Assembly: GCF_000013225.1 (NCBI RefSeq)
Contig: NC_007776.1
Coordinates: 2,548,501 to 2,612,500, forward strand
Direction of reading: 5' to 3'
Length of the DNA stretch: 64,000 bases
Origin: Synechococcus sp. JA-2-3B'a(2-13)
GTDB lineage: Bacteria > Cyanobacteriota > Cyanobacteriia > Thermostichales > Thermostichaceae
Shown here: in pieces, positions 1 through 64,000 of the stretch
How the letters are laid out: each line of letters opens with the position of its first letter
Numbering within the stretch: the first letter of the stretch is position 1
Notes under the pieces: generated by a model
The model's input: the letters and a program-made list of their open reading frames with translations, nothing else
Databases searched by the model: none
Told to the model about the DNA's origin: nothing
Translations under genes and position numbers: made by a program

Positions 1-328
1 TTTGAGCGTCGTCGGCTGCGGATGGGGGGGGAGCCATCTCTGAGGTGGGTGTATCGGCTGTGGCGACCGACTCGGCTTTGGGCTCAGCCGCGGCTGCTGT
101 TCGGGAAGCCTTGGGAGTGGCAGCAGCCGTTGTCCCGCGGGTGGCTTTCTCCAGCTCTTGGGCCTCTTTGTTCAGTTGCGCCTCGAACTCTCTGGAAGCA
201 TCCTGCAGGCTGCGCAGGGTTTTGGCCAGCGTGCGACCAATCTCCGGCAGTTTGCGGGGCCCAAAAACCAAGAGAGCCACCGCAAAGATGACCAACATTT
301 CCGGCAGTCCAACACCCAAAAAATTCAT
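1..328 (-). CDS. tatA: TatA/TatB-family twin-arginine translocase subunit, 3' end cut by the window edge
   Basis: The ATG at 328 opens a minus-strand frame that stays open to base 1, so the C-terminus is missing. The first residues form one hydrophobic membrane segment followed by the hinge GPRKLPEIGR, the signature of TatA/TatB (Hcf106/Tha4) proteins. A basic amphipathic helix and an Ala/Pro-rich tail, which begins around residue 65, follow. TatA-type subunits build the pore that moves folded proteins across the thylakoid or plasma membrane. The gene lies head to head with secA, so two export systems share this 190-bp intergenic stretch. TatA and TatB cannot be separated from the part that is visible. 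Family certain, subtype not. Confidence 0.85.
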   Translation of the reverse strand, partial: MNFLGVGLPEMLVIFAVALLVFGPRKLPEIGRTLAKTLRSLQDASREFEAQLNKEAQELEKATRGTTAAATPKASRTAAAAEPKAESVATADTPTSEMAPPPSAADDAQ

Positions 329-517
329 GAGCCTCGGCAGAGTACGGTTTGGTCGGGATCCCTTCCCTAGACTGACATTTTCTCGCCGCGGACTGCAAGT
401 AACTGCCGGCTCTCCTCATCTATCCGATGGCTCTGGTGTTTTGCTCTCAGCTCATCCAGGCCAACCTCTCCCTGGCCGGCCAAGTCAAAATGGTAGAATT
501 GCATCGTTAATCAATCA

Positions 518-3418
518 ATGTCCTTCATTGGCCTAGGCTTGCCCATGCTCCAAACCCTACAAAAGCTCCTCGGGGATCCTAACGATCGGAAGATCCGGCA
601 GTACCGTCCTGTCGTCAAGTTGATCAACTCGCTGGAGATCGAGATCGCCTCTCTTTCGGATGCGGAGCTCAAGGCCAAGACCACAGAGTTTCGCCAGCGC
701 TTGGACAGAGGAGAATCTCTGGACGATCTCTTGCCGGAGGCGTTTGCCGTGGTGCGGGAGGCCGCCAAGCGAGTTTTGAACTTGCGCCATTACGACGTAC
801 AGCTCATCGGCGGCATGGTGCTGCACGAAGGCCAGATTGCCGAAATGAAAACCGGCGAGGGGAAAACCCTGGTCGCCACCCTGCCTGCCTACTTGAACGG
901 CCTGACTGGGAAGGGGGTTCACATCGTTACCGTCAACGGCTACTTGGCCCGTCGGGACTCGGAGTGGATGGGGCAGGTGCACCGTTTCTTGGGCCTGACG
1001 GTCGGTCTAGTGCAAGAGGGCATGTCACCCGAAGAAAAGCGCCGCAGCTACAACTGCGACATTACCTACTGCACCAACAGCGAGCTGGGCTTCGACTACC
1101 TGCGGGACAACATGGCCACCGATATCAAGGAGGTGATGCAACGGCCCTTTAACTACTGCATCATCGACGAGGTGGACTCAATCCTTATCGACGAGGCCCG
1201 CACTCCCCTGATCATCTCCGGTCAGGTGGCTCGCCCCTCCGAAAAATACCTGCGGGCAGCCCAGGTGGCGCGGGAGCTGATCCGAGATGAACACTATGAG
1301 GTGGATGAAAAAGCCCGCAACGTCATCCTTACCGACGAGGGGTTTGAAGCCGCCGAGCGGTTGCTGGGGGTCTCTGACCTGTTTGATCCCAAGGATCCCT
1401 GGGCGCACTTTGTCTTCAACGCCGTGAAGGCCAAAGAGCTCTTCATCAAGGATGTCCACTACATCGTCCGCAATCAAGAGGTGGTGATCGTGGACGAGTT
1501 CACCGGGCGGGTGCTCCCCGGCCGCCGCTGGTCTGATGGGCTGCACCAGGCGGTGGAGGCCAAAGAGGGGGTGCCGATTCAAAGCGAGAGCCAAACCCTG
1601 GCCACCATCACCTACCAAAACCTTTTTCTGCTCTATCCCAAGCTTTCCGGCATGACGGGCACGGCTCGCACTGAGGAGGCCGAGTTCGGCAAAACCTACA
1701 ACCTGGAAGTTACGGTGATCCCCACCAACCGACCCATCCGCCGCAAAGATGCCCCCGACTTGGTGTACAAGACCGAAAGGGGCAAGTGGCAGGCGGTTGC
1801 CGAGGAAATTGCCCACATGCACGCCCAGGGGCGCCCCGTCCTTGTGGGCACCACCAGCGTGGAAAAATCCGAACGCCTCTCGGCCATGCTCAAGGAAATG
1901 GGGATCCCCCACAACCTCCTCAACGCCAAGCCAGAAAACGTGGAGCGGGAGGCGGAGATCATTGCCCAGGCGGGGCGAAAAGGCGCTGTAACCATTGCTA
2001 CCAACATGGCCGGTCGAGGCACGGACATCATCTTGGGAGGCAATGCGGAGTACATGGCCCGCCTCAAGCTGCGGGAACGGCTGATGCCCAAGCTGGCTCA
2101 ATTGGACGCCGACAACCCCTTGGGATCCGTTCAGATGGTGGGACGGGGGGGTGGCCAGGGATTTGGTGGGACAGCACCCAAGCCGAAAAAATCCTGGACG
2201 GTGGTCTCCCCCAATTTTTACCCCTGTGAGCTGTCGGCCCGCACCAACCAAGCTTTAGACGAAGTGGTGGCAGCAGCCGTGACCAAGTATGGGCTGAACC
2301 GTCTGCCAGAGCTGGTGGTGGAGGATCTCATCGCAGTAGCTTCCGAGAAAGCGCCGGTGCAGGATCCGCTAATTTTGCAACTGCGGGAGGTTTACAACAG
2401 CATCAAAGCCGAGTACGAAAAAATTACTGAGGCCGAGCACGAAGAGGTGGTGAGGCTGGGGGGCCTGCATGTGATCGGTACGGAGCGCCATGAATCCCGC
2501 CGTATCGACAACCAGCTGCGGGGCCGCGCCGGGCGACAAGGGGATCCCGGCTCCTCGCGGTTTTTCCTCAGCTTGGAAGACAACCTGCTCAAGATTTTCG
2601 GTGGCGAGCGGGTAGCCAAGCTCATGGACATGTTCCGGGTGGAGGAGGATATGCCCATCGAGCACCCGCTGCTCAGCAGCAGCCTGGAGAATGCGCAGAG
2701 AAAAGTGGAAGTATACTACTTCGACATGCGCAAGCAGGTGTTCGAGTATGACGAGGTGATGAACAACCAGCGGCGGGCCATCTACTCAGAGCGGCGGCGC
2801 ATCTTGGAGGGGGAAAACCTCAAGACCAAGATCCTTGACTATGTGCGCAAAACCGTTGGCGAGATCGTGCGAGCGCATGTCAACCCAGAGCTGCCCCCGG
2901 AAGAGTGGGAAATTGACAAGCTGACCGCCAAGATGCAGGAGTTTGTGCCGCTCCTGAAGCAAAACCTCAAGGTTGAAGACCTGCAGGATCTCTCCTACGA
3001 GCAGATCTTGGACTACCTGATCAAGCAGGCAGAGCTGGCCTATGAGGCCAAAGAGGCTTTTCTGGATACCTTTGAGCCCGGTTTGATGCGCAAGGCAGAG
3101 CGCTTTTTCCTGTTGCAACAGGTGGACACCCTCTGGCGGGAACACCTGCAGCAGATGGAGGCGCTGCGGGAAGCTGTGGGCCTGCGAGGCTACGGTCAGA
3201 AGGATCCCCTGATCGAGTACAAGAACGAGGGCTACGAGCTGTTCCTGGAGATGATGGACAACATCCGCCGCAACACGGTGTACAACCTATTCATCTTTAC
3301 TCCCCAAATTGTGCAAGTGCCCCAGGCATCGCGACCGGCTCCGGCACCCACTGCGGCTGCCAGCCCTGATCCCAGCTCTGCTTCAGGGGTGGTGGAAGCC
3401 GATTTCACGGAAGAATAA
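518..3418 (+). CDS. secA: SecA preprotein translocase ATPase
   Basis: The 966-residue protein is the motor that drives unfolded precursors through SecYEG. A Walker A motif (GEGKTLVA, near residue 113), a DEVD box with [15 protein letters not shown], and the helicase-like motif [10 protein letters not shown] are all present. A Gly/Lys-rich insertion around residues 535-560 ([10 protein letters not shown]) resembles the extra loop seen in cyanobacterial and plastid SecA. The C-terminus is Pro/Ala-rich and lacks the zinc-binding cysteine cluster of proteobacterial SecA, which is normal for cyanobacteria. The start is uncertain: ATG 545 would begin [12 protein letters not shown], closer to other SecA N-termini than ATG 518, and neither has a clear Shine-Dalgarno site. 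A single-gene unit by spacing. Confidence 0.97.
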
Positions 3419-3707
3419 TTGGCGTAGAGAGAAGTCAGCGGGGGAGCATGACTCTAGTCAATGATAAGCTCAACTATACTGAAAATAATGTATAATATGT
3501 TCAGTACGGATTACTACCAGTTGATCTTTCTGTTTACTTTCGAGTCTGCCAACATGGTAGCCAAAGCAAAGCAGAAAATTGGTAGTAAGACGACACGGAA
3601 ACTGCGCTTTGGGTATTCTACTCAAAGCTTTGCGGGATACCGCCATTCTGTTTGGAAACAAACAGAATGCTATCGCTGCATAGTTGAACAGTGATGTTCA
3701 GCAGTGT
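3419..3707. other. AT-rich intergenic stretch holding a decayed repeat
   Basis: These 289 bases are clearly AT-richer than the flanking genes. They contain short open frames with no recognisable domain. The right-hand 45 bases belong to a diverged end of the 272-bp repeat described separately. The left-hand part (about 3461-3505) has several TGATA/CTGAA-like words but no convincing match to the other end. Best read as the remains of a small insertion. No secA terminator is obvious. Confidence 0.5.
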
Positions 3708-3725
3708 TCAGCGTAAATGTATCAG
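3663..3725 (-). repeat. Diverged end of the 272-bp repeat family
   Basis: Read on the minus strand, these ~63 bases align with the left end of the repeats at 12350 and 53426. Shared words in order are TGATACATT, ACGCTGAAC, CTGAACAT, GTTCA, AGCGAT and GCAT. The end of this copy supplies the last codons and the stop of the epimerase gene. Confidence 0.7.
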
Positions 3726-4634
3726 GAGGATCTGTCGTAATGCCTCTTTCAGTTGTGGGTACTGGAAGGTAAAGCCCATCTGCAAAGCCGCTTGCGGGAT
3801 CACTTTCTGCCCCGTCAAAACCACTTGAGCTGCCTCGCCCAACAGCAGTTCCAACGCCAGCTCCGGCACAGGCAACCAAGAGGGGCGACCCAAGACCTGG
3901 CCTAAGGTTCGGCAAAACTCTTCCATCTGCACCGGGTTGGGAGCGGTGGCGTTGAACACTCCGGATCCCTGCTCCAGCAGGAAGCAGACCAAGCTCACCC
4001 AATCCTCGCGGTGGATCCAAGACAGCCATTGTTTGCCGGAGCCGATCGTTCCGCCGATAAAGAACTGAAAGGGGGCCAGCATCTGCCCCAGCGCTCCTCC
4101 ATCCGGACCCAACACAATCCCCGTGCGCAGGATGGCCAAACGGATCCCCAATTCCTCAACCGGCCGGGCGGCAGCTTCCCAAGCTTGACAGACTTCTGCC
4201 AGAAAATCTTGGGCCGGGGGATCCGTCTCTGTTAAGGGTTCTCCTGCCGGATGGGATCCGTAGTAACCCACCGCCGAGCTGCTGATCATCACCTGGGGCT
4301 TTTGGTTGAGGGAGGCGAGGGCTTGGACAAGGGCCTGGGTGGTTTCCACACGGCTACGACGGATTTCTTTTTTCTTGGTCTCTGTCCAGCGAGAAGAAGC
4401 CAAAGGCTCTCCGGCCAAGTTGACAATCCCCTCGTACCCTTCCAGGGCGGCTGCCCAGGCTTGCGGTTGGTAGGGATCGTAGGGCAGCAGCTTGAGGTTG
4501 GGGGATTCCCCCAAAATGCGGCGGGCCTGCTCCAGGCGGCGGGTCAAGACCAAAACCTGATCCCCTTGCTCCAGCAGACGGGCCACCAAGCGACGCCCGA
4601 TAAAACCACTTCCACCCGTGATGACAATGCGCAT
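3708..4634 (-). CDS. TIGR01777-family NAD-dependent epimerase/dehydratase (YfcH/SulA-like)
   Basis: The 308-residue protein begins MRIVITGGSGFIGRRLVARL, the dinucleotide-binding Rossmann motif of extended SDR proteins. It keeps family blocks such as NLAGEPLA (near 73), ISSSAVGYYGSH (near 117), LRTGIVLGPDGGAL (near 165) and the C-terminal VLTGQKVIPQAALQMGF. This is the YfcH-like group found in nearly all cyanobacteria, sometimes labelled cell division inhibitor. Its substrate is unknown. The last nine residues (ending ILLIHLR) and the stop codon are encoded by a repeat end, so the natural C-terminus was probably altered by an insertion, although the fold should be complete before that point. 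Confidence 0.88.
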   Translation of the reverse strand: MRIVITGGSGFIGRRLVARLLEQGDQVLVLTRRLEQARRILGESPNLKLLPYDPYQPQAWAAALEGYEGIVNLAGEPLASSRWTETKKKEIRRSRVETTQALVQALASLNQKPQVMISSSAVGYYGSHPAGEPLTETDPPAQDFLAEVCQAWEAAARPVEELGIRLAILRTGIVLGPDGGALGQMLAPFQFFIGGTIGSGKQWLSWIHREDWVSLVCFLLEQGSGVFNATAPNPVQMEEFCRTLGQVLGRPSWLPVPELALELLLGEAAQVVLTGQKVIPQAALQMGFTFQYPQLKEALRQILLIHLR

Positions 4635-4841
4635 GATGTGGATCCGACTTGCATCTGCACAAGCCCTGTGCCGCCCTTGTCCTTTGAACGGTGCAGAGCC
4701 TTTCCGCTATTCGAACCTCTAGCCTAGCGCGTTTCCTGCCCCGCGTTGGCCATTGCCTGGGATCCCGCCATCCGTTTGCTGAGCTTGGCGAAGTGGCAGA
4801 GCCCAAGAAAGCCCAAGAATAAAAATGTTTTGCGGCAAAGC

Positions 4842-6141
4842 GTAAACTACCCGACTCCGACCGCTAAGCGGTACGGAGCGGGCTTTCAGCAGCCCTGAGC
4901 CTGCTTTGCTCTACCAGAGAACAAAACAGGCCCGAACCTCTAGGCTGGTTTACGACAGCCCCCAAAAGCGCAATCACATTCGCACCATTAAAGTCCGCAT
5001 CCCCTTCCCATCCACAGTGTCCACACTTGAACGACTTACCACTGCGGTAGGATTGCGCAGGGTCGGGATGGATGTGCAGGCACTTGTGGCAGGTCTGGCT
5101 GGTGTAGGCGGGCGGCACCAGCACCACAGTCACCCCCGCAACTCTCGCCTTGTATTCCAGAAACTGCCTCAGTTGGTAGAACGCCCAACTGTTGGCCCGC
5201 CTACGCTCTGTCTTGCTGCGTGGCTGTTGATTGACCCTTTCCCGGATCCCCGTCAGGTCTTCCAGAGCGATAGCGCTGTTGGTAGCTTTTGCCCTAGAGA
5301 CAACGGCTTTGGAGATGCGATGATTGACCCACGTTTGAAAGCGTCTCTCCTTGCCAGACAGCCGTTGCAACAGTTCTCTGCATCTGCGCCGCGAACTGCG
5401 TGTGCCCTTACTGGCTTTGCGTTGGAGTGCCGCCCTCAATCGGGAGTAGTGGTCTCGAACTCGGCTCAACTGCTGTCCATTCCAGTTGTCCCCTTCTGAG
5501 GTATGAGCGATATCCGTCCTTCCAAAGTCCACCCCGATCACCTTGTCGGCATCTTGTTGCTTGGGTGGCTTCTCCTCTACGCAAATCTGGATGTAATAGG
5601 AGCCGTCCTCCCGCTTGACCAGGGTGGCGGCTTTGGGGTTGGAACCAGCCAGTATTCCACGCTGGTAGTTGCCAATGGCCAGTCCAAAGCGCTCTCGCCC
5701 TTCCACCGTGGTCAGCGACACCGTCCAGTCTTTCTCGCGGAACGAGAAGATACGTGCGTCGTAGGTAACGAACCTACGCTTGAACTCTTTAACTGGACGG
5801 TTGTGCTGTCTCGCCACTTTGCGAGCGCCTGCCACCCGTCTGCAGGCCTGCTGGGCCAAGTTGCTAGACAAGCCGAATCGGGCGCGAATCTCGTAGTAGC
5901 AAAGGGATTGCAGTTTGACCGCATTGACGATCTTCTCCGGCGTGTTCTGGTTGACCCAGTTCAGTGCCTGCACAAAGGCATCCATCGTCGCGTCCAATTT
6001 AGCGGCTTGCGACTGGGACACCTTGAGCTTGCAGGAGATGGTCAGGACTTGGCTCATAGGTTCATTGTACTTCATCAAAGCGCATTCCTCCCGACACTGA
6101 CCCTACGGGTACAGTGCGGGGCTCCTGCGCTAGTAAGCTGA
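4842..6141 (-). mobile_element. IS200/IS605-group element carrying tnpB only (copy A)
   Basis: The boundaries come from comparing this element with copy B at 17112-18388. Both left ends share CGCAGGAGCCCCGCAC and a foldback with stem ACCC, loop GTA, stem GGGT inside CACTG/CAGTG arms. Both right ends finish in CGGGTAGTTTAC. No tnpA is present, so the element is of the IS1341 type and would depend on a TnpA supplied in trans. A right-end hairpin, ACCGC-TTA-GCGGT, lies 3' of tnpB, where the guide-RNA scaffold of TnpB elements normally lies. Confidence 0.82.
4864..6057 (-). CDS. tnpB: TnpB, RNA-guided nuclease of an IS200/IS605 element (copy A)
   Basis: The 397-residue protein is an OrfB/TnpB-family protein. 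The three RuvC acidic residues are present in GVDFGRTD, ALEDLTGI and DADFNGAN. A four-cysteine zinc ribbon (CHKC ... CGHC) lies between the second and third. I chose ATG 6057 (MSQVLTISCKLKVSQ) because it matches the start and length of copy B; an ATG seven codons upstream is also in frame. TnpB proteins cut DNA next to a short motif under the guidance of an RNA made from the right end of the element. All catalytic residues are intact, so activity is plausible. It shares long identical runs with copy B. Confidence 0.93.
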   Translation of the reverse strand: MSQVLTISCKLKVSQSQAAKLDATMDAFVQALNWVNQNTPEKIVNAVKLQSLCYYEIRARFGLSSNLAQQACRRVAGARKVARQHNRPVKEFKRRFVTYDARIFSFREKDWTVSLTTVEGRERFGLAIGNYQRGILAGSNPKAATLVKREDGSYYIQICVEEKPPKQQDADKVIGVDFGRTDIAHTSEGDNWNGQQLSRVRDHYSRLRAALQRKASKGTRSSRRRCRELLQRLSGKERRFQTWVNHRISKAVVSRAKATNSAIALEDLTGIRERVNQQPRSKTERRRANSWAFYQLRQFLEYKARVAGVTVVLVPPAYTSQTCHKCLHIHPDPAQSYRSGKSFKCGHCGWEGDADFNGANVIALLGAVVNQPRGSGLFCSLVEQSRLRAAESPLRTA

Positions 6142-6184
6142 CACACCTGGAAAAATCGGCTTCAATAGGCCCTAGCTGCGCTTC

Positions 6185-6814
6185 TTGGCAGCAGAGGTGG
6201 TTCATCGTCCCCCTATTTTCTTCCCTTCACCCGTGACACCCAAGTCTTCTTCCCGTACCCCGGCTCGCCACGTGTCTATGCGTGCAGAGCAGGTTGCTGG
6301 GCCGCGGCTGGACATCTCTGTTGCTCCACGAGTGCATCGCTCCCAAGGGCAGGGATCCCTGGTTCGGGCAGGGTTTCCCTCCTCTCTCCCAATTTCCGGT
6401 CGGCGGACGATCCCTGTCCAGCGCTCCCGCCGGCGCGGACGGCAAGAACCTGGCCACGAGCCTCAAGTCTGGGAGATGGCCTGTCACATCGGGGTGAATG
6501 TCTTGTTTACGGCGGCTGCCCTCAGTGGTTTGTATCGCCTCTTGCCGGTGCAGTTGGCCCAGCATCACCGGCTCCAGGTTCTGGAGCGGCATATCGAGGT
6601 CTTGTCCACTCGGATTTCTCGGCTGCAGGAGGGGGTGGATCGAGGTATGGATCCCTTGCAGCAGGAGGCCCTGATCAAGGAACGGCTGAATCGGGTGCCA
6701 CGCAATCAAATTCAGGTGCGTTTGGTGGATCCCAGTACCTGGGTGGCGGACGACGAGAAGAACACCCACCCTTCCTGGATCGGGCAGTCCACCCAGCCGT
6801 CTGCCAGGCCGTAG
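6185..6814 (+). CDS. Conserved cyanobacterial membrane-anchored protein, slr1601-like
   Basis: The 209-residue frame has a low-complexity Arg/Ser/Pro-rich N-terminal half. A conserved-looking C-terminal part follows from about residue 98: a single membrane segment (IGVNVLFTAAALSGLYRLLP), then a short coiled coil (LERHIEVLSTRISRLQ) and a basic region ending with a VRLVDP motif. This layout resembles the slr1601 family of cyanobacteria, whose function is not known. The start is doubtful; ATG 6275 and ATG 6476 are also in frame and the first 90 residues may be untranslated. It converges with hemB, separated by 11 bp. Confidence 0.65.
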   Translation: MAAEVVHRPPIFFPSPVTPKSSSRTPARHVSMRAEQVAGPRLDISVAPRVHRSQGQGSLVRAGFPSSLPISGRRTIPVQRSRRRGRQEPGHEPQVWEMACHIGVNVLFTAAALSGLYRLLPVQLAQHHRLQVLERHIEVLSTRISRLQEGVDRGMDPLQQEALIKERLNRVPRNQIQVRLVDPSTWVADDEKNTHPSWIGQSTQPSARP

Positions 6815-6825
6815 GCTGCCTCTGC

Positions 6826-8812
<1,987 letters not shown>

Positions 8813-9182
8813 ACGTCCGGCAAGACCGGCAAAGCCGCAAATTATATCTTCCTATGTCCCGGTCGCCCGCGAGCGCTGCCGCCGCTGAGGAGCGGCAATC
8901 TTTGTTTCCAGTCCAAAATATTTCTTAACAATCTCTGCTCTTGCCGGGGATCCCCGACATGCCGGGCTTTGCAGCCTTTTCTGAGGATGGGATGAAAGGA
9001 TCTCTCGGGGGGAGACTGGGGCCATTTGCGGGAAAAAGGCCCTCTGAGAGGTATGATGTTGTGAAGAAGTTTTGCGGGGTCTCAGGTTTGACGGGATCCC
9101 CTCTCTGGGGTGGTTCACCCTTGTTTTACGATTGCCTTATCGCTTCATCAGTTCACTCAGTCGGAAACGGGTTGCTGAAACT
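8813..9182. other. 370-bp divergent intergenic region upstream of psbI
   Basis: Both flanking genes point away from this region, so it must hold promoters for the hydrolase-hemB unit and for psbI. An inverted repeat near 8943-8972 (GCCGGGGATCCCCG then GCCGGGC) includes one GGGATCCC-type octamer. TTGACGGGATCC near 9089 could be a -35 element for psbI, but I find no good -10 at the right distance. No other gene is seen. Confidence 0.4.
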
Positions 9183-9299
9183 ATGCTGTTACTGAAAATC
9201 TCTGTTTACGCGGTTGTCATCTTTTTTGTGGGGCTTTTTGTGTTTGGTTTTTTGAGCAACGATCCCTCCCGTAACCCCAACCGTCGAGACCTGGAGTAG
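9183..9299 (+). CDS. psbI: Photosystem II reaction centre protein I
   Basis: This 38-residue protein begins [15 protein letters not shown] and ends [14 protein letters not shown], the length, single membrane helix and C-terminal signature of PsbI. PsbI is a small subunit at the periphery of the photosystem II core, next to D1 and CP43, and helps early assembly. A longer frame starting at 9072 exists, but the extra residues do not resemble the family, so ATG 9183 is used. No gene follows closely on the same strand; it appears monocistronic. Confidence 0.95.
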
Positions 9300-9506
9300 G
9301 GGATCCCGCCTTGGGCAGCTTGCGAACTCCAGTGATAACTGGCTCATCGCTTGAGGGAGCATGCCTCTGGCCCTGTTTTTGCCGAACCTTGCTGGTTGCC
9401 CTAGCTATGGGAGAACGGATGCCCAGGGAGCTCCTGCTGGCGGGGTAGCGACAAAGTTGCTGCTGGTCATGGGTTGCAGCAGCGGTGAGCGAGATTCAGT
9501 CTTGTT

Positions 9507-9530
9507 GCAACTCCGTCCCGCTGGCACGAC
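9507..9530 (-). repeat. 24-bp dispersed repeat unit, degenerate
   Basis: On the minus strand it reads GTCGTGCCAGCG, then GGAC-GGA-GTTG, so the second stem is imperfect. It lies in the 290-bp gap between psbI and the lipoprotein gene, in which I see no other feature. Confidence 0.6.
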
Positions 9531-9592
9531 CTGTGGCGGCCATTCCCCTCTGGAGTGAATGGCCTCGCCTCAGAGCTGGCAACTCGGCTGGC

Positions 9593-10033
9593 TCACTGGA
9601 AGGCGGTAATCAGCAATGTCTGGGATCCGGAGCGATTCTGTTGGTCAAACGCGGTAATCCGGAACTGCCAAACGCCGATGGGATCCCCGAGGGCAACGCG
9701 GAAATCGGTACTGAAGCTACAAAAGGTGGCCCCAGGGTTACAGCCGGCCTGCTGTGGGCTGAAGAATTCCCTTTGCACGCGCACGCCACTGGGGTTGAAA
9801 GTTTCCAGCTCGAGGAACTGCGTTGGACGAGCACCACCCGGCACACTCACCTGCACCGTGAAGGCCGGCGTGGAGGTGCCCACCCGCACCGAGGTGGGCG
9901 CATTGATAAACGAAACCGTTGGGCCTTGGGGTGGGGGCAGGATCGAACCCCCTGAGCTGCCGCCATCTCCACAGGCAGCCAGCCCGGTTGCCAAAAAGCC
10001 GGTGGCCAAAAGGGTGAGAGCAGTCCGTTGCAT
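9593..10033 (-). CDS. Small lipoprotein of unknown function
   Basis: From ATG 10033 the 146-residue product starts MQRTALTLLATGFLATGLAA and continues into CGDGG. This is a lipoprotein signal peptide with lipobox LAAC, so the mature protein would be anchored at the outer face of the plasma membrane by Cys21. The rest is a beta-rich, Gly/Ser/Thr-containing domain with two cysteines in the segment QAGCNPGATFC. No family is recognised. The longer frame to 10093 only adds residues ahead of the signal peptide. It stands alone between psbI and bioY. Confidence 0.75.
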   Translation of the reverse strand: MQRTALTLLATGFLATGLAACGDGGSSGGSILPPPQGPTVSFINAPTSVRVGTSTPAFTVQVSVPGGARPTQFLELETFNPSGVRVQREFFSPQQAGCNPGATFCSFSTDFRVALGDPIGVWQFRITAFDQQNRSGSQTLLITAFQ

Positions 10034-10213
10034 CCCGCAGTTCCTCACGCAAACCCATCCATCCTGGCAAGACTTGACCAGAATCTGTACCACCGCTTGA
10101 GCGGCACAGCTCTAAGTTACTTTTCTAAGTTACTTTCTGCCTCTGCAGCTTGAGAAAAGATGCGCCCCGACCCAAATCTGCATGGGCCTTTGCGCACAGT
10201 TGGTTCCTCCGCT

Positions 10214-10858
10214 TCAGAGCAGCAGCAAGCGCCGCAACAGCAACGCTATCACCGCAACAAAGCTGGCCACGATGATCTGTCCCGGCAGAGTATAGCCGGA
10301 GTAAAGCCCTATCAACCTCAGCAACTCCCCATTCCAGGGTTGTGTGGCCAAAAGGTAGAGAATCCCGGTCAGGTGAACCAAGGCCAAAGCCACCAAGCTG
10401 CCGGATCCCAACTCTTGGAGGCCCACCGGGGAGTCAGGGATCCCTCCTGCCAACCGCTTCCCATCGACGGCACGTTGGCGGGCCAGAGGAGAAGGGGGTG
10501 GATAAGGATCCCGTTGCGGAAAAGCAATTGTCCCGCAGGCCCAAGCTCCTGGCAGAAACCCCAGCAAGTAGCCAAAGGCAGGCTGGTATAGGTACTGCCA
10601 CCCTCCCCCTTGGGCAAACACCTGTAGCCCTGCCAGCCCCAGCCCCAGATAGACGATCTGGGCGCACACCGCCGCCACCGGCCCCGCCAAACAAGCCGTC
10701 AGCAACACGCCCCCAATTTGCAGCGAAAAGCTGTATCCCCCCAACCCAGGCAGCCCGGGCGGAAAACTCAAATGGGTTAGGGTGCCCAAAATGGTCAGGA
10801 GGACCCCAATCGCCGTCCAAAGCCATTCCAGAGGAGTTAAGAGCAAGCCAGACCGCAT
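10214..10858 (-). CDS. bioY: BioY-family biotin transporter (ECF S component)
   Basis: The 214-residue, very hydrophobic protein has about six membrane segments. It carries BioY-like blocks: GVLLTACLAGPVAAVCAQIVYLGLGLAG (split as LLTACLAGP and AQIVYLGLGLAGLQVF), GGGWQYLYQPAFGYLLGFLPGA and a C-terminal PWNGELLRLIGLYSG stretch. BioY binds biotin in the membrane and works with an ECF energising module or alone. No ATPase or EcfT gene is adjacent. It is divergent from hisN with only 23 bp between starts, so the two promoters must overlap the coding ends. Confidence 0.85.
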   Translation of the reverse strand: MRSGLLLTPLEWLWTAIGVLLTILGTLTHLSFPPGLPGLGGYSFSLQIGGVLLTACLAGPVAAVCAQIVYLGLGLAGLQVFAQGGGWQYLYQPAFGYLLGFLPGAWACGTIAFPQRDPYPPPSPLARQRAVDGKRLAGGIPDSPVGLQELGSGSLVALALVHLTGILYLLATQPWNGELLRLIGLYSGYTLPGQIIVASFVAVIALLLRRLLLL

Positions 10859-10881
10859 AAACCGAGAGGAAATTTTTCCCT

Positions 10882-11730
10882 ATGCTAAGAAAGGGAAGGG
10901 GCAGATGGGGTGGGCAAAAGGTGGTCAAGGCAGAGTGGATTGAACTGGCCCAGGCCCTGGCCGATGCTGCCGGAGCGGTGATTCGCCCCCTGTTTCGCGG
11001 AGAACTGCAAGCCGAATACAAAGAGGCCCGCTCCCCAATTGTGACGGTGGCCGACCGGGAGGCAGAGCGGGCCATGCGAGCTTTGCTGATGGCCCAAGTG
11101 CCAGAACACAGCATCCTTGGCGAAGAGTTTGGTTTTCACCAGACGGGATCCCTCTACACTTGGGTTCTGGATCCCTTGGATGGCACCATCGCCTTTTCCA
11201 CCGGCAAGCCCACCTTTGCCACTTTGATTGCCCTCTTGGAAGAAGACCGCCCCATTTTGGGCATCATCGATCAGCCGGTGTTGCGCGAACGCTGGCTGGG
11301 GGTACGGGGACAGCCCACTCAATGGATAACCCCCTCCCACCGGCAAGCCGTCCGAGCCAAGGCCAATACCGACCTCAGCCGCGCCTACTTGAGCTGTACC
11401 ACCCCTGATTTGTTCACCCAACCCGACCAACAACGGTGCTTCCAGGGGCTCAGCCAAGCAGTTCACATTACCTCCTATGGGGGCGATGGCTACCAGTACG
11501 GCCTGCTGGCCAGCGGCTGTGTGGATCTGGTGATGGAGTGTGGCCTTGCCCTCTACGATTTTGCTGCCCTTGTGCCGGTGATTGAGGGATCCGGTGGCGT
11601 GATTACCGATTGGCGAGGGGATCCCTTAACCCGCACCTCCACGGGAGAAGTGTTGGCGGCAGCCAACCCCAGCTTGCATCGACAGGCCCTGGCCGCGATT
11701 CAAAAAAGCGGGATCTACCCAGCGAAATAA
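10882..11730 (+). CDS. hisN: Histidinol-phosphatase, inositol-monophosphatase family
   Basis: The 282-residue protein has the metal-binding motifs of the FIG/IMPase superfamily: GEEFG (near 73), WVLDPLDGTIAF (near 94) and the late YDFAALVPVIEGSGG. The segment GGDGYQYGLLASGCVDLVME is typical of the HisN-type histidinol-phosphatases, which remove the phosphate from L-histidinol phosphate in the penultimate part of histidine synthesis. Inositol or 3'-phosphoadenosine phosphatase activity cannot be excluded from sequence. ATG 10882 follows GAGGAAA at a suitable distance. The 3' end overlaps that of the convergent thioredoxin-like gene by 16 bp. Confidence 0.85.
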   Translation: MLRKGRGRWGGQKVVKAEWIELAQALADAAGAVIRPLFRGELQAEYKEARSPIVTVADREAERAMRALLMAQVPEHSILGEEFGFHQTGSLYTWVLDPLDGTIAFSTGKPTFATLIALLEEDRPILGIIDQPVLRERWLGVRGQPTQWITPSHRQAVRAKANTDLSRAYLSCTTPDLFTQPDQQRCFQGLSQAVHITSYGGDGYQYGLLASGCVDLVMECGLALYDFAALVPVIEGSGGVITDWRGDPLTRTSTGEVLAAANPSLHRQALAAIQKSGIYPAK

Positions 11731-12302
11731 GCAGGCTCATTGCCAGGTTTCCACTTGATGTTGCAGCCCAGGCTGGGCTTTTGGTCGGGATCGATGGGCT
11801 TGCCGGCCAGAAGGTTATCCAGCGCCGCCCGCAAATCTTTGCCCGTCACCGGCACATCGGTCAGGCTGGGACGGCTGTCGTCCAGTTGACCCCGATAGAC
11901 CAACTTGCGATCCGCGTCGAACAAGAAAAAGTCGGGGGTGCAGGCGGCGGTGAAGGCTTTGGCCACCTCTTGGGTTTCGTCGTAGCAGAAGGGGAAGGTA
12001 AAGCCCAAGGTCTCGGCCATCTTCTTCAAGTTCTCTGGGCTGTCATCCGGGTATTTCTCCACATCGTTGGCGCTGATGGCTACAATGCCAACGCCGCGAT
12101 CCTTGTAATCTCTGCCAAGGCGGGCCAGCTCCTCTTGCACGTGCTTCACATAGGGACAGTGCTGGCAGATGAACATCACCAGCAGGGCCGGCTTGTCGGC
12201 AAAGGTGGAGAGGGAGATGGTTTGGCCGCTCACCACATCCGGCAGGCTGAAGTCAGGGGCTGGGGTGCCCAAAGGCAGCATGGTTGAGGGGGTACGGGCC
12301 AT
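11715..12302 (-). CDS. Thioredoxin-fold (AhpC/TSA-Redoxin type) protein
   Basis: The 195-residue protein begins MARTPSTMLPLGTPAPDFSL and carries the thioredoxin-fold motif FICQHCPYVKHVQEEL near residue 45, in which CxxC-like cysteines lie in the order C-Q-H-C. This belongs to the 'thioredoxin family protein' group related to AhpC/Redoxin and common in cyanobacteria; a disulfide reductase or peroxidase role is likely but unproven. I chose ATG 12302 because GGAGG lies six bases upstream, which an in-frame ATG at 12335 lacks. The 272-bp repeat begins 48 bp upstream and may have displaced the native promoter. Confidence 0.85.
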   Translation of the reverse strand: MARTPSTMLPLGTPAPDFSLPDVVSGQTISLSTFADKPALLVMFICQHCPYVKHVQEELARLGRDYKDRGVGIVAISANDVEKYPDDSPENLKKMAETLGFTFPFCYDETQEVAKAFTAACTPDFFLFDADRKLVYRGQLDDSRPSLTDVPVTGKDLRAALDNLLAGKPIDPDQKPSLGCNIKWKPGNEPAYFAG

Positions 12303-12349
12303 AACAAACCTCCGGCGTAAGGTTTCCTCAATCATTGTGGATCATCCTG

Positions 12350-12621
12350 CTGATACATTCACGCTGAACTCTCCTGAACATGGTTCAGGAAAGAAGCGAT
12401 CGCATCCTGCCTATCTCTGAGCAGGAAGGCGGTATCCCGCAAAGCCCTGAGGAATACCCCCCGAGCGCTTTCCCCCTTCACTTCCCGGCAACCGTTGCGG
12501 TGGACTCAAGGATCAGGGGGAAACTTGGTCTACTATATCCCTCTCAATGACTTTTGCCAAACCGCCTAAAGCTCAGTAAATTCAGCAAAGTTCAGGGTTT
12601 TGGGGGTTAGAGGCATGCTCC
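12350..12621 (+). repeat. 272-bp MITE-like repeat, copy 1
   Basis: This segment recurs at 53426-53697 with the same length and one difference (CTCTCC here, CTCCCC there). The ends carry imperfect inverted repeats of about 19 bp: GCTGAACTCTCCTGAACAT on the left and CCTGAACTTTGCTGAATTT read inward from the right. It has no coding frame of note. It contains one canonical HIP1 octamer (GCGATCGC), which is rare in this window. No target duplication is evident. Confidence 0.85.
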
Positions 12622-12744
12622 CACAGGAGCCGTCGCAAGGGGATCTTGCCGGCAAACGGGAGCGCCGGAAGGGATCCCAAGCAGGCCGGGGACAGCTTTT
12701 ACAATTGGATAAGGTTGGCAACAAGATTGTTGGGGAGCTGAGCC

Positions 12745-13557
12745 TTGAGCACCGCCGTCTTACCTGCTGCTCCTTTGGTGGATACTCACGTCCACCTCAA
12801 CTACCCCGATTTTGCCGCGGATCTGCCCCAAGTGGCCGAGCGCTGGCGTCAGACGGGGATCCGGCGTTTGGTGCATTCTTGTGTAACACCGGCAGAATTC
12901 CCCCAGTTGCAGGCCATTGCCGACCAGTATCCGGAAGTATTTTTGTCGGTGGGGCTGCACCCTTTGGAGGCGGGCCAGTGGCAGCCCGATTTGGCCGAAA
13001 AGATCGCCCACCTGGCCGCCAGCGACGAGCGAGTGGTGGCTATCGGGGAGACGGGCCTGGATTTCTACAAGTCCAACCCGGCGGATATCGAGCGGCAAAA
13101 AGAATCCTTCTGGGCCCAGATTGCCATTGCCCAAGCGCAGGATCTGGCGTTGATCGTCCATTGCCGCGAGGCGGCAGCAGCCACCTACGCCATCCTCAAG
13201 GAGGCCATGGCCACGGGGGGGCCAGTGCGGGCGGTGATGCATTGCTGGAGCGGATCCCCGGTGGAAACCCGGCAGTTTGTGGAGCTGGGCTGCTACATCA
13301 GCTTCAGCGGCATTGTTACTTTCAAGAACGCCGAGACTGTCCGCCGGTCGGCCTTGGAGGTGCCCCTATCCCAGCTTTTGGTGGAAACCGATTGCCCTTT
13401 TCTGGCTCCCACCCCCTTCCGCGGCAAACGCAATGAGCCGGCCTATGTGCAGCGGGTGGCCCAAACCTTGGCGGAGCTGTTGGGAATCCCGCCGGAAAAA
13501 CTGGCAGAAGAAACCAGCCAGAACGCTGCTCGCCTGTTTCGGTTGCCTCTCCCCTAG
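12745..13557 (+). CDS. tatD: TatD-family metal-dependent deoxyribonuclease
   Basis: The 270-residue TIM-barrel hydrolase has the metal ligands of the TatD family: THVHLNYPDF (near 14), IGETGLDFY (near 93), VHCREA (near 130), MHCWSGS (near 156) and VETDCPFLAP (near 210). TatD proteins are 3'-5' exonucleases acting on DNA or RNA and help clear damaged or oxidised nucleic acid. The likely start is TTG 12745, seven bases after GGGGAG; no in-frame ATG lies near the expected N-terminus. In many cyanobacteria tatD precedes rpoB, but not here. Confidence 0.93.
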   Translation: MSTAVLPAAPLVDTHVHLNYPDFAADLPQVAERWRQTGIRRLVHSCVTPAEFPQLQAIADQYPEVFLSVGLHPLEAGQWQPDLAEKIAHLAASDERVVAIGETGLDFYKSNPADIERQKESFWAQIAIAQAQDLALIVHCREAAAATYAILKEAMATGGPVRAVMHCWSGSPVETRQFVELGCYISFSGIVTFKNAETVRRSALEVPLSQLLVETDCPFLAPTPFRGKRNEPAYVQRVAQTLAELLGIPPEKLAEETSQNAARLFRLPLP

Positions 13558-13772
13558 CTCTGCTTTCCGAGGGCGCGGGTGAGCCGTAGGCCATTCCCGG
13601 CTCCAGATCTCAGGCGATTCCAACCCGGGAAACCCTGAGTTACCGTTTTTAACTTTTTCTTTAACTTTTCTTTTGAACTCCGACTGCTCTTCTCAAGGGC
13701 ATCCTATGCTGGAAAAAAGGGATGTATTTTTAGGTACTTTCCGCTAATTCCAGGGGCTAGGGGCTTGCAACT

Positions 13773-16277
13773 ATGGATACTGAAACGTGGGCTGCCGCAG
13801 CTCGACCCAGCCGAGATGCCCTCATCAACCGCATCACCCACCAGATTCGGCAATCCCTGGAGCTGGATCAGATCCTGAGGGCGACGGTGGAGGAGGTGCG
13901 CGCCTTTTTGGGTACGGATCGGGTGAAGGTGTACCGCTTCGACCCGGAAGGGCATGGGACGGTGGTGGCGGAAGCACGAGGCGGGGAGCGGCTGCCCTCG
14001 CTCTTGGGGCTGACTTTTCCGGCAGGGGACATTCCCGAGGAGGCGCGGCGGTTGTTTCGCCTAGCTCAGGTGCGGGTGATTGTGGATGTAGAGGCGCAGA
14101 GCCGTTCCATCAGCCAGCCGGAGTCTTGGGGGTTGTCTGCTAGGGTTCCTCTGGGCGAGCCGCTGCAGCGGCCCGTGGATCCCTGCCATGTTCACTATTT
14201 GAAATCCATGGGGGTGGCCTCTTCCTTGGTGGTTCCCCTGATGCATCACCAGGAGCTATGGGGGCTGTTGGTCTCCCATCATGCTGAGCCTCGTCCCTAC
14301 TCCCAAGAAGAGCTGCAGGTGGTGCAGTTGCTGGCGGATCAAGTTTCCATTGCCATTGCTCAGGCGGAATTGCTGGAGCAAGCGCGGCAAAAGGCGCAGC
14401 AGGAACGCCTAATCAACCAAATTGCTGCCCTGGTTTATTCGCCCCTACACCCGGAGACGACCTTGACCACGGTGCTGGAGCAGCTTGCTGCCGGTTTGCA
14501 GGGGATCGGGGCACGGCTGCGGATCCACTTTATGGGCGCAGACACCCTCTGTTGTCATGGCGTGCAACCCCCGGCCAGCTACGACACCTGGCTACAGGAG
14601 CAGCTCGGAAGGGCCGGAGGAGCGGGGGGCTGGGTCAAGATGTGGTCGCTCTCCCACTTGGAGAAATGGCCGGAGCTGCAAGAGCAGATGAAGCAGACAC
14701 CCATTCGTGGCCTGCTGGTGGCCCAGCTCGCCTGGAATGACCAGCCGGTGGGCTGGCTGAGCGTGTTTCGCGGGGCCGTTTACCAAGAAACCCACTGGGC
14801 GGGCTACCGTTGGTTTACCCAGGGGGATCCCAGACAAGAACTGCCTTTGATCTCTTTTGCTGCCTGGCGGGAGCTGAAAATTGACGAGCCTAAGGCTTGG
14901 TCAGCTGCAGAGCAAGAGCTGATGAGTCGGGTCGGGGTACATTTGGCCCTGTCCATTACGCAAAATCAGCTCTACCGGCAGTTGCAAACCCTCAACGCCC
15001 GTCTGGAGCAGGAGGTGCAGGAGCGGACGGCGGCCCTGCAGCGATCTCTGGCTATGGATGCCCTCTTGCAGCGGGTCACCGACCAGGTGCGCAGCAGTTT
15101 GGAGGAAGCCCAGATCCTGCGGGCAGTGGTGCAAGAATTGGCTCTGGGGTTGCCCATTCAAGGTTGCGATCTCTGTCTCTACGATTGGGCATCTGGCCAG
15201 GCGACGGTGCGCTATGAATACACCTCTGCTCTACCACCTGCCGGTGGGATCACCCTGACCTTGGCCGACTACCCCGATCTTTACCGGCACCTGCAAGGGG
15301 GTCAAGCGGTGCAATTCTGCCACTTGCCTGGGCAGGGCTGGATCCCCCGTCGGGAAGGGCTGACCCTGCTGGTGTGCCCGCTGCGGGATGACCAAGGGGT
15401 GCTGGGGGATCTCTGGCTGGCGAAGCCGGCAGCCAAGTGCTTTGATGAACTGGAGGTGCAGGTGGTGCAGCAGGTGGCGGATCACTGCGCCATTGCCATC
15501 CGCCAGGCCCGCCTCTACCAGGCTTCTGTGCAGCAAATTGGTGAGCTGGAGCGCCTCAACCGCCTCAAAGATGATTTTTTGAGCACCGTCTCCCACGAGC
15601 TGCGCACCCCCATCACCAACATGAGGATGGCCATCCAACTGCTGAAAACCGCCCGCGCCCCCCAAAAACGAGAGCAATATCTCAAGATCTTGGAGCAGGA
15701 GTGTGAGCGGGAGGCGGAATTGGTGAACGACCTGCTGGATCTGCAGCGGTTGGAGCAGGGATCCAAAACGCTCCATCTGGAAGAAGTGCCGCTGGCAACC
15801 TGGCTGCCCAGCGTGCTGGAGCCGTTTCTACAGCGGGCCCAGGTCAACCAGCAACGGTTGCAGTGGCAGATCGCGCCGAATGTGGGCAAGGTGCTCACCG
15901 ATCAAGGTGGCCTGGAGCGGGTGGTGCAGGAGCTGGTCAACAACGCCTGCAAGTATACTCCCCCAGGGTGCAGCATCTGGGTAACAGCGCAGCGGCCCGG
16001 CCCGCAGCAGGTGGAAATCCGGGTGATCAACGAGGGGGTGGAAATTTCCCCTGCCGAGCAGGAGCGCATCTTCGAGAAGTTCTACCGCATTCCCAGCGGG
16101 GATCCCTGGAAACGGGGCGGCACCGGCCTGGGCCTGGCTTTGGTCAAGCAGTGGATGCAGCGGTTGGGGGGCAGCGTCTCAGTGGAGAGCTCTCAAGGCA
16201 AAACCTGCTTTACCCTGGTGTTGCCGCAGGGATCCCTGCCTGTGCAGACCTCACCCCTAGCCCACAACTGTGCCTAG
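13773..16277 (+). CDS. PAS-less phytochrome histidine kinase, Cph1-type (SyA/SyB-Cph1-like)
   Basis: The 834-residue sensor starts directly with a bilin-binding GAF domain (about 15-200) and has no PAS domain. Cys138 in PVDPCHVHYL is the chromophore attachment residue, with Asp86 (PAGDIPEE), His139 and His169 around the pocket. These match what I recall of SyB-Cph1, whose GAF domain structure was solved. A PHY-like domain follows (about 210-405), then a coiled-coil linker, a further GAF-like domain (about 430-590), HisKA with FLSTVSHELRTP (near 607) and an HATPase with GTGLGLALVKQW. It should autophosphorylate under red/far-red control. No response regulator is adjacent. Its stop is followed within a few bases by the DUF309 gene. 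Confidence 0.94.
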   Translation: MDTETWAAAARPSRDALINRITHQIRQSLELDQILRATVEEVRAFLGTDRVKVYRFDPEGHGTVVAEARGGERLPSLLGLTFPAGDIPEEARRLFRLAQVRVIVDVEAQSRSISQPESWGLSARVPLGEPLQRPVDPCHVHYLKSMGVASSLVVPLMHHQELWGLLVSHHAEPRPYSQEELQVVQLLADQVSIAIAQAELLEQARQKAQQERLINQIAALVYSPLHPETTLTTVLEQLAAGLQGIGARLRIHFMGADTLCCHGVQPPASYDTWLQEQLGRAGGAGGWVKMWSLSHLEKWPELQEQMKQTPIRGLLVAQLAWNDQPVGWLSVFRGAVYQETHWAGYRWFTQGDPRQELPLISFAAWRELKIDEPKAWSAAEQELMSRVGVHLALSITQNQLYRQLQTLNARLEQEVQERTAALQRSLAMDALLQRVTDQVRSSLEEAQILRAVVQELALGLPIQGCDLCLYDWASGQATVRYEYTSALPPAGGITLTLADYPDLYRHLQGGQAVQFCHLPGQGWIPRREGLTLLVCPLRDDQGVLGDLWLAKPAAKCFDELEVQVVQQVADHCAIAIRQARLYQASVQQIGELERLNRLKDDFLSTVSHELRTPITNMRMAIQLLKTARAPQKREQYLKILEQECEREAELVNDLLDLQRLEQGSKTLHLEEVPLATWLPSVLEPFLQRAQVNQQRLQWQIAPNVGKVLTDQGGLERVVQELVNNACKYTPPGCSIWVTAQRPGPQQVEIRVINEGVEISPAEQERIFEKFYRIPSGDPWKRGGTGLGLALVKQWMQRLGGSVSVESSQGKTCFTLVLPQGSLPVQTSPLAHNCA

Positions 16278-16281
16278 CCAC

Positions 16282-16653
16282 ATGAGCAATGCCCACTCAG
16301 AAGCGTTGCGTTTGGCCGCCGAGCAGTTTAACCGGGGGGAATTTTACGCCTGCCACGACACCCTAGAGGCCCTGTGGATGGAGGCAGTGGATCCAGAGCG
16401 GCGCTTCTACCAGGGGCTTTTGCAAACCGCCGTGGCCTACTATCACCTGCAAAACGGCAACCGCCGCGGCTGCATGATCCTGTTGGGGGAGGCCAACCGC
16501 AAGCTGGCGGACTTTCTGCCCACCTACGCCGGATGGGATGTGCAAGCCCTGTGGCAGGCTAACCAGGGCATCCTGCGGCATCTTTCTCAACTGCAACCCC
16601 AGGATCCCCTGCCTTACCTGGCCATCCCCACCCTGAGTTGGGTTGAAGACTGA
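16282..16653 (+). CDS. DUF309-family protein
   Basis: The 123-residue all-helical protein matches the DUF309 pattern: FNRGEFYACHDTLEALWME near the N-terminus (split FNRGEFYACHDTLE / ALWME), then RRFYQGLLQTAVAYYHLQ and GCMILLGEANRKL. Function is unknown, though the His and Glu/Asp residues could form a metal or small-ligand site. ATG 16282 is used; a GTG four codons upstream would overlap the kinase stop. Close spacing suggests co-transcription with the phytochrome gene. Confidence 0.85.
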   Translation: MSNAHSEALRLAAEQFNRGEFYACHDTLEALWMEAVDPERRFYQGLLQTAVAYYHLQNGNRRGCMILLGEANRKLADFLPTYAGWDVQALWQANQGILRHLSQLQPQDPLPYLAIPTLSWVED

Positions 16654-16676
16654 CCTGAGCAGGCCCAACAGCGGCG

Positions 16677-16838
16677 CTAGCGCTTGGAGCGACGGGCTTT
16701 GCGCTCAACTTCGTTGCGTCGCCGCCGATCCCGCCAGTCGATGAAGGTAATGTAGCCAACGCCCAGGGTTACGGCTGTCAACAGCAAAAAGATGCTTCCG
16801 TAGGCGATGCGGGCGACCAAGGGAAGATCGGTTTCCAT
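16677..16838 (-). CDS. 53-residue single-span membrane protein, unknown
   Basis: ATG 16838 opens a short frame beginning METDLPLVARIAYGSIFLLL, one membrane helix, then a strongly basic tail (DWRDRRRRNEVERKARRSKR). The arrangement, a lumen-side N-terminus, one helix and a cytoplasmic basic tail, is like that of small photosynthetic-complex proteins. It lies 91 bp downstream of petN on the same strand and may be cotranscribed with it. No family is recognised. Confidence 0.6.
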   Translation of the reverse strand: METDLPLVARIAYGSIFLLLTAVTLGVGYITFIDWRDRRRRNEVERKARRSKR

Positions 16839-16929
16839 GGCTTGAGTGGGGGTAGCCCTGTCAATATCGGCGACAGGGACAACAAGATGGATGCAAGATG
16901 GATGTGAGGCTCAATCCAGGCATGACAAA

Positions 16930-17019
16930 TTACATGCCGTTGCGCCCCCAGACCACCAGGGCAATGGAAAGAACGAAGAAGATGGGGACGGCAATCCAGC
17001 CAAGGGTGATGATGTCCAT
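16930..17019 (-). CDS. petN: Cytochrome b6f complex subunit VIII
   Basis: The 29-residue product reads [15 protein letters not shown] and ends LVVWGRNGM, matching PetN in length, single helix and the conserved N-terminal MDIxTLGW and C-terminal VVWGRNG. PetN is a peripheral helix of the cytochrome b6f complex, needed for its stability in electron transfer between the photosystems. The promoter side faces the left end of TnpB copy B, about 90 bp away, so that insertion sits close to its regulatory DNA. Confidence 0.93.
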
Positions 17020-17111
17020 AGGTCTAGCCCAGCTAAAGAGGGGTTATCTCGAGGTGATCCCATTTTACGAGAGGAGATCCCTTGTCAACGGACATCTACG
17101 AACACCTGTTT

Positions 17112-18388
17112 TCAGCTAGAAATCGCAGGAGCCCCGCACTGTACCCGTAGGGTCAGTGTCGGGAGGAATGCGGAAGTTATGATAGAACCATGACCCAAGT
17201 CCTGACCGTCTCCTGCAAGCTCAAGGTGTCCCAGTCGCAAGCCGCAAAGTTGGATGCGACAATGGATGCCTTTGTGCAGGCGTTGAACTGGGTCAACCAA
17301 AACACACCAGAAAAAGTAGTCAACGCAGTCAAACTCCAGTCCCTTTGCTATTACCAGATTCGCGCTCGGTTTGGCTTGTCCAGTAACTTGGCTCAGCAGG
17401 TCTGCAGACGGCTGGCCGGTGCCCGTAAAGTTGCCCGACAGAAAAACCGTCCGGTCAAAGCGTTCAAGAGAGGCTTTGCGACCTACGATGCCCGTATCTT
17501 TTCGTTTCGCGAGAAAGACTGGACGGTGTCGCTGACCACGGTGGAGGGTCGGGAGCGCTTTGAGCTGGCGATTGGCCGCTACCAGAGAGAACAGCTGGCA
17601 GGCTCCAATCCCAAATCTGCCACTCTGGTCAAGCGTAAAGACGGCTCCTACTCTATTCAAATCTGTGTGGAAGCGGAGCCATCCCCACCGCAACGCACGG
17701 GCAGAGTGCTGGGGGTGGATTTGGGAAGGACGGATATTGCTCATACATCGGAAGGAGATAACTGGAATGGACAGCAGTTGAACAAAGTCCGAGACCATCA
17801 CTCGCGGTTGAGGGCGGTACTTCAACGCAAAGCCAGTAAGGGCACCCGCAGTTCGCGGCGCAGATGCAGAGAACTGTTGCAACGGCTGTCTGGCAAGGAG
17901 AGGCGCTTTCAGGCGTGGGTCAATCATCGCATCTCCAAAGCTATTGTCTCTAGGGCAAAGACCACAAACAGCGCTATCGCCCTGGAAGACCTGACAGGGA
18001 TCCGGGAAAGGGTCAATCAACAGCCACGCAGCAAAGCTGAGCGGCGCAGAACCAATAACTGGGCGTTCTACCAGCTTAGGATGTTTGTGGTCTACAAGGC
18101 TGCCATCGCCGGAGTACCTGTAGTACTGGTTCCGCCTGCCTACACGTCGCAGACCTGCCACCGGTGTTTGCACATTCATCCCGACCCTGCGCAATCCTAT
18201 CGCAGTGGGAAGCAGTTCAAGTGTGGGCACTGTGGATGGGAAGGGGATGCGGACTGGAATGGGGCCAACATGATTGCCAAACTTGGGGCTGCCGTAAACC
18301 AGCCTAGAGGTCCGTGGTTGGCTTGCCAACTGCAGGGCTACCGAAAGCCCGCCCTGTACTGCGAAGTAGTCAGGGTCGGGTAGTTTAC
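17112..18388 (+). mobile_element. IS200/IS605-group element carrying tnpB only (copy B)
   Basis: The left end has TCAGCT, then CGCAGGAGCCCCGCAC and the ACCC-GTA-GGGT foldback. The right end finishes in CGGGTAGTTTAC at 18388, as in copy A. It is inserted between petN and a small membrane protein gene. By analogy with other TnpB systems, the bases just outside the right end (from 18389, TCAAGCTGGC...) would be the guide portion of a transcript that runs off the element. Confidence 0.82.
17190..18383 (+). CDS. tnpB: TnpB, RNA-guided nuclease of an IS200/IS605 element (copy B)
   Basis: The 397-residue protein is the same length as copy A and closely similar along its whole length. RuvC acidic residues are in GVDLGRTD, ALEDLTGI and DADWNGAN, with the zinc ribbon CHRC ... 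CGHC. Differences cluster in the variable loops and the last 25 residues, where the frame reads through the right end. It appears intact. The start MTQVLTVSCKLKVSQ follows the left-end foldback directly. Confidence 0.93.
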   Translation: MTQVLTVSCKLKVSQSQAAKLDATMDAFVQALNWVNQNTPEKVVNAVKLQSLCYYQIRARFGLSSNLAQQVCRRLAGARKVARQKNRPVKAFKRGFATYDARIFSFREKDWTVSLTTVEGRERFELAIGRYQREQLAGSNPKSATLVKRKDGSYSIQICVEAEPSPPQRTGRVLGVDLGRTDIAHTSEGDNWNGQQLNKVRDHHSRLRAVLQRKASKGTRSSRRRCRELLQRLSGKERRFQAWVNHRISKAIVSRAKTTNSAIALEDLTGIRERVNQQPRSKAERRRTNNWAFYQLRMFVVYKAAIAGVPVVLVPPAYTSQTCHRCLHIHPDPAQSYRSGKQFKCGHCGWEGDADWNGANMIAKLGAAVNQPRGPWLACQLQGYRKPALYCEVVRVG

Positions 18389-18448
18389 TTCAAGCTGGCT
18401 ACAGTGGAGTTAAATCTGAAACGTCTGAGCCAAACGAGGTGGGATCCG

Positions 18449-18694
18449 ATGGTACTGGACACATTGCCGCTGGTTGCCGCTGTAGCCATCGCCATTTTTA
18501 TGCTGGTTTTTTGGGTGCGGGTGGTTCGAGAGGCCATCTGGACAACGGTGGGGATTGTAATCATCTTGGCCGTGTTGTACGTGGTCTTTAGAATTGGCCC
18601 GCGGCAGGTGCTGCAGGAGTTGCGGGATCCCTTTGCCCTTCTAGAACAGGTTTGGCAGGTGATCGTCGGTTGGTTCCAGGCCCTTCTCCCCTAG
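18449..18694 (+). CDS. Small two-span membrane protein, unknown
   Basis: The 81-residue product from ATG 18449 has two adjacent membrane helices (LPLVAAVAIAIFMLVFWV and the stretch ending IILAVLYVVF) and an amphipathic C-terminal part (QELRDPFALLEQVWQVIVGW). GAGGTGGG lies upstream of the ATG. A longer frame running back into TnpB copy B is not plausible. The family is not recognised. Confidence 0.6.
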   Translation: MVLDTLPLVAAVAIAIFMLVFWVRVVREAIWTTVGIVIILAVLYVVFRIGPRQVLQELRDPFALLEQVWQVIVGWFQALLP

Positions 18695-18752
18695 AGTTCG
18701 TTATCTGCTATACAGTTCCCTGATACAATAGAAAACACAGGGGGGCAGCCTA

Positions 18753-19433
18753 TTGGAACTGCTGGCGAATGGTTTGTCCAGTCAAAAATCGATTCCCTCT
18801 CCGGTTTCCGCACTGCCCTACAGCGCCTACGCGACTGAAGTTCTCGCCATGCCTTCTGACCCTGAATGGGATCCCCAAGACCCCACCCCAGAAGATGGGA
18901 TCCCCATTCCTGCTGGCGTCAGCGGGACGGAGTCCTCAGACATCCAGGTGGAGGTGGAGGATTTGGGGGAGCGCCGCTGCCAAGTGCGAGGTCGCGTCCT
19001 GATTCCGGTGGAGCGGCAGCAGGTCTGGCAGGTTTTGACCGACTACGACCATCTGGCGGAGTTTATTCCCAACTTGGTGGAAAGTCGCGTCATTGGCCGT
19101 GAGAATGGCCGCACACTGGTACGTCAAGTGGGATCCCAAAAGGTTTTATTTGCCCAATTTTCTGCTGCGGTGGTGCTGGCTATCGAGGAGATCTTTCCTC
19201 AGCAGCTTCGCTTCCAAAAAACACAAGGGGATTTTCTTATCTTCGAGGGGTTTTGGGATCTGGCCGATTGGTCGGCCCATCAAACCTTGCTCACCTACCA
19301 CCTGCAGGTCAAGCCTCCCCGCAGAATGCCTGTCGGTCTGGTGGAGCGCCGCATTTGCCAAGATTTGGCCCTGAACTTACAAGCCATTCGGGAGCACTGC
19401 CTGAGTTTGTCGGATCATTCCAAGCCCGTTTGA
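18753..19433 (+). CDS. SRPBCC-fold (START/cyclase-like) protein
   Basis: The 226-residue product has an acidic, Pro-rich N-terminal third followed by an SRPBCC domain (about 65-215). Typical elements are VPVERQQVWQVLTDYDHLAEFIPN-like (VERQQVWQVLTDYDHL), a beta strand ending VGSQKVLF and a late LLTYHLQVKPPRRMPVGLVE. Such cyanobacterial proteins bind hydrophobic ligands, but none has a firm function here. The start is TTG 18753 or ATG 18849. A 24-bp dispersed repeat (18913-18936) lies in frame in the linker and encodes roughly VSGTESS. It converges with a kinase gene. Confidence 0.75.
   Translation: MELLANGLSSQKSIPSPVSALPYSAYATEVLAMPSDPEWDPQDPTPEDGIPIPAGVSGTESSDIQVEVEDLGERRCQVRGRVLIPVERQQVWQVLTDYDHLAEFIPNLVESRVIGRENGRTLVRQVGSQKVLFAQFSAAVVLAIEEIFPQQLRFQKTQGDFLIFEGFWDLADWSAHQTLLTYHLQVKPPRRMPVGLVERRICQDLALNLQAIREHCLSLSDHSKPV
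18913..18936 (+). repeat. 24-bp dispersed repeat unit inside a coding region
   Basis: The unit reads CTGGCGTCAGCG, then GGAC-GGA-GTCC-T. It lies in frame in the disordered linker of the SRPBCC protein, where eight extra residues are likely harmless. Confidence 0.75.
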
Positions 19434-19462
19434 GGCGCGCCCAATAGGTACCTCGTTCCCCA

Positions 19463-19486
19463 AGCGCTCCGCGCCGCTGACGCGAC
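19463..19486 (-). repeat. 24-bp dispersed repeat unit, GCGC-stem type
   Basis: On the minus strand it reads GTCGCGTCAGCG, then GCGC-GGA-GCGC-T. It lies between two convergent genes, followed by an inverted repeat (CAGCCCTTCT ... AGAAGAGGGGGGCTG) that could end transcription from both sides. Confidence 0.75.
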
Positions 19487-19625
19487 CACTCTCAGCCCTT
19501 CTGCCAAAGAAGAGGGGGGCTGGGGAACAGCTTTATTGCCATTTGTGGGATTTGATATTCGAGCTGGAATTTGCCAGGTGGATCCCAGAGGCAAAGTGGG
19601 CCGGTGGTCCTTCACCTTTCGAGTC

Positions 19626-21632
19626 TCAAGCAGCGATCGAGGGCTGTCCTTGGGTGTGTGGGTGCGCTATCGGCAGGGTGAAGTGGAAGGCACTGCCCTG
19701 ATTGATCCCCCCCGATTCTGCCCAGATGCGCCCCCCCATGGCCTCAATGATCAGTCGGCAAATGGCTAGCCCCAAGCCCGTCCCACCCACCGAGCGCCGC
19801 AGGGATCCCTCTGCTTGATAAAACCGCTCGAAGATGGCTTGCAACCGGTCTGGCTCAATGCCGCGCCCGGTGTCGGCAACAGTGAACTTCACCATCGCCC
19901 CCGTCGATCCACCGGCTGGTGGCTCCACTTCTGCCCGAATCCAGATCCGTCCGGTGGAAGGGGTAAATTTGCAGGCATTGTCCAGCAGCTTACGCAACAC
20001 CTCCACCAGCCACTCCCCATCCGCCCTAACCATTGGCAGCCGTTTGGGCAGCACCTGCTCGATGGTGGGCAAGTCTTCGTGCCGCCGTCGCGCTTTGACA
20101 TTGCTCAGGGCCAGCTCCACACATTCTTGAGCAGACAACGGCTCGATATGCCAGCGAACGCGACCACTTTCCAGCTTGGAGAGGGTGAGAAAGTCCTGCA
20201 CCAACTCCCGCAGCCGATCGGCATCTTGCAGGGCTGTGTTCAACATTTCCTGGCGCATCTCCAGGGGCATGTCGGGGTCGCTGGCCAAAGACTCCAAACA
20301 CACCTGAATGGTGGACAGCGGGGTGCGCAGCTCGTGTCCGGTCACGGCAATCAGCTCTGATTTGGCCTGATCCAGAGCTGCCAACTGGCGATTGAGCTCT
20401 TCTAGGTGCTGATAGGCTTCTGCCTGCAAGAGGGCTACCCCCACTTGGTTGGCAATGGCTTCTGCCAACTCCAGAGTGGCCGGCTGCCAGCGGTGAGGGT
20501 GTTCGTGGTGTAGCTCCAATAGGCCCAGCAACCGCCCTTGATAGAGAATCGGCATGGCCACCCAAGCCCGAATTTGGGCCGGCTGCCACAGCTCCGGCAC
20601 TCGCTGCAGGCGGGGATCCTTTTGGGTATCCTCGCAGCACACCGCTTGTGCCGAGGCTACTGCCTCCCGCAAAAAAGGGTTGCTGGGAAGAGGCCACAGG
20701 GATCCCTTAAGGCTGCCCATCGTTAGGGTGCGGTACTCCTGCTCAATCTGAACAGCAGGGGCCTGGCCATCGTAACGGTAGATCAAACATCGCCCCACCT
20801 CTGCCACCTGCCCCAGCTCCTGCACAGCAATTGCCAAAATCTCGCCGGGATCCAAAGACTGGCGAATGGCACTGCTGATGCGGTTGATCAGATGCTCTTT
20901 GCGCTCTTGCACCCGAATGGTGCGGTAGGCCCGCTGCAGTTTGTATTGCCCTGCCTGGAGATAGGTGATCAGCCGCTCGGTAAAGGGGCCTGGATTCAGT
21001 TGGCTGGCGGAGTTTTGCGGGGATCCCTTGAGGTACTGGCGAAGGGGCTCAAGGCGAGGTTCCAGATCCGGTCGGTAACTGAGGATCTTGGGCAACAGGG
21101 CCAAAGCCGCTTGGACTGTAATCTGACGATCAAATGACCAGATCCCATCAAATTGGCGAGCTGCATCCATATCGCTGCTTTGCCAAGGACGCTCCCGCTG
21201 CATCTGCAAGCGTTCTCGACACACGAGGCAGGTGGCATAGTGGGCATCGATGACGATCAAGTGCCACTCCTGCACCAAGGGATCCTCTGGATCCAAGGGA
21301 ATGGTGTGGTAGGGCAGGTCTGTCTGAGCAAAATCCTTTTCTGGGGTCGCCAACACAAACACGTCTTGGGCCATTGCGCTGATGCGCTGGTAGCGCCGTG
21401 CCTCCTGGCGGTAGTAGCGCTCCTTTTGAAAGTTAGCGAATACTCACGGGGATCCCTGCCCTTGCAGCACCTGATCCTCAATGGCGTGGCTGAGGGCAAC
21501 CAAAGAGGATTTGAAATACAGTTGTGGGCGCAGGTGCGGCAAAGCCTGCAGCAGATCGCTCAATAGGGAGGTACGACTCTGGCGAAGGTAAGATCTAGAG
21601 CGGGTGGAGGCCATAACCCTACTGGCAAGCAC
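19626..21632 (-). pseudogene. DICT-GAF sensor histidine kinase interrupted by an in-frame TGA
   Basis: The main frame (21374 to 19626, 582 residues) has a GAF domain (about 165-310), HisKA with VTGHELRTPLST and an HATPase with GTGLGLAICRLIIEAMGG. Upstream, in the same frame, lies the N-terminal half of a DICT sensory domain: LRPQLYFKSSLVALSHAIED, then ... GQGSP, TGA (21446-21444), VFANFQKERYYRQEARRY and on into MAQDVFVLATPEKDF. One stop codon therefore divides a normal DICT domain. Either the gene is dead, or a shortened kinase is made by reinitiation at ATG 21374, or the TGA is a sequencing or assembly error. Kinase motifs look intact, so the mutation is recent or tolerated. Confidence 0.75.
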
Positions 21633-21799
21633 AGATCACAGGCAGTACAGGGACACTTAACCCCAGAGAAGGAGGCTCGCAGTCTAGGTTTAGTCTAACG
21701 GTTGGGATCCCGCGGCGGAGGGAGCTTCATAAGGCGCAAGATCCAGCTAGCCCAAACTAAGAGATATAAAGTTTACGAAGTTATATGTAAGTCAGCCAA

Positions 21800-22243
21800 A
21801 TGTCGGGATCCCGGTACAGCCAAGAGGACGTGCAGCAGATCCTCCAGCGGGCCATTGCCCGCCAGCCACGCCTGGGCGAGTTCACCCGCTCCCAACTGCA
21901 GGAGATGGCTGCCGAACTGGGGATCTCCCCCCAAGAGCTGGACTTGGCCGAGCAGGAATGGAAGGCCTGGCAAGAGCTGAACAGCCAACACCGAGAATTC
22001 CAGCGCTACCGCCGTCGGCAGTTTTACCAACTGCTGGGCCGCTATGGAATTGTCAACAGCTTTTTGCTGGGCTTAGACTGGCTCTCCGGTGGAGGGCTAT
22101 CTTGGTCGCTGTTTATACTCATGGGGTGGGGCTTGACCGTTGCCCTCAAGGGCTGGAACGCCTACCAAACGGAGGGTGAACGCTACGAGAAAGAGTTTCG
22201 CCAATGGCAAAGGAAACGCCAGAAAGATCTCCAGAGCAAGTAA
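21800..22243 (+). CDS. 2TM-domain protein
   Basis: The 147-residue protein starts MSGSRYSQEDVQQILQRAIA, an N-terminal helical domain resembling that seen ahead of 2TM domains (with QLQEMAAELGISPQELDLAE). A basic region and two membrane helices (near 80-115, through LLGLDWLSGGG and WSLFILMGWGLTVALKG) follow, and then a charged coiled-coil tail. Function is unknown; such proteins are widespread in cyanobacteria. It lies 120 bp before tRNA-Gly on the same strand. Confidence 0.7.
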   Translation: MSGSRYSQEDVQQILQRAIARQPRLGEFTRSQLQEMAAELGISPQELDLAEQEWKAWQELNSQHREFQRYRRRQFYQLLGRYGIVNSFLLGLDWLSGGGLSWSLFILMGWGLTVALKGWNAYQTEGERYEKEFRQWQRKRQKDLQSK

Positions 22244-22363
22244 GCCCAGCCTACCGGAGAAGTCTGTCCCGCTGATGGAGATGGATTTTTCTCCAAACTC
22301 TGAGTGGGAAGGGGCACCGCCGAGAGATGCTACCATAGATATTCAGCATCGCTGAATGCCCGT

Positions 22364-22434
22364 GCGGGCGTAGTTTAATGGTAAAACCGCAGTCTTCCAA
22401 ACTGCTGTTGTCGGTTCGATTCCGTCCGCCCGCT
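22364..22434 (+). tRNA. trnG: tRNA-Gly, anticodon TCC
   Basis: Acceptor arms GCGGGCG and CGCCCGC pair perfectly. The D arm (GTTTAATGGTAAAAC), an anticodon loop CTTCCAA with TCC at positions 34-36, and a T arm containing GGTTCGATTCC complete the cloverleaf. The 71-nt gene lacks an encoded CCA. It reads GGA/GGG codons. An IS5-type element is inserted 17 bp downstream and leaves the tRNA intact. Confidence 0.97.
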
Positions 22435-22505
22435 TCCTCCCACAAAATCCTAGGTCGTGTTGATCTTATGTTAGGATAGAGAGAATGATTTATAGAGGAA
22501 AGAGG

Positions 22506-22883
22506 ATGAAGTTGGTTTTTTTAGATGAAAACAAATGGCAGAAGATATTGGCTTTTTTACAGACAGAAGAGAGAGTTAACATTGGGAAAGAAGCAAACTG
22601 CAAACAGTTTATTGAAGCAGTTCTTTGGATAGCCCGTTCCGGTGCTCCTTGGCGCTACCTCCCAGAAGGATATGGCAAATGGTACACCATCTATCAAAGA
22701 TTCCACCGGTGGAGTCGTTTTGGAGTGTGGGAACGGATGTTCAAGTATTTTATTGACGACCCTGATTTAGAGCATCTCATTATTGATTCAACCATGGTTC
22801 GAGCGCACTCCTGTGCTGCCGGAAAAAAGGGGAGCAAGCTTTGGGGAGAAGCCGAGGGGGATACAGCACCAAGATTCATGTGA
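22506..22883 (+). CDS. IS5-family transposase, first frame (OrfA)
   Basis: The 125-residue frame from ATG 22506 (preceded by GAGGAAAGAGG) contains the N-terminal IS5/DUF4096 region: FIEAVLWIARSGAPWRYLPE, then FHRWSRFGVWERMF and LIIDSTMVRAHSCAAGKKG, where the Asp is the first catalytic residue of the DDE triad. At A_AAA_AAG (about 22822-22828) a -1 slip moves ribosomes into the second frame; without it translation ends at the TGA at 22883. An in-frame ATG at 22485 is an alternative start. Confidence 0.9.
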   Translation: MKLVFLDENKWQKILAFLQTEERVNIGKEANCKQFIEAVLWIARSGAPWRYLPEGYGKWYTIYQRFHRWSRFGVWERMFKYFIDDPDLEHLIIDSTMVRAHSCAAGKKGSKLWGEAEGDTAPRFM

Positions 22884-23248
22884 GTGTAGATGGGTTGGGA
22901 AATCCGCTGGAATTGAGAATAACTGGCGGAGAAAAGAGCGATATTACTCAAGGGGAAGAATTGATAGAGGGCTGGCAGAGAAAGGATACCAAAGTAATTG
23001 GGGATAAAGGATATGATGCGGATAAGTTGATTGAGAAGATAGGGGAAGCTCAAGCGGTTATTCCGCCTAAAAGGAATAGAAAGACGCAGCGGCATTATGA
23101 CAAGCATCTGTATCAAGAGAGGCATTTAATCGAATGCTTTTTTCATAAGTTAAAGCAGTACCGGCATCTATGTTCTCGTTTTGACAAATTGGCCAGGAAC
23201 TTCTTGAGTTTTCTCTATCTCGTCAGTGCTCTCTTTTGGCTCAAATGA
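22841..23248 (+). CDS. IS5-family transposase, second frame (OrfB)
   Basis: In the -1 frame the product continues KKGEQALGRSRGGYSTKIHV, the standard core of IS427-type transposases. The second catalytic Asp lies in VIGDKGYDADKL and the Glu in RHLIECFFHKLKQYRHLCSR. Expression depends on frameshifting from the first frame; TTG 22841 marks only where the open stretch could otherwise start. All DDE residues are present, so the element may be active. Confidence 0.9.
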   Translation: MGRSRGGYSTKIHVSVDGLGNPLELRITGGEKSDITQGEELIEGWQRKDTKVIGDKGYDADKLIEKIGEAQAVIPPKRNRKTQRHYDKHLYQERHLIECFFHKLKQYRHLCSRFDKLARNFLSFLYLVSALFWLK

Positions 23249-23298
23249 AAGATCAACACAACCTAAGGGATCCCTTAAAGTGCCCTTCAGATTCTTCT

Positions 23299-23997
23299 TC
23301 ACAGGTTGGGGCCGATCGTGGTGGTGCGGCGGATGGGTTGACCCTTTAGAGTCTTGCCTTCTACTGTTTTCACCCAGCCTTGCCCTGGTACAAATCGGTA
23401 CTGCACATCGGTATCAGAGCCACCGAGCAGATCCCCTTGGGCATTGAAGACGCGAGTTTCCCGCTGCCAGTGTCCTGGCCCGGTCGGTGTGCTGCTCGAC
23501 TCGGTGGTGTAGGTTTGGCCGCGAGCATTGTTGAATTGGCCGCTGTGCTGCCAGCCTTGCCCCGCTTGGCCCTCGATAAGGCTCGAGCTGCTGCCCACCG
23601 TCTTGCCCTCGGCGTTTTGCAGGGTGGTGCTGCCCTGCCGTTGCCAACCCTCATGTGTGTGAGTAGTGGTGTGCTGATGGTTCAGGTTCCAGGTCTGACC
23701 TTGTTGGGTAGTGACTTGGCCGGAATAGTCTCCTTCCACCCCCTGACCGGGAATGAATTGCCGGGATCCCTGGCCGGAATAGGTGCCACTACCCGATCTG
23801 CCACTTGGCCCGGTGCGAGTGTAGGTGCCGGAGTGAGTGAAGGTGCGCTCACCGCTCGGGGTCAGGGATCCAGCCGTTGGCGTGGTGGCTGTGGCAGTGC
23901 GTTGACGGGGGCGAGCCTGCGCAAAGGGAGCAAGCGCCATCAGGAGGGCAATAGCCAACAACAGGCAAAAGCTTGCGGTTTTCATTTTCATTCTCAT
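23299..23997 (-). CDS. Secreted Ser/Thr/Gly-rich protein, unknown
   Basis: The 232-residue product has a clear Sec signal peptide (MKMKTASF-type start, hydrophobic core LLLAIALLMALAPF, cleavage after AQA). The mature part is polar and repetitive, with recurring units such as SGTYTRTGPSGRSGSGTYSG and several 'GQG(x)W' or 'GQTW/Y' turns (FIPGQGVEGDYSG, QAGQGWQHSG, VPGQGWVKTVEG). This suggests tandem beta-hairpin repeats. It is probably periplasmic or cell-surface. No family is recognised. It lies immediately beyond the IS5-type element. Confidence 0.7.
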   Translation of the reverse strand: MRMKMKTASFCLLLAIALLMALAPFAQARPRQRTATATTPTAGSLTPSGERTFTHSGTYTRTGPSGRSGSGTYSGQGSRQFIPGQGVEGDYSGQVTTQQGQTWNLNHQHTTTHTHEGWQRQGSTTLQNAEGKTVGSSSSLIEGQAGQGWQHSGQFNNARGQTYTTESSSTPTGPGHWQRETRVFNAQGDLLGGSDTDVQYRFVPGQGWVKTVEGKTLKGQPIRRTTTIGPNL

Positions 23998-24175
23998 TTT
24001 TCGAGACCCCTTGAGAAATTGCCAATCATGACCCAGGCTAGGTGCTCACCTCATCTGACTCTGACTTCGGCCTGAGGGTTCACCTCCCGAGGGGATCCCA
24101 GCCAGACATAACCTGCTCTTAATGTCGGTGCTGTAATCTCAGAGGTGCCTTTAGCGAATGCGACTGCATTTTTCT

Positions 24176-25528
24176 ATGAATACCCGTCGTACTTTCCTGG
24201 CTGTTGCGGCTGGCCTGGTGGCTGCGTCTGCTGCTGCTCTTCTGGCTGCCGACAGCTTTGCTCAGTCTCCTGCCGAAGTCAAAGTTTGGATTGCCTTTAC
24301 CGATAACCGCCTGGATTGGGCCCGCGGAAAAGCGGAAGAATTCAACAAGCAATTTCCTCAATACAAAGTTACGGTCGAAGGCTACGGCAACTACGAAGAA
24401 ATTCAGCAAGCCACCGACCTGGCCATTCAACAAAATGCTGCTCCTTCGGTGGTGCAGTGGTTTGAGGTGGGCACCCAACGGGCACGGGATTTTGGTTACT
24501 TCAAGTCCATTGCCGAGGCTCTGGGCAATCGCACCGAAGTGAACGGGATCCCAGTGAATTTCGACGATTTTATCGAGCCGGTGGTGAGCTACTACACCCT
24601 GGATGGCAAATTTACCTCCATGCCCTGGAACAGCTCCAGCCCCATTCTCTACTCCAACACGGCCATCTTGAAGAAGGCAGGGATCGAAAAGCCGCCGGCC
24701 ACCTGGCAAGAGCTGGAGGCTGCTTGTCAAAAGATCATGGCCCTCCCCGACGCTCCCCAGGGCTGTGTGACCTGGCCCAATCACGGCTGGTTCTACGAGC
24801 AGTGGATGGCCCAGCAGAATGCCCTCTTGGCCAACAACGACAATGGCCGTGCCGCCCGTGCCACCCAGGTCTTTTTGGACTCGGAGCCGTCAATTGCCAT
24901 CGCCACCTGGTGGAAAGGGATGTATGACAAAGGCTACTACATCTACAGCGGCAAGCAGCGGGATTGGGCAGCCACCGAGCAGGCCATCCAGACCGGTACC
25001 GTCGCCATGGCCATCACCAGCAGCGCCGATGCCGCCAACATCACCAACGCTGCCAAGCAAAACAACATCGAGCTGGTCACCACCCGCATGCCCTACAACG
25101 CCGACAAGGGTTGGACGGGGAACTTGATCGGGGGAGCCAGCCTCTGGCTGGTGAAGGATCTGCCCAAGGAGGTGGAAGAGGGGGCGCTGACCTTCATGCT
25201 GTGGCTCAATAACACCGAAAATGCTGCCGAGTGGCACCAAGTGACCGGCTACTTGCCCATTCGGAAAAGCTCGGTAGCCTTGCTGGAGTCGAAGGGCTGG
25301 TTCAAGGAAAACCCCAACTTCTTCACCGCCAGCGACCAAATCAACAATTCCAAGGTGACCCCTGCCACTCGGGGGGCGCTGCTGGGGGCCTTCCCTGAGA
25401 TTCGCAACGTGGTAACCCAAACCATGGAGGATCTCATGGTGAAGGGCGGGGATCCAGCCCAGGCTATGGCCAAGGCCAACCAGGAGGCCAACCGCCTTCT
25501 GGCCGAGTACAACTCCCTTTACCAGTAG
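24176..25528 (+). CDS. ABC transporter sugar/glycerol-3-phosphate-type substrate-binding protein
   Basis: The 450-residue protein begins MNTRRTFLAVAAGLVAASAA, a twin-arginine-like signal with cleavage after SFA. The body is a family 1 extracellular solute-binding protein (VKVWIAFTDNRLDWARGKAEE, later FTSMPWNSSSPILYSNTAIL, KKAGIEKPPATWQELEAACQ, GYLPIRKSS). It resembles UgpB-type proteins that bind glycerol 3-phosphate or related sugars, though the ligand is not decided by sequence. I prefer ATG 24176 to ATG 24158. The permease gene follows after 84 bp. Confidence 0.88.
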   Translation: MNTRRTFLAVAAGLVAASAAALLAADSFAQSPAEVKVWIAFTDNRLDWARGKAEEFNKQFPQYKVTVEGYGNYEEIQQATDLAIQQNAAPSVVQWFEVGTQRARDFGYFKSIAEALGNRTEVNGIPVNFDDFIEPVVSYYTLDGKFTSMPWNSSSPILYSNTAILKKAGIEKPPATWQELEAACQKIMALPDAPQGCVTWPNHGWFYEQWMAQQNALLANNDNGRAARATQVFLDSEPSIAIATWWKGMYDKGYYIYSGKQRDWAATEQAIQTGTVAMAITSSADAANITNAAKQNNIELVTTRMPYNADKGWTGNLIGGASLWLVKDLPKEVEEGALTFMLWLNNTENAAEWHQVTGYLPIRKSSVALLESKGWFKENPNFFTASDQINNSKVTPATRGALLGAFPEIRNVVTQTMEDLMVKGGDPAQAMAKANQEANRLLAEYNSLYQ

Positions 25529-25612
25529 CCCCAGTGTCGATGGGCTGACGGTGTCATTGAGGGATGGGGGTGGGCGGCAGCCTGCCCCTTTCCGGGCTTT
25601 GATAAGGCTCTT

Positions 25613-26842
25613 GTGAAGAGCAAAGCCGAGGTGAGAGGCATGTTGGGATTCGTCCAAGTGTTGGTGCCGCTGTTGGCGGGGTTGCTGGGATCCCTCTGGA
25701 TGGGGCTCCGTTTTCGACGCATCGAGTGGCCTGTGCCGGTGGGGGCAGTGCTGGGGGGCCTAGCAGGAGGGCTGGGATCCCTGATTTTTATGGCGCCCCT
25801 GGATTTTTGCACTTTTGAGCCGGAGCGCAAGGCCATCGACATGGCCTTTGGCGTGGGGCTGGTGCTGGCGGGCATGGCCATTCCCCTCTGGCCGCTGTTG
25901 GCGTGGACGCAGAAGGAGCAGGAGCGCCGCCTGGGGATCCCCGGCCCAGCTGTTCAGGAGAGGGGCATCTTTAAGCAGTGGTGGCTGGCGTGGCTGCTCT
26001 TGTTGCCCACCTTCACGATCTTGGTGGTGTTTCTCTACTATCCGGGGTTGGATACTTTCCGCCTTTCCACCCTGCTCACATTTGTGGGGGCGCCGCGCAG
26101 CCGCTTCGTCTGTGTGGACAATTTCACCGGTCTGCTGACGGATGCTACCTATTTGCATAGCCTCGGCATTACCTTTGCCATTTCGGCGGCCATTGTGGTG
26201 CTGGGGTTGAGCGGATCCCTGTTGATTGCCACGCTGGCCTACCAGCCGATTCGAGGGGCGGCGATTTATCGGGTGTTGCTGATCTGGCCCTACGCCATTT
26301 CTCCAGCGGTGGCCGGGATCATCTTCTTTATCATGTTCAACCCCTTGGGAGGGGTGGCCAACCATTTGCTGGGCCTGGTGGGGATCCCCCGTTTAAACTG
26401 GCTCAGCGATCCCAACTTGGCCCCTTGGGTGGTGATTTTTGCCAGCGTTTGGAAGCAGATGGGCTACAACATTTTGTTTTACCTTGCCGGCCTGCAAAAC
26501 CTGCCCAAGGATTTGCTGGAAGCGGCTGCCATCGACGGGGCCGGGGCAGTGCGTCGCTTTTTTGCCATCACCCTACCGCTGCTTTCTCCCATCACCTTCT
26601 TTTTGGTGATTACCAACATGACCTATGCGTTTTTCGATATCTTTGGCACCATTGACTTGCTGACTGCTGGGGGCCCTTCCGGATCCACCTCGGTGTTGAT
26701 CTACGAGATCTACAAAATCGGAGTGTCTTCAGGCAATTTGGGTAGGGCTGCCGCGCAATCCATCGTCCTGTTTCTCATTGTGGTGGGGCTGACGATCCTG
26801 CAATTTCGCACCACCGAGCGGAATGTAACCTACGGCGGATAA
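25613..26842 (+). CDS. ABC transporter permease, UgpA/MalF type, with extra N-terminal membrane domain
   Basis: The C-terminal 290 residues form a standard importer permease with the EAA motif EAAAIDGAGAVRRFFAITLP, which docks on the ATPase. Ahead of it are about 115 extra residues with two or three more membrane helices (LVPLLAGLLGSLWMGLRF, AVLGGLAGGLGSLIFM, GVGLVLAGMAIPLWPLLAW), which ordinary UgpA lacks. The start is GTG 25613; ATG 25640 is also possible. A second permease and the ATPase, needed for a working importer, are not in the neighbourhood and must be encoded elsewhere. Confidence 0.87.
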   Translation: MKSKAEVRGMLGFVQVLVPLLAGLLGSLWMGLRFRRIEWPVPVGAVLGGLAGGLGSLIFMAPLDFCTFEPERKAIDMAFGVGLVLAGMAIPLWPLLAWTQKEQERRLGIPGPAVQERGIFKQWWLAWLLLLPTFTILVVFLYYPGLDTFRLSTLLTFVGAPRSRFVCVDNFTGLLTDATYLHSLGITFAISAAIVVLGLSGSLLIATLAYQPIRGAAIYRVLLIWPYAISPAVAGIIFFIMFNPLGGVANHLLGLVGIPRLNWLSDPNLAPWVVIFASVWKQMGYNILFYLAGLQNLPKDLLEAAAIDGAGAVRRFFAITLPLLSPITFFLVITNMTYAFFDIFGTIDLLTAGGPSGSTSVLIYEIYKIGVSSGNLGRAAAQSIVLFLIVVGLTILQFRTTERNVTYGG

Positions 26843-26933
26843 CGGCTGTCTCTGCTGCAACGCAATGATCCCAGTTCTCAGTGGGCAAGGGGAAAATCGG
26901 CAAGAATGGGGGTAGAGAATCTAGGGATCCTCG

Positions 26934-27455
26934 ATGGCCCCAAAATCCAACGCCTCGACTTGCTGGCGCGACTTCGGGAAGCTGGGCATGCTGCTGGCGG
27001 CCACTCTGCTGCTTTGGCTCCTCTGGGGCTCCATAGCGGGCAGCCAAGCCCGTCTCAACTTCAACAACGCCGATCTGCAAGGTCAAGATCTATCCGGCCA
27101 AGATTGGCGGGGCAGCAGCTTTGTCAGCGCCAACCTGCAGGGCGCCGATCTGCACGGGGCCAACCTTGCGGGGGCGGCATTCACCAAGGCCAATCTGGCG
27201 GGGGCCAACCTATCCGGTGCCGATTTGAGCAATAGCCTTTTGGATCTGGCCAATTTGGCAGGAGCCGATCTCAGAGGGGCCAAGCTCACGGGAGCCATTG
27301 CCGCACGGGCGGTTTGGCAAGGAGCGCAGATTGCCGGCGCCGATTTCAGCGAAGCCTATGTGGATCGGGCGGCAAAGCGGCAGTTGTGTGAGCGAGCTGA
27401 GGGATCCCACCCGATAACCGGCGTAACCACCCGTGAGAGTTTGGGCTGCCCTTGA
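26934..27455 (+). CDS. Pentapeptide-repeat protein with N-terminal signal/anchor
   Basis: The 173-residue product starts with a membrane segment (LGMLLAATLLLWLLWGSIAG), probably a signal peptide or anchor. About 18 pentapeptide repeats of A(D/N)LXX type follow, e.g. ADLQG, ANLQGADLHGANLAG and GADLSNSLLDLANLAG. They build a right-handed quadrilateral beta helix. The short C-terminal cap contains two cysteines. Lumenal pentapeptide proteins are common in cyanobacteria, but few have known roles. It is adjacent to gnd but 90 bp apart. Confidence 0.87.
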   Translation: MAPKSNASTCWRDFGKLGMLLAATLLLWLLWGSIAGSQARLNFNNADLQGQDLSGQDWRGSSFVSANLQGADLHGANLAGAAFTKANLAGANLSGADLSNSLLDLANLAGADLRGAKLTGAIAARAVWQGAQIAGADFSEAYVDRAAKRQLCERAEGSHPITGVTTRESLGCP

Positions 27456-27548
27456 ATCAGGGCCGGCAAAGGTGAAGAAAACAGGATCCCTGAGCCCCGT
27501 CGGTCAGATTGGCCTCTAGATTGGGTGAGGTGTCGATAGTGCCCAACT

Positions 27549-28967
27549 ATGAGCAAGCCCAGCTTTGCGGTGATCGGCCTGGCGGTGATGGGGGAAAACT
27601 TGGCCCTCAACGTCGAGCGCAATGGCTTCCCGGTTGCCGTCTACAACCGCACCAGCTCCAAAACCGACCAGTTCATGCGGGAGCGAGCCCAAGGCAAACG
27701 GATCACCCCCGCCTACAGCCTGCCGGAATTGGTGCAACTGATGGAGCGGCCCCGCAAATTCTTGATCATGGTCAAGGCGGGTGCGCCGGTAGACGCGGTG
27801 ATTGACGAGCTTAAACCCCTGCTGGATCCGGGGGATATCATCATCGACGGCGGCAACTCCCTCTACACCGACACCGATCGCCGTGCCGAAGCCCTCGCCC
27901 CCACCGGGATCCACTTTGTCGGCATGGGAGTGAGCGGCGGGGAAGAGGGAGCCCTGAACGGCCCCAGCCTCATGCCCGGCTGCAGCCCAGAGGCCTACCA
28001 ACAACTGGAGCCCATCTTGGCCAAAATTGCCGCTCAAGTGCCAGACGGCCCCTGTGTCACCTACCTGGGGCCCAAAGGGGGCGGGCACTACGTGAAGATG
28101 GTACACAACGGCATCGAATACGGCGATATGCAGCTGATCGCCGAGGTCTACGACCTAATGCGCAGGGCTTTGAAGCTGTCGGCCTCGCAGATGCAGGAGA
28201 TTTTTCAGGCTTGGAATGAAACAGAGCTGGAATCTTTCCTAATTGAAATTACCGCCAAGATTTTCCAAACCCTGGATCCGGAAACCGGCAAGCCGTTGGT
28301 GGATCTCATTCTGGATAAGGCTGGGCAAAAAGGCACCGGTTTGTGGACAGTCAAGGACGCTCTAGATCTGGGGGTACCAGTGCCCACCATTGAAGCGGCG
28401 GTGCAAGCTCGCATCCTCTCGTCGATGAAAGAGGAACGGGTGGCTGCCTCTGCCCAGTTGAAGGGGCCCGACGCAACTTTTGCAGGGGATCCCGACTGCT
28501 TTATCCAAGATCTGCGCGCCGCCCTCTACTGCTCCAAAATCTGCTCCTATGCGCAGGGGATGGCCCTGCTCAAAAGAGCCACTGTTGCCCACGGCTACGT
28601 CTACACCTTCAGTGAGATTCCGCGGATTTGGAAGGGGGGCTGTATCATCCGCGCCCGCTTCCTGGGCGAGATCCAGTCGGCCTACAAACGGGATCCAGAG
28701 CTGGTGAACCTGCTGTTGGATGAGGAATTCGAGCAGGCCATCCGGGAGCGGCAGGGATCCTGGCGGCGGGTGGTGTCCACGGCGGCTGCGCTGGGGATCC
28801 CGATCCCGGCCATCAGCGCTTCTTTGGCCTACTACGACAGCTACCGTACCGCCAACCTGCCCCAGAACCTCACCCAAGCCCAGCGGGACTTCTTCGGGGC
28901 CCACACCTTCGAGCGCATCGACAGGCCGGGCGTCTTTCACCATGAGTGGAATGCCTGTTGCCGTTAG
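27549..28967 (+). CDS. gnd: 6-phosphogluconate dehydrogenase (decarboxylating)
   Basis: The 472-residue enzyme oxidises 6-phosphogluconate to ribulose 5-phosphate with NADP in the oxidative pentose phosphate pathway, which supplies NADPH in the dark. Signatures are FAVIGLAVMGENLALNVERN (NADP site), FVGMGVSGGEEGALNGPSLMPG, GGGHYVKMVHNGIEYGDMQL (with catalytic Lys and substrate-binding residues) and KGTGLWT. Length is normal. The last residues (NACCR) and the stop fall in a 24-bp dispersed repeat that also encodes the end of convergent nadB; the two genes overlap by 4 bp. Confidence 0.97.
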   Translation: MSKPSFAVIGLAVMGENLALNVERNGFPVAVYNRTSSKTDQFMRERAQGKRITPAYSLPELVQLMERPRKFLIMVKAGAPVDAVIDELKPLLDPGDIIIDGGNSLYTDTDRRAEALAPTGIHFVGMGVSGGEEGALNGPSLMPGCSPEAYQQLEPILAKIAAQVPDGPCVTYLGPKGGGHYVKMVHNGIEYGDMQLIAEVYDLMRRALKLSASQMQEIFQAWNETELESFLIEITAKIFQTLDPETGKPLVDLILDKAGQKGTGLWTVKDALDLGVPVPTIEAAVQARILSSMKEERVAASAQLKGPDATFAGDPDCFIQDLRAALYCSKICSYAQGMALLKRATVAHGYVYTFSEIPRIWKGGCIIRARFLGEIQSAYKRDPELVNLLLDEEFEQAIRERQGSWRRVVSTAAALGIPIPAISASLAYYDSYRTANLPQNLTQAQRDFFGAHTFERIDRPGVFHHEWNACCR

Positions 28968-28981
28968 CAATGCGTAGCATC
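28958..28981 (+). repeat. 24-bp dispersed repeat unit spanning two gene ends
   Basis: The unit reads TTGCCGTTAGCA, then ATGC-GTA-GCAT-C. It has a stem unlike the others yet perfectly paired, and a first hairpin TTGC/GCAA. It supplies stop codons and C-terminal residues of both gnd and nadB. Confidence 0.65.
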
Positions 28982-30484
28982 AAGAGGTCTCCGGAAAAAA
29001 GTTGAACCGCGCACCTCCGTATGGAAAGGCTCCCCTTCCTGAGGAAAATCCTCGCGGAAATGGGCCCCGCGGCTTTCCTCCCGCAGCAGCGCCCCCTGAG
29101 CTACCAGACGGGCCAGCAAAAGCAGACTGCCTGCCTCGGCCTCTTCCCGGGTGGCCCAAGGCTTTTCCTGCAGGGGAAGTGCCTTGACAAAGGTCAGAAA
29201 AGCCCGCAGCCGTGTTCCCTCCCGCACAACGCCCAAAGCTTCCCCAACTCGCTGCCTGAGAGCCGGCAGGATGTCGGGAGACGTCGCCAGAACGGGTAGC
29301 CTCTGCAGCTGTCGGGGAAAGCTCACCTCTCCCAAATCTTGCAAGGCAGCCAAGGCGGCCCGCTTGCCCATGACCAGCCCTTCCAAAAGGCTGTTGGAAG
29401 CCAAGCGATTGGCTCCGTGCAGACCCGTGGAAGCCACCTCCCCAGCAGCATAAAGGCCCGGCAGGCCGGTGAAGCCGAAAGCGTCCGTTCGGATCCCACC
29501 CATCACGTAGTGAGCGGCGGGAACAACCGGGAGCAGATCCTTGGTGGGATCCAGCCCCAAGGCGCGGGCAGAGGCAACAACGGTGGGAAAGCGCTCCTCC
29601 AGATGTTCGACGACCCGCAGATCCAGGTAGGTTCCCCCTGTCTGCTGCCGCTCCCAGAAAACGGCTCGAGCTACCACATCCCGCGGCGCCAGCTCTCCCA
29701 GCTCCGCATAGCGAGGCATAAAACGCTCCCCCAAGGCGTTGAGGAGAACAGCCCCTTCTCCTCTTACTGCCTCGCTCACCAGCGCTCCATTGGGCAAAGC
29801 CGTGGGGTGAAATTGCACAAACTCCAGATCCCTGAGAGTGGCCCCTGCCCGCCAAGCCAGCACCATTCCGTCGCCGGTGGCCCCCGAGGGAGCTGTCGAG
29901 ACGGGGAAGAGGCTGCCAAATCCTCCCGTAGCCAGGAGAACTGCCCCGGCCCTCACCTCCACCGGCCCTTCAGGGCCAAGCAGCAAGGCCCCCGCCACCC
30001 TGTCCCCCGCCAGCAAAAAGCTGAGGGCTGTGTAGCCCTGCAAAGGCAGCCTGTTGAGGCGAGCCAGCAAACCTCTCAGAAGCCACAGTCCGCTCCGATC
30101 CCCCCCCAGATGGCGTACCCGCGCTTGGGAGTGGCCCCCTTCCCGGACGGGTTGGGGATGGAAAGGAAGGCCCCAGCGCAAAAGTCTCTCCAGGTGCAAG
30201 GGTGCTTCCTCCACAATGGAGCGAGCCACCTTTTCTTCCACCAGGCCGCGGCCCGCTTGCAAGGTGTCTTGGATATGGGCTTCTACGTCCGCCTCATCCG
30301 CAGGAAAAGCCACCCCACCCTGCGCCCAAGGGGTAGAGCCAGAGGGAAGGGGATCCTTGCTTACCACCAGAGTTGTCGCCCCCTGGGCTTCGGCCCACAG
30401 GGCTGCGTACACCCCCGCCACCCCTGCTCCCAGGATCAACAGGTCTGTTTCTAACAAGGGCGGCGCCCCGTTCTTCCCCTCCAC
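28964..30484 (-). CDS. nadB: L-aspartate oxidase
   Basis: The 506-residue flavoenzyme oxidises L-aspartate to iminoaspartate, the first step of de novo NAD synthesis. An N-terminal FAD motif (LLILGAGVAGVYAALWAEAQ), the TPWAQGGVAFP block, the LEFVQFHPTAL active-site region and the HYVMGGIRTDAFGFTGLPGLYAAGEVA segment, with catalytic Arg and His, are present. It starts two bases after the nadA stop position and runs in the same direction as nadA and nadC, so the three form an operon-like cluster. The last residues come from the repeat shared with gnd. Confidence 0.96.
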   Translation of the reverse strand: MEGKNGAPPLLETDLLILGAGVAGVYAALWAEAQGATTLVVSKDPLPSGSTPWAQGGVAFPADEADVEAHIQDTLQAGRGLVEEKVARSIVEEAPLHLERLLRWGLPFHPQPVREGGHSQARVRHLGGDRSGLWLLRGLLARLNRLPLQGYTALSFLLAGDRVAGALLLGPEGPVEVRAGAVLLATGGFGSLFPVSTAPSGATGDGMVLAWRAGATLRDLEFVQFHPTALPNGALVSEAVRGEGAVLLNALGERFMPRYAELGELAPRDVVARAVFWERQQTGGTYLDLRVVEHLEERFPTVVASARALGLDPTKDLLPVVPAAHYVMGGIRTDAFGFTGLPGLYAAGEVASTGLHGANRLASNSLLEGLVMGKRAALAALQDLGEVSFPRQLQRLPVLATSPDILPALRQRVGEALGVVREGTRLRAFLTFVKALPLQEKPWATREEAEAGSLLLLARLVAQGALLREESRGAHFREDFPQEGEPFHTEVRGSTFFRRPLDATHC

Positions 30485-30486
30485 CT

Positions 30487-31443
30487 CTAGGCTCCGGCGG
30501 GCACTGCCAGCATGGCCAGGATGGAACGGCGAGCCTTCTCAGCCACCTCCTGGGGCACCTGGATCACGTAGCGCATCTCCTGCAGGGAGCGGTAAATCTT
30601 TTCCAAGGTAATCTTCTTCATGTACTCGCAGACGGCTTCTGCCTTGACAGGGATGAACGTTTTGTCTGGAGCTTCTTTCTTGAGCCGGTGAAGAATGCCC
30701 ACCTCGGTGGCCACCACAAACTCGCGGCTTTCTGAAGCTTTGGCGTAGCGCACCATGCCCTCGGTAGAGAGCAGCTTGGCATCCGGTTTGAGAAAGAGAC
30801 AGCTAGAGCCGCAACTGCACTCCGGGTGAATGAGGAACTCTGCTCCAGGGTGCTCTTCCACCATCGCCTTGAGGTGCTCTTCCCGGATGCCAACATGCAC
30901 GTGGCACTCTCCCGGAAAGAGATCCAGCTCCCTTCCGGTTACTTGAGCAACGTGGGCTCCCAGAAACATATCCGGCACGAAGAAGATGGGGCGATCCGGG
31001 GGCAGGCTGGCCACCACTTGAACTGCGTTGGCGCTGGTTACGCAGACATCTGCCAGAGCCTTGATCTCGGCAGCGGTGTTGACGTAGGCCACCACCAAGC
31101 CCTCAGGGCAGGCTGCCTTCCACCGCAGCACATCTTCTGGGCGAATGCTGTCGGCCAAGGAACAGCCCGCCTCCAGATCCGGCAGCAGCACCGTCTTTTC
31201 CGGGTTAAGGATGGCAGCCGTCTCCGCCATAAAATGCACGCCCGCAAAGACGATCACCTGGGCGCTCGTCTTTTGAGCCTCCCGAGCCAGTCCTAAGGAG
31301 TCTCCCACAAAGTCCGCCACCTCTTGAACTTCGGGGAGCTGATACGAATGCGCGAGGATAACTGCCTGCCTTTCCTGTTTGAGCCGGGCAATCTCCTGGA
31401 CGATTGTGGCAGTGTTGTGTAGCAATGGGGTTTCTCCCTTCAT
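30487..31443 (-). CDS. nadA: Quinolinate synthase
   Basis: The 318-residue protein condenses iminoaspartate with dihydroxyacetone phosphate to quinolinate, using a [4Fe-4S] cluster. The conserved cysteines lie in LEAGCSLADS, in HPECSCGSSC and in the late AVCEYM. The start ATG 31443 (MKGETPLLHNTATIVQEIAR) matches family N-termini. An open frame continues 99 codons upstream to 31740, but that part is built on dispersed repeats and is not expected to be translated. It lies between nadC and nadB in the NAD cluster. Confidence 0.95.
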   Translation of the reverse strand: MKGETPLLHNTATIVQEIARLKQERQAVILAHSYQLPEVQEVADFVGDSLGLAREAQKTSAQVIVFAGVHFMAETAAILNPEKTVLLPDLEAGCSLADSIRPEDVLRWKAACPEGLVVAYVNTAAEIKALADVCVTSANAVQVVASLPPDRPIFFVPDMFLGAHVAQVTGRELDLFPGECHVHVGIREEHLKAMVEEHPGAEFLIHPECSCGSSCLFLKPDAKLLSTEGMVRYAKASESREFVVATEVGILHRLKKEAPDKTFIPVKAEAVCEYMKKITLEKIYRSLQEMRYVIQVPQEVAEKARRSILAMLAVPAGA

Positions 31444-31455
31444 TTTCGACTTCTT

Positions 31456-31479
31456 GTCGCGACAGCGTTGCGTAGCAAT
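31456..31479 (+). repeat. 24-bp dispersed repeat unit, TTGC-stem type
   Basis: The unit reads GTCGCGACAGCG, then TTGC-GTA-GCAA-T, with both hairpins perfectly paired. It sits just upstream of the nadA start codon. Confidence 0.8.
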
Positions 31480-31717
31480 AACGGTTTTGTTCCTCTGGAG
31501 GCTGGACACGATCTGAGGACTTTGTCCCGCTAATGCGTTTGCAGGAGCAGCGCGCAGCAATAACGGAAAGCCCATCTCCTGGAGTTGGTCGACTCTGCTT
31601 TGGGGGGTATCTGAGCCGGCAAGAGAAGCAACCCCCAACCCAGATGCCCGGCGAAGCCTTTCGCGGCGCCCGGTTGAGCTGGAGCTGGGCTTAGGTTGTC
31701 TTCTCAAAGTAGCATCA

Positions 31718-31741
31718 GTCGCAACAGCGTTGCGTAGCAAT
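31718..31741 (+). repeat. 24-bp dispersed repeat unit, TTGC-stem type
   Basis: The unit reads GTCGCAACAGCG, then TTGC-GTA-GCAA-T. It differs from the in-gene copy in nadC at one base. Confidence 0.8.
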
Positions 31742-31773
31742 AAAGCAGTGTCCAGCGAGGACTTGGCTCAGGG

Positions 31774-32631
31774 TCACACCACCAGCAAAGAGAGATCCAA
31801 AGCCTTGGCCGAGTGGGTGAGCGCCCCGACGCTGACGTAATTCACGCCTGCCTCGGCCACTTGCCTGGCCCGTTCTGGGGTCATGTTGCCGCTGGCCTCC
31901 AGGGGAACTCTCCCTCCCACCCGTTGGACGGCGGCCTGGGTTTCTTCCAGGGTGAAGTTGTCCAGAAGGATGAGATCGGCTCCTGCTGCCAAAGCCTCTT
32001 CCAGTTCCTGGAGATCCCGCACCTCCACCTCCACCTTGAGGTGGTGGGGAGCACCTTCCTTGGCCCGCTTGACGGCTGCCAAAACGCCTCCCGCGCCGCG
32101 GTCGCAACAGCGTTGCGTGGCAATGATGTGGTTTTCCTTGATCAAAATGCCGTCGAACAGCCCAAAGCGGTGGTTTTTGCCGCCCCCTACCCGTACAGCA
32201 TACTTCTCCAGGGCGCGCAGGCCGGGAGTGGTCTTGCGGGTGTCCAGAAGCTGGGTTGAGGTTCCCCGGAGAGCCTCTACATAGGTGCGGGTGAGGGTGG
32301 CAATGCCGGACAGCCTTTGGAGAAGATTGAGCGCCAGCCTCTCCCCCGCCAGAATGCCCTTCAGGGATCCCTTGAGGTGGGCCACCTCTTGACGGACAGC
32401 CACCCTGGCCCCTTCCTCCACTCCAGGGATGAACTCCACCTGGGGATCCGCCAGCCGAAAAACCCGCTTGGCAATCTCCAGGCCGGCCAGGATCCCTGTC
32501 TCCTTGGCCAGGATTACCGCCTCACCCTCCAGTCCTGGGGGTAGGGTCAGCTCTGTGGTGAGGTCGCCGTGCCCCAGGTCTTCCCACAGCCAAGCGCAAA
32601 GGGTCTCCTCTGGTAAGTAAACTTCTTCCAT
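31774..32631 (-). CDS. nadC: Nicotinate-nucleotide pyrophosphorylase (quinolinate phosphoribosyltransferase)
   Basis: The 285-residue enzyme makes nicotinate mononucleotide from quinolinate and PRPP, completing the NAD cluster. The motifs [47 protein letters not shown] (split here by function), [31 protein letters not shown] and LLDNF are present. After IKENHI the family normally continues at once to AGG; here [10 protein letters not shown] comes first, encoded by a 24-bp dispersed repeat inserted in frame (32101-32124). All recognised substrate-binding residues remain, so the enzyme may tolerate the extra eight residues. No other nadC is visible in the window. Confidence 0.95.
32101..32124 (+). 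repeat. 24-bp dispersed repeat unit inserted in nadC
   Basis: The unit reads GTCGCAACAGCG, then TTGC-GTG-GCAA-T. Because it is 24 bp long and inserted in frame, it adds eight codons, read as roughly IATQRCCD on the gene strand. Confidence 0.85.
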
Positions 32632-33556
32632 TTTCGGTTTGGTTTTAGCTAGACCGCCGGGAAGCCCCGCCTTCTGTTAGTGACTAGTGGCTGGTCACTA
32701 TCCACTCACCACTATCCAGGGTGAGGGTCGGGATAAAAGGCGAGGACACGATGCTTCGTCCTTACTGGTGCTATGACCGGCGTAGCAGGATTTTATACGC
32801 TCATCATGAGAACTGCTTACCAGTATCGCTTACGCCCTACTTCTAGCCAAGTTGCTCTGATGGACCAATGGCTAGACTTGTTACGCAAGCAGTACAACTA
32901 CCGCTTGGCAGAGCGCTTTGCGTGGTGGGAACACAATCGCTGTGATATCAATGCTTGTCCCTTAATCTGTCACTTGCCCAAGCTGAAAGACAATCCCGAT
33001 TTCTACTCCCAGAAACGGGATTTGGTGAAGACGAAAGCCCTGTTTCCGCAGTACAGAGCAGTCCATTCGCAAGTCCTGCAAAACTGCATAGAGCGAGTGC
33101 ACAAAGCATTCGACCGCTGGCTGAAGGGTGACGGTAACGGCAAGCGGGCAGGGAAACCCAGATTTAAGGGAGCTGGGCGGTATCGCTTCTTCACTTTCCC
33201 CCCGATGAAACAAGACTGCATTTGCGGGCAGTTTATCCATCTGCCCAAAATCGGTGCTGTTCGGATAATTCAGCACCGTCCTTTGCCTGAGGGCTTTGTG
33301 ATTAAGACCGCTGCCATCACCCGCAAGGCAGACGGGTGGTATGTGACCTTGAGCCTGCAAGATTCGTCCGTCCCTGAGTTTACTCCTGAGCCTGCAACAC
33401 TGGAGAACACGATGGGGATCGACGTGGGACTGGACTCCTTTTTGGTGACCGATGCGGGGGAGTCTGTTCCAGTTCCCCAGTATTACCGCAGAGCCCAAAA
33501 GCGGTTAAAGAGACTGCAGCGGGCAGTGTCTCGCAAGAAGAAAGGGTCAAACCGCC

Positions 33557-33623
33557 TATGGCTAGTGACTAGTGGATAGTGACCAGTGGATAGTGAATAG
33601 TGACTATCCACTAACCACTATCT
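33557..33623 (+). repeat. Short tandem AGTGGAT/ATAGTGA repeats inside tnpB
   Basis: Heptamer-like words (AGTGACT, AGTGGAT, AGTGACC, AGTGGAT, AGTGAAT) run into a nearly inverse arm, TGACTATCCACT. A related block occupies the left-end foldback of the same element at about 32678-32717. Confidence 0.75.
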
Positions 33624-33980
33624 CAGCGCAAAGATTTTCATGACAAAACAGCGAACTGGCTGGTAAGCAAGGGCAAGCATATTGGGTACGAAGCCCTGAA
33701 TATCAAAGGTATTGCGAGGACGAAGCTAGCAAAATCCACCTATGATGCTGGGTGGGGACAATTTCTGCAAATGCTGGCAGTCAAGGCTGAAAGAGCTGGG
33801 CTGAGGGCGATTGCAGTGAATCCCAACGGCAGCAGTCAAAACTGCTCTCGGTGTGGTCAAAGAGTACCGAAAGCGATTCAAGACAGGTGGCATTCTTGTT
33901 CCCATTGTGGGCTAGAACTAGAGCGCGACCACCATGCGGCCATCAACATCAAGCACAGGGCGGTGGGGCATCCCGTTCTT

Positions 33981-34004
33981 TTCGCGTCAGCGGGACGTAG
34001 TCCT
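33981..34004 (+). repeat. 24-bp dispersed repeat unit in a TnpB right end
   Basis: The unit reads TTCGCGTCAGCG, then GGAC-GTA-GTCC-T. It lies within the last codons of the tnpB pseudogene and the presumed guide-RNA scaffold. Confidence 0.8.
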
Positions 34005-34024
34005 CAAGCGCAGGAAACGTCCTT

Positions 34025-34048
34025 TTCGCGCTAGCGGCGCGGAGCGCT
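34025..34048 (+). repeat. 24-bp dispersed repeat unit in a TnpB right end, GCGC-stem type
   Basis: The unit reads TTCGCGCTAGCG, then GCGC-GGA-GCGC-T, only 20 bp after the previous unit. The same pair, in the same order, occurs in the leftover right end at 43941-44068. Confidence 0.8.
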
Positions 34049-34096
34049 TTGCATCAGCATGAGTGCGGGAGTATGTCACGACGGAAGGTGAGGCAG

Positions 34097-34930
34097 ATGG
34101 GGGGCTGGCTCAGGCAAAACTGGCTGTGGCAACTGGGGAGAGCCCTTGTGGCTGTTTGGATCGGCTGGGCGGAGGGGAGCGCTGCCTGGGCGAGGGACAT
34201 GGCGCCGGCTGCCCCTGGAGTCTCCTCTCCCCCTACTTTGCCCATCCCTTGGGAATGGGTGTACGACTTGCAGGAGCAAGCCCGGCAGCGGCAATGCACA
34301 TTGGTTGGCCTGTTGCGCAGCGATCCCTTGCCGGCGCCGGATCCCCAGTGGCAGGTGTACACACGGCTAGATTTGGTGGCCACGCCTCAGGCTGGTCGGT
34401 TGACCAGTGTGTTGTTTGCCGAGAACACCCGTACTCGGGCCTTGCAGGTTATCTATCAAGCCTCAGGGTCGGTATACGACCCCGTTGAGGCATTGGATTT
34501 TGCCATGATCCTGCCTCTAGCCTGGCAGGGGAACACTTTGCTGGCGCGGGAGTACGAAGGCTGGTTCCAGACCGATTTGAGCTGGGATCGGGCGGTGGTC
34601 TGGCCTTTGCCCACTGGCTCGACAGGGATCCCACCGGTGCAAATCTGGGATCCGCCGCCGGCGCTGGGGTATGCTGAGCTGCTGGGCTGGGATCCCCAGG
34701 CGCGAGAGCGGGTGCTGTTTGCGGTGGCCGATAGCCTTGGAGAGATGCCCCGCTTGGTGAGCGTGGGCCCAGACCGCCAGGTGTTGCTGCGAGCGCCTGC
34801 CGTTGCCCTTTCCCCAACTCCCTCTTCTCTACAGGGGTGGCAGGAGATCCGGCCCAAGGGGGGAGAGCCTCTCTGCCACCAAAGCCGTTTTGGGCTGGAG
34901 CAGGGAGGGGAAAATGAAAAATTAAACTGA
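34097..34930 (+). CDS. Exported protein of unknown function
   Basis: From ATG 34097 (preceded by GAAGGTGAGG) the 277-residue product starts MGGWLRQNWLWQLGRALVAV and has a signal-peptide-like core ending near AAWA. The mature protein is Trp/Pro-rich with no motif I recognise. Longer in-frame starts (34073, 34049) would use bases of the adjoining transposon end and are less likely. The TnpB element ends at 34079, directly upstream, so the native promoter was probably displaced. The next gene begins 28 bp after its stop, in the same direction. Confidence 0.65.
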   Translation: MGGWLRQNWLWQLGRALVAVWIGWAEGSAAWARDMAPAAPGVSSPPTLPIPWEWVYDLQEQARQRQCTLVGLLRSDPLPAPDPQWQVYTRLDLVATPQAGRLTSVLFAENTRTRALQVIYQASGSVYDPVEALDFAMILPLAWQGNTLLAREYEGWFQTDLSWDRAVVWPLPTGSTGIPPVQIWDPPPALGYAELLGWDPQARERVLFAVADSLGEMPRLVSVGPDRQVLLRAPAVALSPTPSSLQGWQEIRPKGGEPLCHQSRFGLEQGGENEKLN

Positions 34931-34958
34931 GATGCAGAAGCCTGTGGGAGCGACAACC

Positions 34959-35264
34959 ATGTCCAAACCGGTGGTGCGGCGGGGCTGGCCTCTGGAGGCC
35001 TTTGTCGGGGATGTAATCGTCTGTACCCTAGAGGGATCCCATCTGGATCAGGTGACGGAAATCCGAGTCAGCCCGGCGGGTAAAGGGATCCGAGTCAGCT
35101 TTGGGGATCCCTTGGGACGCTCTAAGGAACCGGTGCAGGCCAACGCCGAGGCGCTGACGGTTACCTTTGAGATCGATCCCAGCACCTACCCTGGCGAAAA
35201 GCGCATTGAGCTGATCTCGCCGGCAGGGCCCAGCGATCCCCTGCCGTTTTTGGTGATGATGTAG
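34959..35264 (+). CDS. Small beta-rich protein of unknown function
   Basis: The 101-residue product (start ATG 34959 after GGGAG; ATG 34932 also in frame) has a strand pattern reminiscent of an IPT/TIG or immunoglobulin-like domain: GDVIVCTLEGSHLDQVTEIR, then LTVTFEIDPSTYPGEKRIEL and SPAGPSDPLPFLV. No signal peptide is seen. It lies between an exported protein gene and a membrane-anchored TPR gene in one direction, with short gaps, so a three-gene unit is likely. Confidence 0.6.
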   Translation: MSKPVVRRGWPLEAFVGDVIVCTLEGSHLDQVTEIRVSPAGKGIRVSFGDPLGRSKEPVQANAEALTVTFEIDPSTYPGEKRIELISPAGPSDPLPFLVMM

Positions 35265-35291
35265 AGGCGCGCAGAAAAGAGGAAGTGGGTC

Positions 35292-36470
35292 ATGCCGTTT
35301 GTGATTGCCCCGACCGACGTGGGCGTGCTGGTGCTGGGGGCGAGCCTGTTGCTTTTGGCCGGGGGTTGGGCCTGGTGGCTGCGGCGGCAGAAGCGTGCTG
35401 CCTCCCCAGAATCTACAGCCGTTTCGCCGGCCCCGGCGGTTGACCCATCTGCCCTTTCGGCGGAACAGGCGGCTCAACTACAGCCCTTCGAGCAGGCGGT
35501 GGGAGATCAGCCGCAGGATCCCATTGCCTGGTACAACCGCGCCACCACCCTCGACCACCTGGGGCAAGCCCAAGCTGCCCTGGCCAGCTACGACCGCGCC
35601 CTGGAGCTGAAGCCGGACTTCCCCGAAGCCTGGAACAACCGTGGTTCTCTGCTGGACGATCTCGGTCGCCATCAAGAAGCTCTGGCCAGCTATGAGCGGG
35701 CTCTGCGGCTGAAACCGGATTTTTTTGAGGCCCGCTTTAACCAGGCCAACACGCTGCGGCAATTGGGCCGCTACGAAGAAGCCCTACGTGCCTACGAACG
35801 GGCCCTTGCCCTCAGCCCCGACAGCCCGGAAACGTGGTACCTGCACGGGCTAACCTTAGCCTCTCTGGGACGGTGGCAGGGATCCCTAATCAGCTACGAG
35901 AAAGCCCTCGCCATCAACCCCGTCAATGCCCAAGTTTGGCAGAGTCGGGGCCTGGCTCTGTTTCACCTAGAGCGCTACGTCGATGCTCTGGCCAGCTACG
36001 AACGAGCCCTGCAACTGGGCTCCGAATCGGCCTCTCTCTGGGCCGGCCATGCCCTTGCCCACCACCGCCTCGGCAACCCGATGGAGGCCCTCAACAGCTA
36101 TGACCGTGCCCTGGCGCAGGATCCCAAACGCCCTCAGATCTGGGTGCAGCGCGGCCTGGTGCTGATGGACTTGAACCTCTACGAGCTGGCCATCCAGAGT
36201 TTTGATCGGGCCCTGCAGATGGATCCCAGCAATGCCGAGGCTCACTACGCCAAAGCCTGCTGCTACGCCTGGGAAGGCCAAGTGCCTCAGGCCCTACAAG
36301 CTTTGGAGCAAGCCCTACGCCTGGAGCCGGAACGCTACCGCCCCTTGCTCTCCTCTGAGCCCTATTTCGACCTCATTCGCGAGGAGCCGAGTTTTGCATC
36401 CTTTTTGGCAGCCCTTGCCGGCACGGATCCCCCCAAGAACCCCCCGCCGCTGTCACGAACAGCCTCTTGA
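35292..36470 (+). CDS. Membrane-anchored TPR protein
   Basis: The 392-residue protein has an N-terminal membrane helix (VGVLVLGASLLLLAGGWAWW) and an Ala/Pro linker, then about eight 34-residue tetratricopeptide repeats. These have a regular core of W(Y/N)N(R)G-LG-(A/Y)-AL-YE(R/K)AL-PD. Examples are AWYNRATTLDHLGQAQAALA and AWNNRGSLLDDLGRHQEALA. Such repeats form protein-binding superhelices; the partner is unknown. GAGGAAGTGGG precedes the ATG. Last gene of the probable three-gene unit. Confidence 0.85.
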   Translation: MPFVIAPTDVGVLVLGASLLLLAGGWAWWLRRQKRAASPESTAVSPAPAVDPSALSAEQAAQLQPFEQAVGDQPQDPIAWYNRATTLDHLGQAQAALASYDRALELKPDFPEAWNNRGSLLDDLGRHQEALASYERALRLKPDFFEARFNQANTLRQLGRYEEALRAYERALALSPDSPETWYLHGLTLASLGRWQGSLISYEKALAINPVNAQVWQSRGLALFHLERYVDALASYERALQLGSESASLWAGHALAHHRLGNPMEALNSYDRALAQDPKRPQIWVQRGLVLMDLNLYELAIQSFDRALQMDPSNAEAHYAKACCYAWEGQVPQALQALEQALRLEPERYRPLLSSEPYFDLIREEPSFASFLAALAGTDPPKNPPPLSRTAS

Positions 36471-37034
36471 CGTTCTCACCTCCCAGAAGGAGAGGAGAGG
36501 CTGGAATGCACAGGCTGTTTCACCGCCAACCTGACCCAATCACCAATAACCACGAGAGCACGCCAACAACAGAAATCCGGCAATTTCGTTGGGTCTTACG
36601 GGGGGTCTTACGGGAAAATTGCGCTCTTTTGCCGATGAAACCCGCCGATTTTCCGTGGAGATGCTGTTGCTTGGGTCAAGAAACCTGGTCAAACTAAGAA
36701 CGTTCCAGCTCTTGGCAAATCTCAACAGTGTCCGGTTGTGCTTCTAACGCCATCCCTGTAGCCCTGTAGCACCTGCTTGCGCAGGGTCTGGCTGGGCAAA
36801 AGCGTCTCTTGACTGGATGGGTGTTGGTTATGGGTGGGATCCTCAACCTTTGAATGGTTTTCGAGTTCCTTGAGTGCTTGTTCTACAGTTATTTTCGGCA
36901 AATCGGTAAAGTGGTTGTCTATGATAACGGCCCCTCGCCTGACCTCTCCCAAGAACTCCGTCTCCCTGAGGCGACCGGCGGCCCCCCCTCCATTGCCTTT
37001 GGCCAAGACCGGATTCCCAGCCGCATGTGGATCT
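36471..37034. other. 564-bp gap between the TPR gene and sigF
   Basis: It contains a short direct duplication (GGGTCTTACGGG twice, near 36590-36611) and a degenerate 24-bp repeat at 36952-36975. A minus-strand open frame (about 36722-37183) has no recognisable domain and runs into sigF, so I do not call it. The long sigF leader presumably holds its promoter, but no clear -10/-35 pair stands out. Confidence 0.45.
36952..36975 (-). repeat. 24-bp dispersed repeat unit, degenerate
   Basis: On the minus strand it reads GTCGCCTCAGGG, then AGAC-GGA-GTTC-T. The overall layout is kept but the second stem is only partly paired. Confidence 0.5.
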
Positions 37035-37802
37035 ATGGCATCTAGTGAGGATGTTAAAGCCCGAACTGCCGAACTGTTGCGGCTGTACCACCAGAATCGC
37101 GATCCAGCCCTGCGCAACCGGCTGGTGGAAATGAACTTGGGCTTGGTGCGCAAAGAGGCCCACCACTGGCGCAACCAATGCAATGAGGGGTACGACGACC
37201 TGGTGCAAGTTGGCTGTTTGGGTTTGATTCAAGCTATCGAACGCTTTGACATCAGCCGAGGCCTGGCTTTTAGCTCCTTTGCCCTGCCCTACATTCGCGG
37301 AGAAATTCAACACTACCTGCGGGACAAAAGCCCCACCATGCGGATCCCACGCCGCTGGACGACCCTGCAAAGACAAGCCAAGAAGGTGATTGCCCGTCTG
37401 CGGCAAGAGTTGGGCCGTTCTCCCTCTGAGGCCGAGGTGAGGGAAGCCCTGCAACTGACGGAGCAGGAATGGCGAGAGCTGGAGCTGGCCCAACAAAACA
37501 GCCTTTTGCTCAGCCTGGATGCTCCGATTCAAACTGAGGAAGACAGTGTTGCTCTGGGGGAGGTCGTTCCGGATCAGCGCTACCGCAGTTTTCAACTGGC
37601 TGAAGAAGATCGTATTCGCCTACAACATGCCTTGGCTCAGCTGGAGGAACGTACCCGCAAGATTTTGGAATTTGTCTTCTTCTATGACCTCACGCAAAAA
37701 GAAACGGCAGAGCGGCTAGGGATCAGTGCCGTTACCGTTTCCCGCCAAGTCAAAAAGGGGCTGGAACGCCTGGCTAAGTTGTTGAATCAAGATATTTTTT
37801 GA
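37035..37802 (+). CDS. sigF: Group 3 RNA polymerase sigma factor, SigF type
   Basis: From ATG 37035 the 255-residue protein begins MASSEDVKARTAELLRLYHQ. It has sigma region 2 (GYDDLVQVGCLGLIQAIERFD, with the core-binding and -10 helices), region 3 (IPRRWTTLQRQAKKVIARLR) and region 4 with the helix-turn-helix LTQKETAERLGISAVTVSRQ. It lacks region 1, as group 3 sigma factors do. Cyanobacterial SigF controls pili, motility and envelope genes. The frame extends 67 codons upstream, but that stretch is not sigma-like. Confidence 0.9.
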   Translation: MASSEDVKARTAELLRLYHQNRDPALRNRLVEMNLGLVRKEAHHWRNQCNEGYDDLVQVGCLGLIQAIERFDISRGLAFSSFALPYIRGEIQHYLRDKSPTMRIPRRWTTLQRQAKKVIARLRQELGRSPSEAEVREALQLTEQEWRELELAQQNSLLLSLDAPIQTEEDSVALGEVVPDQRYRSFQLAEEDRIRLQHALAQLEERTRKILEFVFFYDLTQKETAERLGISAVTVSRQVKKGLERLAKLLNQDIF

Positions 37803-38166
37803 GATACAGCCCGTTACAAATTAAGGGATATAAAAGGGTATAAAAATCGTGTTTCCGAGGCTTGACCCCAGTGAGGTTTAGAACAAGCAGGTTCATAGTC
37901 ATTCCAGACTCGATTGAGATACTCCCGCCGCTGCCCAGACGCTCCGCGCCGCTTCCCCCAGCCCCTCCAGAGGGAGAGGGGAGTTAGAGAGCAATGGAAC
38001 GGAGATGTTTCATTCCTGTTGAAAATGACCATACAGGTGTATCCCATAACCCCTTAGTAGACTGTACTTGAGCCGACGCAATTGGCGGTGACTTTCCACC
38101 CAGTAGAACGGCAGGGGCTCTGTACTGCGACAGGTTGATAGACTGATGGGAAATTGATGAGAATAT
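37803..38166. other. 364-bp gap after sigF
   Basis: AT-rich at first (TTAAGGGATATAAAAGGGTATAAAAATC), then GC-rich with a partial 24-bp-repeat core (GCTCCGCGCCGC near 37940). An intergenic motif of the AGCCCCTCC ... GGAGAGGGGAG type follows (about 37958-37982) and could fold into a terminator-like hairpin. No gene is seen. Confidence 0.45.
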
Positions 38167-38169
38167 TTG

Positions 38170-38763
38170 ATGAACAGAGAAAACCGCTCTTCTCGGAATC
38201 AACCCTTGGTGCCCCGCGGTTTCAAACCTAAGCTGGGTCAGAACTCGGTGGGCAGGGATCCCTTCTTCCAACGCCAGTCCAACCGGCAAAGTCCAGAGGG
38301 AATCCGCTTAGCCCCCTATGTGCGCACCTTGCCCTTGGTTGTGGATGCCATGCTGGATTTGGCCCAGGTGGGGAGCGAGGATACTCTCTACGACTTGGGC
38401 TGTGGGGATGGCCGCATTCTCATCCGGGCGGCACAGCGCTTTGGCACGCGGGGCGTGGGGGTGGATATCGACCCGGAGCGCATCCTGGAAGCCCAACAGC
38501 GGGCCCAAGAAGCCCAAGTTCAGGATCGAGTCACCTTTCTCCAGCAGGATCTGCTCACTCTGGACTTAACCCCGGCGACGGTGGTGAGTTGTTATTTGCT
38601 GCCCAGCTCCCACCTGCTGATCCGAGACAAGTTGCGCTCCCAGCTTCGGCCCGGCGCTCGTCTGGTCACCCACTCCTTCGACATGGGGGATTGGCCCCCC
38701 ACCGCCACCACCACCGTATCGGATGTCATCAACACCTACACCATCTACCTTTGGCGGATCTAA
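38170..38763 (+). CDS. Class I SAM-dependent methyltransferase
   Basis: The 197-residue protein has a basic N-terminal extension. A Rossmann-fold methyltransferase core follows, with motif I LYDLGCGDGRILIRAA (near 75), motif II GVDIDPE, an acidic DLLTLDL segment and the motif VVSCYLLPSS in place of the usual post-II strand. The pattern resembles small methyltransferases of the 'FkbM-like/DOT1-like' GCGDGR type. The substrate is unknown. The stop overlaps the convergent VOC gene by 4 bp. Confidence 0.82.
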   Translation: MNRENRSSRNQPLVPRGFKPKLGQNSVGRDPFFQRQSNRQSPEGIRLAPYVRTLPLVVDAMLDLAQVGSEDTLYDLGCGDGRILIRAAQRFGTRGVGVDIDPERILEAQQRAQEAQVQDRVTFLQQDLLTLDLTPATVVSCYLLPSSHLLIRDKLRSQLRPGARLVTHSFDMGDWPPTATTTVSDVINTYTIYLWRI

Positions 38764-39173
38764 CCCTGGGGATCCCAGGCTGTCGCTTCCCCAAAAGCAG
38801 CAGAAGGCTGGTGCAGTACAATCCGGTTGCCATCGGGATCCCGAAAATCCACCTCCTGTCCGTGAAAGGCTTGTCGCAGAGGGGAAATGGAGATCTGATA
38901 AGCTTCCGCCAACCCCTCCAGTGTTGTCAGGGATCCCTGTAAATCTTGCACCTGCAGGCAGAGGCTCACCGCTGCGGCTTGGGCACCACCATCGAGATGA
39001 CGGCTGCGATAGAGGCCCAGCCGCAACCCCGGCAGACGAAACTCTACGTACACCGGATCCCCCTCTGTCGGGAGCTGGACTTGGGGAGAGATCCCCAAGA
39101 GATCCCGATAGAAGCGTTGTAGACGAGGCAAGTCCAGGGTAGCCACGCTAACCAAGGCACCAGAGAGCTGCAT
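38760..39173 (-). CDS. VOC-superfamily (glyoxalase/dioxygenase-like) protein
   Basis: The 137-residue protein from ATG 39173 has the paired beta-alpha-beta-beta-beta repeats of the VOC fold: VATLDLPRLQRFYRDLLGIS at the start, VEFRLPGLRLGLYR in the middle, and the second half ending VDFRDPDGNRIVLHQP. Such proteins bind metals and act as glyoxalases, dioxygenases or resistance proteins; nothing here decides which. A 62-bp transposon leftover lies 31 bp upstream of the start and may affect expression. Confidence 0.82.
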   Translation of the reverse strand: MQLSGALVSVATLDLPRLQRFYRDLLGISPQVQLPTEGDPVYVEFRLPGLRLGLYRSRHLDGGAQAAAVSLCLQVQDLQGSLTTLEGLAEAYQISISPLRQAFHGQEVDFRDPDGNRIVLHQPSAAFGEATAWDPQG

Positions 39174-39204
39174 CGCAACCGCCAAAAGACCGGGTTGGTC
39201 TATC

Positions 39205-39266
39205 TTAGCTAAACTGCCGAGAAGCCCCGCGCTGTACCCGCAGGGTGAGCGTCGGGAGGATGTCAC
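39205..39266 (+). mobile_element. 62-bp IS200/IS605 leftover (copy D)
   Basis: It starts TTAGCTAAACTGCC, continues GAAGCCCCGCGCTG with foldback ACCC-GCA-GGGT, and ends GGAGGATGTCAC. It has only the two ends joined, with no coding DNA. Both ends match copies C and E. It cuts off the 3' half of the ridA pseudogene. Confidence 0.72.
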
Positions 39267-39437
39267 TCAGCTCCAACACCACGCGAGTCTGGGTGGCGAT
39301 GTCGGATCCACCGTCTTGCCCTCCGGATCCAGGGCCAATGTGCCCGAGATGTAGAGGGTATTTTGCCCACCTTCACGCCGGGAGAATAGGGGGCGATGGC
39401 CGGATAGCCGGCTGGAGCAATGGCAACCTTAGGCACG
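39267..39437 (-). pseudogene. ridA (YjgF/RidA family) pseudogene, truncated and frameshifted
   Basis: Read on the minus strand from GTG 39437, the sequence gives VPKVAIAPAGYPAIAPYSPG-VKVG, then after a one-base loss QNTLYISGTLALDPEGKTV, then after another one-base loss GSDIATQTRVVLELSD. This is the N-terminal half of a RidA enamine/imine deaminase. The C-terminal half is missing at the junction with a transposon leftover. RidA protects the cell from 2-aminoacrylate; another copy may exist elsewhere. Confidence 0.78.
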
Positions 39438-39629
39438 AGGGATCCCGAATCACAACAGGATTGCACCTTAGCGGCGAATTCGATCTTCCACAGCTGGCTG
39501 GGATACAGCCATAGCCGGTTTCTCTGGAGCAGATTCCCACTCTTCGGGGGAGATTCTCTTGCAGAACTAGACTATAGTAGGTACCAAAGCTTGCTGCTTC
39601 TTCCCAAATCAAGACTGGAGCGACTTACC

Positions 39630-40658
39630 GTGGGGTTCTTCAGCCGATTTTCCCGTGATATGGGCATTGATTTGGGCACTGCCAACACGCTGGTCTACGT
39701 GGCCGGGCGAGGCATTGTCCTGCAAGAGCCCTCTGTGGTCGCCATCGACCAAAACACCAAGCAACCCCTGGCTGTGGGGGAAGATGCCAAAAAAATGTTG
39801 GGCCGTACCCCCGGCAACATTGTAGCGGTGCGTCCTCTGCGAGATGGGGTGATTGCCGATTTCGACACGGCGGAGATGATGCTAAAACACTTCATCCACC
39901 GCGTACACGAGGGCCGGTACCTGATTGCTCCCCGCATTGTGATTGGGATCCCCAGCGGTGTGACCGGGGTGGAGCGACGGGCGGTGATGGAAGCCGCTCT
40001 CCAAGCTGGGTCGCGGGAGGTGTATTTGGTGGATGAGCCGGTGGCAGCAGCAATCGGGGCCGGGCTGCCGGTGCAAGAGCCCACTGGGAACATGATCATC
40101 GACATTGGCGGCGGCACCACTGAGGTAGCCGTCCTCAGTTTGCAGGGGATCGTGCTGAGCGAGTCCGTGCGGGTAGCGGGAGATGAGCTGAGCGAGGCCA
40201 TCGCCCAGTACATGAAAAAGGTTCACAACCTCACCATCGGGGAGCGCACCGCTGAAGAGATCAAGATTCGGATTGGCTCCGCCTACCCAATTCAAGAGGA
40301 ACTGACCATGGAAGTGCGCGGGTTACACCTGCTCTCGGGTTTACCCCGTACCGTCACGGTGAAGAGCACCGAAATTCGCGAGAGCATGGCCGAGCCCCTC
40401 TCGGTGATTGTGGAAGCCATTAAGCGCACCCTGGAGCGCACTCCACCGGAATTGGCTGCCGACATCATCGACCGAGGCATCATGCTGGCCGGGGGAGGAG
40501 CCTTGCTCAAGGGTCTGGATGCCCTGATCAGCCATGAAACCGGGATCTTGGTTCACATTGCCCCGGATCCCCTCAGTTGTGTGGTGCTGGGTACAGGGCG
40601 AGTTCTAGAGGATTTCAAAACCTTGGGTCGAGTGTTGAGCGGCAGCTTCAAGGGCTAG
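39630..40658 (+). CDS. mreB: Rod-shape determining actin-like protein MreB
   Basis: The 342-residue protein from GTG 39630 has the actin-fold nucleotide motifs MGIDLGTANTLVYV (phosphate 1), MIIDIGGGTTEVAVLSLQG (phosphate 2) and GIMLAGGGALLKGLD (adenosine). The connecting motifs EPVAAAIGAGL are also present. It polymerises into filaments under the membrane and guides lateral cell-wall synthesis, giving rod cells. Residues read in frame upstream of GTG 39630 do not resemble MreB. First gene of mreBCD. Confidence 0.96.
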   Translation: MGFFSRFSRDMGIDLGTANTLVYVAGRGIVLQEPSVVAIDQNTKQPLAVGEDAKKMLGRTPGNIVAVRPLRDGVIADFDTAEMMLKHFIHRVHEGRYLIAPRIVIGIPSGVTGVERRAVMEAALQAGSREVYLVDEPVAAAIGAGLPVQEPTGNMIIDIGGGTTEVAVLSLQGIVLSESVRVAGDELSEAIAQYMKKVHNLTIGERTAEEIKIRIGSAYPIQEELTMEVRGLHLLSGLPRTVTVKSTEIRESMAEPLSVIVEAIKRTLERTPPELAADIIDRGIMLAGGGALLKGLDALISHETGILVHIAPDPLSCVVLGTGRVLEDFKTLGRVLSGSFKG

Positions 40659-40725
40659 AGGCGCTTCTCCCTCTCCCTGATTTCCTGATTTGAGGTGTGA
40701 GTCGAGTGGGTCGGAGAGGTATTGC

Positions 40726-41478
40726 TTGAATCGGCTACGCCAATGGTGGAGGCGCTACGGCTTGGGGTTACTCCTGTCTGCTTTGGCGATGGGGGTAGCA
40801 TTGGGCCTGCGCCAAACCCAGGGATCCCTATTGGTGGAATTGTACAGTTGGATCACTGCTCCAGCCCGTCCGCCTGTGGATCCCGCTGCGGTGCTCAGCC
40901 AGGCCGCTAACCGTGAGCTGCAAGCCCTGGTAGCCGAGTTGCAGTACCAAAACCGCGAGCTGAAGCGACTGCTGCAATTTACCGAGCAAATGCCCCAAGC
41001 GGGGATCCCGGCAGCCGTGGTGGGTCGCAGCGCCGATCACTGGTGGCAACAGCTCACCCTCAGCCGCGGCAGCCGGCATGGAGTCAGGGTGGGAGATGTA
41101 GTCATGGCGCCGGGCGGGTTGATCGGGCGAGTCGAGTCGGTCACGCCCAACACCAGCCGAGTGCTCCTGATCAGCGATCCCACCAGCCGTGTTGGGGTGA
41201 TGTTGAGTCGCAGCCGACACATGGGCATCCTGAGGGGTACGGGCACCCAGAGCGCCATTTTGGATTTTTTCGACAAGGCTCCCAAAGTAGAGGTGGGGGA
41301 TGTGGTGGTGACCTCGGGCCTGAGCAGCTTTTACCCAGCCGGGGTGGTGGTGGGAACGGTTCGAGCGGTCAACTTGGATGCCAGCCCTGCCCCCCAAGCC
41401 ACTGTCGAACTGTCGGCGCCGCTGGGCCTCTTGGAATGGGCCTTGATCTACCGCTATGCTCAACCCTCTGATTCTTAA
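40726..41478 (+). CDS. mreC: Rod-shape determining protein MreC
   Basis: MreC is a membrane-anchored periplasmic scaffold of the elongation machinery. The 250-residue product from TTG 40726 (six bases after GGAGAGG) has one N-terminal helix (YGLGLLLSALAMGVALGL), a coiled coil (ANRELQALVAELQYQNRELK) and two beta-barrel domains with typical motifs VVGRSADHWWQQLTLSRGS and GDVVVTSGLSSFYPAGVVVG. TTG 40690 is a longer alternative. It overlaps mreD by 23 bp. Confidence 0.92.
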   Translation: MNRLRQWWRRYGLGLLLSALAMGVALGLRQTQGSLLVELYSWITAPARPPVDPAAVLSQAANRELQALVAELQYQNRELKRLLQFTEQMPQAGIPAAVVGRSADHWWQQLTLSRGSRHGVRVGDVVMAPGGLIGRVESVTPNTSRVLLISDPTSRVGVMLSRSRHMGILRGTGTQSAILDFFDKAPKVEVGDVVVTSGLSSFYPAGVVVGTVRAVNLDASPAPQATVELSAPLGLLEWALIYRYAQPSDS

Positions 41479-42100
41479 GCTCAAGTCTCACCTCAACTGG
41501 GTGGTGACTGCCCTATCAGGATTGCTGGCAGCAGTGGCCCCTTGGTGGCGCGGGCCGGGCTTGGAGCTGGCAGGCTTAACCCCAGATTGGCCCTTGATCT
41601 GGGTGGTGTGCTGGAGTGTGCGGCGTAAAGCTTGGCAGGGAGCTGTTGCCGGGGTCACCCTGGGTTTTCTGCAAGATGCGCTGACCAGCCCTTGTCCTAC
41701 CCATGCGCTGGGGCTGGCCGTAGTCGGGATCCTCACCGCCAAGTTGCAAAAACAACGCTACATGCAAGAAGACTTTATCTCGGTGGCCTTGATCGTTTTT
41801 GGTATGGTGGTGATCGCCGAAACCTTGATGGCACTGCAATGGATGTGGCTCGTGGCCTCGCAGGGATCCGATGACCTGGATCCAGCAGGAACGCAAACCT
41901 TGCTGGATGGATTGGAGAACTCCCTTCGGTTTTTCGGCAACATTGGTGGCGATGGCCCCCGTTCTCTGGAGAGCATCTGGTGGAACCATCAACGCAATGC
42001 CCTCACGTCTGCTATTTTAAGTAGCCTCTGGGCACCCGCTTTGTATTGGCCCCTCAGCCGTTGGTGGCAGTCTCAAGAGCGGGATCCCAGAGAGATTTAG
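41456..42100 (+). CDS. mreD: Rod-shape determining protein MreD
   Basis: The 214-residue membrane protein has about five helices, including LAGLTPDWPLIWVVCWSV, GAVAGVTLGFLQDALTSP (the conserved MreD GFLQD element) and ISVALIVFGMVVIAETLMAL. It completes the MreBCD shape complex. Between helices four and five lies a hydrophilic insert of about 50 residues (ASQGSDDLDPAGTQTLLDGL...), which is longer than in many MreD proteins. Translation is likely coupled to mreC through the 23-bp overlap. Confidence 0.9.
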   Translation: MLNPLILKLKSHLNWVVTALSGLLAAVAPWWRGPGLELAGLTPDWPLIWVVCWSVRRKAWQGAVAGVTLGFLQDALTSPCPTHALGLAVVGILTAKLQKQRYMQEDFISVALIVFGMVVIAETLMALQWMWLVASQGSDDLDPAGTQTLLDGLENSLRFFGNIGGDGPRSLESIWWNHQRNALTSAILSSLWAPALYWPLSRWWQSQERDPREI

Positions 42101-42488
42101 CCCCTGTTTTATGCCAAATCATCCTATCTTTCGGTTAAAACCCAGGTCACAGCAGAGTATGTCCCTTGCCATTTTTGGCAAGAGAGAACTCTCGAGGCGG
42201 TGGGAGCCCATTTGCCGGCTCGCTCCGGCATTCTACTTCTTTTGCATTGGCGCTGCGCTGGTCAGAAAAAGCGACGATCTGGAAAACTTCTCGTCGGGGG
42301 GGAGCAATTTTGGCCTAAAATGAACCCCAGGACTGGGATATAAGCCCCATCTTTTTCAGACAGCTTTGGGCTAATGTCGCGCATCTCAATCAAAAAGTCA
42401 AAAGCATAGGAAGCGCAGGCGACGTCAAGGCTGACCTTGTGGCAACTGCACTTAGAATTTGACTTAGAGCAATCATTGGGAGGGATCC
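42101..42488. other. 388-bp gap between mreD and the ferredoxin gene
   Basis: It contains a perfect inverted repeat, CTTGCCA-TTTT-TGGCAAG (42165-42182), probably a terminator-like hairpin or an operator, followed by no T run. The ferredoxin start has GGGAGGG seven bases upstream. A short open frame here (from 42111) lacks any family feature. Confidence 0.45.
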
Positions 42489-42716
42489 ATGCCGCATACA
42501 ATTGTCACCGATATCTGTGAAGGTGTGGCCGACTGTGTAGAGGCTTGCCCTGTTGCCTGCATCCACCCCGGCGATACCAAAAATGCCAAAGGCACCGACT
42601 ACTTTTGGATTGAGTTTTCCACCTGCATCGACTGTGGCATCTGTTTACAGGTCTGCCCCGTAGAGGGCGCTATTCTGCCGGAGGAAAAGCCGCATCTGCA
42701 GCGAGTGCCCCGCTAA
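42489..42716 (+). CDS. Bacterial-type 4Fe-4S ferredoxin
   Basis: The 75-residue protein carries two cluster motifs: a first DCVEACPVACIHPG segment and a second CIDCGICLQVCPVEGAI. The second has the full CxxCxxCxxxCP pattern; the first has the Cys spacing of the 3Fe/4Fe type, with ICEGVADCVEACPV preceding. Such small ferredoxins are conserved in cyanobacteria and shuttle electrons in the cytoplasm at low potential. It has its own SD site and stands alone. Confidence 0.9.
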   Translation: MPHTIVTDICEGVADCVEACPVACIHPGDTKNAKGTDYFWIEFSTCIDCGICLQVCPVEGAILPEEKPHLQRVPR

Positions 42717-42820
42717 TTCCAGGGAAGCATCCCTGGCCACACGCCGGGATTCAACGAGAATTACAATCATTTCAATTCCAACCAGGACGCTGCACCCACA
42801 CCTAAAGCCCTGGTCGCATC

Positions 42821-42844
42821 GTCGCGTCAGCGTTGCGGAGCAAC
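42821..42844 (+). repeat. 24-bp dispersed repeat unit, TTGC-stem type
   Basis: The unit reads GTCGCGTCAGCG, then TTGC-GGA-GCAA-C. It joins the GTCGCAACAGCG and TTCGCGTCAGCG variants: its first half is like one, its second stem like the other. Confidence 0.8.
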
Positions 42845-42914
42845 AATACGCAGAACCAGAAGGCTTTTCTTGGTAGCCCAGGCGTCTCACCCTAACCTGA
42901 AACAACTATAAGCT

Positions 42915-43448
42915 TTAGCCCAAGGAAGCCAAAGCAACGACGCTGCTGGTCAGCCAGCTCAGGGCCAAGATCCCCCCCAGGAAAGCCAATGGGATCAGGC
43001 CCAGCAGCCGCCACCACTCCAAATCCAGCGCTACAGCTACTGCCCGCACCTGCCAAACCACAAACCACAGCAGAGCTGACAAGCCCAGCAGGGATCCCAC
43101 CACCCCACCCAACGATTGAGCAGGCCCCAGCAGCAGCCACGGCAAACCGGCAAACCCCGTCAAGCACAGCAGCGCTGAAAAGGAAGGGACAGCCCGACCC
43201 AAACAAAAGGCCAGCAATTGCAACACAGCCGCCAAACCCACCCAGCCCAGGGATCCCATCAGCACCGCCAGCACCATGCTCGGCAGGCTTACCCCAGAGC
43301 GGCGAATCGCATCCAGGACGTTGAGCAGCCCCACCACCCCAAAGGCTTGCCAGAGAACAGGCTGTTCCCGCAACGCCCGAAAGGTGCGCTCCGGCAGAAA
43401 CCAAGCGCCGTAGATGTTGTCTAACCAGGAACCAAGCATGGCCAGCAA
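42915..43448 (-). CDS. YIP1-domain membrane protein
   Basis: The 177-residue protein starts MLAMLGSWLDNIYGAWFLPE, where WFLPERTFRAL is the typical N-terminal YIP1 (DUF1282-like) motif. Five membrane helices follow (e.g. VLAVLMGSLGWVGLAAVLQ, FAGLPWLLLGPAQSLGGVVG). Function in bacteria is unknown. It is followed by a repeat-rich gap towards the ferredoxin gene and is divergent from the RNA candidate. Confidence 0.78.
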   Translation of the reverse strand: MLAMLGSWLDNIYGAWFLPERTFRALREQPVLWQAFGVVGLLNVLDAIRRSGVSLPSMVLAVLMGSLGWVGLAAVLQLLAFCLGRAVPSFSALLCLTGFAGLPWLLLGPAQSLGGVVGSLLGLSALLWFVVWQVRAVAVALDLEWWRLLGLIPLAFLGGILALSWLTSSVVALASLG

Positions 43449-43524
43449 CCCGTCAAGCTGTCTTTTATCCTAGCCCTTGGTGAGCACTTGACGGGCACAC
43501 CCCAAAAATGGGGTATGATTGGGA

Positions 43525-43712
43525 GAGGATTCTGCGGCGTTGGTGACTGCCGTTATGTTTTTGCGATCTATACCCTTCGACAATTAGGATGGGAAGTGGA
43601 TGTGAGAGCAGTAGGCCAAACTTGATTTGGAAACTATCGACAATCATCCCCGGTATCCTATACTGGATTTTCCAGGTCGAAAACCACGGTAAAACGGCGC
43701 AACAGTATCCTC
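43525..43712 (+). ncRNA. ssaA: Structured RNA candidate, possibly 6S RNA
   Basis: The two ends pair: GAGGAT at the 5' side with ATCCTC at the 3' side, extended by TG/CA across a small bulge. The span is about 188 nt, the usual size of cyanobacterial 6S RNA. Inner pairs TTGG/CCAA and ACTGC/GCAGT enclose a hairpin region, and CTGG-ATTTT-CCAG forms another. A TATGAT box lies just upstream (43514-43519), with TTGACG 20 bases before it, and a strong terminator follows at once. No protein-coding frame fits. 6S RNA binds RNA polymerase; the identification rests on size, closing stem and terminator only. Confidence 0.5.
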
Positions 43713-43713
43713 A

Positions 43714-43740
43714 AAAAAGCCCTCGAAAGGGGGCCTTTTT
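43714..43740 (+). terminator. Rho-independent terminator
   Basis: AAAAAGCCCTC, a short loop, then GAAAGGGGGCCTTTTT gives a G+C-rich stem followed by a T run. It directly follows the structured RNA candidate. Confidence 0.85.
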
Positions 43741-43777
43741 GTTGTTTGGATATTGTCGGATATTGTCAATGCTGCAG

Positions 43778-43940
43778 TTAATGGGTATTGCTCTGGCGCT
43801 GGGCTCCATCCTTTAGTCGAGCTTCTGGGCACTGGTCTACGTCTTGCTGCAGGGCAGCCAAGTCTGTCTTTCGCTTGCGGGTCTTGACTTTTGTTGTCGT
43901 GAGGTCTGCTCGGCTCAGCCAGCGATAAACGGTTGCACAA
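43778..43940 (-). pseudogene. IS630-family transposase fragment
   Basis: The minus-strand frame reads CATVYRWLSRADLTTTKVKT and then RKRKTDLAALQQDVDQCPEA, a helix-turn-helix and linker typical of the N-terminal part of IS630 transposases. The helix is cut on its upstream side by the end of an IS200/IS605 leftover (at 43941), and the catalytic part is missing. This is old, nested transposon debris. Confidence 0.68.
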
Positions 43941-43972
43941 GTGACATAACTCCCGCACTCATGCTGACGCAA

Positions 43973-43996
43973 AGCGCTCCGCGCCGCTAAAGCGAG
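43973..43996 (-). repeat. 24-bp dispersed repeat unit, GCGC-stem type
   Basis: On the minus strand it reads CTCGCTTTAGCG, then GCGC-GGA-GCGC-T, matching the unit at 34025. Confidence 0.75.
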
Positions 43997-44011
43997 AGAG
44001 TGCGAGCTTCA

Positions 44012-44035
44012 AGGACTCCGTCCCGCTGACGCGAA
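44012..44035 (-). repeat. 24-bp dispersed repeat unit, GGAC-stem type
   Basis: On the minus strand it reads TTCGCGTCAGCG, then GGAC-GGA-GTCC-T, matching the unit at 33981 except for the loop (GGA here, GTA there). Confidence 0.8.
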
Positions 44036-44296
44036 AAGGACGGGATGCCCCACCGCCCTGTGCTTGATATCTGTAGCAGCTGCTGTTTTTATCATCGTTT
44101 ATTTCAGCGGTTCTAGGTTCACGGCAGGTTGACAGCAGCTACGGTTTTTGTTGCCGCCGATCTAGTTAGCTTTGCTAACTCTACCTCAAGTTCTGGGGGA
44201 AGTTGCGCCTGTGGAGATTCCTCTGCCGGGGTTGAGTCAAAAGCTCAGCTAGGTAAGGGTCGTAGAAGCAGGAAGCAACCGGTTGTTTAGTTCATC

Positions 44297-45301
44297 CTAG
44301 GGGGTGAAATAAACGACCATGAGTTGCAGAACGGTCAACAGGAGAGTTGCTCCCACCATCAAACTCCCCCAAATCCATACAACCTGTCGCAGCAGTCCCA
44401 AGCTTTCCCGCACCACTTGCGGGGTCAAGGGGCGAGCTGGGATCCCCAATTTGGGTTTCACCTTCGGGATCCCCTGATAGAAATTGGTTCCCCCCAATTG
44501 GATCTGCAGCCGCCAGGCAAAAGCCGCTTCGCTCCACCCGGAATTGGGGCTGGGATCCGCTTGCGCGTCCTGACGACACCGCTGCCAGAACCCCCAAGGA
44601 TCCCGGCTGAGCAGCGCCAGCGTGAGCACCGTCAGGCGGCAGGGCAGCCAAGTCAGCCCATCCTCACAGCGGGCCGGCACCGTGCCCAAATGGGTGAAAG
44701 GGGGGTGGCGGTAGCCCACCATAGAATCCAGCGTGCTGCTGGCCTTGTAGGCTAGGGCCAAGGGCGCCCCTCCCAAGAAGGCGTAGAACAGAGGGGCAGT
44801 TGCTCCGTCGGGAGTATTTTCGGCCACCGTCTCAATCAGCGCCCGCAAAATCTCCGATGCCGTCAGGTGCTCTGTATCCCGCCCCACGTAGCGGCTGAGA
44901 CGTTGACGGGCCTCCGGCAGATCCTCTTTTTCCAAGGGATCCAACACCTCCAACGTAGCAAAGCGCAGGCTGCGCCCTCCCAGACAACTGGCCATGAGGG
45001 TTACCTGCATGAGGATCCCTGCCCAGGGATGGATGGCATTGCCGATGGCGACCAGCCCCCAGCCTATGCCGTAGGATCCCCCCACCAAAGTTAGGGTGAG
45101 AACTGCCCCGCCCCACTGTTGTGCTCGCGGAGTTGAGCAGTGCTTGAGGATATAGCCTTGCCCCCAGGCAATAACAGCCCCCATCACCCGCACTGGATGA
45201 GGCCAACCCCAGGGATCCGCCAGCAGATAATCCAAAGCCAAAGCTGCCGCCAGCACCAGCCCGGCAGTCGGTTGGGCCGGGAAAAACAGCGATGACTCCA
45301 T
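44297..45301 (-). CDS. cbiB: Adenosylcobinamide-phosphate synthase
   Basis: The 334-residue membrane enzyme attaches the aminopropanol arm in cobalamin (in cyanobacteria, pseudocobalamin) synthesis. Signatures are LDYLLADPWGWPHPVRVMG near the N-terminus, RRYVGRDTEHLTASEILRAL-like (SRYVGRDTEHLTASEI), AENTPDGATAPLFYAFLGGA and YKASSTLDSMVGYRHPPF. ATG 45301 is used; a longer frame to 45370 would overlap the Rrf2 gene. It follows the Rrf2 gene by 13 bp on the same strand, so the two are probably cotranscribed. Confidence 0.92.
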   Translation of the reverse strand: MESSLFFPAQPTAGLVLAAALALDYLLADPWGWPHPVRVMGAVIAWGQGYILKHCSTPRAQQWGGAVLTLTLVGGSYGIGWGLVAIGNAIHPWAGILMQVTLMASCLGGRSLRFATLEVLDPLEKEDLPEARQRLSRYVGRDTEHLTASEILRALIETVAENTPDGATAPLFYAFLGGAPLALAYKASSTLDSMVGYRHPPFTHLGTVPARCEDGLTWLPCRLTVLTLALLSRDPWGFWQRCRQDAQADPSPNSGWSEAAFAWRLQIQLGGTNFYQGIPKVKPKLGIPARPLTPQVVRESLGLLRQVVWIWGSLMVGATLLLTVLQLMVVYFTP

Positions 45302-45314
45302 CCCGCCAGCAGGC

Positions 45315-45770
45315 TCAAACCACAAATCCACTCTCCTGATCCTGAGCCGCCTGCCAGCTCCGAACATCAAAATACAGATCTTCCAAGGTGGTTTCCTCCA
45401 GCACCTGCTGCACTTGCCGAGCGATCCGCTTCCACAGGGCTTCCGTCACCCAGTCCAGCCGCTCCGCCGAATACACGGCTGTGGCGTCAGAACTCTCCAC
45501 AAGAGGATCCAAGGATTCTCCCACTGCCGCCAAAATGGCGCTGATCGGGATCCGCCGCGGCGCCCGTGCCAACCGGTAGCCTCCCTGGGCCCCCCGTTGG
45601 GAACAAACCAAGCCGGCCTGGCGCAACTCAATCAGCAACTTTTCCAGGTAGGGAGCTGGGATCCCCTGTCGCTGAGCAATGGCCCGCACCGAAGCCATTT
45701 GCCCGGAGCCGAGCATCGCCAGATCCAACAAAGCTTTGATGCTATAGGTGGCCCGCGTTGTCAAGCGCAC
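45315..45770 (-). CDS. Rrf2-family transcriptional regulator
   Basis: The 151-residue protein from GTG 45770 (seven bases after GGAGAGG) begins VRLTTRATYSIKALLDLAML, the classic Rrf2 start. The winged helix includes VRAIAQRQGIPAPYLEKLLI and QRGAQGGYRLARAP. Only one cysteine is present in the effector part, so it does not appear to bind an Fe-S cluster as IscR does; a CymR-like role in sulfur metabolism is possible. The promoter region upstream is occupied by a five-fold 24-bp tandem array. Confidence 0.87.
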   Translation of the reverse strand: MRLTTRATYSIKALLDLAMLGSGQMASVRAIAQRQGIPAPYLEKLLIELRQAGLVCSQRGAQGGYRLARAPRRIPISAILAAVGESLDPLVESSDATAVYSAERLDWVTEALWKRIARQVQQVLEETTLEDLYFDVRSWQAAQDQESGFVV

Positions 45771-45807
45771 CGGGATCCCTCTCCGCAGCACTTCTCGATC
45801 CTGCCAT

Positions 45808-45927
45808 AGGACTCCGTCCCGCTACCGCGAAAGGACTCCGTCCCGCTACCGCGAAAGGACTCCGTCCCGCTACCGCGAAAGGACTCCGTCCCGCTACCGC
45901 GAAAGGACTCCGTCCCGCTACCGCGAA
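45808..45927 (-). repeat. Tandem array of five identical 24-bp repeat units
   Basis: Five perfect copies in a row make exactly 120 bp. On the minus strand each reads TTCGCGGTAGCG, then GGAC-GGA-GTCC-T. The array starts 38 bp upstream of the Rrf2 start codon and ends about 120 bp before rsmI, so it lies in the shared divergent promoter region. Perfect identity suggests recent amplification. Confidence 0.95.
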
Positions 45928-46048
45928 AGGCAGATGCTTGGGTATCGGGGCACCGGCCAAGAGAGGTTAATCTGGGGATCCGAGGCGATCTCTAATTGCT
46001 CTAATTGGCTATTGTCTGGTTATCGGCAGCTCAGCCTTGGAGCTCGGG

Positions 46049-47038
46049 ATGGAACACCCCACCGCCAGCCTTTATTTGGTGGCTACCCCCATCGGCAACC
46101 GCGAAGACATCACCCTGCGGGCGCTGCGGGTTTTGCGGGAAGTGGACTGGGTGGCGGCAGAAGATACTCGCCACTCCGGCCAGCTTCTTAAACATTTTCA
46201 AATCTCCGCCCGCCTCATCAGCTATCACGAGCACAACGCTGCCCAGCGGATCCCGCAACTCCTGAAGTATCTGTCGGCGGGCCAGTCGGTGGCCCTGATC
46301 AGCGATGCCGGCACCCCCGCCATTTCCGATCCGGGAGAAGAGCTGGTGCGTGCCTGCATTCAAGCCGGGATCCCGGTGATCCCTGTGCCGGGGCCGGTAG
46401 CTGCTGTTGCCGCCTTGACCGCTTCGGGCCTGCCTACAGGACGATTCGTGTTCGAGGGATTTTTACCTCTTAAACCCAGCCAACGACAAGCCCGCCTGCG
46501 GCAGTTGGCCCAAGAAGAGCGCACCGTCGTTCTCTATGAAGCCCCCCATCGCCTGCGCCAAACTCTGCAGGATCTGCTGGATCACTGCGGCCCAGAGCGG
46601 CAGATCGTGCTGGCGCGGGAGCTGACCAAGCTGTATGAGTCCTTCTGGCGGGGATCCCTGGCAGCAGCTCTGGAGCACTGCGCTGCTCAGCCGCCCCGAG
46701 GGGAGTTCACCCTCTTGCTTGAGGGATATGTGGGTGCCGTTCCCAGCCCTAACCCTGCCAGAGGCGGGACGGAGTCCTTGAATGGGCGGGGAGACAGTGA
46801 ATCGGAAGCGGAAATTCGTCAAGAAATGGCCCGATTGCTGGCCGAAGGCCTGTCCCGGTCTGCAGCCAGCCGCCGGTTGGCCCAGCGTCTGCAGGGATCC
46901 CCCATCTGGACGCGGCGCCGCCTTTACAATCTATCCTTGCAGCTTGAGCCGCTCCCCAGTTCTGGCGGGACGGAGTCCTTTTCTGAGTACGTCAGCGCTC
47001 CACATTGTTTCCAAGACAACAGCGAGACCGAGTCCTGA
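46049..47038 (+). CDS. rsmI: 16S rRNA (cytidine-1402-2'-O)-methyltransferase RsmI
   Basis: The 329-residue protein from ATG 46049 (after GGAG) has the tetrapyrrole-methylase fold with YLVATPIGNREDITLRALRV (near 9), EDTRHSGQLLKHF, ALISDAGTPAISDPGEELVR and GFLPLKPSQRQARL. RsmI methylates C1402 in the ribosomal P site. It is longer than usual: two 24-bp dispersed repeats lie in the C-terminal part, one in a linker (NPARGGTESLNGRG) and one forming part of the tail (SSGGTESFSEYV). The added residues are outside the catalytic core. Confidence 0.92.
   Translation: MEHPTASLYLVATPIGNREDITLRALRVLREVDWVAAEDTRHSGQLLKHFQISARLISYHEHNAAQRIPQLLKYLSAGQSVALISDAGTPAISDPGEELVRACIQAGIPVIPVPGPVAAVAALTASGLPTGRFVFEGFLPLKPSQRQARLRQLAQEERTVVLYEAPHRLRQTLQDLLDHCGPERQIVLARELTKLYESFWRGSLAAALEHCAAQPPRGEFTLLLEGYVGAVPSPNPARGGTESLNGRGDSESEAEIRQEMARLLAEGLSRSAASRRLAQRLQGSPIWTRRRLYNLSLQLEPLPSSGGTESFSEYVSAPHCFQDNSETES
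46755..46778 (+). repeat. 24-bp dispersed repeat unit in rsmI, first
   Basis: The 5' half is degenerate (CTGCCAGAGGCG), then GGAC-GGA-GTCC-T. In frame with rsmI. Confidence 0.65.
46956..46979 (+). repeat. 24-bp dispersed repeat unit in rsmI, second
   Basis: The 5' half is degenerate (CCAGTTCTGGCG), then GGAC-GGA-GTCC-T. It contributes residues GGTES near the C-terminus of RsmI. Confidence 0.65.
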
Positions 47039-47042
47039 GGTG

Positions 47043-47066
47043 TTCGCGTTAGCGGGACGGAGTCCT
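47043..47066 (+). repeat. 24-bp dispersed repeat unit directly before a start codon
   Basis: The unit reads TTCGCGTTAGCG, then GGAC-GGA-GTCC-T, and the next three bases are the response regulator ATG. The only Shine-Dalgarno-like sequence is the GGAG formed by the loop and second stem arm of the unit itself. Confidence 0.85.
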
Positions 47067-47768
47067 ATGGCACGGATTTTATTGGTGGACGATGAAGTGG
47101 AGTTGGCCGATTCTCTGGCCCAGCAACTGAGGCGAGAGGGCTACACGGTGGACGTGGCCTACACGGGGGGGCGAGCCTGGGAACTGCTGCAAAAGACGGG
47201 ATCCCTGCCCTACAATCTGCTGGTCTTGGATTGGATGTTGCCGGAGCTCTCCGGGCTTTCCCTCTGTCAGCGGGTACGGCAGGTGGATTGCACCACCCCT
47301 ATCCTGTTTCTGACGGCCAAAGATACCCTAGACGACCGGGTGGAAGGGCTGGATGCCGGGGCAGATGATTACTTGGTGAAGCCGTTCGAGCTGCGGGAAC
47401 TGCTGGCGCGGGTGCGGGCCCTCTTGCGGCGAACCACAGGTACTGGAGAAGGGATCCCTCGCCTACAGATAGGGGATTTGGAGCTGGATCGGGAGAACCA
47501 GGTGGCCTACCGGCAGGGGCGGATGATCCACCTCTCCCAAAAAGAGTTTCGCCTGCTGGAGTACTTCATGACCCACCCCGGCCAGTTGCTCACCCACGAC
47601 CAGATCTACGAGCAGGTGTGGGCCGGAGAGGATCCCCCCAGCAGCAACGTCTTGGCAGCCCAGGTGCGCCTGCTGCGGCGCCGCCTCAGGTTGCCCGGGG
47701 CAGCAGAATTGATCCACGCCGTCTACGGCAAGGGCTATCGCTTCGGGCCTGTCGCCGGGGATCCCTAG
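47067..47768 (+). CDS. OmpR/PhoB-type response regulator (RppA-like)
   Basis: The 233-residue protein has a receiver domain (MARILLVDDEVELADSLAQQ; phosphorylated Asp in LLVLDWMLPELSG; Thr in LFLTAKD; Lys in YLVKPFELRELLARV). A winged-helix DNA-binding domain with SQKEFRLLEYFMTHPGQLLT and IHAVYGKGYRFGPV follows. It resembles cyanobacterial RppA/NrsR-type regulators; no partner kinase is adjacent. It starts 28 bp after rsmI, and 24 of those bases are a dispersed repeat. It converges with atpD. Confidence 0.9.
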   Translation: MARILLVDDEVELADSLAQQLRREGYTVDVAYTGGRAWELLQKTGSLPYNLLVLDWMLPELSGLSLCQRVRQVDCTTPILFLTAKDTLDDRVEGLDAGADDYLVKPFELRELLARVRALLRRTTGTGEGIPRLQIGDLELDRENQVAYRQGRMIHLSQKEFRLLEYFMTHPGQLLTHDQIYEQVWAGEDPPSSNVLAAQVRLLRRRLRLPGAAELIHAVYGKGYRFGPVAGDP

Positions 47769-47952
47769 CAGCCGTCCCACCTGTAGATAAAACCAAGGCT
47801 CCCCCGAAAAGAAGGAGCCCTGCCGGGTCTGGGGAGCGCTTTCAGTCAGCAATGCCACCAGGGCGTTCCCCCCTTCAACCCTGGGGAGCCCAGTCGCCGC
47901 GCTATCGGCAACTCCCCTCTCCTCCTGTGGGAAAGGGGCTGGGGGTGAGGGA
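47769..47952. terminator. Bidirectional terminator-like palindrome between convergent genes
   Basis: The stretch contains CTCCCCTCTCC, a 12-base spacer and GGGGCTGGGGGTGAG, near 47912-47950, which can pair loosely. Near 47797 AAGGCTCCCCCGAAAAG and 47810 GAAGGAGCCC form a second hairpin (GGCTCC/GGAGCC). Similar AGCCCCT/AGAGGGG motifs occur at other gene ends in the window. Probably ends both the response regulator and atpD transcripts. Confidence 0.55.
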
Positions 47953-49395
<1,443 letters not shown>

Positions 49396-49570
49396 TCAGC
49401 TCCTTGTGTGCTCAGTTATCGACTCAGCAATGCCGGGTGTAAATCATTATCATCATACAAGGGATCCCAGTTGCTGCCGCACTTTTGCCTGTCCAGCCTA
49501 TGGGGGATCCCCGGCAGAGTGGGCTTTTCTTCGCTACCCTAGAGCTAGGTAAGACAGGGGGTTGCCAGCG

Positions 49571-50233
49571 ATGAGCCACTACGGAGGCCGTATTGCACAG
49601 CTCAGCTCCGTTAGGTTGGGAGGACGGCGTTCCCGCCCGCGTCGGGGCCGGGCCCTACAACTGGGGATCCTCGGCTTTTTGCTGGGGCTGGGGGCGATGG
49701 GGGCAGCCTGGTGGTACACCATTGGGCCGCGGCAGACGCTTTCCTTGTATTGGCTGACCAGTGCCGACAACTCCATTTACTATGTGCAGCAAGAGCGCAC
49801 GGTTCGCGCCTTCGACGCTCAGGAAGCCATCCGCCTGGCTCTGGAGGAGCTGATTGCCGGCCCCAGGGATCCCCACCTTACCAGCGCCATTCCACCCCAG
49901 ACGCGGGTGTTGGATGTGCGGGTGGAAGGTGACGATATTTTTCTCAATTTTTCCCCAGAGTTTACCCAGGGGGGGGGAGCCACGGCAATGATGAGCCGGG
50001 TCACGCAGGTGCTCTACACCGCCACCAGCCAAAACCCCGGCGCCCGGGTTTGGATCTCGGTGGAAGGCCGTGCCCTAGAAGTGCTGGGGGGAGAGGGGCT
50101 GATCCTGGATCAACCCCTGACACGGGCCTCGTTTGTGCCCAGCTTTCAGCTGCCAGCGGAGCCGGCAACCCCGAAGGACTCCGCCCCCCTAACGGGGTCG
50201 CCAAAGCGTCGCCTAGCGATAACGGCTTCTTGA
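49571..50233 (+). CDS. GerMN-domain protein, membrane-anchored
   Basis: The 220-residue protein has a basic N-terminus (RLGGRRSRPRRGRALQLG), one membrane helix (ILGFLLGLGAMGAAWWY) and a GerMN domain (about 60-170) with LYWLTSADNSIYYVQQERTV, ALEELIAGPRDPHLTSAIPP, VLDVRVEGDDIFLNFSPEF and a VTQVLYTATSQNPGARVWIS stretch. GerMN proteins are probably envelope proteins that bind peptidoglycan or partner proteins. The start is ATG 49571 or 49562. A 24-bp repeat (50175-50198) lies in frame in the C-terminal tail (PKDSAPLTGSP). Confidence 0.82.
   Translation: MSHYGGRIAQLSSVRLGGRRSRPRRGRALQLGILGFLLGLGAMGAAWWYTIGPRQTLSLYWLTSADNSIYYVQQERTVRAFDAQEAIRLALEELIAGPRDPHLTSAIPPQTRVLDVRVEGDDIFLNFSPEFTQGGGATAMMSRVTQVLYTATSQNPGARVWISVEGRALEVLGGEGLILDQPLTRASFVPSFQLPAEPATPKDSAPLTGSPKRRLAITAS
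50175..50198 (-). repeat. 24-bp dispersed repeat unit with altered first stem
   Basis: On the minus strand it reads ACCCCGTTAGGG, then GGGC-GGA-GTCC-T. The first hairpin stem, CCC/GGG instead of the usual CGC/GCG, is still paired, and the second is paired with one G-T wobble. Confidence 0.65.
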
Positions 50234-50243
50234 GACGGAAACC

Positions 50244-51011
50244 ATGAGCTGGTTGCAGCGGGTGGGCAGCAGTTTTCTCCTGGCCGGCCAGGTGATTTTG
50301 CATCTGATGCGGGGTCGTATCCATCGCCGCAACACCCTGGATCAGCTTTCGGCGGTGGGTCTGGAGTCGCTGCTGATTGTTTTGATTACGGCGGTGGTGA
50401 TCAGCGGTGTTTTCACCATCCAGTTGGCGCGGGAGTTCATCAACTTTGGCGCTTCCTCGCTAATTGGGGGGGTTTTGGCGATTGCCCTTGCCCGCGAGCT
50501 GACACCGGTGGTGACGGCCGTGATCTTGGCCGGACGGGTGGGATCCGCCTTTGCCGCCGAGCTGGGCACCATGAAGGTCACGGAGCAGATCGACGCTCTG
50601 CTGTTGTTACGCACCGATCCGGTGGATTATCTGGTGATCCCGCGGGTGCTGGCTGCGGGGCTGATGCTGCCGGTGCTCACCATCCTCTCCCTGCTGACGG
50701 GGCTGGTGGGGGGGATGATCATCTGCGCTTCGGCCTACAACATCTCTCCTGCAGTGTTTCTCAACTCGGCGCAAACCCTTCTGAGCTCCTGGGATTTGCT
50801 CGTCTGTTGTTTGAAGGCGATGGTGTTTGGGTCTTTGATCGCCATTGTCGGCTCCAACTGGGGCCTTTCCACCAGCGGGGGAGCCAAGGGGGTGGGTCGC
50901 TCCACCACCGATGCAGTGGTTACGGCGCTGCTGGGCGTGTTTGTCACCAACTTCCTTATTTCTTGGCTGTTGTTTCAGGGGCCGGGGAGCGCCCTCAGCC
51001 GCGCGTTGTAG
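50244..51011 (+). CDS. MlaE-family ABC transporter permease (lipid transport)
   Basis: The 255-residue membrane protein is an MlaE/YrbE/TGD1-type permease: TLDQLSAVGLESLLIVLITA, SGVFTIQLAREFINFGA, the MlaE signature LARELTPVVTAVILAGRVGSA-like run (ALARELTPVVTAVILAGRVG), then GTMKVTEQIDALLLL and STTDAVVTALLGVFVTNFL. It would move lipids between membranes together with an MlaF-type ATPase and an MCE protein. Neither is adjacent. It starts 10 bp after the GerMN stop. Confidence 0.92.
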   Translation: MSWLQRVGSSFLLAGQVILHLMRGRIHRRNTLDQLSAVGLESLLIVLITAVVISGVFTIQLAREFINFGASSLIGGVLAIALARELTPVVTAVILAGRVGSAFAAELGTMKVTEQIDALLLLRTDPVDYLVIPRVLAAGLMLPVLTILSLLTGLVGGMIICASAYNISPAVFLNSAQTLLSSWDLLVCCLKAMVFGSLIAIVGSNWGLSTSGGAKGVGRSTTDAVVTALLGVFVTNFLISWLLFQGPGSALSRAL

Positions 51012-51022
51012 CCACTTCTGCT

Positions 51023-51046
51023 GTCCCGTTAGCGTTGCGGAGCAAT
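51023..51046 (+). repeat. 24-bp dispersed repeat unit, TTGC-stem type
   Basis: The unit reads GTCCCGTTAGCG, then TTGC-GGA-GCAA-T. It lies in the 50-bp gap between the MlaE-type permease gene and sdhB, just before the sdhB ribosome-binding site. Confidence 0.75.
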
Positions 51047-51061
51047 AGGGAGAGAGCTAGG

Positions 51062-52129
51062 ATGGGATCCCCTTTCCCTTCAGCGGTGCAGAGCACTTTG
51101 CGAGTAGAATTTCAGATTTTCCGACAGTTGCCGCCGGAGCCGCCCCGCTGGCAGTCCTTCTGGCTGGAGACATCCCCTGGCGCCACCATTCTCGATTGCC
51201 TCAACCAGATCAAGTGGGAGCAGGATGGCAGCTTGGCCTTCCGCAAAAACTGCCGCAACACCATCTGTGGCAGTTGCGCCATGCGCATCAACGGTAGGGC
51301 AGCCTTGGCTTGTGGCCGACATGTGGGCGAAGAGCTGGATCCCCGCAGCCCCCAGCCGCAGCCTATTCGCATCGGCCCTCTGGGAAACCTGCCCGTTCTG
51401 CGGGATCTGGTGGTGGATATGCAGCCCTTCTGGAACGATCTCAGCCGGGTGGATCCCTTTGTCAGCACGGCGGGGCGACGCATCCCGGAGCGAGAGTTTT
51501 TACAGCTGCCTGCCGAACGGGAGCATCTCAACGCTGCCGGTGGCTGTATTCTCTGCGGAGCCTGCTATTCCGATTGCAATGCCAAAGAGGTGAACCCAGA
51601 GTTTGTCGGCCCCCATGCTCTGGCCAGAGCCAACCGCCTCGTCCAAGACAGCCGCGACAGCCAACGGGAACAACGCCTGCAGGCTCTGGATAGCTTGGCT
51701 GGTGTCTGGGGCTGTACCCGCTGCTGGAACTGCAACAGCGTCTGCCCGATGGGCGTGGCACCTCTGGATCAAATCACCGAACTCAAACAGGGGATCCTCT
51801 CCCGCCCTGTAGACAAGACCGCTGCTCTGCCCACCGACCGTTCCCGCCAGCACGCTGTTCGCGCTATTCGGACGGAGTCCTTGCCCATAGCCATCCGCCA
51901 CCGCAAGACTCTGGTGCAACTGGTGCGCTCCGGTGGTTGGATAGATGAGCGCCGCTTTGCCCTGCAGGTGGTGGGCCGGGATCCCAAAGGGCTGCTCAGC
52001 TTGGTGCCTCTGGGGCTGCGCCTGTTGGTCAGGGGCAAATTTCCCTTTCGCTTCCAGCCCTCTTCAGGGGCGGCGACGGTACGGCGGCTTATCGACACAG
52101 TTAGGCAGGAAGGAAGGGATCCCCTCTAG
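51062..52129 (+). CDS. sdhB: Succinate dehydrogenase/fumarate reductase iron-sulfur subunit
   Basis: The 355-residue protein from ATG 51062 (after AGGGAGAGAGC) has the plant-type 2Fe-2S motif CRNTICGSCAMRINGRAALAC (cysteines near 73, 78, 81, 93) and the two C-terminal cluster motifs CILCGACYSDC and CTRCWNCNSVCPMG. It passes electrons from SdhA to the quinone pool in thylakoids. It is longer than most SdhB (about 240-330), partly because a 24-bp dispersed repeat at 51858 encodes VRAIRTES in a linker and the C-terminus is extended. Overlaps the convergent cyclophilin gene by 4 bp. Confidence 0.92.
   Translation: MGSPFPSAVQSTLRVEFQIFRQLPPEPPRWQSFWLETSPGATILDCLNQIKWEQDGSLAFRKNCRNTICGSCAMRINGRAALACGRHVGEELDPRSPQPQPIRIGPLGNLPVLRDLVVDMQPFWNDLSRVDPFVSTAGRRIPEREFLQLPAEREHLNAAGGCILCGACYSDCNAKEVNPEFVGPHALARANRLVQDSRDSQREQRLQALDSLAGVWGCTRCWNCNSVCPMGVAPLDQITELKQGILSRPVDKTAALPTDRSRQHAVRAIRTESLPIAIRHRKTLVQLVRSGGWIDERRFALQVVGRDPKGLLSLVPLGLRLLVRGKFPFRFQPSSGAATVRRLIDTVRQEGRDPL
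51858..51881 (+). repeat. 24-bp dispersed repeat unit inserted in sdhB
   Basis: The unit reads TTCGCGCTATTC, then GGAC-GGA-GTCC-T. It adds eight in-frame codons after the last cluster motif. Confidence 0.75.
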
Positions 52130-53232
52130 GCTCCAGTTTTGAGGTTGTCTTGGCCGGAAATCAATCTGGCACTCAAAATCCGATCCCCCACTTTGATGTG
52201 GCGCAGCACCTCCGTTCCCTCGGTAACGTAGCCGAACACCGCATAGCGGCCATCCATCAGGTTGAGCCCAGCGGGGGTGAGATCCGGTTCGGCCATGAAG
52301 ATGAAAAACTGGGAAGAAGCGCTGTTGGGATCGTCGGGATAGCGGGCCATGGCCACCGTCCCTTCGGCAGAAAAAGGCAAGGCCGGCTCCACATCCCACA
52401 GGCCCATCTGATCAAAAGTTTGGCCGTAGCGGGGCATCACCTCGCCTTTGGCGCGAATCTCCATAGGAATGGTGCGAATTTTTCCGGTGGCGGGATCCAC
52501 ATAGCCATCGGCAGGGCCAGGGGGATCCCCGGCCTGCGCCAGGAAGAAGGTCTCCACCCGGTCAAAGGTCAGGCCATCGTAGAAGCCCCGCTGCACCAAG
52601 TCGGCGAAGTTGCCGGCAGTGAGGGGGGCGCTGTAGCCATCCAAGGTGATCACCATGCGCCCAGCGGTGGTGTTTAGCTCCACCTCTGCCCGCCCCAAGA
52701 GCTGAGGTTTGTCGGCATACTCAGCAGGCACTGTGTAGGGGAAAGCCCCCACCCAGTTGTTTTCGAGGGATCCCAACTCGTCCACTAGACGGTCGTAGGC
52801 AGCGCGGGCCTCTTCTTTGCCTTTGGATTTGCGCTCGCTGGCTTGGCCGATCACCCGCAACTGCTCCCGCAGCGCAGCCATCTGTTCAGAGGCTGGGGTC
52901 ACCCGATCCGGAGGCAAGCTGGCCAGCAGGGAATCTCCATGGCGATCCAAGAGGTGCTCTACCTGGCGCACATCTCCCCGCACTGCCGACCAGCGGTTGT
53001 ACTTCAGGTCGGCGTCGATTTTGGAGATGGCTTCATCAACCTCCAGCAGCTTCGTTTCTGAGATGGGTAGCGCCCGCCGCAAGAGGGTACGTGGATCGGT
53101 AATGGCATCCCCCTGGGGCAGAGCCAAGGCCGGGATCCCCCAGAGCGCCACCCCGCAGAGCAGAGCAGCTACGTAGAGGCCAATCCGGCAAAGGGATCCC
53201 CATTGCCAAAATCCTTGGGCACGCTGCGTCAT
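52126..53232 (-). CDS. Cyclophilin-type peptidyl-prolyl isomerase, CYP38/TLP40-like
   Basis: The 368-residue protein from ATG 53232 starts with a signal/anchor helix (IGLYVAALLCGVALWGIPALA). It has a helical N-terminal domain (about 45-170, including EVDEAISKIDADLKYNRWSA) and a C-terminal cyclophilin domain (about 180-365) with AGNFADLVQRGFYDGLTFDR, SSQFFIFM and GRYAVFGYVTEGTEVL. This two-domain form matches the thylakoid lumen CYP38 group (sll0408 in Synechocystis), which helps photosystem II assembly. The catalytic residues of classic cyclophilins are only partly kept, as in CYP38. Confidence 0.9.
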   Translation of the reverse strand: MTQRAQGFWQWGSLCRIGLYVAALLCGVALWGIPALALPQGDAITDPRTLLRRALPISETKLLEVDEAISKIDADLKYNRWSAVRGDVRQVEHLLDRHGDSLLASLPPDRVTPASEQMAALREQLRVIGQASERKSKGKEEARAAYDRLVDELGSLENNWVGAFPYTVPAEYADKPQLLGRAEVELNTTAGRMVITLDGYSAPLTAGNFADLVQRGFYDGLTFDRVETFFLAQAGDPPGPADGYVDPATGKIRTIPMEIRAKGEVMPRYGQTFDQMGLWDVEPALPFSAEGTVAMARYPDDPNSASSQFFIFMAEPDLTPAGLNLMDGRYAVFGYVTEGTEVLRHIKVGDRILSARLISGQDNLKTGA

Positions 53233-53357
53233 GGTTCCTACCGACTGCAAAACCACTCCTGTCTCAGCCTGACATCCCACCGTCACAGGCGGCAAGCGCT
53301 GTCAAACCTCGATAGATATCTCCACGACTGGCTCACTCCACCTGGGGGAAAGCCGTC

Positions 53358-53381
53358 ATCGCTACGCAACGCTTTTGCGAC
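53358..53381 (-). repeat. 24-bp dispersed repeat unit, TTGC-stem type
   Basis: On the minus strand it reads GTCGCAAAAGCG, then TTGC-GTA-GCGA-T, with one mismatch in the second stem. It lies between the cyclophilin gene and the 272-bp repeat. Confidence 0.7.
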
Positions 53382-53425
53382 CGCAATAGCGGGACCAACT
53401 TCTCCAAGGGCATGGCTACACGGCT

Positions 53426-53697
53426 CTGATACATTCACGCTGAACTCCCCTGAACATGGTTCAGGAAAGAAGCGATCGCATCCTGCCTATCTCTGAGCAG
53501 GAAGGCGGTATCCCGCAAAGCCCTGAGGAATACCCCCCGAGCGCTTTCCCCCTTCACTTCCCGGCAACCGTTGCGGTGGACTCAAGGATCAGGGGGAAAC
53601 TTGGTCTACTATATCCCTCTCAATGACTTTTGCCAAACCGCCTAAAGCTCAGTAAATTCAGCAAAGTTCAGGGTTTTGGGGGTTAGAGGCATGCTCC
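53426..53697 (+). repeat. 272-bp MITE-like repeat, copy 2
   Basis: It is identical to the repeat at 12350-12621 except for one base. It ends three bases before the stop codon of the vWA gene fragment, so it inserted at the very end of, or just beyond, that gene. The near identity of two copies 41 kb apart points to recent movement or gene conversion. Confidence 0.85.
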
Positions 53698-53700
53698 TAC

Positions 53701-55071
53701 CTAGTTGGTTGGCGTCGGTGTTGGCGTCGGTGTTAGTGTCGGGGTAGAGGCAGGAGTGGGTCGAGGTGTCGGAAAGTCCGTCGGTGCAGGAGGTAGAGGC
53801 ACCGGAATGCGGAGGCGGCAGGGTTGATCCGATTGATCGCCTTCTGGGGCATAGCAAACGCGAATGAGATCTTCCACAAAGCGAAGCTGATTAAAAGTGA
53901 CATACTCCCATCACTGACCCTACAGGTACAGCGTGGGCTTCGCGCTTCATCGGGGAGCTACTGCAAGAACCCTCCACGCGCAGACACGGGATGTCCCACC
54001 GCGTAGCTGTACCAGATTCCGGCAACGCCGTTTTGTACAGCCATGTTGATTATGGCACAGGATATATACGCCTTTCATCCCGACCCTCCTGCTGTTGCAG
54101 AGAGTGCGGGGCTTCCCGGCGGTTTAGCTAAGTTGATCCGCAAACCGTGCCAGCACAAAAGTCCCCTCAGTAGCTGCAGCCAGACGCTGTAACTCCAGAA
54201 GATTCAAATCGACCCCCAACCCAACCACATACACGGTGAGTTTTTGTCCTCGCTCTCTGGCCAAAGTTGTCAGCTCCTGAGTAGCTTGGTTGATGGAGCG
54301 GGTGCTTTCGTTGTCAATCCCATCGGTGAATACCACCAAGCGGCGGTTGAAACGCTCGGTGGGCCGAAAGTCGCTCAAGAAACGCCCGGCTTCTACCGTG
54401 GCATCGTAGAGGGCAGTGTTCCCCCCCGGAACAGCGCGCAAAACGCCTCGTCTCAGCAGCTCTTTGTCGCCGGTGAAGTCCTGCAATAGCTGAGCTGTGC
54501 GCAGAGGCTGCCCCAGGGCTGTAAGGCCAAAACCTGCCCCCCGGTTGTCAAAGCGCAGAATGGCGCCCAGATCCAGGGGTGCAGGGCGAAATTGATCCAA
54601 GAGCCGAAAAACAGCCAGGAAGCGCCGAGATTGGGGATCCAAAACCAGCAAGCTGCCTGAGCCATCCATCAGCACTGCCATGAGCAAAGGCCGCTGAGGC
54701 AGATCCGGCGGGGGGTTCTCGATCCGGGTGGGTGTCAGGGTCAAGGTTACCGGCTGCGGGATCCCTAGCAAATCGGTTACCCGGTTTACCTGCAGGCTGA
54801 CCTGACTGGCAGAGAGCTGGGTTATTGGTTGGGGCGGATCCCCGCCTTGCAAGAGGGCGATGTTGAACTCCATTTCCCCTTGTGTGCCAGAAAAGGAGCG
54901 GGTCAGAGCCCCATTGAACGTCAGGCGAGCTTGGGATCCCACAGCAGACGGATCAATGCCTGTACCGCCGGAAGAGCCACAGCCGACAAGGCAGCTTCCC
55001 ACGAGCACCAGGAGAAGCAGCCAACCAGCTTTTTGGCTTTTTACTTGACCGGGCTGTATTTTTACAGTCAT
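53701..55071 (-). pseudogene. vWA-domain lipoprotein gene split by a small transposon leftover
   Basis: The N-terminal part (55071 to 54131) has a lipoprotein signal (LLLLVLVGSCLVGC), and a vWA domain with the MIDAS motif DGSGS (in LMAVLMDGSGSLLVL), TALYDATVEAG and VVFTDGIDNESTR, up to TFVLARFADQL. There the frame meets a 234-bp element and stops at TAA 54124-54126. Beyond the element the same frame continues FNQLRFVEDLIRVCYAPEGD and ends in a Thr-Pro tail (PTLTPTPTPTPTN, stop at 53701-53703). The two parts rejoin in frame if the element is removed. A shortened protein lacking the Pro-rich tail could still be made and exported. Confidence 0.8.
53897..54130 (-). mobile_element. 234-bp IS200/IS605-derived element (copy E) inside the vWA gene
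   Basis: The left end (on the minus strand) reads TTAGCTAAACCGCC and GGGAAGCCCCGC, with GGGTCGGGATGAAAGGCG further in. The right end reads GCTGTACCTGTAGGGTCAGTG and GGGAGTATGTCAC. These match copies C and D. No tnpB codons remain except a short GGTGGGACATCCCG-like relic, so it is a non-autonomous deletion derivative. Confidence 0.8.
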
Positions 55072-55092
55072 TGCAGCTGCCAGTGCAAGCAT

Positions 55093-55449
55093 AGTGGGGT
55101 GGCATGAAAGTAGGGAGTTACAATACCACCCAGTAATTCCGAAAGCTACTGTAGCGCTTGGTGTAGGCGTAGAGATTTTTACTGCAGTTAGAGGATCTCG
55201 AGTTCATCTTTTTTCACAATGCGAGCACAGCGGGTCTCAGCTTTGAGCCTAGTAGGGCGGCTAAAGCCTGTCTGCTCCGAGAATTGCTTCGAGATAAAGA
55301 CCCCTTTGTTTTGCCACTTGTGGCAAGCGTTCTCGCTGACCAATTGTCAAATAAGCCGGCGCTCTCCTCCGTGGCCTATAGTTCATAGCAGCTCATCAGT
55401 GCAGGTGTAAGCTCTAAAAGGATCCCCTGGGTGAGGAGGAGAACTGAAC
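55093..55449. other. 357-bp divergent promoter region
   Basis: The genes on both sides point away from it. It contains a perfect inverted repeat TTGCCAC-TT-GTGGCAA (55311-55326), about 120 bp before the next start codon, a good candidate for a protein-binding site. No coding frame is convincing. GAGGAG nine bases upstream of ATG 55450 is the ribosome-binding site of the following gene. Confidence 0.5.
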
Positions 55450-56160
55450 ATGGCGGCAAAGCAACTCAAGTTCTATTGGAGCCCCCAACACCAGCTCTTT
55501 AGCTGCGATGGCGCCAAGTTGGAGGGGCACGGCTACATCCAAACCAACCCCTCCCATGACCTGGTTCACCTGCTCATTGCCGCCAACGGCAACATGCCCT
55601 GGCAGCCGGTGGAAAGCCGCGAGCAAACCTGCTTTGCCGAGTACAACGCGGTAATGCTGGAGCATCTGCTGGTGAACTGTTTTAATGCAGGAGCACTGGG
55701 ATCCCTGCCTGCCCAGCAGATCATCCCAGAGGCGCGGAAGTTCTTGCGGTGGTTTGTTTCAGAACATTACGCCCCTTTTCCGGTGTCTGAAGAAGAGGCT
55801 TTTCGTCGCTTTGCCGAGCACCTGGATATTGAGCGCATTGTGCGTTTGTTCCCCTATTTTTACAGTTTGCGAGCTTGGGAATGCTTCAGCCCCGATTACC
55901 GCGCCGAGACCTACGATCTGGAGTTCACCTCCGAGGATGATCCCGTTCGAGAGGCCCCGGAATGGGCGGCGGATCCCAACATTTTGGAGACTCAGGAGCT
56001 GGTGCGGCAAAAGCTCTCTGAGGCAGTAGCCGAGGCGGGCTCGATCCGGCCCAAACCGGAGCCCGTTTTCCCGCCAACTTCGTCAGCTTCTCCTCTGTCC
56101 GATCCCCCAGCCAAGACCAGGCAGAAAAAAACCGGACTCGGCTTCAAGCCTGCCCGTTGA
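55450..56160 (+). CDS. Conserved hypothetical protein with acidic centre and basic tail
   Basis: The 236-residue cytoplasmic-looking protein begins MAAKQLKFYWSPQHQLFSCD. It has a mixed alpha/beta region of about 160 residues (with HGYIQTNPSHDLVHLLIAAN, MLEHLLVNCFNAGALG, RLFPYFYSLRAWECFSPDY). A disordered Pro/Ser/Lys-rich C-terminus ends KKTGLGFKPAR. I do not recognise a family. A good SD site supports translation. It converges with tyrS across a short palindrome (CCCCTC ... GAGGGG, 56167-56196). Confidence 0.65.
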   Translation: MAAKQLKFYWSPQHQLFSCDGAKLEGHGYIQTNPSHDLVHLLIAANGNMPWQPVESREQTCFAEYNAVMLEHLLVNCFNAGALGSLPAQQIIPEARKFLRWFVSEHYAPFPVSEEEAFRRFAEHLDIERIVRLFPYFYSLRAWECFSPDYRAETYDLEFTSEDDPVREAPEWAADPNILETQELVRQKLSEAVAEAGSIRPKPEPVFPPTSSASPLSDPPAKTRQKKTGLGFKPAR

Positions 56161-56166
56161 TGGATC

Positions 56167-56196
56167 CCCTCACCCCTTTCCCGCAGGGAGAGGGGA
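56167..56196. terminator. Terminator-like palindrome between convergent genes
   Basis: Arms CCCCTC-ACCC and GGGA-GAGGGG enclose a 10-base loop. It lies between the stop codons of the hypothetical gene and tyrS and could serve both. No long T run is present. Confidence 0.5.
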
Positions 56197-56199
56197 AGA

Positions 56200-57441
56200 C
56201 TAATCTGCGCCTTTCACTAGCCGACGAAAGGCCTTTTTGCCCACCTGCAAAATCCGCCCGGCCAGCTCCGAGGCATGGGCAAACTCCAGGTCGGGATCCT
56301 CCACCTTTTGCCCATCCAGCCGCACGGCGCCCCCTTGAATCTGCCGACGGGCCTCGGCGGCACTCTTGCACAGGCCACACTCACGCAGGATGTAGCTGAG
56401 TTTAACAGGGTAAGACAACCCATCGATGGCAAAGGTGGGGATGGATCCCGTTTCGGCAAGAATACCGTCTAGCACCAGGGCTTGGGCGGTGCGCTGGGCC
56501 TCTTCTGCCGCTGCAGGGGAGTGAAACTGGGCCACTAGGGTCTTGGCTAGGAGGATCTGCCGCTGGCGGGGATCCTGCGGCAGCTCGGCAAGGGGCACTG
56601 AGGTGAGCAACTCAAAGTAGCGCTCCACCAGGTGATCCGGCACCTTCTCCAGCTTGGAGTACATGGTGAGGGGATCCTCAGTCAGCCCCACGTAGTTGTT
56701 TTTGGACTTGGACATTTTCTGGTACCCGTCCAGCCCCTCCAAAAGCGGCACCGTCAGGCAAAACTGCGGCGCTTGGCCCTTCCAAATTTGCAGATCCCGA
56801 CCGGTGAGCAGGTTAAAGCGCTGGTCGGTTCCCCCCAGTTCTACGTCGGCTGCCAGAGCCACCGAGTCGTAGCCCTGCAGGAGGGGATAGAGAAATTCGT
56901 GCAAGTATACCGGCGTCCCGGCTTGGTAGCGCTGGGCAAAGTCTTCTTTGGCCAGCATCTGCCCCACCGTCATCTGGGCCTGGAGTTCGATCAGCTCGCT
57001 GAGAGTCAGGTGGGCCAGCCACTCGCTGTTGCGGCGCACCTCCAGCCGGCCAGGGGTCTCAAAATCCAAGATCTTGCCGGCCTGCTCCAAGTAGGTGCGG
57101 GCGTTTTCCTCCACTTCTGCCGGGGTGAGGCGGGGACGGGCCTCCGATTGGCCGGTGGGATCCCCTACCAGAGCTGTGAAGTCCCCAATGAGCAAAATGG
57201 CCACATGGCCCGCATCCTGAAACTGCCGCAGCTTGCGCAACACCACCGAATGCCCCAGGTGCAGATCCGGTCGGGTGGGATCGATGCCCAGCTTCACCCG
57301 CAGGGGACGATCCGCTTGCGCCAAGCGCTCCGCCAGGGCAGCAGCTCCTCCTGGAAAGATCTCGGCCACTCCCCGCTCAACAATTTGGGCTATCAACGGA
57401 TCCCGGTACGCTGGCGAAACTGAGGCTGACGATATACTCAA
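56200..57441 (-). CDS. tyrS: Tyrosyl-tRNA synthetase
   Basis: The 413-residue class I synthetase has the HIGH-like motif [16 protein letters not shown] (near 58) and the KMSKS signature in [15 protein letters not shown] (near 240). Tyrosine- and tRNA-recognition segments such as [20 protein letters not shown] are present. The C-terminal S4-like RNA-binding domain ([20 protein letters not shown]) is intact. It is of the shorter TyrZ type. Convergent with the preceding gene and divergent from the PBP gene. Confidence 0.96.
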
Positions 57442-57613
57442 ATCCTGCTCCTCCGGCTGAACCCATGAGCCATTTTAAGCCCACGCAAAAGATGCTCGAT
57501 TCTCAACTCAAGATCTTCTCCCCCTAGCCCGGTTGGAGTTGTCGATGGGCAGGGTTGGCCATCCTGCTGCCCCAATAGACGCCGCCCTATAATGGGTCTG
57601 GCTTGTTGTTGCT

Positions 57614-59632
57614 TTGCAACACGGACGTGACAGGGTTTTTGACGTGACCTACGGTCGCAGACCATTGGCCCGCCGGGCGAGAAAGCCGGGGTTGGAGCGT
57701 TTCTCCAATTCCCCCTTTTCCCGATCGGGGTTTGACGAGCATGCCGACTATACCCCACCCACCCGCCCCTCCCGGATTGCCCAGGTTGCCGGTGTGGTGG
57801 GCAATCTGTTGCTGGGATCCCTGCTCTTGGGATCCACGGCAACGGCTGCCGGATTGGTGGGGCTGGCCATTAGCTTTCGCAACTTGCCGGACGTGCATCA
57901 ATTGCGGGATTACGTGCCCATTGCCACCACCCACATTGTCGATATTCGGGGCGAGCCCATTGCCAGCCTACACGGGGAGGCCAACCGGGAAGTGATCTCC
58001 CTTGAACAGGTCTCGCCGGAGATGAAAAAGGCCTTGCTGGCCATTGAAGACAGCCACTTTTACACCCATCCAGGCATTAATCCGGTCAGCTTGGGCCGGG
58101 CGATCCTAGGCAGTGTGGAGGGGGGTATAGGCTCGGCGGGGGGGGGATCCACCCTGACAATGCAGTTGGTCAAGAACCTGTTTTTGAGGCCGGAGCGTAC
58201 CCTCAGCCGTAAAGTCGCCGAGATCGTGTTGGCGGTGCGCCTAGAACAGGTCTTCAGCAAAGACGAGATCCTGGAGATGTACCTCAACCAGGTGTACTGG
58301 GGGCACAATCTCTACGGCATCCAGGCGGCGGCCCGCAGCTACTTCAACAAGGATGCGTCTGAACTGAACTTGGCTGAAGCGGCGATGTTGGCTGGGATCC
58401 TGCCGGCCCCGGAAACCCTCAGCCCCTTTCGCAACCTGGAGGGAGCCAAACGGCGGCAACACCTGGTGCTGGATCGTCTGGTGGAGCTGAAGTGGATTAC
58501 CCCCGAGGAAGCCCAGGCGGCGCGGGAGCAAAAGCTGACCTTAGGCCGCATTACCTCCTTTCAAAGTAACGCCCCAGCAGTTACCGACGCCATTGAGGCG
58601 GAGCTGCGGCGCCGCTATGGGGAACAAGCTCTAATGCAAGGAGGTCTGCGGGTTCAGTCCACCATCGATCTGCGTCTGCAGCGCCTTGCCCAGCGCATTG
58701 TCAATGAAGATGGCCCCCGCATTGGGGCAGCTCGTCGTGCCGATCAAATGGCTTTGGCGGCAGTGGATCCCCGTACCGGCTATGTGAAAGCCATTGTGGG
58801 CGGGATCAACGCTCAGCGGGGCCAATTTAACCGCGCCACCCAGGCGTTTCGCCAAACGGGATCCACCTTTAAGCCCTATGTGTACTACGCGGCTCTGGCC
58901 AGCGGGCGCTATTCACCCGGCAGCATCTTGGAAGATACCCCCGTCACCTATCCCGGCTCGCCACCCTACAGCCCGAAAAACTACGACAACACCTTCTATG
59001 GCCCCCTCACCTTTGCTCGGGCTTTGGAGCTCTCCCGCAACGTGCCCACGGTCAAGTTGGCCGATGATGTCGGGATCCGCAACGTCATTGCAGCGGCTCA
59101 GGCCACGGGTATTACTGCCGAGATGTTCCCCAACTTGGCTACAGCTCTGGGCTCGGCCAGCGTCAGCCCCCTGGAGATGGCGGCCAGCTATGCGGTCTTT
59201 GCCAATGGCGGATATCGGGTGGAGCCGACCCTCTTGGCCCAGGTGGTGGATCGCAACGGCCAAATCCTCTTCGAGGCCAGGCCTCAGCCGCAGCGGGTTT
59301 TGGATCCCTGGGCGGTGGCTACGCTCAACCAAATCCTCAAAGGGGTAGTGACCCAAGGCACCGGGACGGCGGCTCGTTTGGATGACGGGCGACCCGTGGC
59401 CGGTAAAACCGGCACCACCTCCGATTTCCGCGACGCTTGGTTCATCGGCTACGTGCCGCAACTGTCCACCGCCATTTGGATCGGCAACGACAACAACTCT
59501 CCCATGCTGCCCGGCACCGCCGGCGGGGCCTTTGTTGCCCCCACCTGGAAGCGCTTTATGACCGAGGCTCTGCAAGGGATCCCACCTCAGGACTTCCCCA
59601 GCCCGCATCAATTTCCCCCTCCCCGACCATGA
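57614..59632 (+). CDS. Class A penicillin-binding protein (PBP1A type)
   Basis: The protein, up to 672 residues, has one membrane helix (GVVGNLLLGSLLLGSTATAA), a glycosyltransferase family 51 domain (EDSHFYTHPGINPVSLGRAI, GSTLTMQLVKNLFLRPERTL, EMYLNQVYWGHNLYGIQAAA) and a transpeptidase domain with the serine motif TGSTFKPYVYY, SRNVPTVKLADD and KTGTTSDFRDAWFIGY. It polymerises and crosslinks peptidoglycan. The start is unclear: TTG 57614 gives the longest frame, GTG 57644 is also possible. It overlaps the next gene by the four bases ATGA. Confidence 0.93.
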   Translation: MQHGRDRVFDVTYGRRPLARRARKPGLERFSNSPFSRSGFDEHADYTPPTRPSRIAQVAGVVGNLLLGSLLLGSTATAAGLVGLAISFRNLPDVHQLRDYVPIATTHIVDIRGEPIASLHGEANREVISLEQVSPEMKKALLAIEDSHFYTHPGINPVSLGRAILGSVEGGIGSAGGGSTLTMQLVKNLFLRPERTLSRKVAEIVLAVRLEQVFSKDEILEMYLNQVYWGHNLYGIQAAARSYFNKDASELNLAEAAMLAGILPAPETLSPFRNLEGAKRRQHLVLDRLVELKWITPEEAQAAREQKLTLGRITSFQSNAPAVTDAIEAELRRRYGEQALMQGGLRVQSTIDLRLQRLAQRIVNEDGPRIGAARRADQMALAAVDPRTGYVKAIVGGINAQRGQFNRATQAFRQTGSTFKPYVYYAALASGRYSPGSILEDTPVTYPGSPPYSPKNYDNTFYGPLTFARALELSRNVPTVKLADDVGIRNVIAAAQATGITAEMFPNLATALGSASVSPLEMAASYAVFANGGYRVEPTLLAQVVDRNGQILFEARPQPQRVLDPWAVATLNQILKGVVTQGTGTAARLDDGRPVAGKTGTTSDFRDAWFIGYVPQLSTAIWIGNDNNSPMLPGTAGGAFVAPTWKRFMTEALQGIPPQDFPSPHQFPPPRP

Positions 59633-59988
59633 CCTACAGCGAAGAGCGGCTGGCGCGTATCGAGCGCACGGTGGAGGCCAATGCCCAGGCCATCGCCCAA
59701 CTGACCCGACAGAACCAAGAGGTGCTGCAAACCATTGCCGGCACCGAGGAGCGCATTGCCAGGGCCGAGGAGCGCATTGCCAGAGCCGAGGAACGCATTG
59801 CTGGCGCCGAAGAACGTCTGGAGGCCGAGGTCAAACGGTGGGACGAGCGGTTTTTCCAGCTCAGCCGCGATACCCTCAACTTCACCCGCAATGTAGTGAC
59901 CATCGCCGCCATCACGGCTGTTTTGATCCCCCTGCTCAGGGATGTCGCTCCCCTGCTGATCGAGCTGCTGCGGGAGGGATCCCGTTAG
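59629..59988 (+). CDS. Coiled-coil protein with C-terminal membrane segment, unknown
   Basis: The 119-residue product starts MTYSEERLARIERTVEANAQ. It forms a continuous coiled coil, including near-perfect heptad repeats ERIARAEERIARAEERIAGA encoded by three 21-bp DNA repeats (59749-59811). A membrane segment near the C-terminus (VVTIAAITAVLIPLLRDVAP) follows. Its ATG overlaps the PBP stop as ATGA, so translation is probably coupled; a structural or regulatory role beside the PBP is an inference. No family is recognised. Confidence 0.75.
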   Translation: MTYSEERLARIERTVEANAQAIAQLTRQNQEVLQTIAGTEERIARAEERIARAEERIAGAEERLEAEVKRWDERFFQLSRDTLNFTRNVVTIAAITAVLIPLLRDVAPLLIELLREGSR

Positions 59989-60251
59989 CCCTCTGTAGCT
60001 GGGACATCTCGCTTTTCCAACCGCTGGCCAACAAGTGGTTATCGGCAATTGCGCTGAGACAGCCGCGATTCCACCTCTCTGGGGTCGAGCAGGGTTCCAA
60101 CCGGAATCGAGGTGTCCAAGGGATCCCAGCGCGTACTGATTCTGAGTTACACTAAAACTGCAAAGAAAGGTAACGCCTTTTTCTGGTTCTCCTGACCCTT
60201 CACCGCGTTCTTTCTTGCATTCCTTGCACAAGACACAGAGGACAGACGATT

Positions 60252-60851
60252 ATGGCTTTTGAACTCCCGGCTCTGCCCTATCCTGCCGACGCGCTGAAGC
60301 CCTACATGTCGGCAGAAACGTTTTCCTTCCACCACGGCAAGCACCACGCGGCCTACGTAGCCAACCTGAACAAGCTCATCGAGGGCACCGATCTGGCCAA
60401 CAAGTCTCTGGAGGAGATCATCAAAGCCACCTTTGGGGATCCTGACAAAGTGGGTATCTTCAACAATGCCGCCCAAGTTTGGAACCACACCTTTTTCTGG
60501 GAATCCATGAAGCCGGGCGGGGGAGGTGCGCCTACCGGGCCTATCGCCGACAAGATCAACGCCGATTTCGGCAGCTACGACAAGTTTGTCGAGGCTTTCA
60601 AGACGGCGGCTGCCACCCAGTTTGGCAGTGGTTGGGCTTGGCTGGTGCTGGAGGATGGCACGCTGAAGGTTACCAAAACCCCCAATGCCGAAAATCCGCT
60701 GGTTCACGGTCAAACGCCCCTGCTCACCTTGGATGTGTGGGAGCACGCCTACTACCTGGATTACCAAAACCGGCGGCCTGACTTCATCAATGCCTACCTG
60801 GAGCACTTGGTGAACTGGGATGCCGCCAATGCCCGGCTGGCTGCCGCCTGA
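60252..60851 (+). CDS. sodB: Iron superoxide dismutase
   Basis: The 199-residue enzyme has all four metal ligands: His27 in [17 protein letters not shown], a second His in QVWNHTFFW, and the Asp and His in [20 protein letters not shown]. The Fe-type markers [12 protein letters not shown] and [20 protein letters not shown] indicate iron rather than manganese. It converts cytoplasmic superoxide to peroxide and oxygen. Single-gene unit; no Fur-box-like or other operator was recognised upstream. Confidence 0.97.
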
Positions 60852-60948
60852 CTCCACCTGTTCTGGGATCCCTTGACGGGGGATCCCATCGAAGACTAGC
60901 CCTATGTCTCTGTTTGCGAAGGGATCCTTGGGGATCCCTTTTTTGCGC

Positions 60949-62592
60949 CTAGTCTTTCCCCAAGCGTTCTCGCTCCTCGCGCAATCGCTCCAGAAAGCCA
61001 GGGGTGGGAGGTTGGGTTGGAGGGGCTGCAAGGGGAGCAGAAGTTGGAGCAACCCGGTTCACTTGGGGAAACAAAGGTTGATTGATGGGCTGCGGCGGGA
61101 GAGGTTTGGCTGGGACAGGGGCTGGAGAAGGTGGAGCAGGGGGTGTGGGCACTGCAACCGGTCGGGGTGGAGGCACAGCAGGGGCTGGAGGAGGAGGTGA
61201 CACCTGCTGAGTTGGAGCAGGGGGCTGAGGGGTAGAGGACACTGCCTCTGGAGTTGCCGCTGGCCTGGGTGTGGGCTCGCTTGCGGACTCACCGATTCCC
61301 AGATCTGGGGCGGGATCATCCTCAAACACCGGTTTGCCCTCCGGATCCCGCGGCAGCCAGTCCAGCAGGGGTTCAGGAGTGGCTGAGGGATCCCGCTCAG
61401 GGTGCTCTGCACCGCCGACTGGAAGGGGGCGTTCGGGGGCAGCAGGCGGTCTTTCGCTGCCTGGGCCCGGATCCAACAGCAGACGCAGGCCCCAGAAGGT
61501 GCTCCCCGCAATGACAACAAAAAGGGCTATCCCAGCCCAGAGGGGAAACGGCTTGGCCTCGGGCTCTGCCTGGGTACTGAGCAGGTGTGTGCCCGACTGC
61601 CCTGCATCCACCGCCGCCAGGGTGCGCTCGGAGAAGATGGGTGCGGTTGGGGGGGGCGCGAGGGAAGAGCTGGCAGCGCTCTGGGAGTGCAGGGATCCCT
61701 CCAATTGGGCGCTGAGAACCTTCATATCTTGGGGCCGCTGGTCGGGATCTTTGGCCAGACAGGAGAGCACCACCTGTTCCAGCTCCAGCGGAATCTCATA
61801 GGGCAAATTCGAGCGATCGAAGGGCTGAGGCTGTTGGTAATTGTGGGCCTCGTACCAGCCGGGGAAAGAATCGCTCTTGGGTCGCAGAGGTTGTTGCCCG
61901 GTCAACATGCGGTAGAGCACCACGCCAAACGAGTAGATATCCGAGCGGGCATCCAGGGCTTCCCCGCGCACCTGTTCGGGAGAGGCGTAGCGCACCGTAC
62001 CCAAAAAGCCGGTGGTCTGGGTGCCAAGGGCAAGGGAAACCTCGCTGAGCAGCTTAGCAATGCCGAAATCCAAGATTTTGACGGTTTCCCCCAGGGTTTC
62101 ATCTTTCAGGACGAAGAGGTTGCTGGGTTTGATGTCGCGATGGATCACCCCCTTGATGAGATGGCCATCCTGCTCGGTCTCTAGGTTGTGGGCGTAATAG
62201 AGACCGGCACACACTTGGCGGGCAATCCTCACCACCTGTTGAGGCGGCAGCACCGGCTGCTTGAGCATCAGCTCCCCCAAACTGCGCCCCGTCAGGTATT
62301 CCATCACCAGGTAAGGTTGGTCGTTCTCTAGGCCATAGTCCAATACCTTGACAATGGCAGGGTGCTCCCCCAGCAGCGTGCTGATGCGAATTTCCTGCTG
62401 AAAACGTTTGTGCAACTGGCGTCGGGTGTTGTCATCGCCTGCTAAGTTTTGGTGCAACAGCTTGACCGCCACCGGACGGTTGAACAGGCGCGTATCGACA
62501 GCCTTGAACACCCGCCCCATGCCACCTGCTGCAATGCTGTGAACCAGTTGATAGCGCTGGCCGATTACTTTTCCAGGAGCAAGCTGGTGCAT
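60949..62592 (-). CDS. Membrane-anchored Ser/Thr protein kinase with Pro-rich tail
   Basis: The 547-residue protein has an N-terminal Hanks-type kinase domain (about 10-280): glycine loop AAGGMGRVFKAVD, Lys in PVAVKLLHQN, catalytic HRDIKPSNLFVL, and DFG in ILDFGIAKLL. One membrane helix lies near 355 (PLWAGIALFVVIAGSTFWGL). The C-terminal 180 residues outside the membrane are Pro/Thr/Ala-rich (e.g. PPAPTQQVSPPPPAPAVPPP) and probably extended. Such PknB/Spk-like kinases sense envelope or stress signals; the substrate is unknown. Confidence 0.92.
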   Translation of the reverse strand: MHQLAPGKVIGQRYQLVHSIAAGGMGRVFKAVDTRLFNRPVAVKLLHQNLAGDDNTRRQLHKRFQQEIRISTLLGEHPAIVKVLDYGLENDQPYLVMEYLTGRSLGELMLKQPVLPPQQVVRIARQVCAGLYYAHNLETEQDGHLIKGVIHRDIKPSNLFVLKDETLGETVKILDFGIAKLLSEVSLALGTQTTGFLGTVRYASPEQVRGEALDARSDIYSFGVVLYRMLTGQQPLRPKSDSFPGWYEAHNYQQPQPFDRSNLPYEIPLELEQVVLSCLAKDPDQRPQDMKVLSAQLEGSLHSQSAASSSLAPPPTAPIFSERTLAAVDAGQSGTHLLSTQAEPEAKPFPLWAGIALFVVIAGSTFWGLRLLLDPGPGSERPPAAPERPLPVGGAEHPERDPSATPEPLLDWLPRDPEGKPVFEDDPAPDLGIGESASEPTPRPAATPEAVSSTPQPPAPTQQVSPPPPAPAVPPPRPVAVPTPPAPPSPAPVPAKPLPPQPINQPLFPQVNRVAPTSAPLAAPPTQPPTPGFLERLREERERLGKD

Positions 62593-62854
62593 AGGCAGCC
62601 TAGGAGCATGTACCCTCTGATTCTAATGCGTGTTTCTCGGGAGTTTCTCTTGCCTTTCTCCGGCCATCCCTGCCCAGCAGTCTTCATTCCCAATGTATTT
62701 GATGTGCTTTTAAGTACTTATTAAACGCCCTGCCAGTAATTGAAGGCCGGACAAAGTCTGTGGGGCATCGAGAGCTACTTGGATCTGGAGGGATCTGATA
62801 GACTCATGCGGGCGCTTTGCCGGGTCTGTTCATTAGCTGTCTGTCGGGTGATTT

Positions 62855-64000
62855 ATGCTGGCTAACTGGCTGCAAATTTCGGGGATCCCTCTAGCCCTGA
62901 TCGGCCCTGTTGAGAATCCGGTGCTGGTGTTTTTGATCATCCTGACCATCATGCTGGTGGCTCCCTTGCTATTTGAGCGGCTGCGCCTGCCGGGGATCAT
63001 CGGGTTAATCTTGGCTGGGCTGGTGGTGGGGCCCTACGGCTTGGGCATCTTGCGGCGGGACGAGACCATCATCCTGCTGGGCACGGTGGGGCTGTTGTTT
63101 CTCATGTTCATGGCGGGGCTGGAGACCAGTCTGGAAGATTTGAAGCTCAATGCCGGGAAGGCCACCCTCTTCGGGGCGCTCACCTTTCTGTTGCCCATGC
63201 TCATCGGCACAGCAGCCATGTTGGCCATTGGGTATGGCTTTCTGGCGGCGGTGCTGGTGGCCTCTTGTTTTGCCTCTCACACCCTGATCGGTCTGCCCAT
63301 CATCTCGAAGCTGGGGTTGATGCGCCTGCAGACGGTGACGGCAACTTTGGGGGCCACCCTTATCACGAATGTCCTGGCTTTGTTGGTGCTGGCGGTGGTG
63401 GTGCGCGCCCACCAAGGGGAGCTGTCGCTGCGCTTTTGGCTGACGTTGATCCCTTCCATTGCCCTCTACACCTTTGCCACCCTGTGGGGGGTGCCTAAGC
63501 TGGGCAGTTGGTTCTTTCAACGCTTTGGTCACGACGAGGGAGCAGAGTTTACTTTCGTGATCGCCACTTTGTTTGTGGTGGCCTACGGAGCGGGGTTGAT
63601 CGGCATTGAGCCGGTGGTGGGAGCCTTTCTGGCCGGGACGGCCATCACCCCTATCATCCCCCAGCTCAGCCCCCTGATGAACCGGATTCAGTTTATCGGC
63701 AACACCCTGTTTGTGCCTTTCTTCTTGATCTCGGTGGGGATGCTGATCAATCCCGGTATTCTCTTGGGGGAGCCGCGCACGCTGCTGGTGGGCGGAGTGA
63801 TGATCGCAGCGGAGGTGGTGAGCAAGTTTCTGGCCGCTTGGATCCCGGCCCAACTGTTTGGCTGGCGCTTTGCCAGCACGATGATCATGTTCGGTTTGTC
63901 GATGGCTCAGGCGGCGGCTACCCTGGCGGCGATCACGGTGGCCTTTCAGGTGGAGTTGGTGGATGAGCTGACGGTGAACGGCACCATTGCCATGATCCTC
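62855..64000 (+). CDS. Cation:proton antiporter, CPA2/KefB type, 3' end cut by the window edge
   Basis: The frame from ATG 62855 stays open to the last base, giving 382 residues and about ten membrane helices. Typical CPA2 features are PLLFERLRLPGIIGLILAGL (split at LPGIIGLILAGLVVGPYGLG), FMAGLETSLEDLK, ASHTLIGLPIISKLGL and GLIGIEPVVGAFLAGTAITP. It probably exchanges Na+ or K+ for protons across the plasma or thylakoid membrane. The C-terminal part, where a TrkA-N or UspA domain may lie, is missing, so subtype is open. Confidence 0.88.
   Translation, partial: MLANWLQISGIPLALIGPVENPVLVFLIILTIMLVAPLLFERLRLPGIIGLILAGLVVGPYGLGILRRDETIILLGTVGLLFLMFMAGLETSLEDLKLNAGKATLFGALTFLLPMLIGTAAMLAIGYGFLAAVLVASCFASHTLIGLPIISKLGLMRLQTVTATLGATLITNVLALLVLAVVVRAHQGELSLRFWLTLIPSIALYTFATLWGVPKLGSWFFQRFGHDEGAEFTFVIATLFVVAYGAGLIGIEPVVGAFLAGTAITPIIPQLSPLMNRIQFIGNTLFVPFFLISVGMLINPGILLGEPRTLLVGGVMIAAEVVSKFLAAWIPAQLFGWRFASTMIMFGLSMAQAAATLAAITVAFQVELVDELTVNGTIAMIL

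Follow-up and report, generated by a model that had tools for sequence, protein, structure and literature searches.

Probable loss of a vWA lipoprotein gene through a deletion fusion and insertion of a miniature IS200/IS605-type element in a hot-spring Synechococcus

We consider it highly probable that the locus described here preserves the decaying remains of a conserved cluster, composed of a vWA lipoprotein gene (gene 1) and the lipoprotein gene that follows it downstream in relatives (gene 2), which has been affected by a deletion fusion of about 930 bp, by insertion of a mini-transposon and by replacement of the 3' end of gene 2, these events being in no set order. Comparison with relatives shows a loss of about 930 bp, by which the vWA gene was fused, behind its codons for ARF, to the C-terminal portion of gene 2 at ADQL, in frame by chance. 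It also shows that a 231-bp element has inserted at TTAG within the gene-2 remnant; the element points the same way as the gene and caused no target duplication. In addition, the gene-2 3' end has been exchanged for a Thr-Pro tail plus a second repeat element. Judged from sequence comparison, the locus represents a gene loss and not a switch.

The window, i.e. the whole stretch of 64,000 nucleotides that was analysed, belongs to a B'-lineage genome consisting of a single contig of 3,046,682 bp (G000). It was compared with four relatives in the genus (G001, G002, G003 and G004/L085) and one more distant relative (L086). G001 is an A-lineage genome of 2,932,766 bp, which we take to be Synechococcus sp. 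JA-3-3Ab (OS-A), the window genome JA-2-3B'a(2-13) presumably being OS-B'; the G002 contig is from the MAG Synechococcus sp. M44_DOE_062. Features of the locus are collected in Table 1.

Table 1. Features of the locus, in window coordinates
Feature	Position	Strand	Remarks
Second repeat element, GAGCATGCCTC...GAATGTATCAG	53426..53696	(-)	about 271 bp; many near-identical copies
Thr-Pro tail and stop	53701..53752	(-)	TAG at 53701-53703
Gene-2 C-terminal coding remnant	53753..53896	(-)	93.75% identical to G002
Non-autonomous IS605-type element, CTAAACCGCC...GGGAGTATGTCAC	53897..54127	(-)	231 bp; from copies, ends and empty sites
Gene-2 bases between joint and element, GCGGATCAACTTAG	54128..54141	(-)	14 bp, ending in target TTAG
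Deletion joint	54141..54142	(-)	last vWA base 54142, first gene-2 base 54141
A-like tract	54142..54405	(-)	264 bp, 263/264 identical to G001; edge at deletion joint
vWA lipoprotein gene, truncated	54142..55092	(-)	from ORF, Pfam VWA and alignment with L084, L085 and L086

Two adjacent genes in the relatives

The first-pass annotation had described a single vWA gene split by the element with its frame preserved. The vWA ORF, the element and the continuation of the same frame behind it are all present, but the flanks correspond to two genes in G001, G002, G003, G004/L085 and L086. The vWA gene of G002 encodes 375 aa and past the window breakpoint reads on as SEVLEAPFANLFPAAIGEHRLQVRVQSSVPLPAGSYLLSGELRVEREGSRFVVPFNDAVLTVGSR, while gene 2 of G002 is a separate gene of 324 aa, whose C-terminal part ...IIRQADQLSFNQLRFVEDLIRVCYAPEGNQSDQPCRLRIPVPLPPAPTDFPTPRPTP... 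is the frame found downstream of the element in the window. The same arrangement occurs in G001, G003, G004/L085 and the more distant L086, and further vWA homologues in the order also extend beyond the window breakpoint. After the element, the window continues as FNQLRFVEDLIRVCYAPEGDQSDQP...TPTPTPTN-stop in the frame of the vWA ORF (in full, FNQLRFVEDLIRVCYAPEGDQSDQPCRLRIPVPLPPAPTDFPTPRPTPASTPTLTPTPTPTPTN and then a stop), and FNQLRFVEDLIRVCYAPEG...TPRPTP is part of the separate downstream lipoprotein gene in relatives. The Thr-Pro frame, whose placement in another gene had been named beforehand as evidence against a split gene, is placed in another gene by G001, G002, G003 and G004.

At the DNA level, the segments of G001 and G002 matching the two flanks are separated by about 930 bp and fall in neighbouring genes, gene 1 reading GCACGGTTTTCTGAAG and gene 2 reading CAAGCGGATCAACTTAGTTTTAATCAGC, while the window has GCACGGTTTGCGGATCAACTTAG, the element and then TTTTAATCAGC. 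The bases missing at the joint amount to 928 bp against G001 and 932 bp against G002, and the vWA codons ending in ARF (54142) directly abut the gene-2 codons for ADQL (54141), in frame. No microhomology was found at the joint, where the flanks are GGTTT/TCTG and CGACAA/GCGG. The reading frame has been kept because the joint is in frame by chance and 231 is divisible by three. One joint in three will be in frame, and the frame then survives insertion of an element whose length is divisible by three; before relatives have been compared, an open frame that spans a small element is therefore not evidence that a gene has been split.

In the window, the Thr-Pro tail and the second repeat element stand in place of the 3' end of gene 2, and the tail (53701..53752) gave no alignment to gene 2 of G002. 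The conserved cluster in relatives consists of the vWA lipoprotein, the second lipoprotein and a long protein (L085 2856-8003, L086 2703-6921). The third gene of L085, located after gene 2, carries a long Thr-Pro ((TP)n) linker; that of G001 is open over a 194-aa stretch only; L086 has a long gene with a similar opening at this place, and the window has the short Thr-Pro tail alone. A derivation of the tail from the linker of the third gene was considered on the basis of a match in G001, which is of low complexity only and does not settle the origin.

The inserted element and the second repeat

The element, initially taken to be 234 bp long, measures 231 bp, and its orientation is that of the disrupted gene. 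Matches to it as a query are found at 22 places in the window genome, including a further full-length copy that is likewise 231 bp long and is 94% identical. For the window copy, an empty site GATCAACTTAGTTTTAATC is present in G001 and G002, and in the case of two more copies the flanks, once joined, match G002 contiguously at 95-96%, with TTAG kept and no duplication. Thus the three copies with empty sites lie directly 3' of a short, constant target, and no target-site duplication accompanied their insertion, the latter point as the first-pass annotation had supposed; TTAG is found at the left flank in most copies.

The window copy has the cleavage sites TTAG and TCAC, and the guides AAAC and GAAG both lie 5' of folded hairpins, although some other copies have a degenerate left guide. 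The corresponding tetranucleotides of IS608, AAAG and GAAT, are also located 5' of hairpins and pair with TTAC and TCAA (PMC5934647); when this rule is applied to TTAG and TCAC, AAAC and GAAG are expected, and both are what the window copy carries. A parental autonomous element is located at about 544.2-546.05 kb of the same genome, with ends (TTAG followed by CTAAACCGCC, and GGGAGTATGTCAC) as in the window copy; it encodes a TnpA of 146 aa (Y1_Tnp, 148 bits, with the HUH motif and tyrosine) and a full-length TnpB of 414 aa. The DNA fold of a 251-nt stretch containing the whole element was not significant (z = -1.0). The IS200/IS605-type identity, already read from the ends in the first-pass annotation, is well supported by this parent and by the hairpins and guides, and the element is an ordinary miniature transposon, a MITE-like IS200/IS605 derivative. 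It would have moved as single-stranded DNA by the parental TnpA acting in trans. Among the literature searched, we have found no paper dedicated to insertion sequences of the window genome.

Genome-wide, the TnpB C-terminal domain is matched 70 times in G000, against only one full-length and one broken TnpA. Elements of about 60 bp with little beyond both ends (TTAG followed by CTAAACTGCC...GAGGATGTCAC) occur at window 39204-39266 (L022) and at L012, and resemble solo hairpins of the same family as the 231-bp element. A second short element type, whose right 143 bp are as in the window element and whose left part is different (gggatacagatacccccacatggtgtatg...), is found elsewhere in the genome (L004-L010).

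In ISDra2, the TnpB guide RNA is encoded at the tnpB 3' end (PMC8612924). The right part of the window element shares a GGTGGG[GA]CAT[TC]CCG block and the terminus with 3' ends of tnpB copies, with a weak common fold, and when element copies and the parent were scanned against Rfam, no guide-RNA family was found, the lone match being 16S rRNA beside another copy. It is conceivable, if rather improbable, that the right end encodes a TnpB guide RNA with the flanking gene sequence TTTTAATCAGCTTCGC as the guide and TTAG as the target motif, so that TnpB acting in trans cuts the excised allele and restores the element; if this were true, the gene disruption would maintain itself and would not be reversible.

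The repeat past the stop, which had been claimed as 272 bp and as a sign that the locus was hit by more than one element, is also real: a 275-nt direct repeat occurs in the window (12350-12624 and 53426-53700) with a mobile unit of about 271 bp, and many copies with 99-100% identity are present in the window genome and G001. It is probably another IS200/IS605 derivative, because shorter matches to its right part are located directly after tnpB (G000 33019-33324).

The truncated product and the origin of the deletion

The vWA ORF starts at 55092, or more likely at the ATG at 55071, and terminates at 54124-54126 on the minus strand, with the C-terminal end ...TFVLARFADQLS-stop, giving a product of 322 or 315 aa. 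The stop TAA comes from the element itself, which cuts a Ser codon (AG/T) and begins with C TAA. In alignment with L084, L085 and L086, the vWA motifs are retained, with a Pfam VWA score of 23.0 bits (slightly below the 23.8 cut-off), and about 60 C-terminal residues of the relatives are missing. In the retained part, lineage-specific changes are 0 nonsynonymous and 6 synonymous, a count that the A-like tract inside the gene also lowers, and there is no frameshift; relaxed selection, looked for by these substitution counts, was not detected there. The absence of nonsynonymous changes indicates that the gene loss is recent or that the truncated protein is still in use, and the decaying state of the locus is inferred from its structure rather than from substitutions. 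The intact vWA protein of a relative, modelled from four sequences, has a mean pLDDT of 52, with confident strands at the N- and C-termini only. Searches with this model gave no match at E <= 0.001 by Foldseek and nothing at Z >= 8 by Z score, and the small beta-sandwich domains CopC and PcoC align weakly across its N- and C-terminal parts (Z about 5), which is only a hint from modelling that both ends might form one domain broken by the truncation.

Two readings in which the locus keeps a function should be weighed against gene loss. The first-pass annotation proposed that precise excision, occurring at some frequency, restores the gene and so acts as an on/off switch for a vWA surface lipoprotein. 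The element ends look intact, a full-length TnpA is available in trans, and joining the flanks in silico gives one open frame of 386 aa; this frame is, however, a chimera of the vWA protein and the gene-2 C-terminal remnant, and since the flanks belong to two genes, excision yields this chimera and not the ancestral gene. The preserved frame is accounted for by the in-frame joint and the element length. The uninterrupted chimera occurs in none of the genomes searched, a set that did not include other genomes of the same species, and the reversible switch has therefore gained no support; an exact search of genome contigs for the junction also gave no match, which carries little weight because near-identical records may be left out there. 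We regard the switch as very improbable, and the recent loss that had been offered as the other option is favoured by the two-gene comparison. That the truncated vWA protein remains functional and selected for, with only a dispensable C-terminus trimmed by the insertion, has a better but still minor chance. The clean substitution record and the kept motifs speak for it, though the loss may be too recent for visible decay; moreover, relatives of 52-62% identity have conserved the lost segment, whose strands are confidently modelled in the intact protein, and the weak beta-sandwich alignments span both terminal parts.

With gene loss as the preferred reading, the cause of the deletion can be sought in the A-like tract. 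The window gene at 54401-55000 shares 94% identity with G002 and 77% with G001; across the tract region, G002 and G001 themselves are about 90% alike, and the best 200-bp identity to G001 outside windows overlapping the tract is 92.5%. Exchange between the A and B' lineages of Synechococcus is frequent and mostly in short blocks (PMC12755884), and in homology-facilitated illegitimate recombination homology on one side is combined with an illegitimate joint on the other, with microhomology of 3-10 bp in most cases (PMC3240628). The coincidence of the tract edge with the deletion joint suggests interspecies recombination as the cause of the deletion, a link that rests on one genome: A / B' DNA exchange, in either direction, may have proceeded through homology within gene 1 at one end and an illegitimate joint at the other. 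The chances are only slightly below even that the 930-bp loss was instead an ordinary, independent deletion, and that the tract meets the joint by chance or once ran into the deleted part. Short interspecies tracts are common in the population (PMC12755884), the joint lacks microhomology, and gene 2 is unusually similar between G001 and G002, so that an exchange from B' to A, formerly extending over the deleted region, is conceivable. Against this, the tract is the sole such stretch in about 5 kb aligned to G001, its edge matches the joint to the base, and the gene-2 remnant past the joint is not A-like, seven sites differing from both G001 and G002. The locus provides a concrete case of an interlineage tract of hot-spring cyanobacteria ending exactly at a gene-destroying deletion; if the link between the two is true, interspecies exchange not only mixes alleles but can also erode genes.

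Relation to known systems

The element resembles the IS605 group (TnpA plus TnpB; IS608, ISDra2) in keeping the target tetranucleotide at the left flank without duplication, in its subterminal hairpins and guide tetranucleotides, and in the presence, in the window genome, of a parent that encodes Y1 TnpA and TnpB. It differs from IS608 and ISDra2 in its length of 231 bp without a transposase gene and in its target, which is TTAG and not TTAC or TTGAT. Like other MITE-like IS200/IS605 derivatives, it has kept both parental ends, has lost the interior and is present in several copies per genome; it differs from these in its particular sequence alone, and sits in a gene fusion by chance.

The foreign-like homologous tract on one side, the novel joint and the deletion of about 1 kb resemble those of homology-facilitated illegitimate recombination (PMC3240628), from which the locus differs in lacking the usual 3-10 bp microhomology and in being observed in one genome. 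A short tract inside a gene that is identical to the other lineage is likewise a feature of A / B' hybridization (PMC12755884), from which the present locus differs in that its tract terminates at a deletion destroying the gene.
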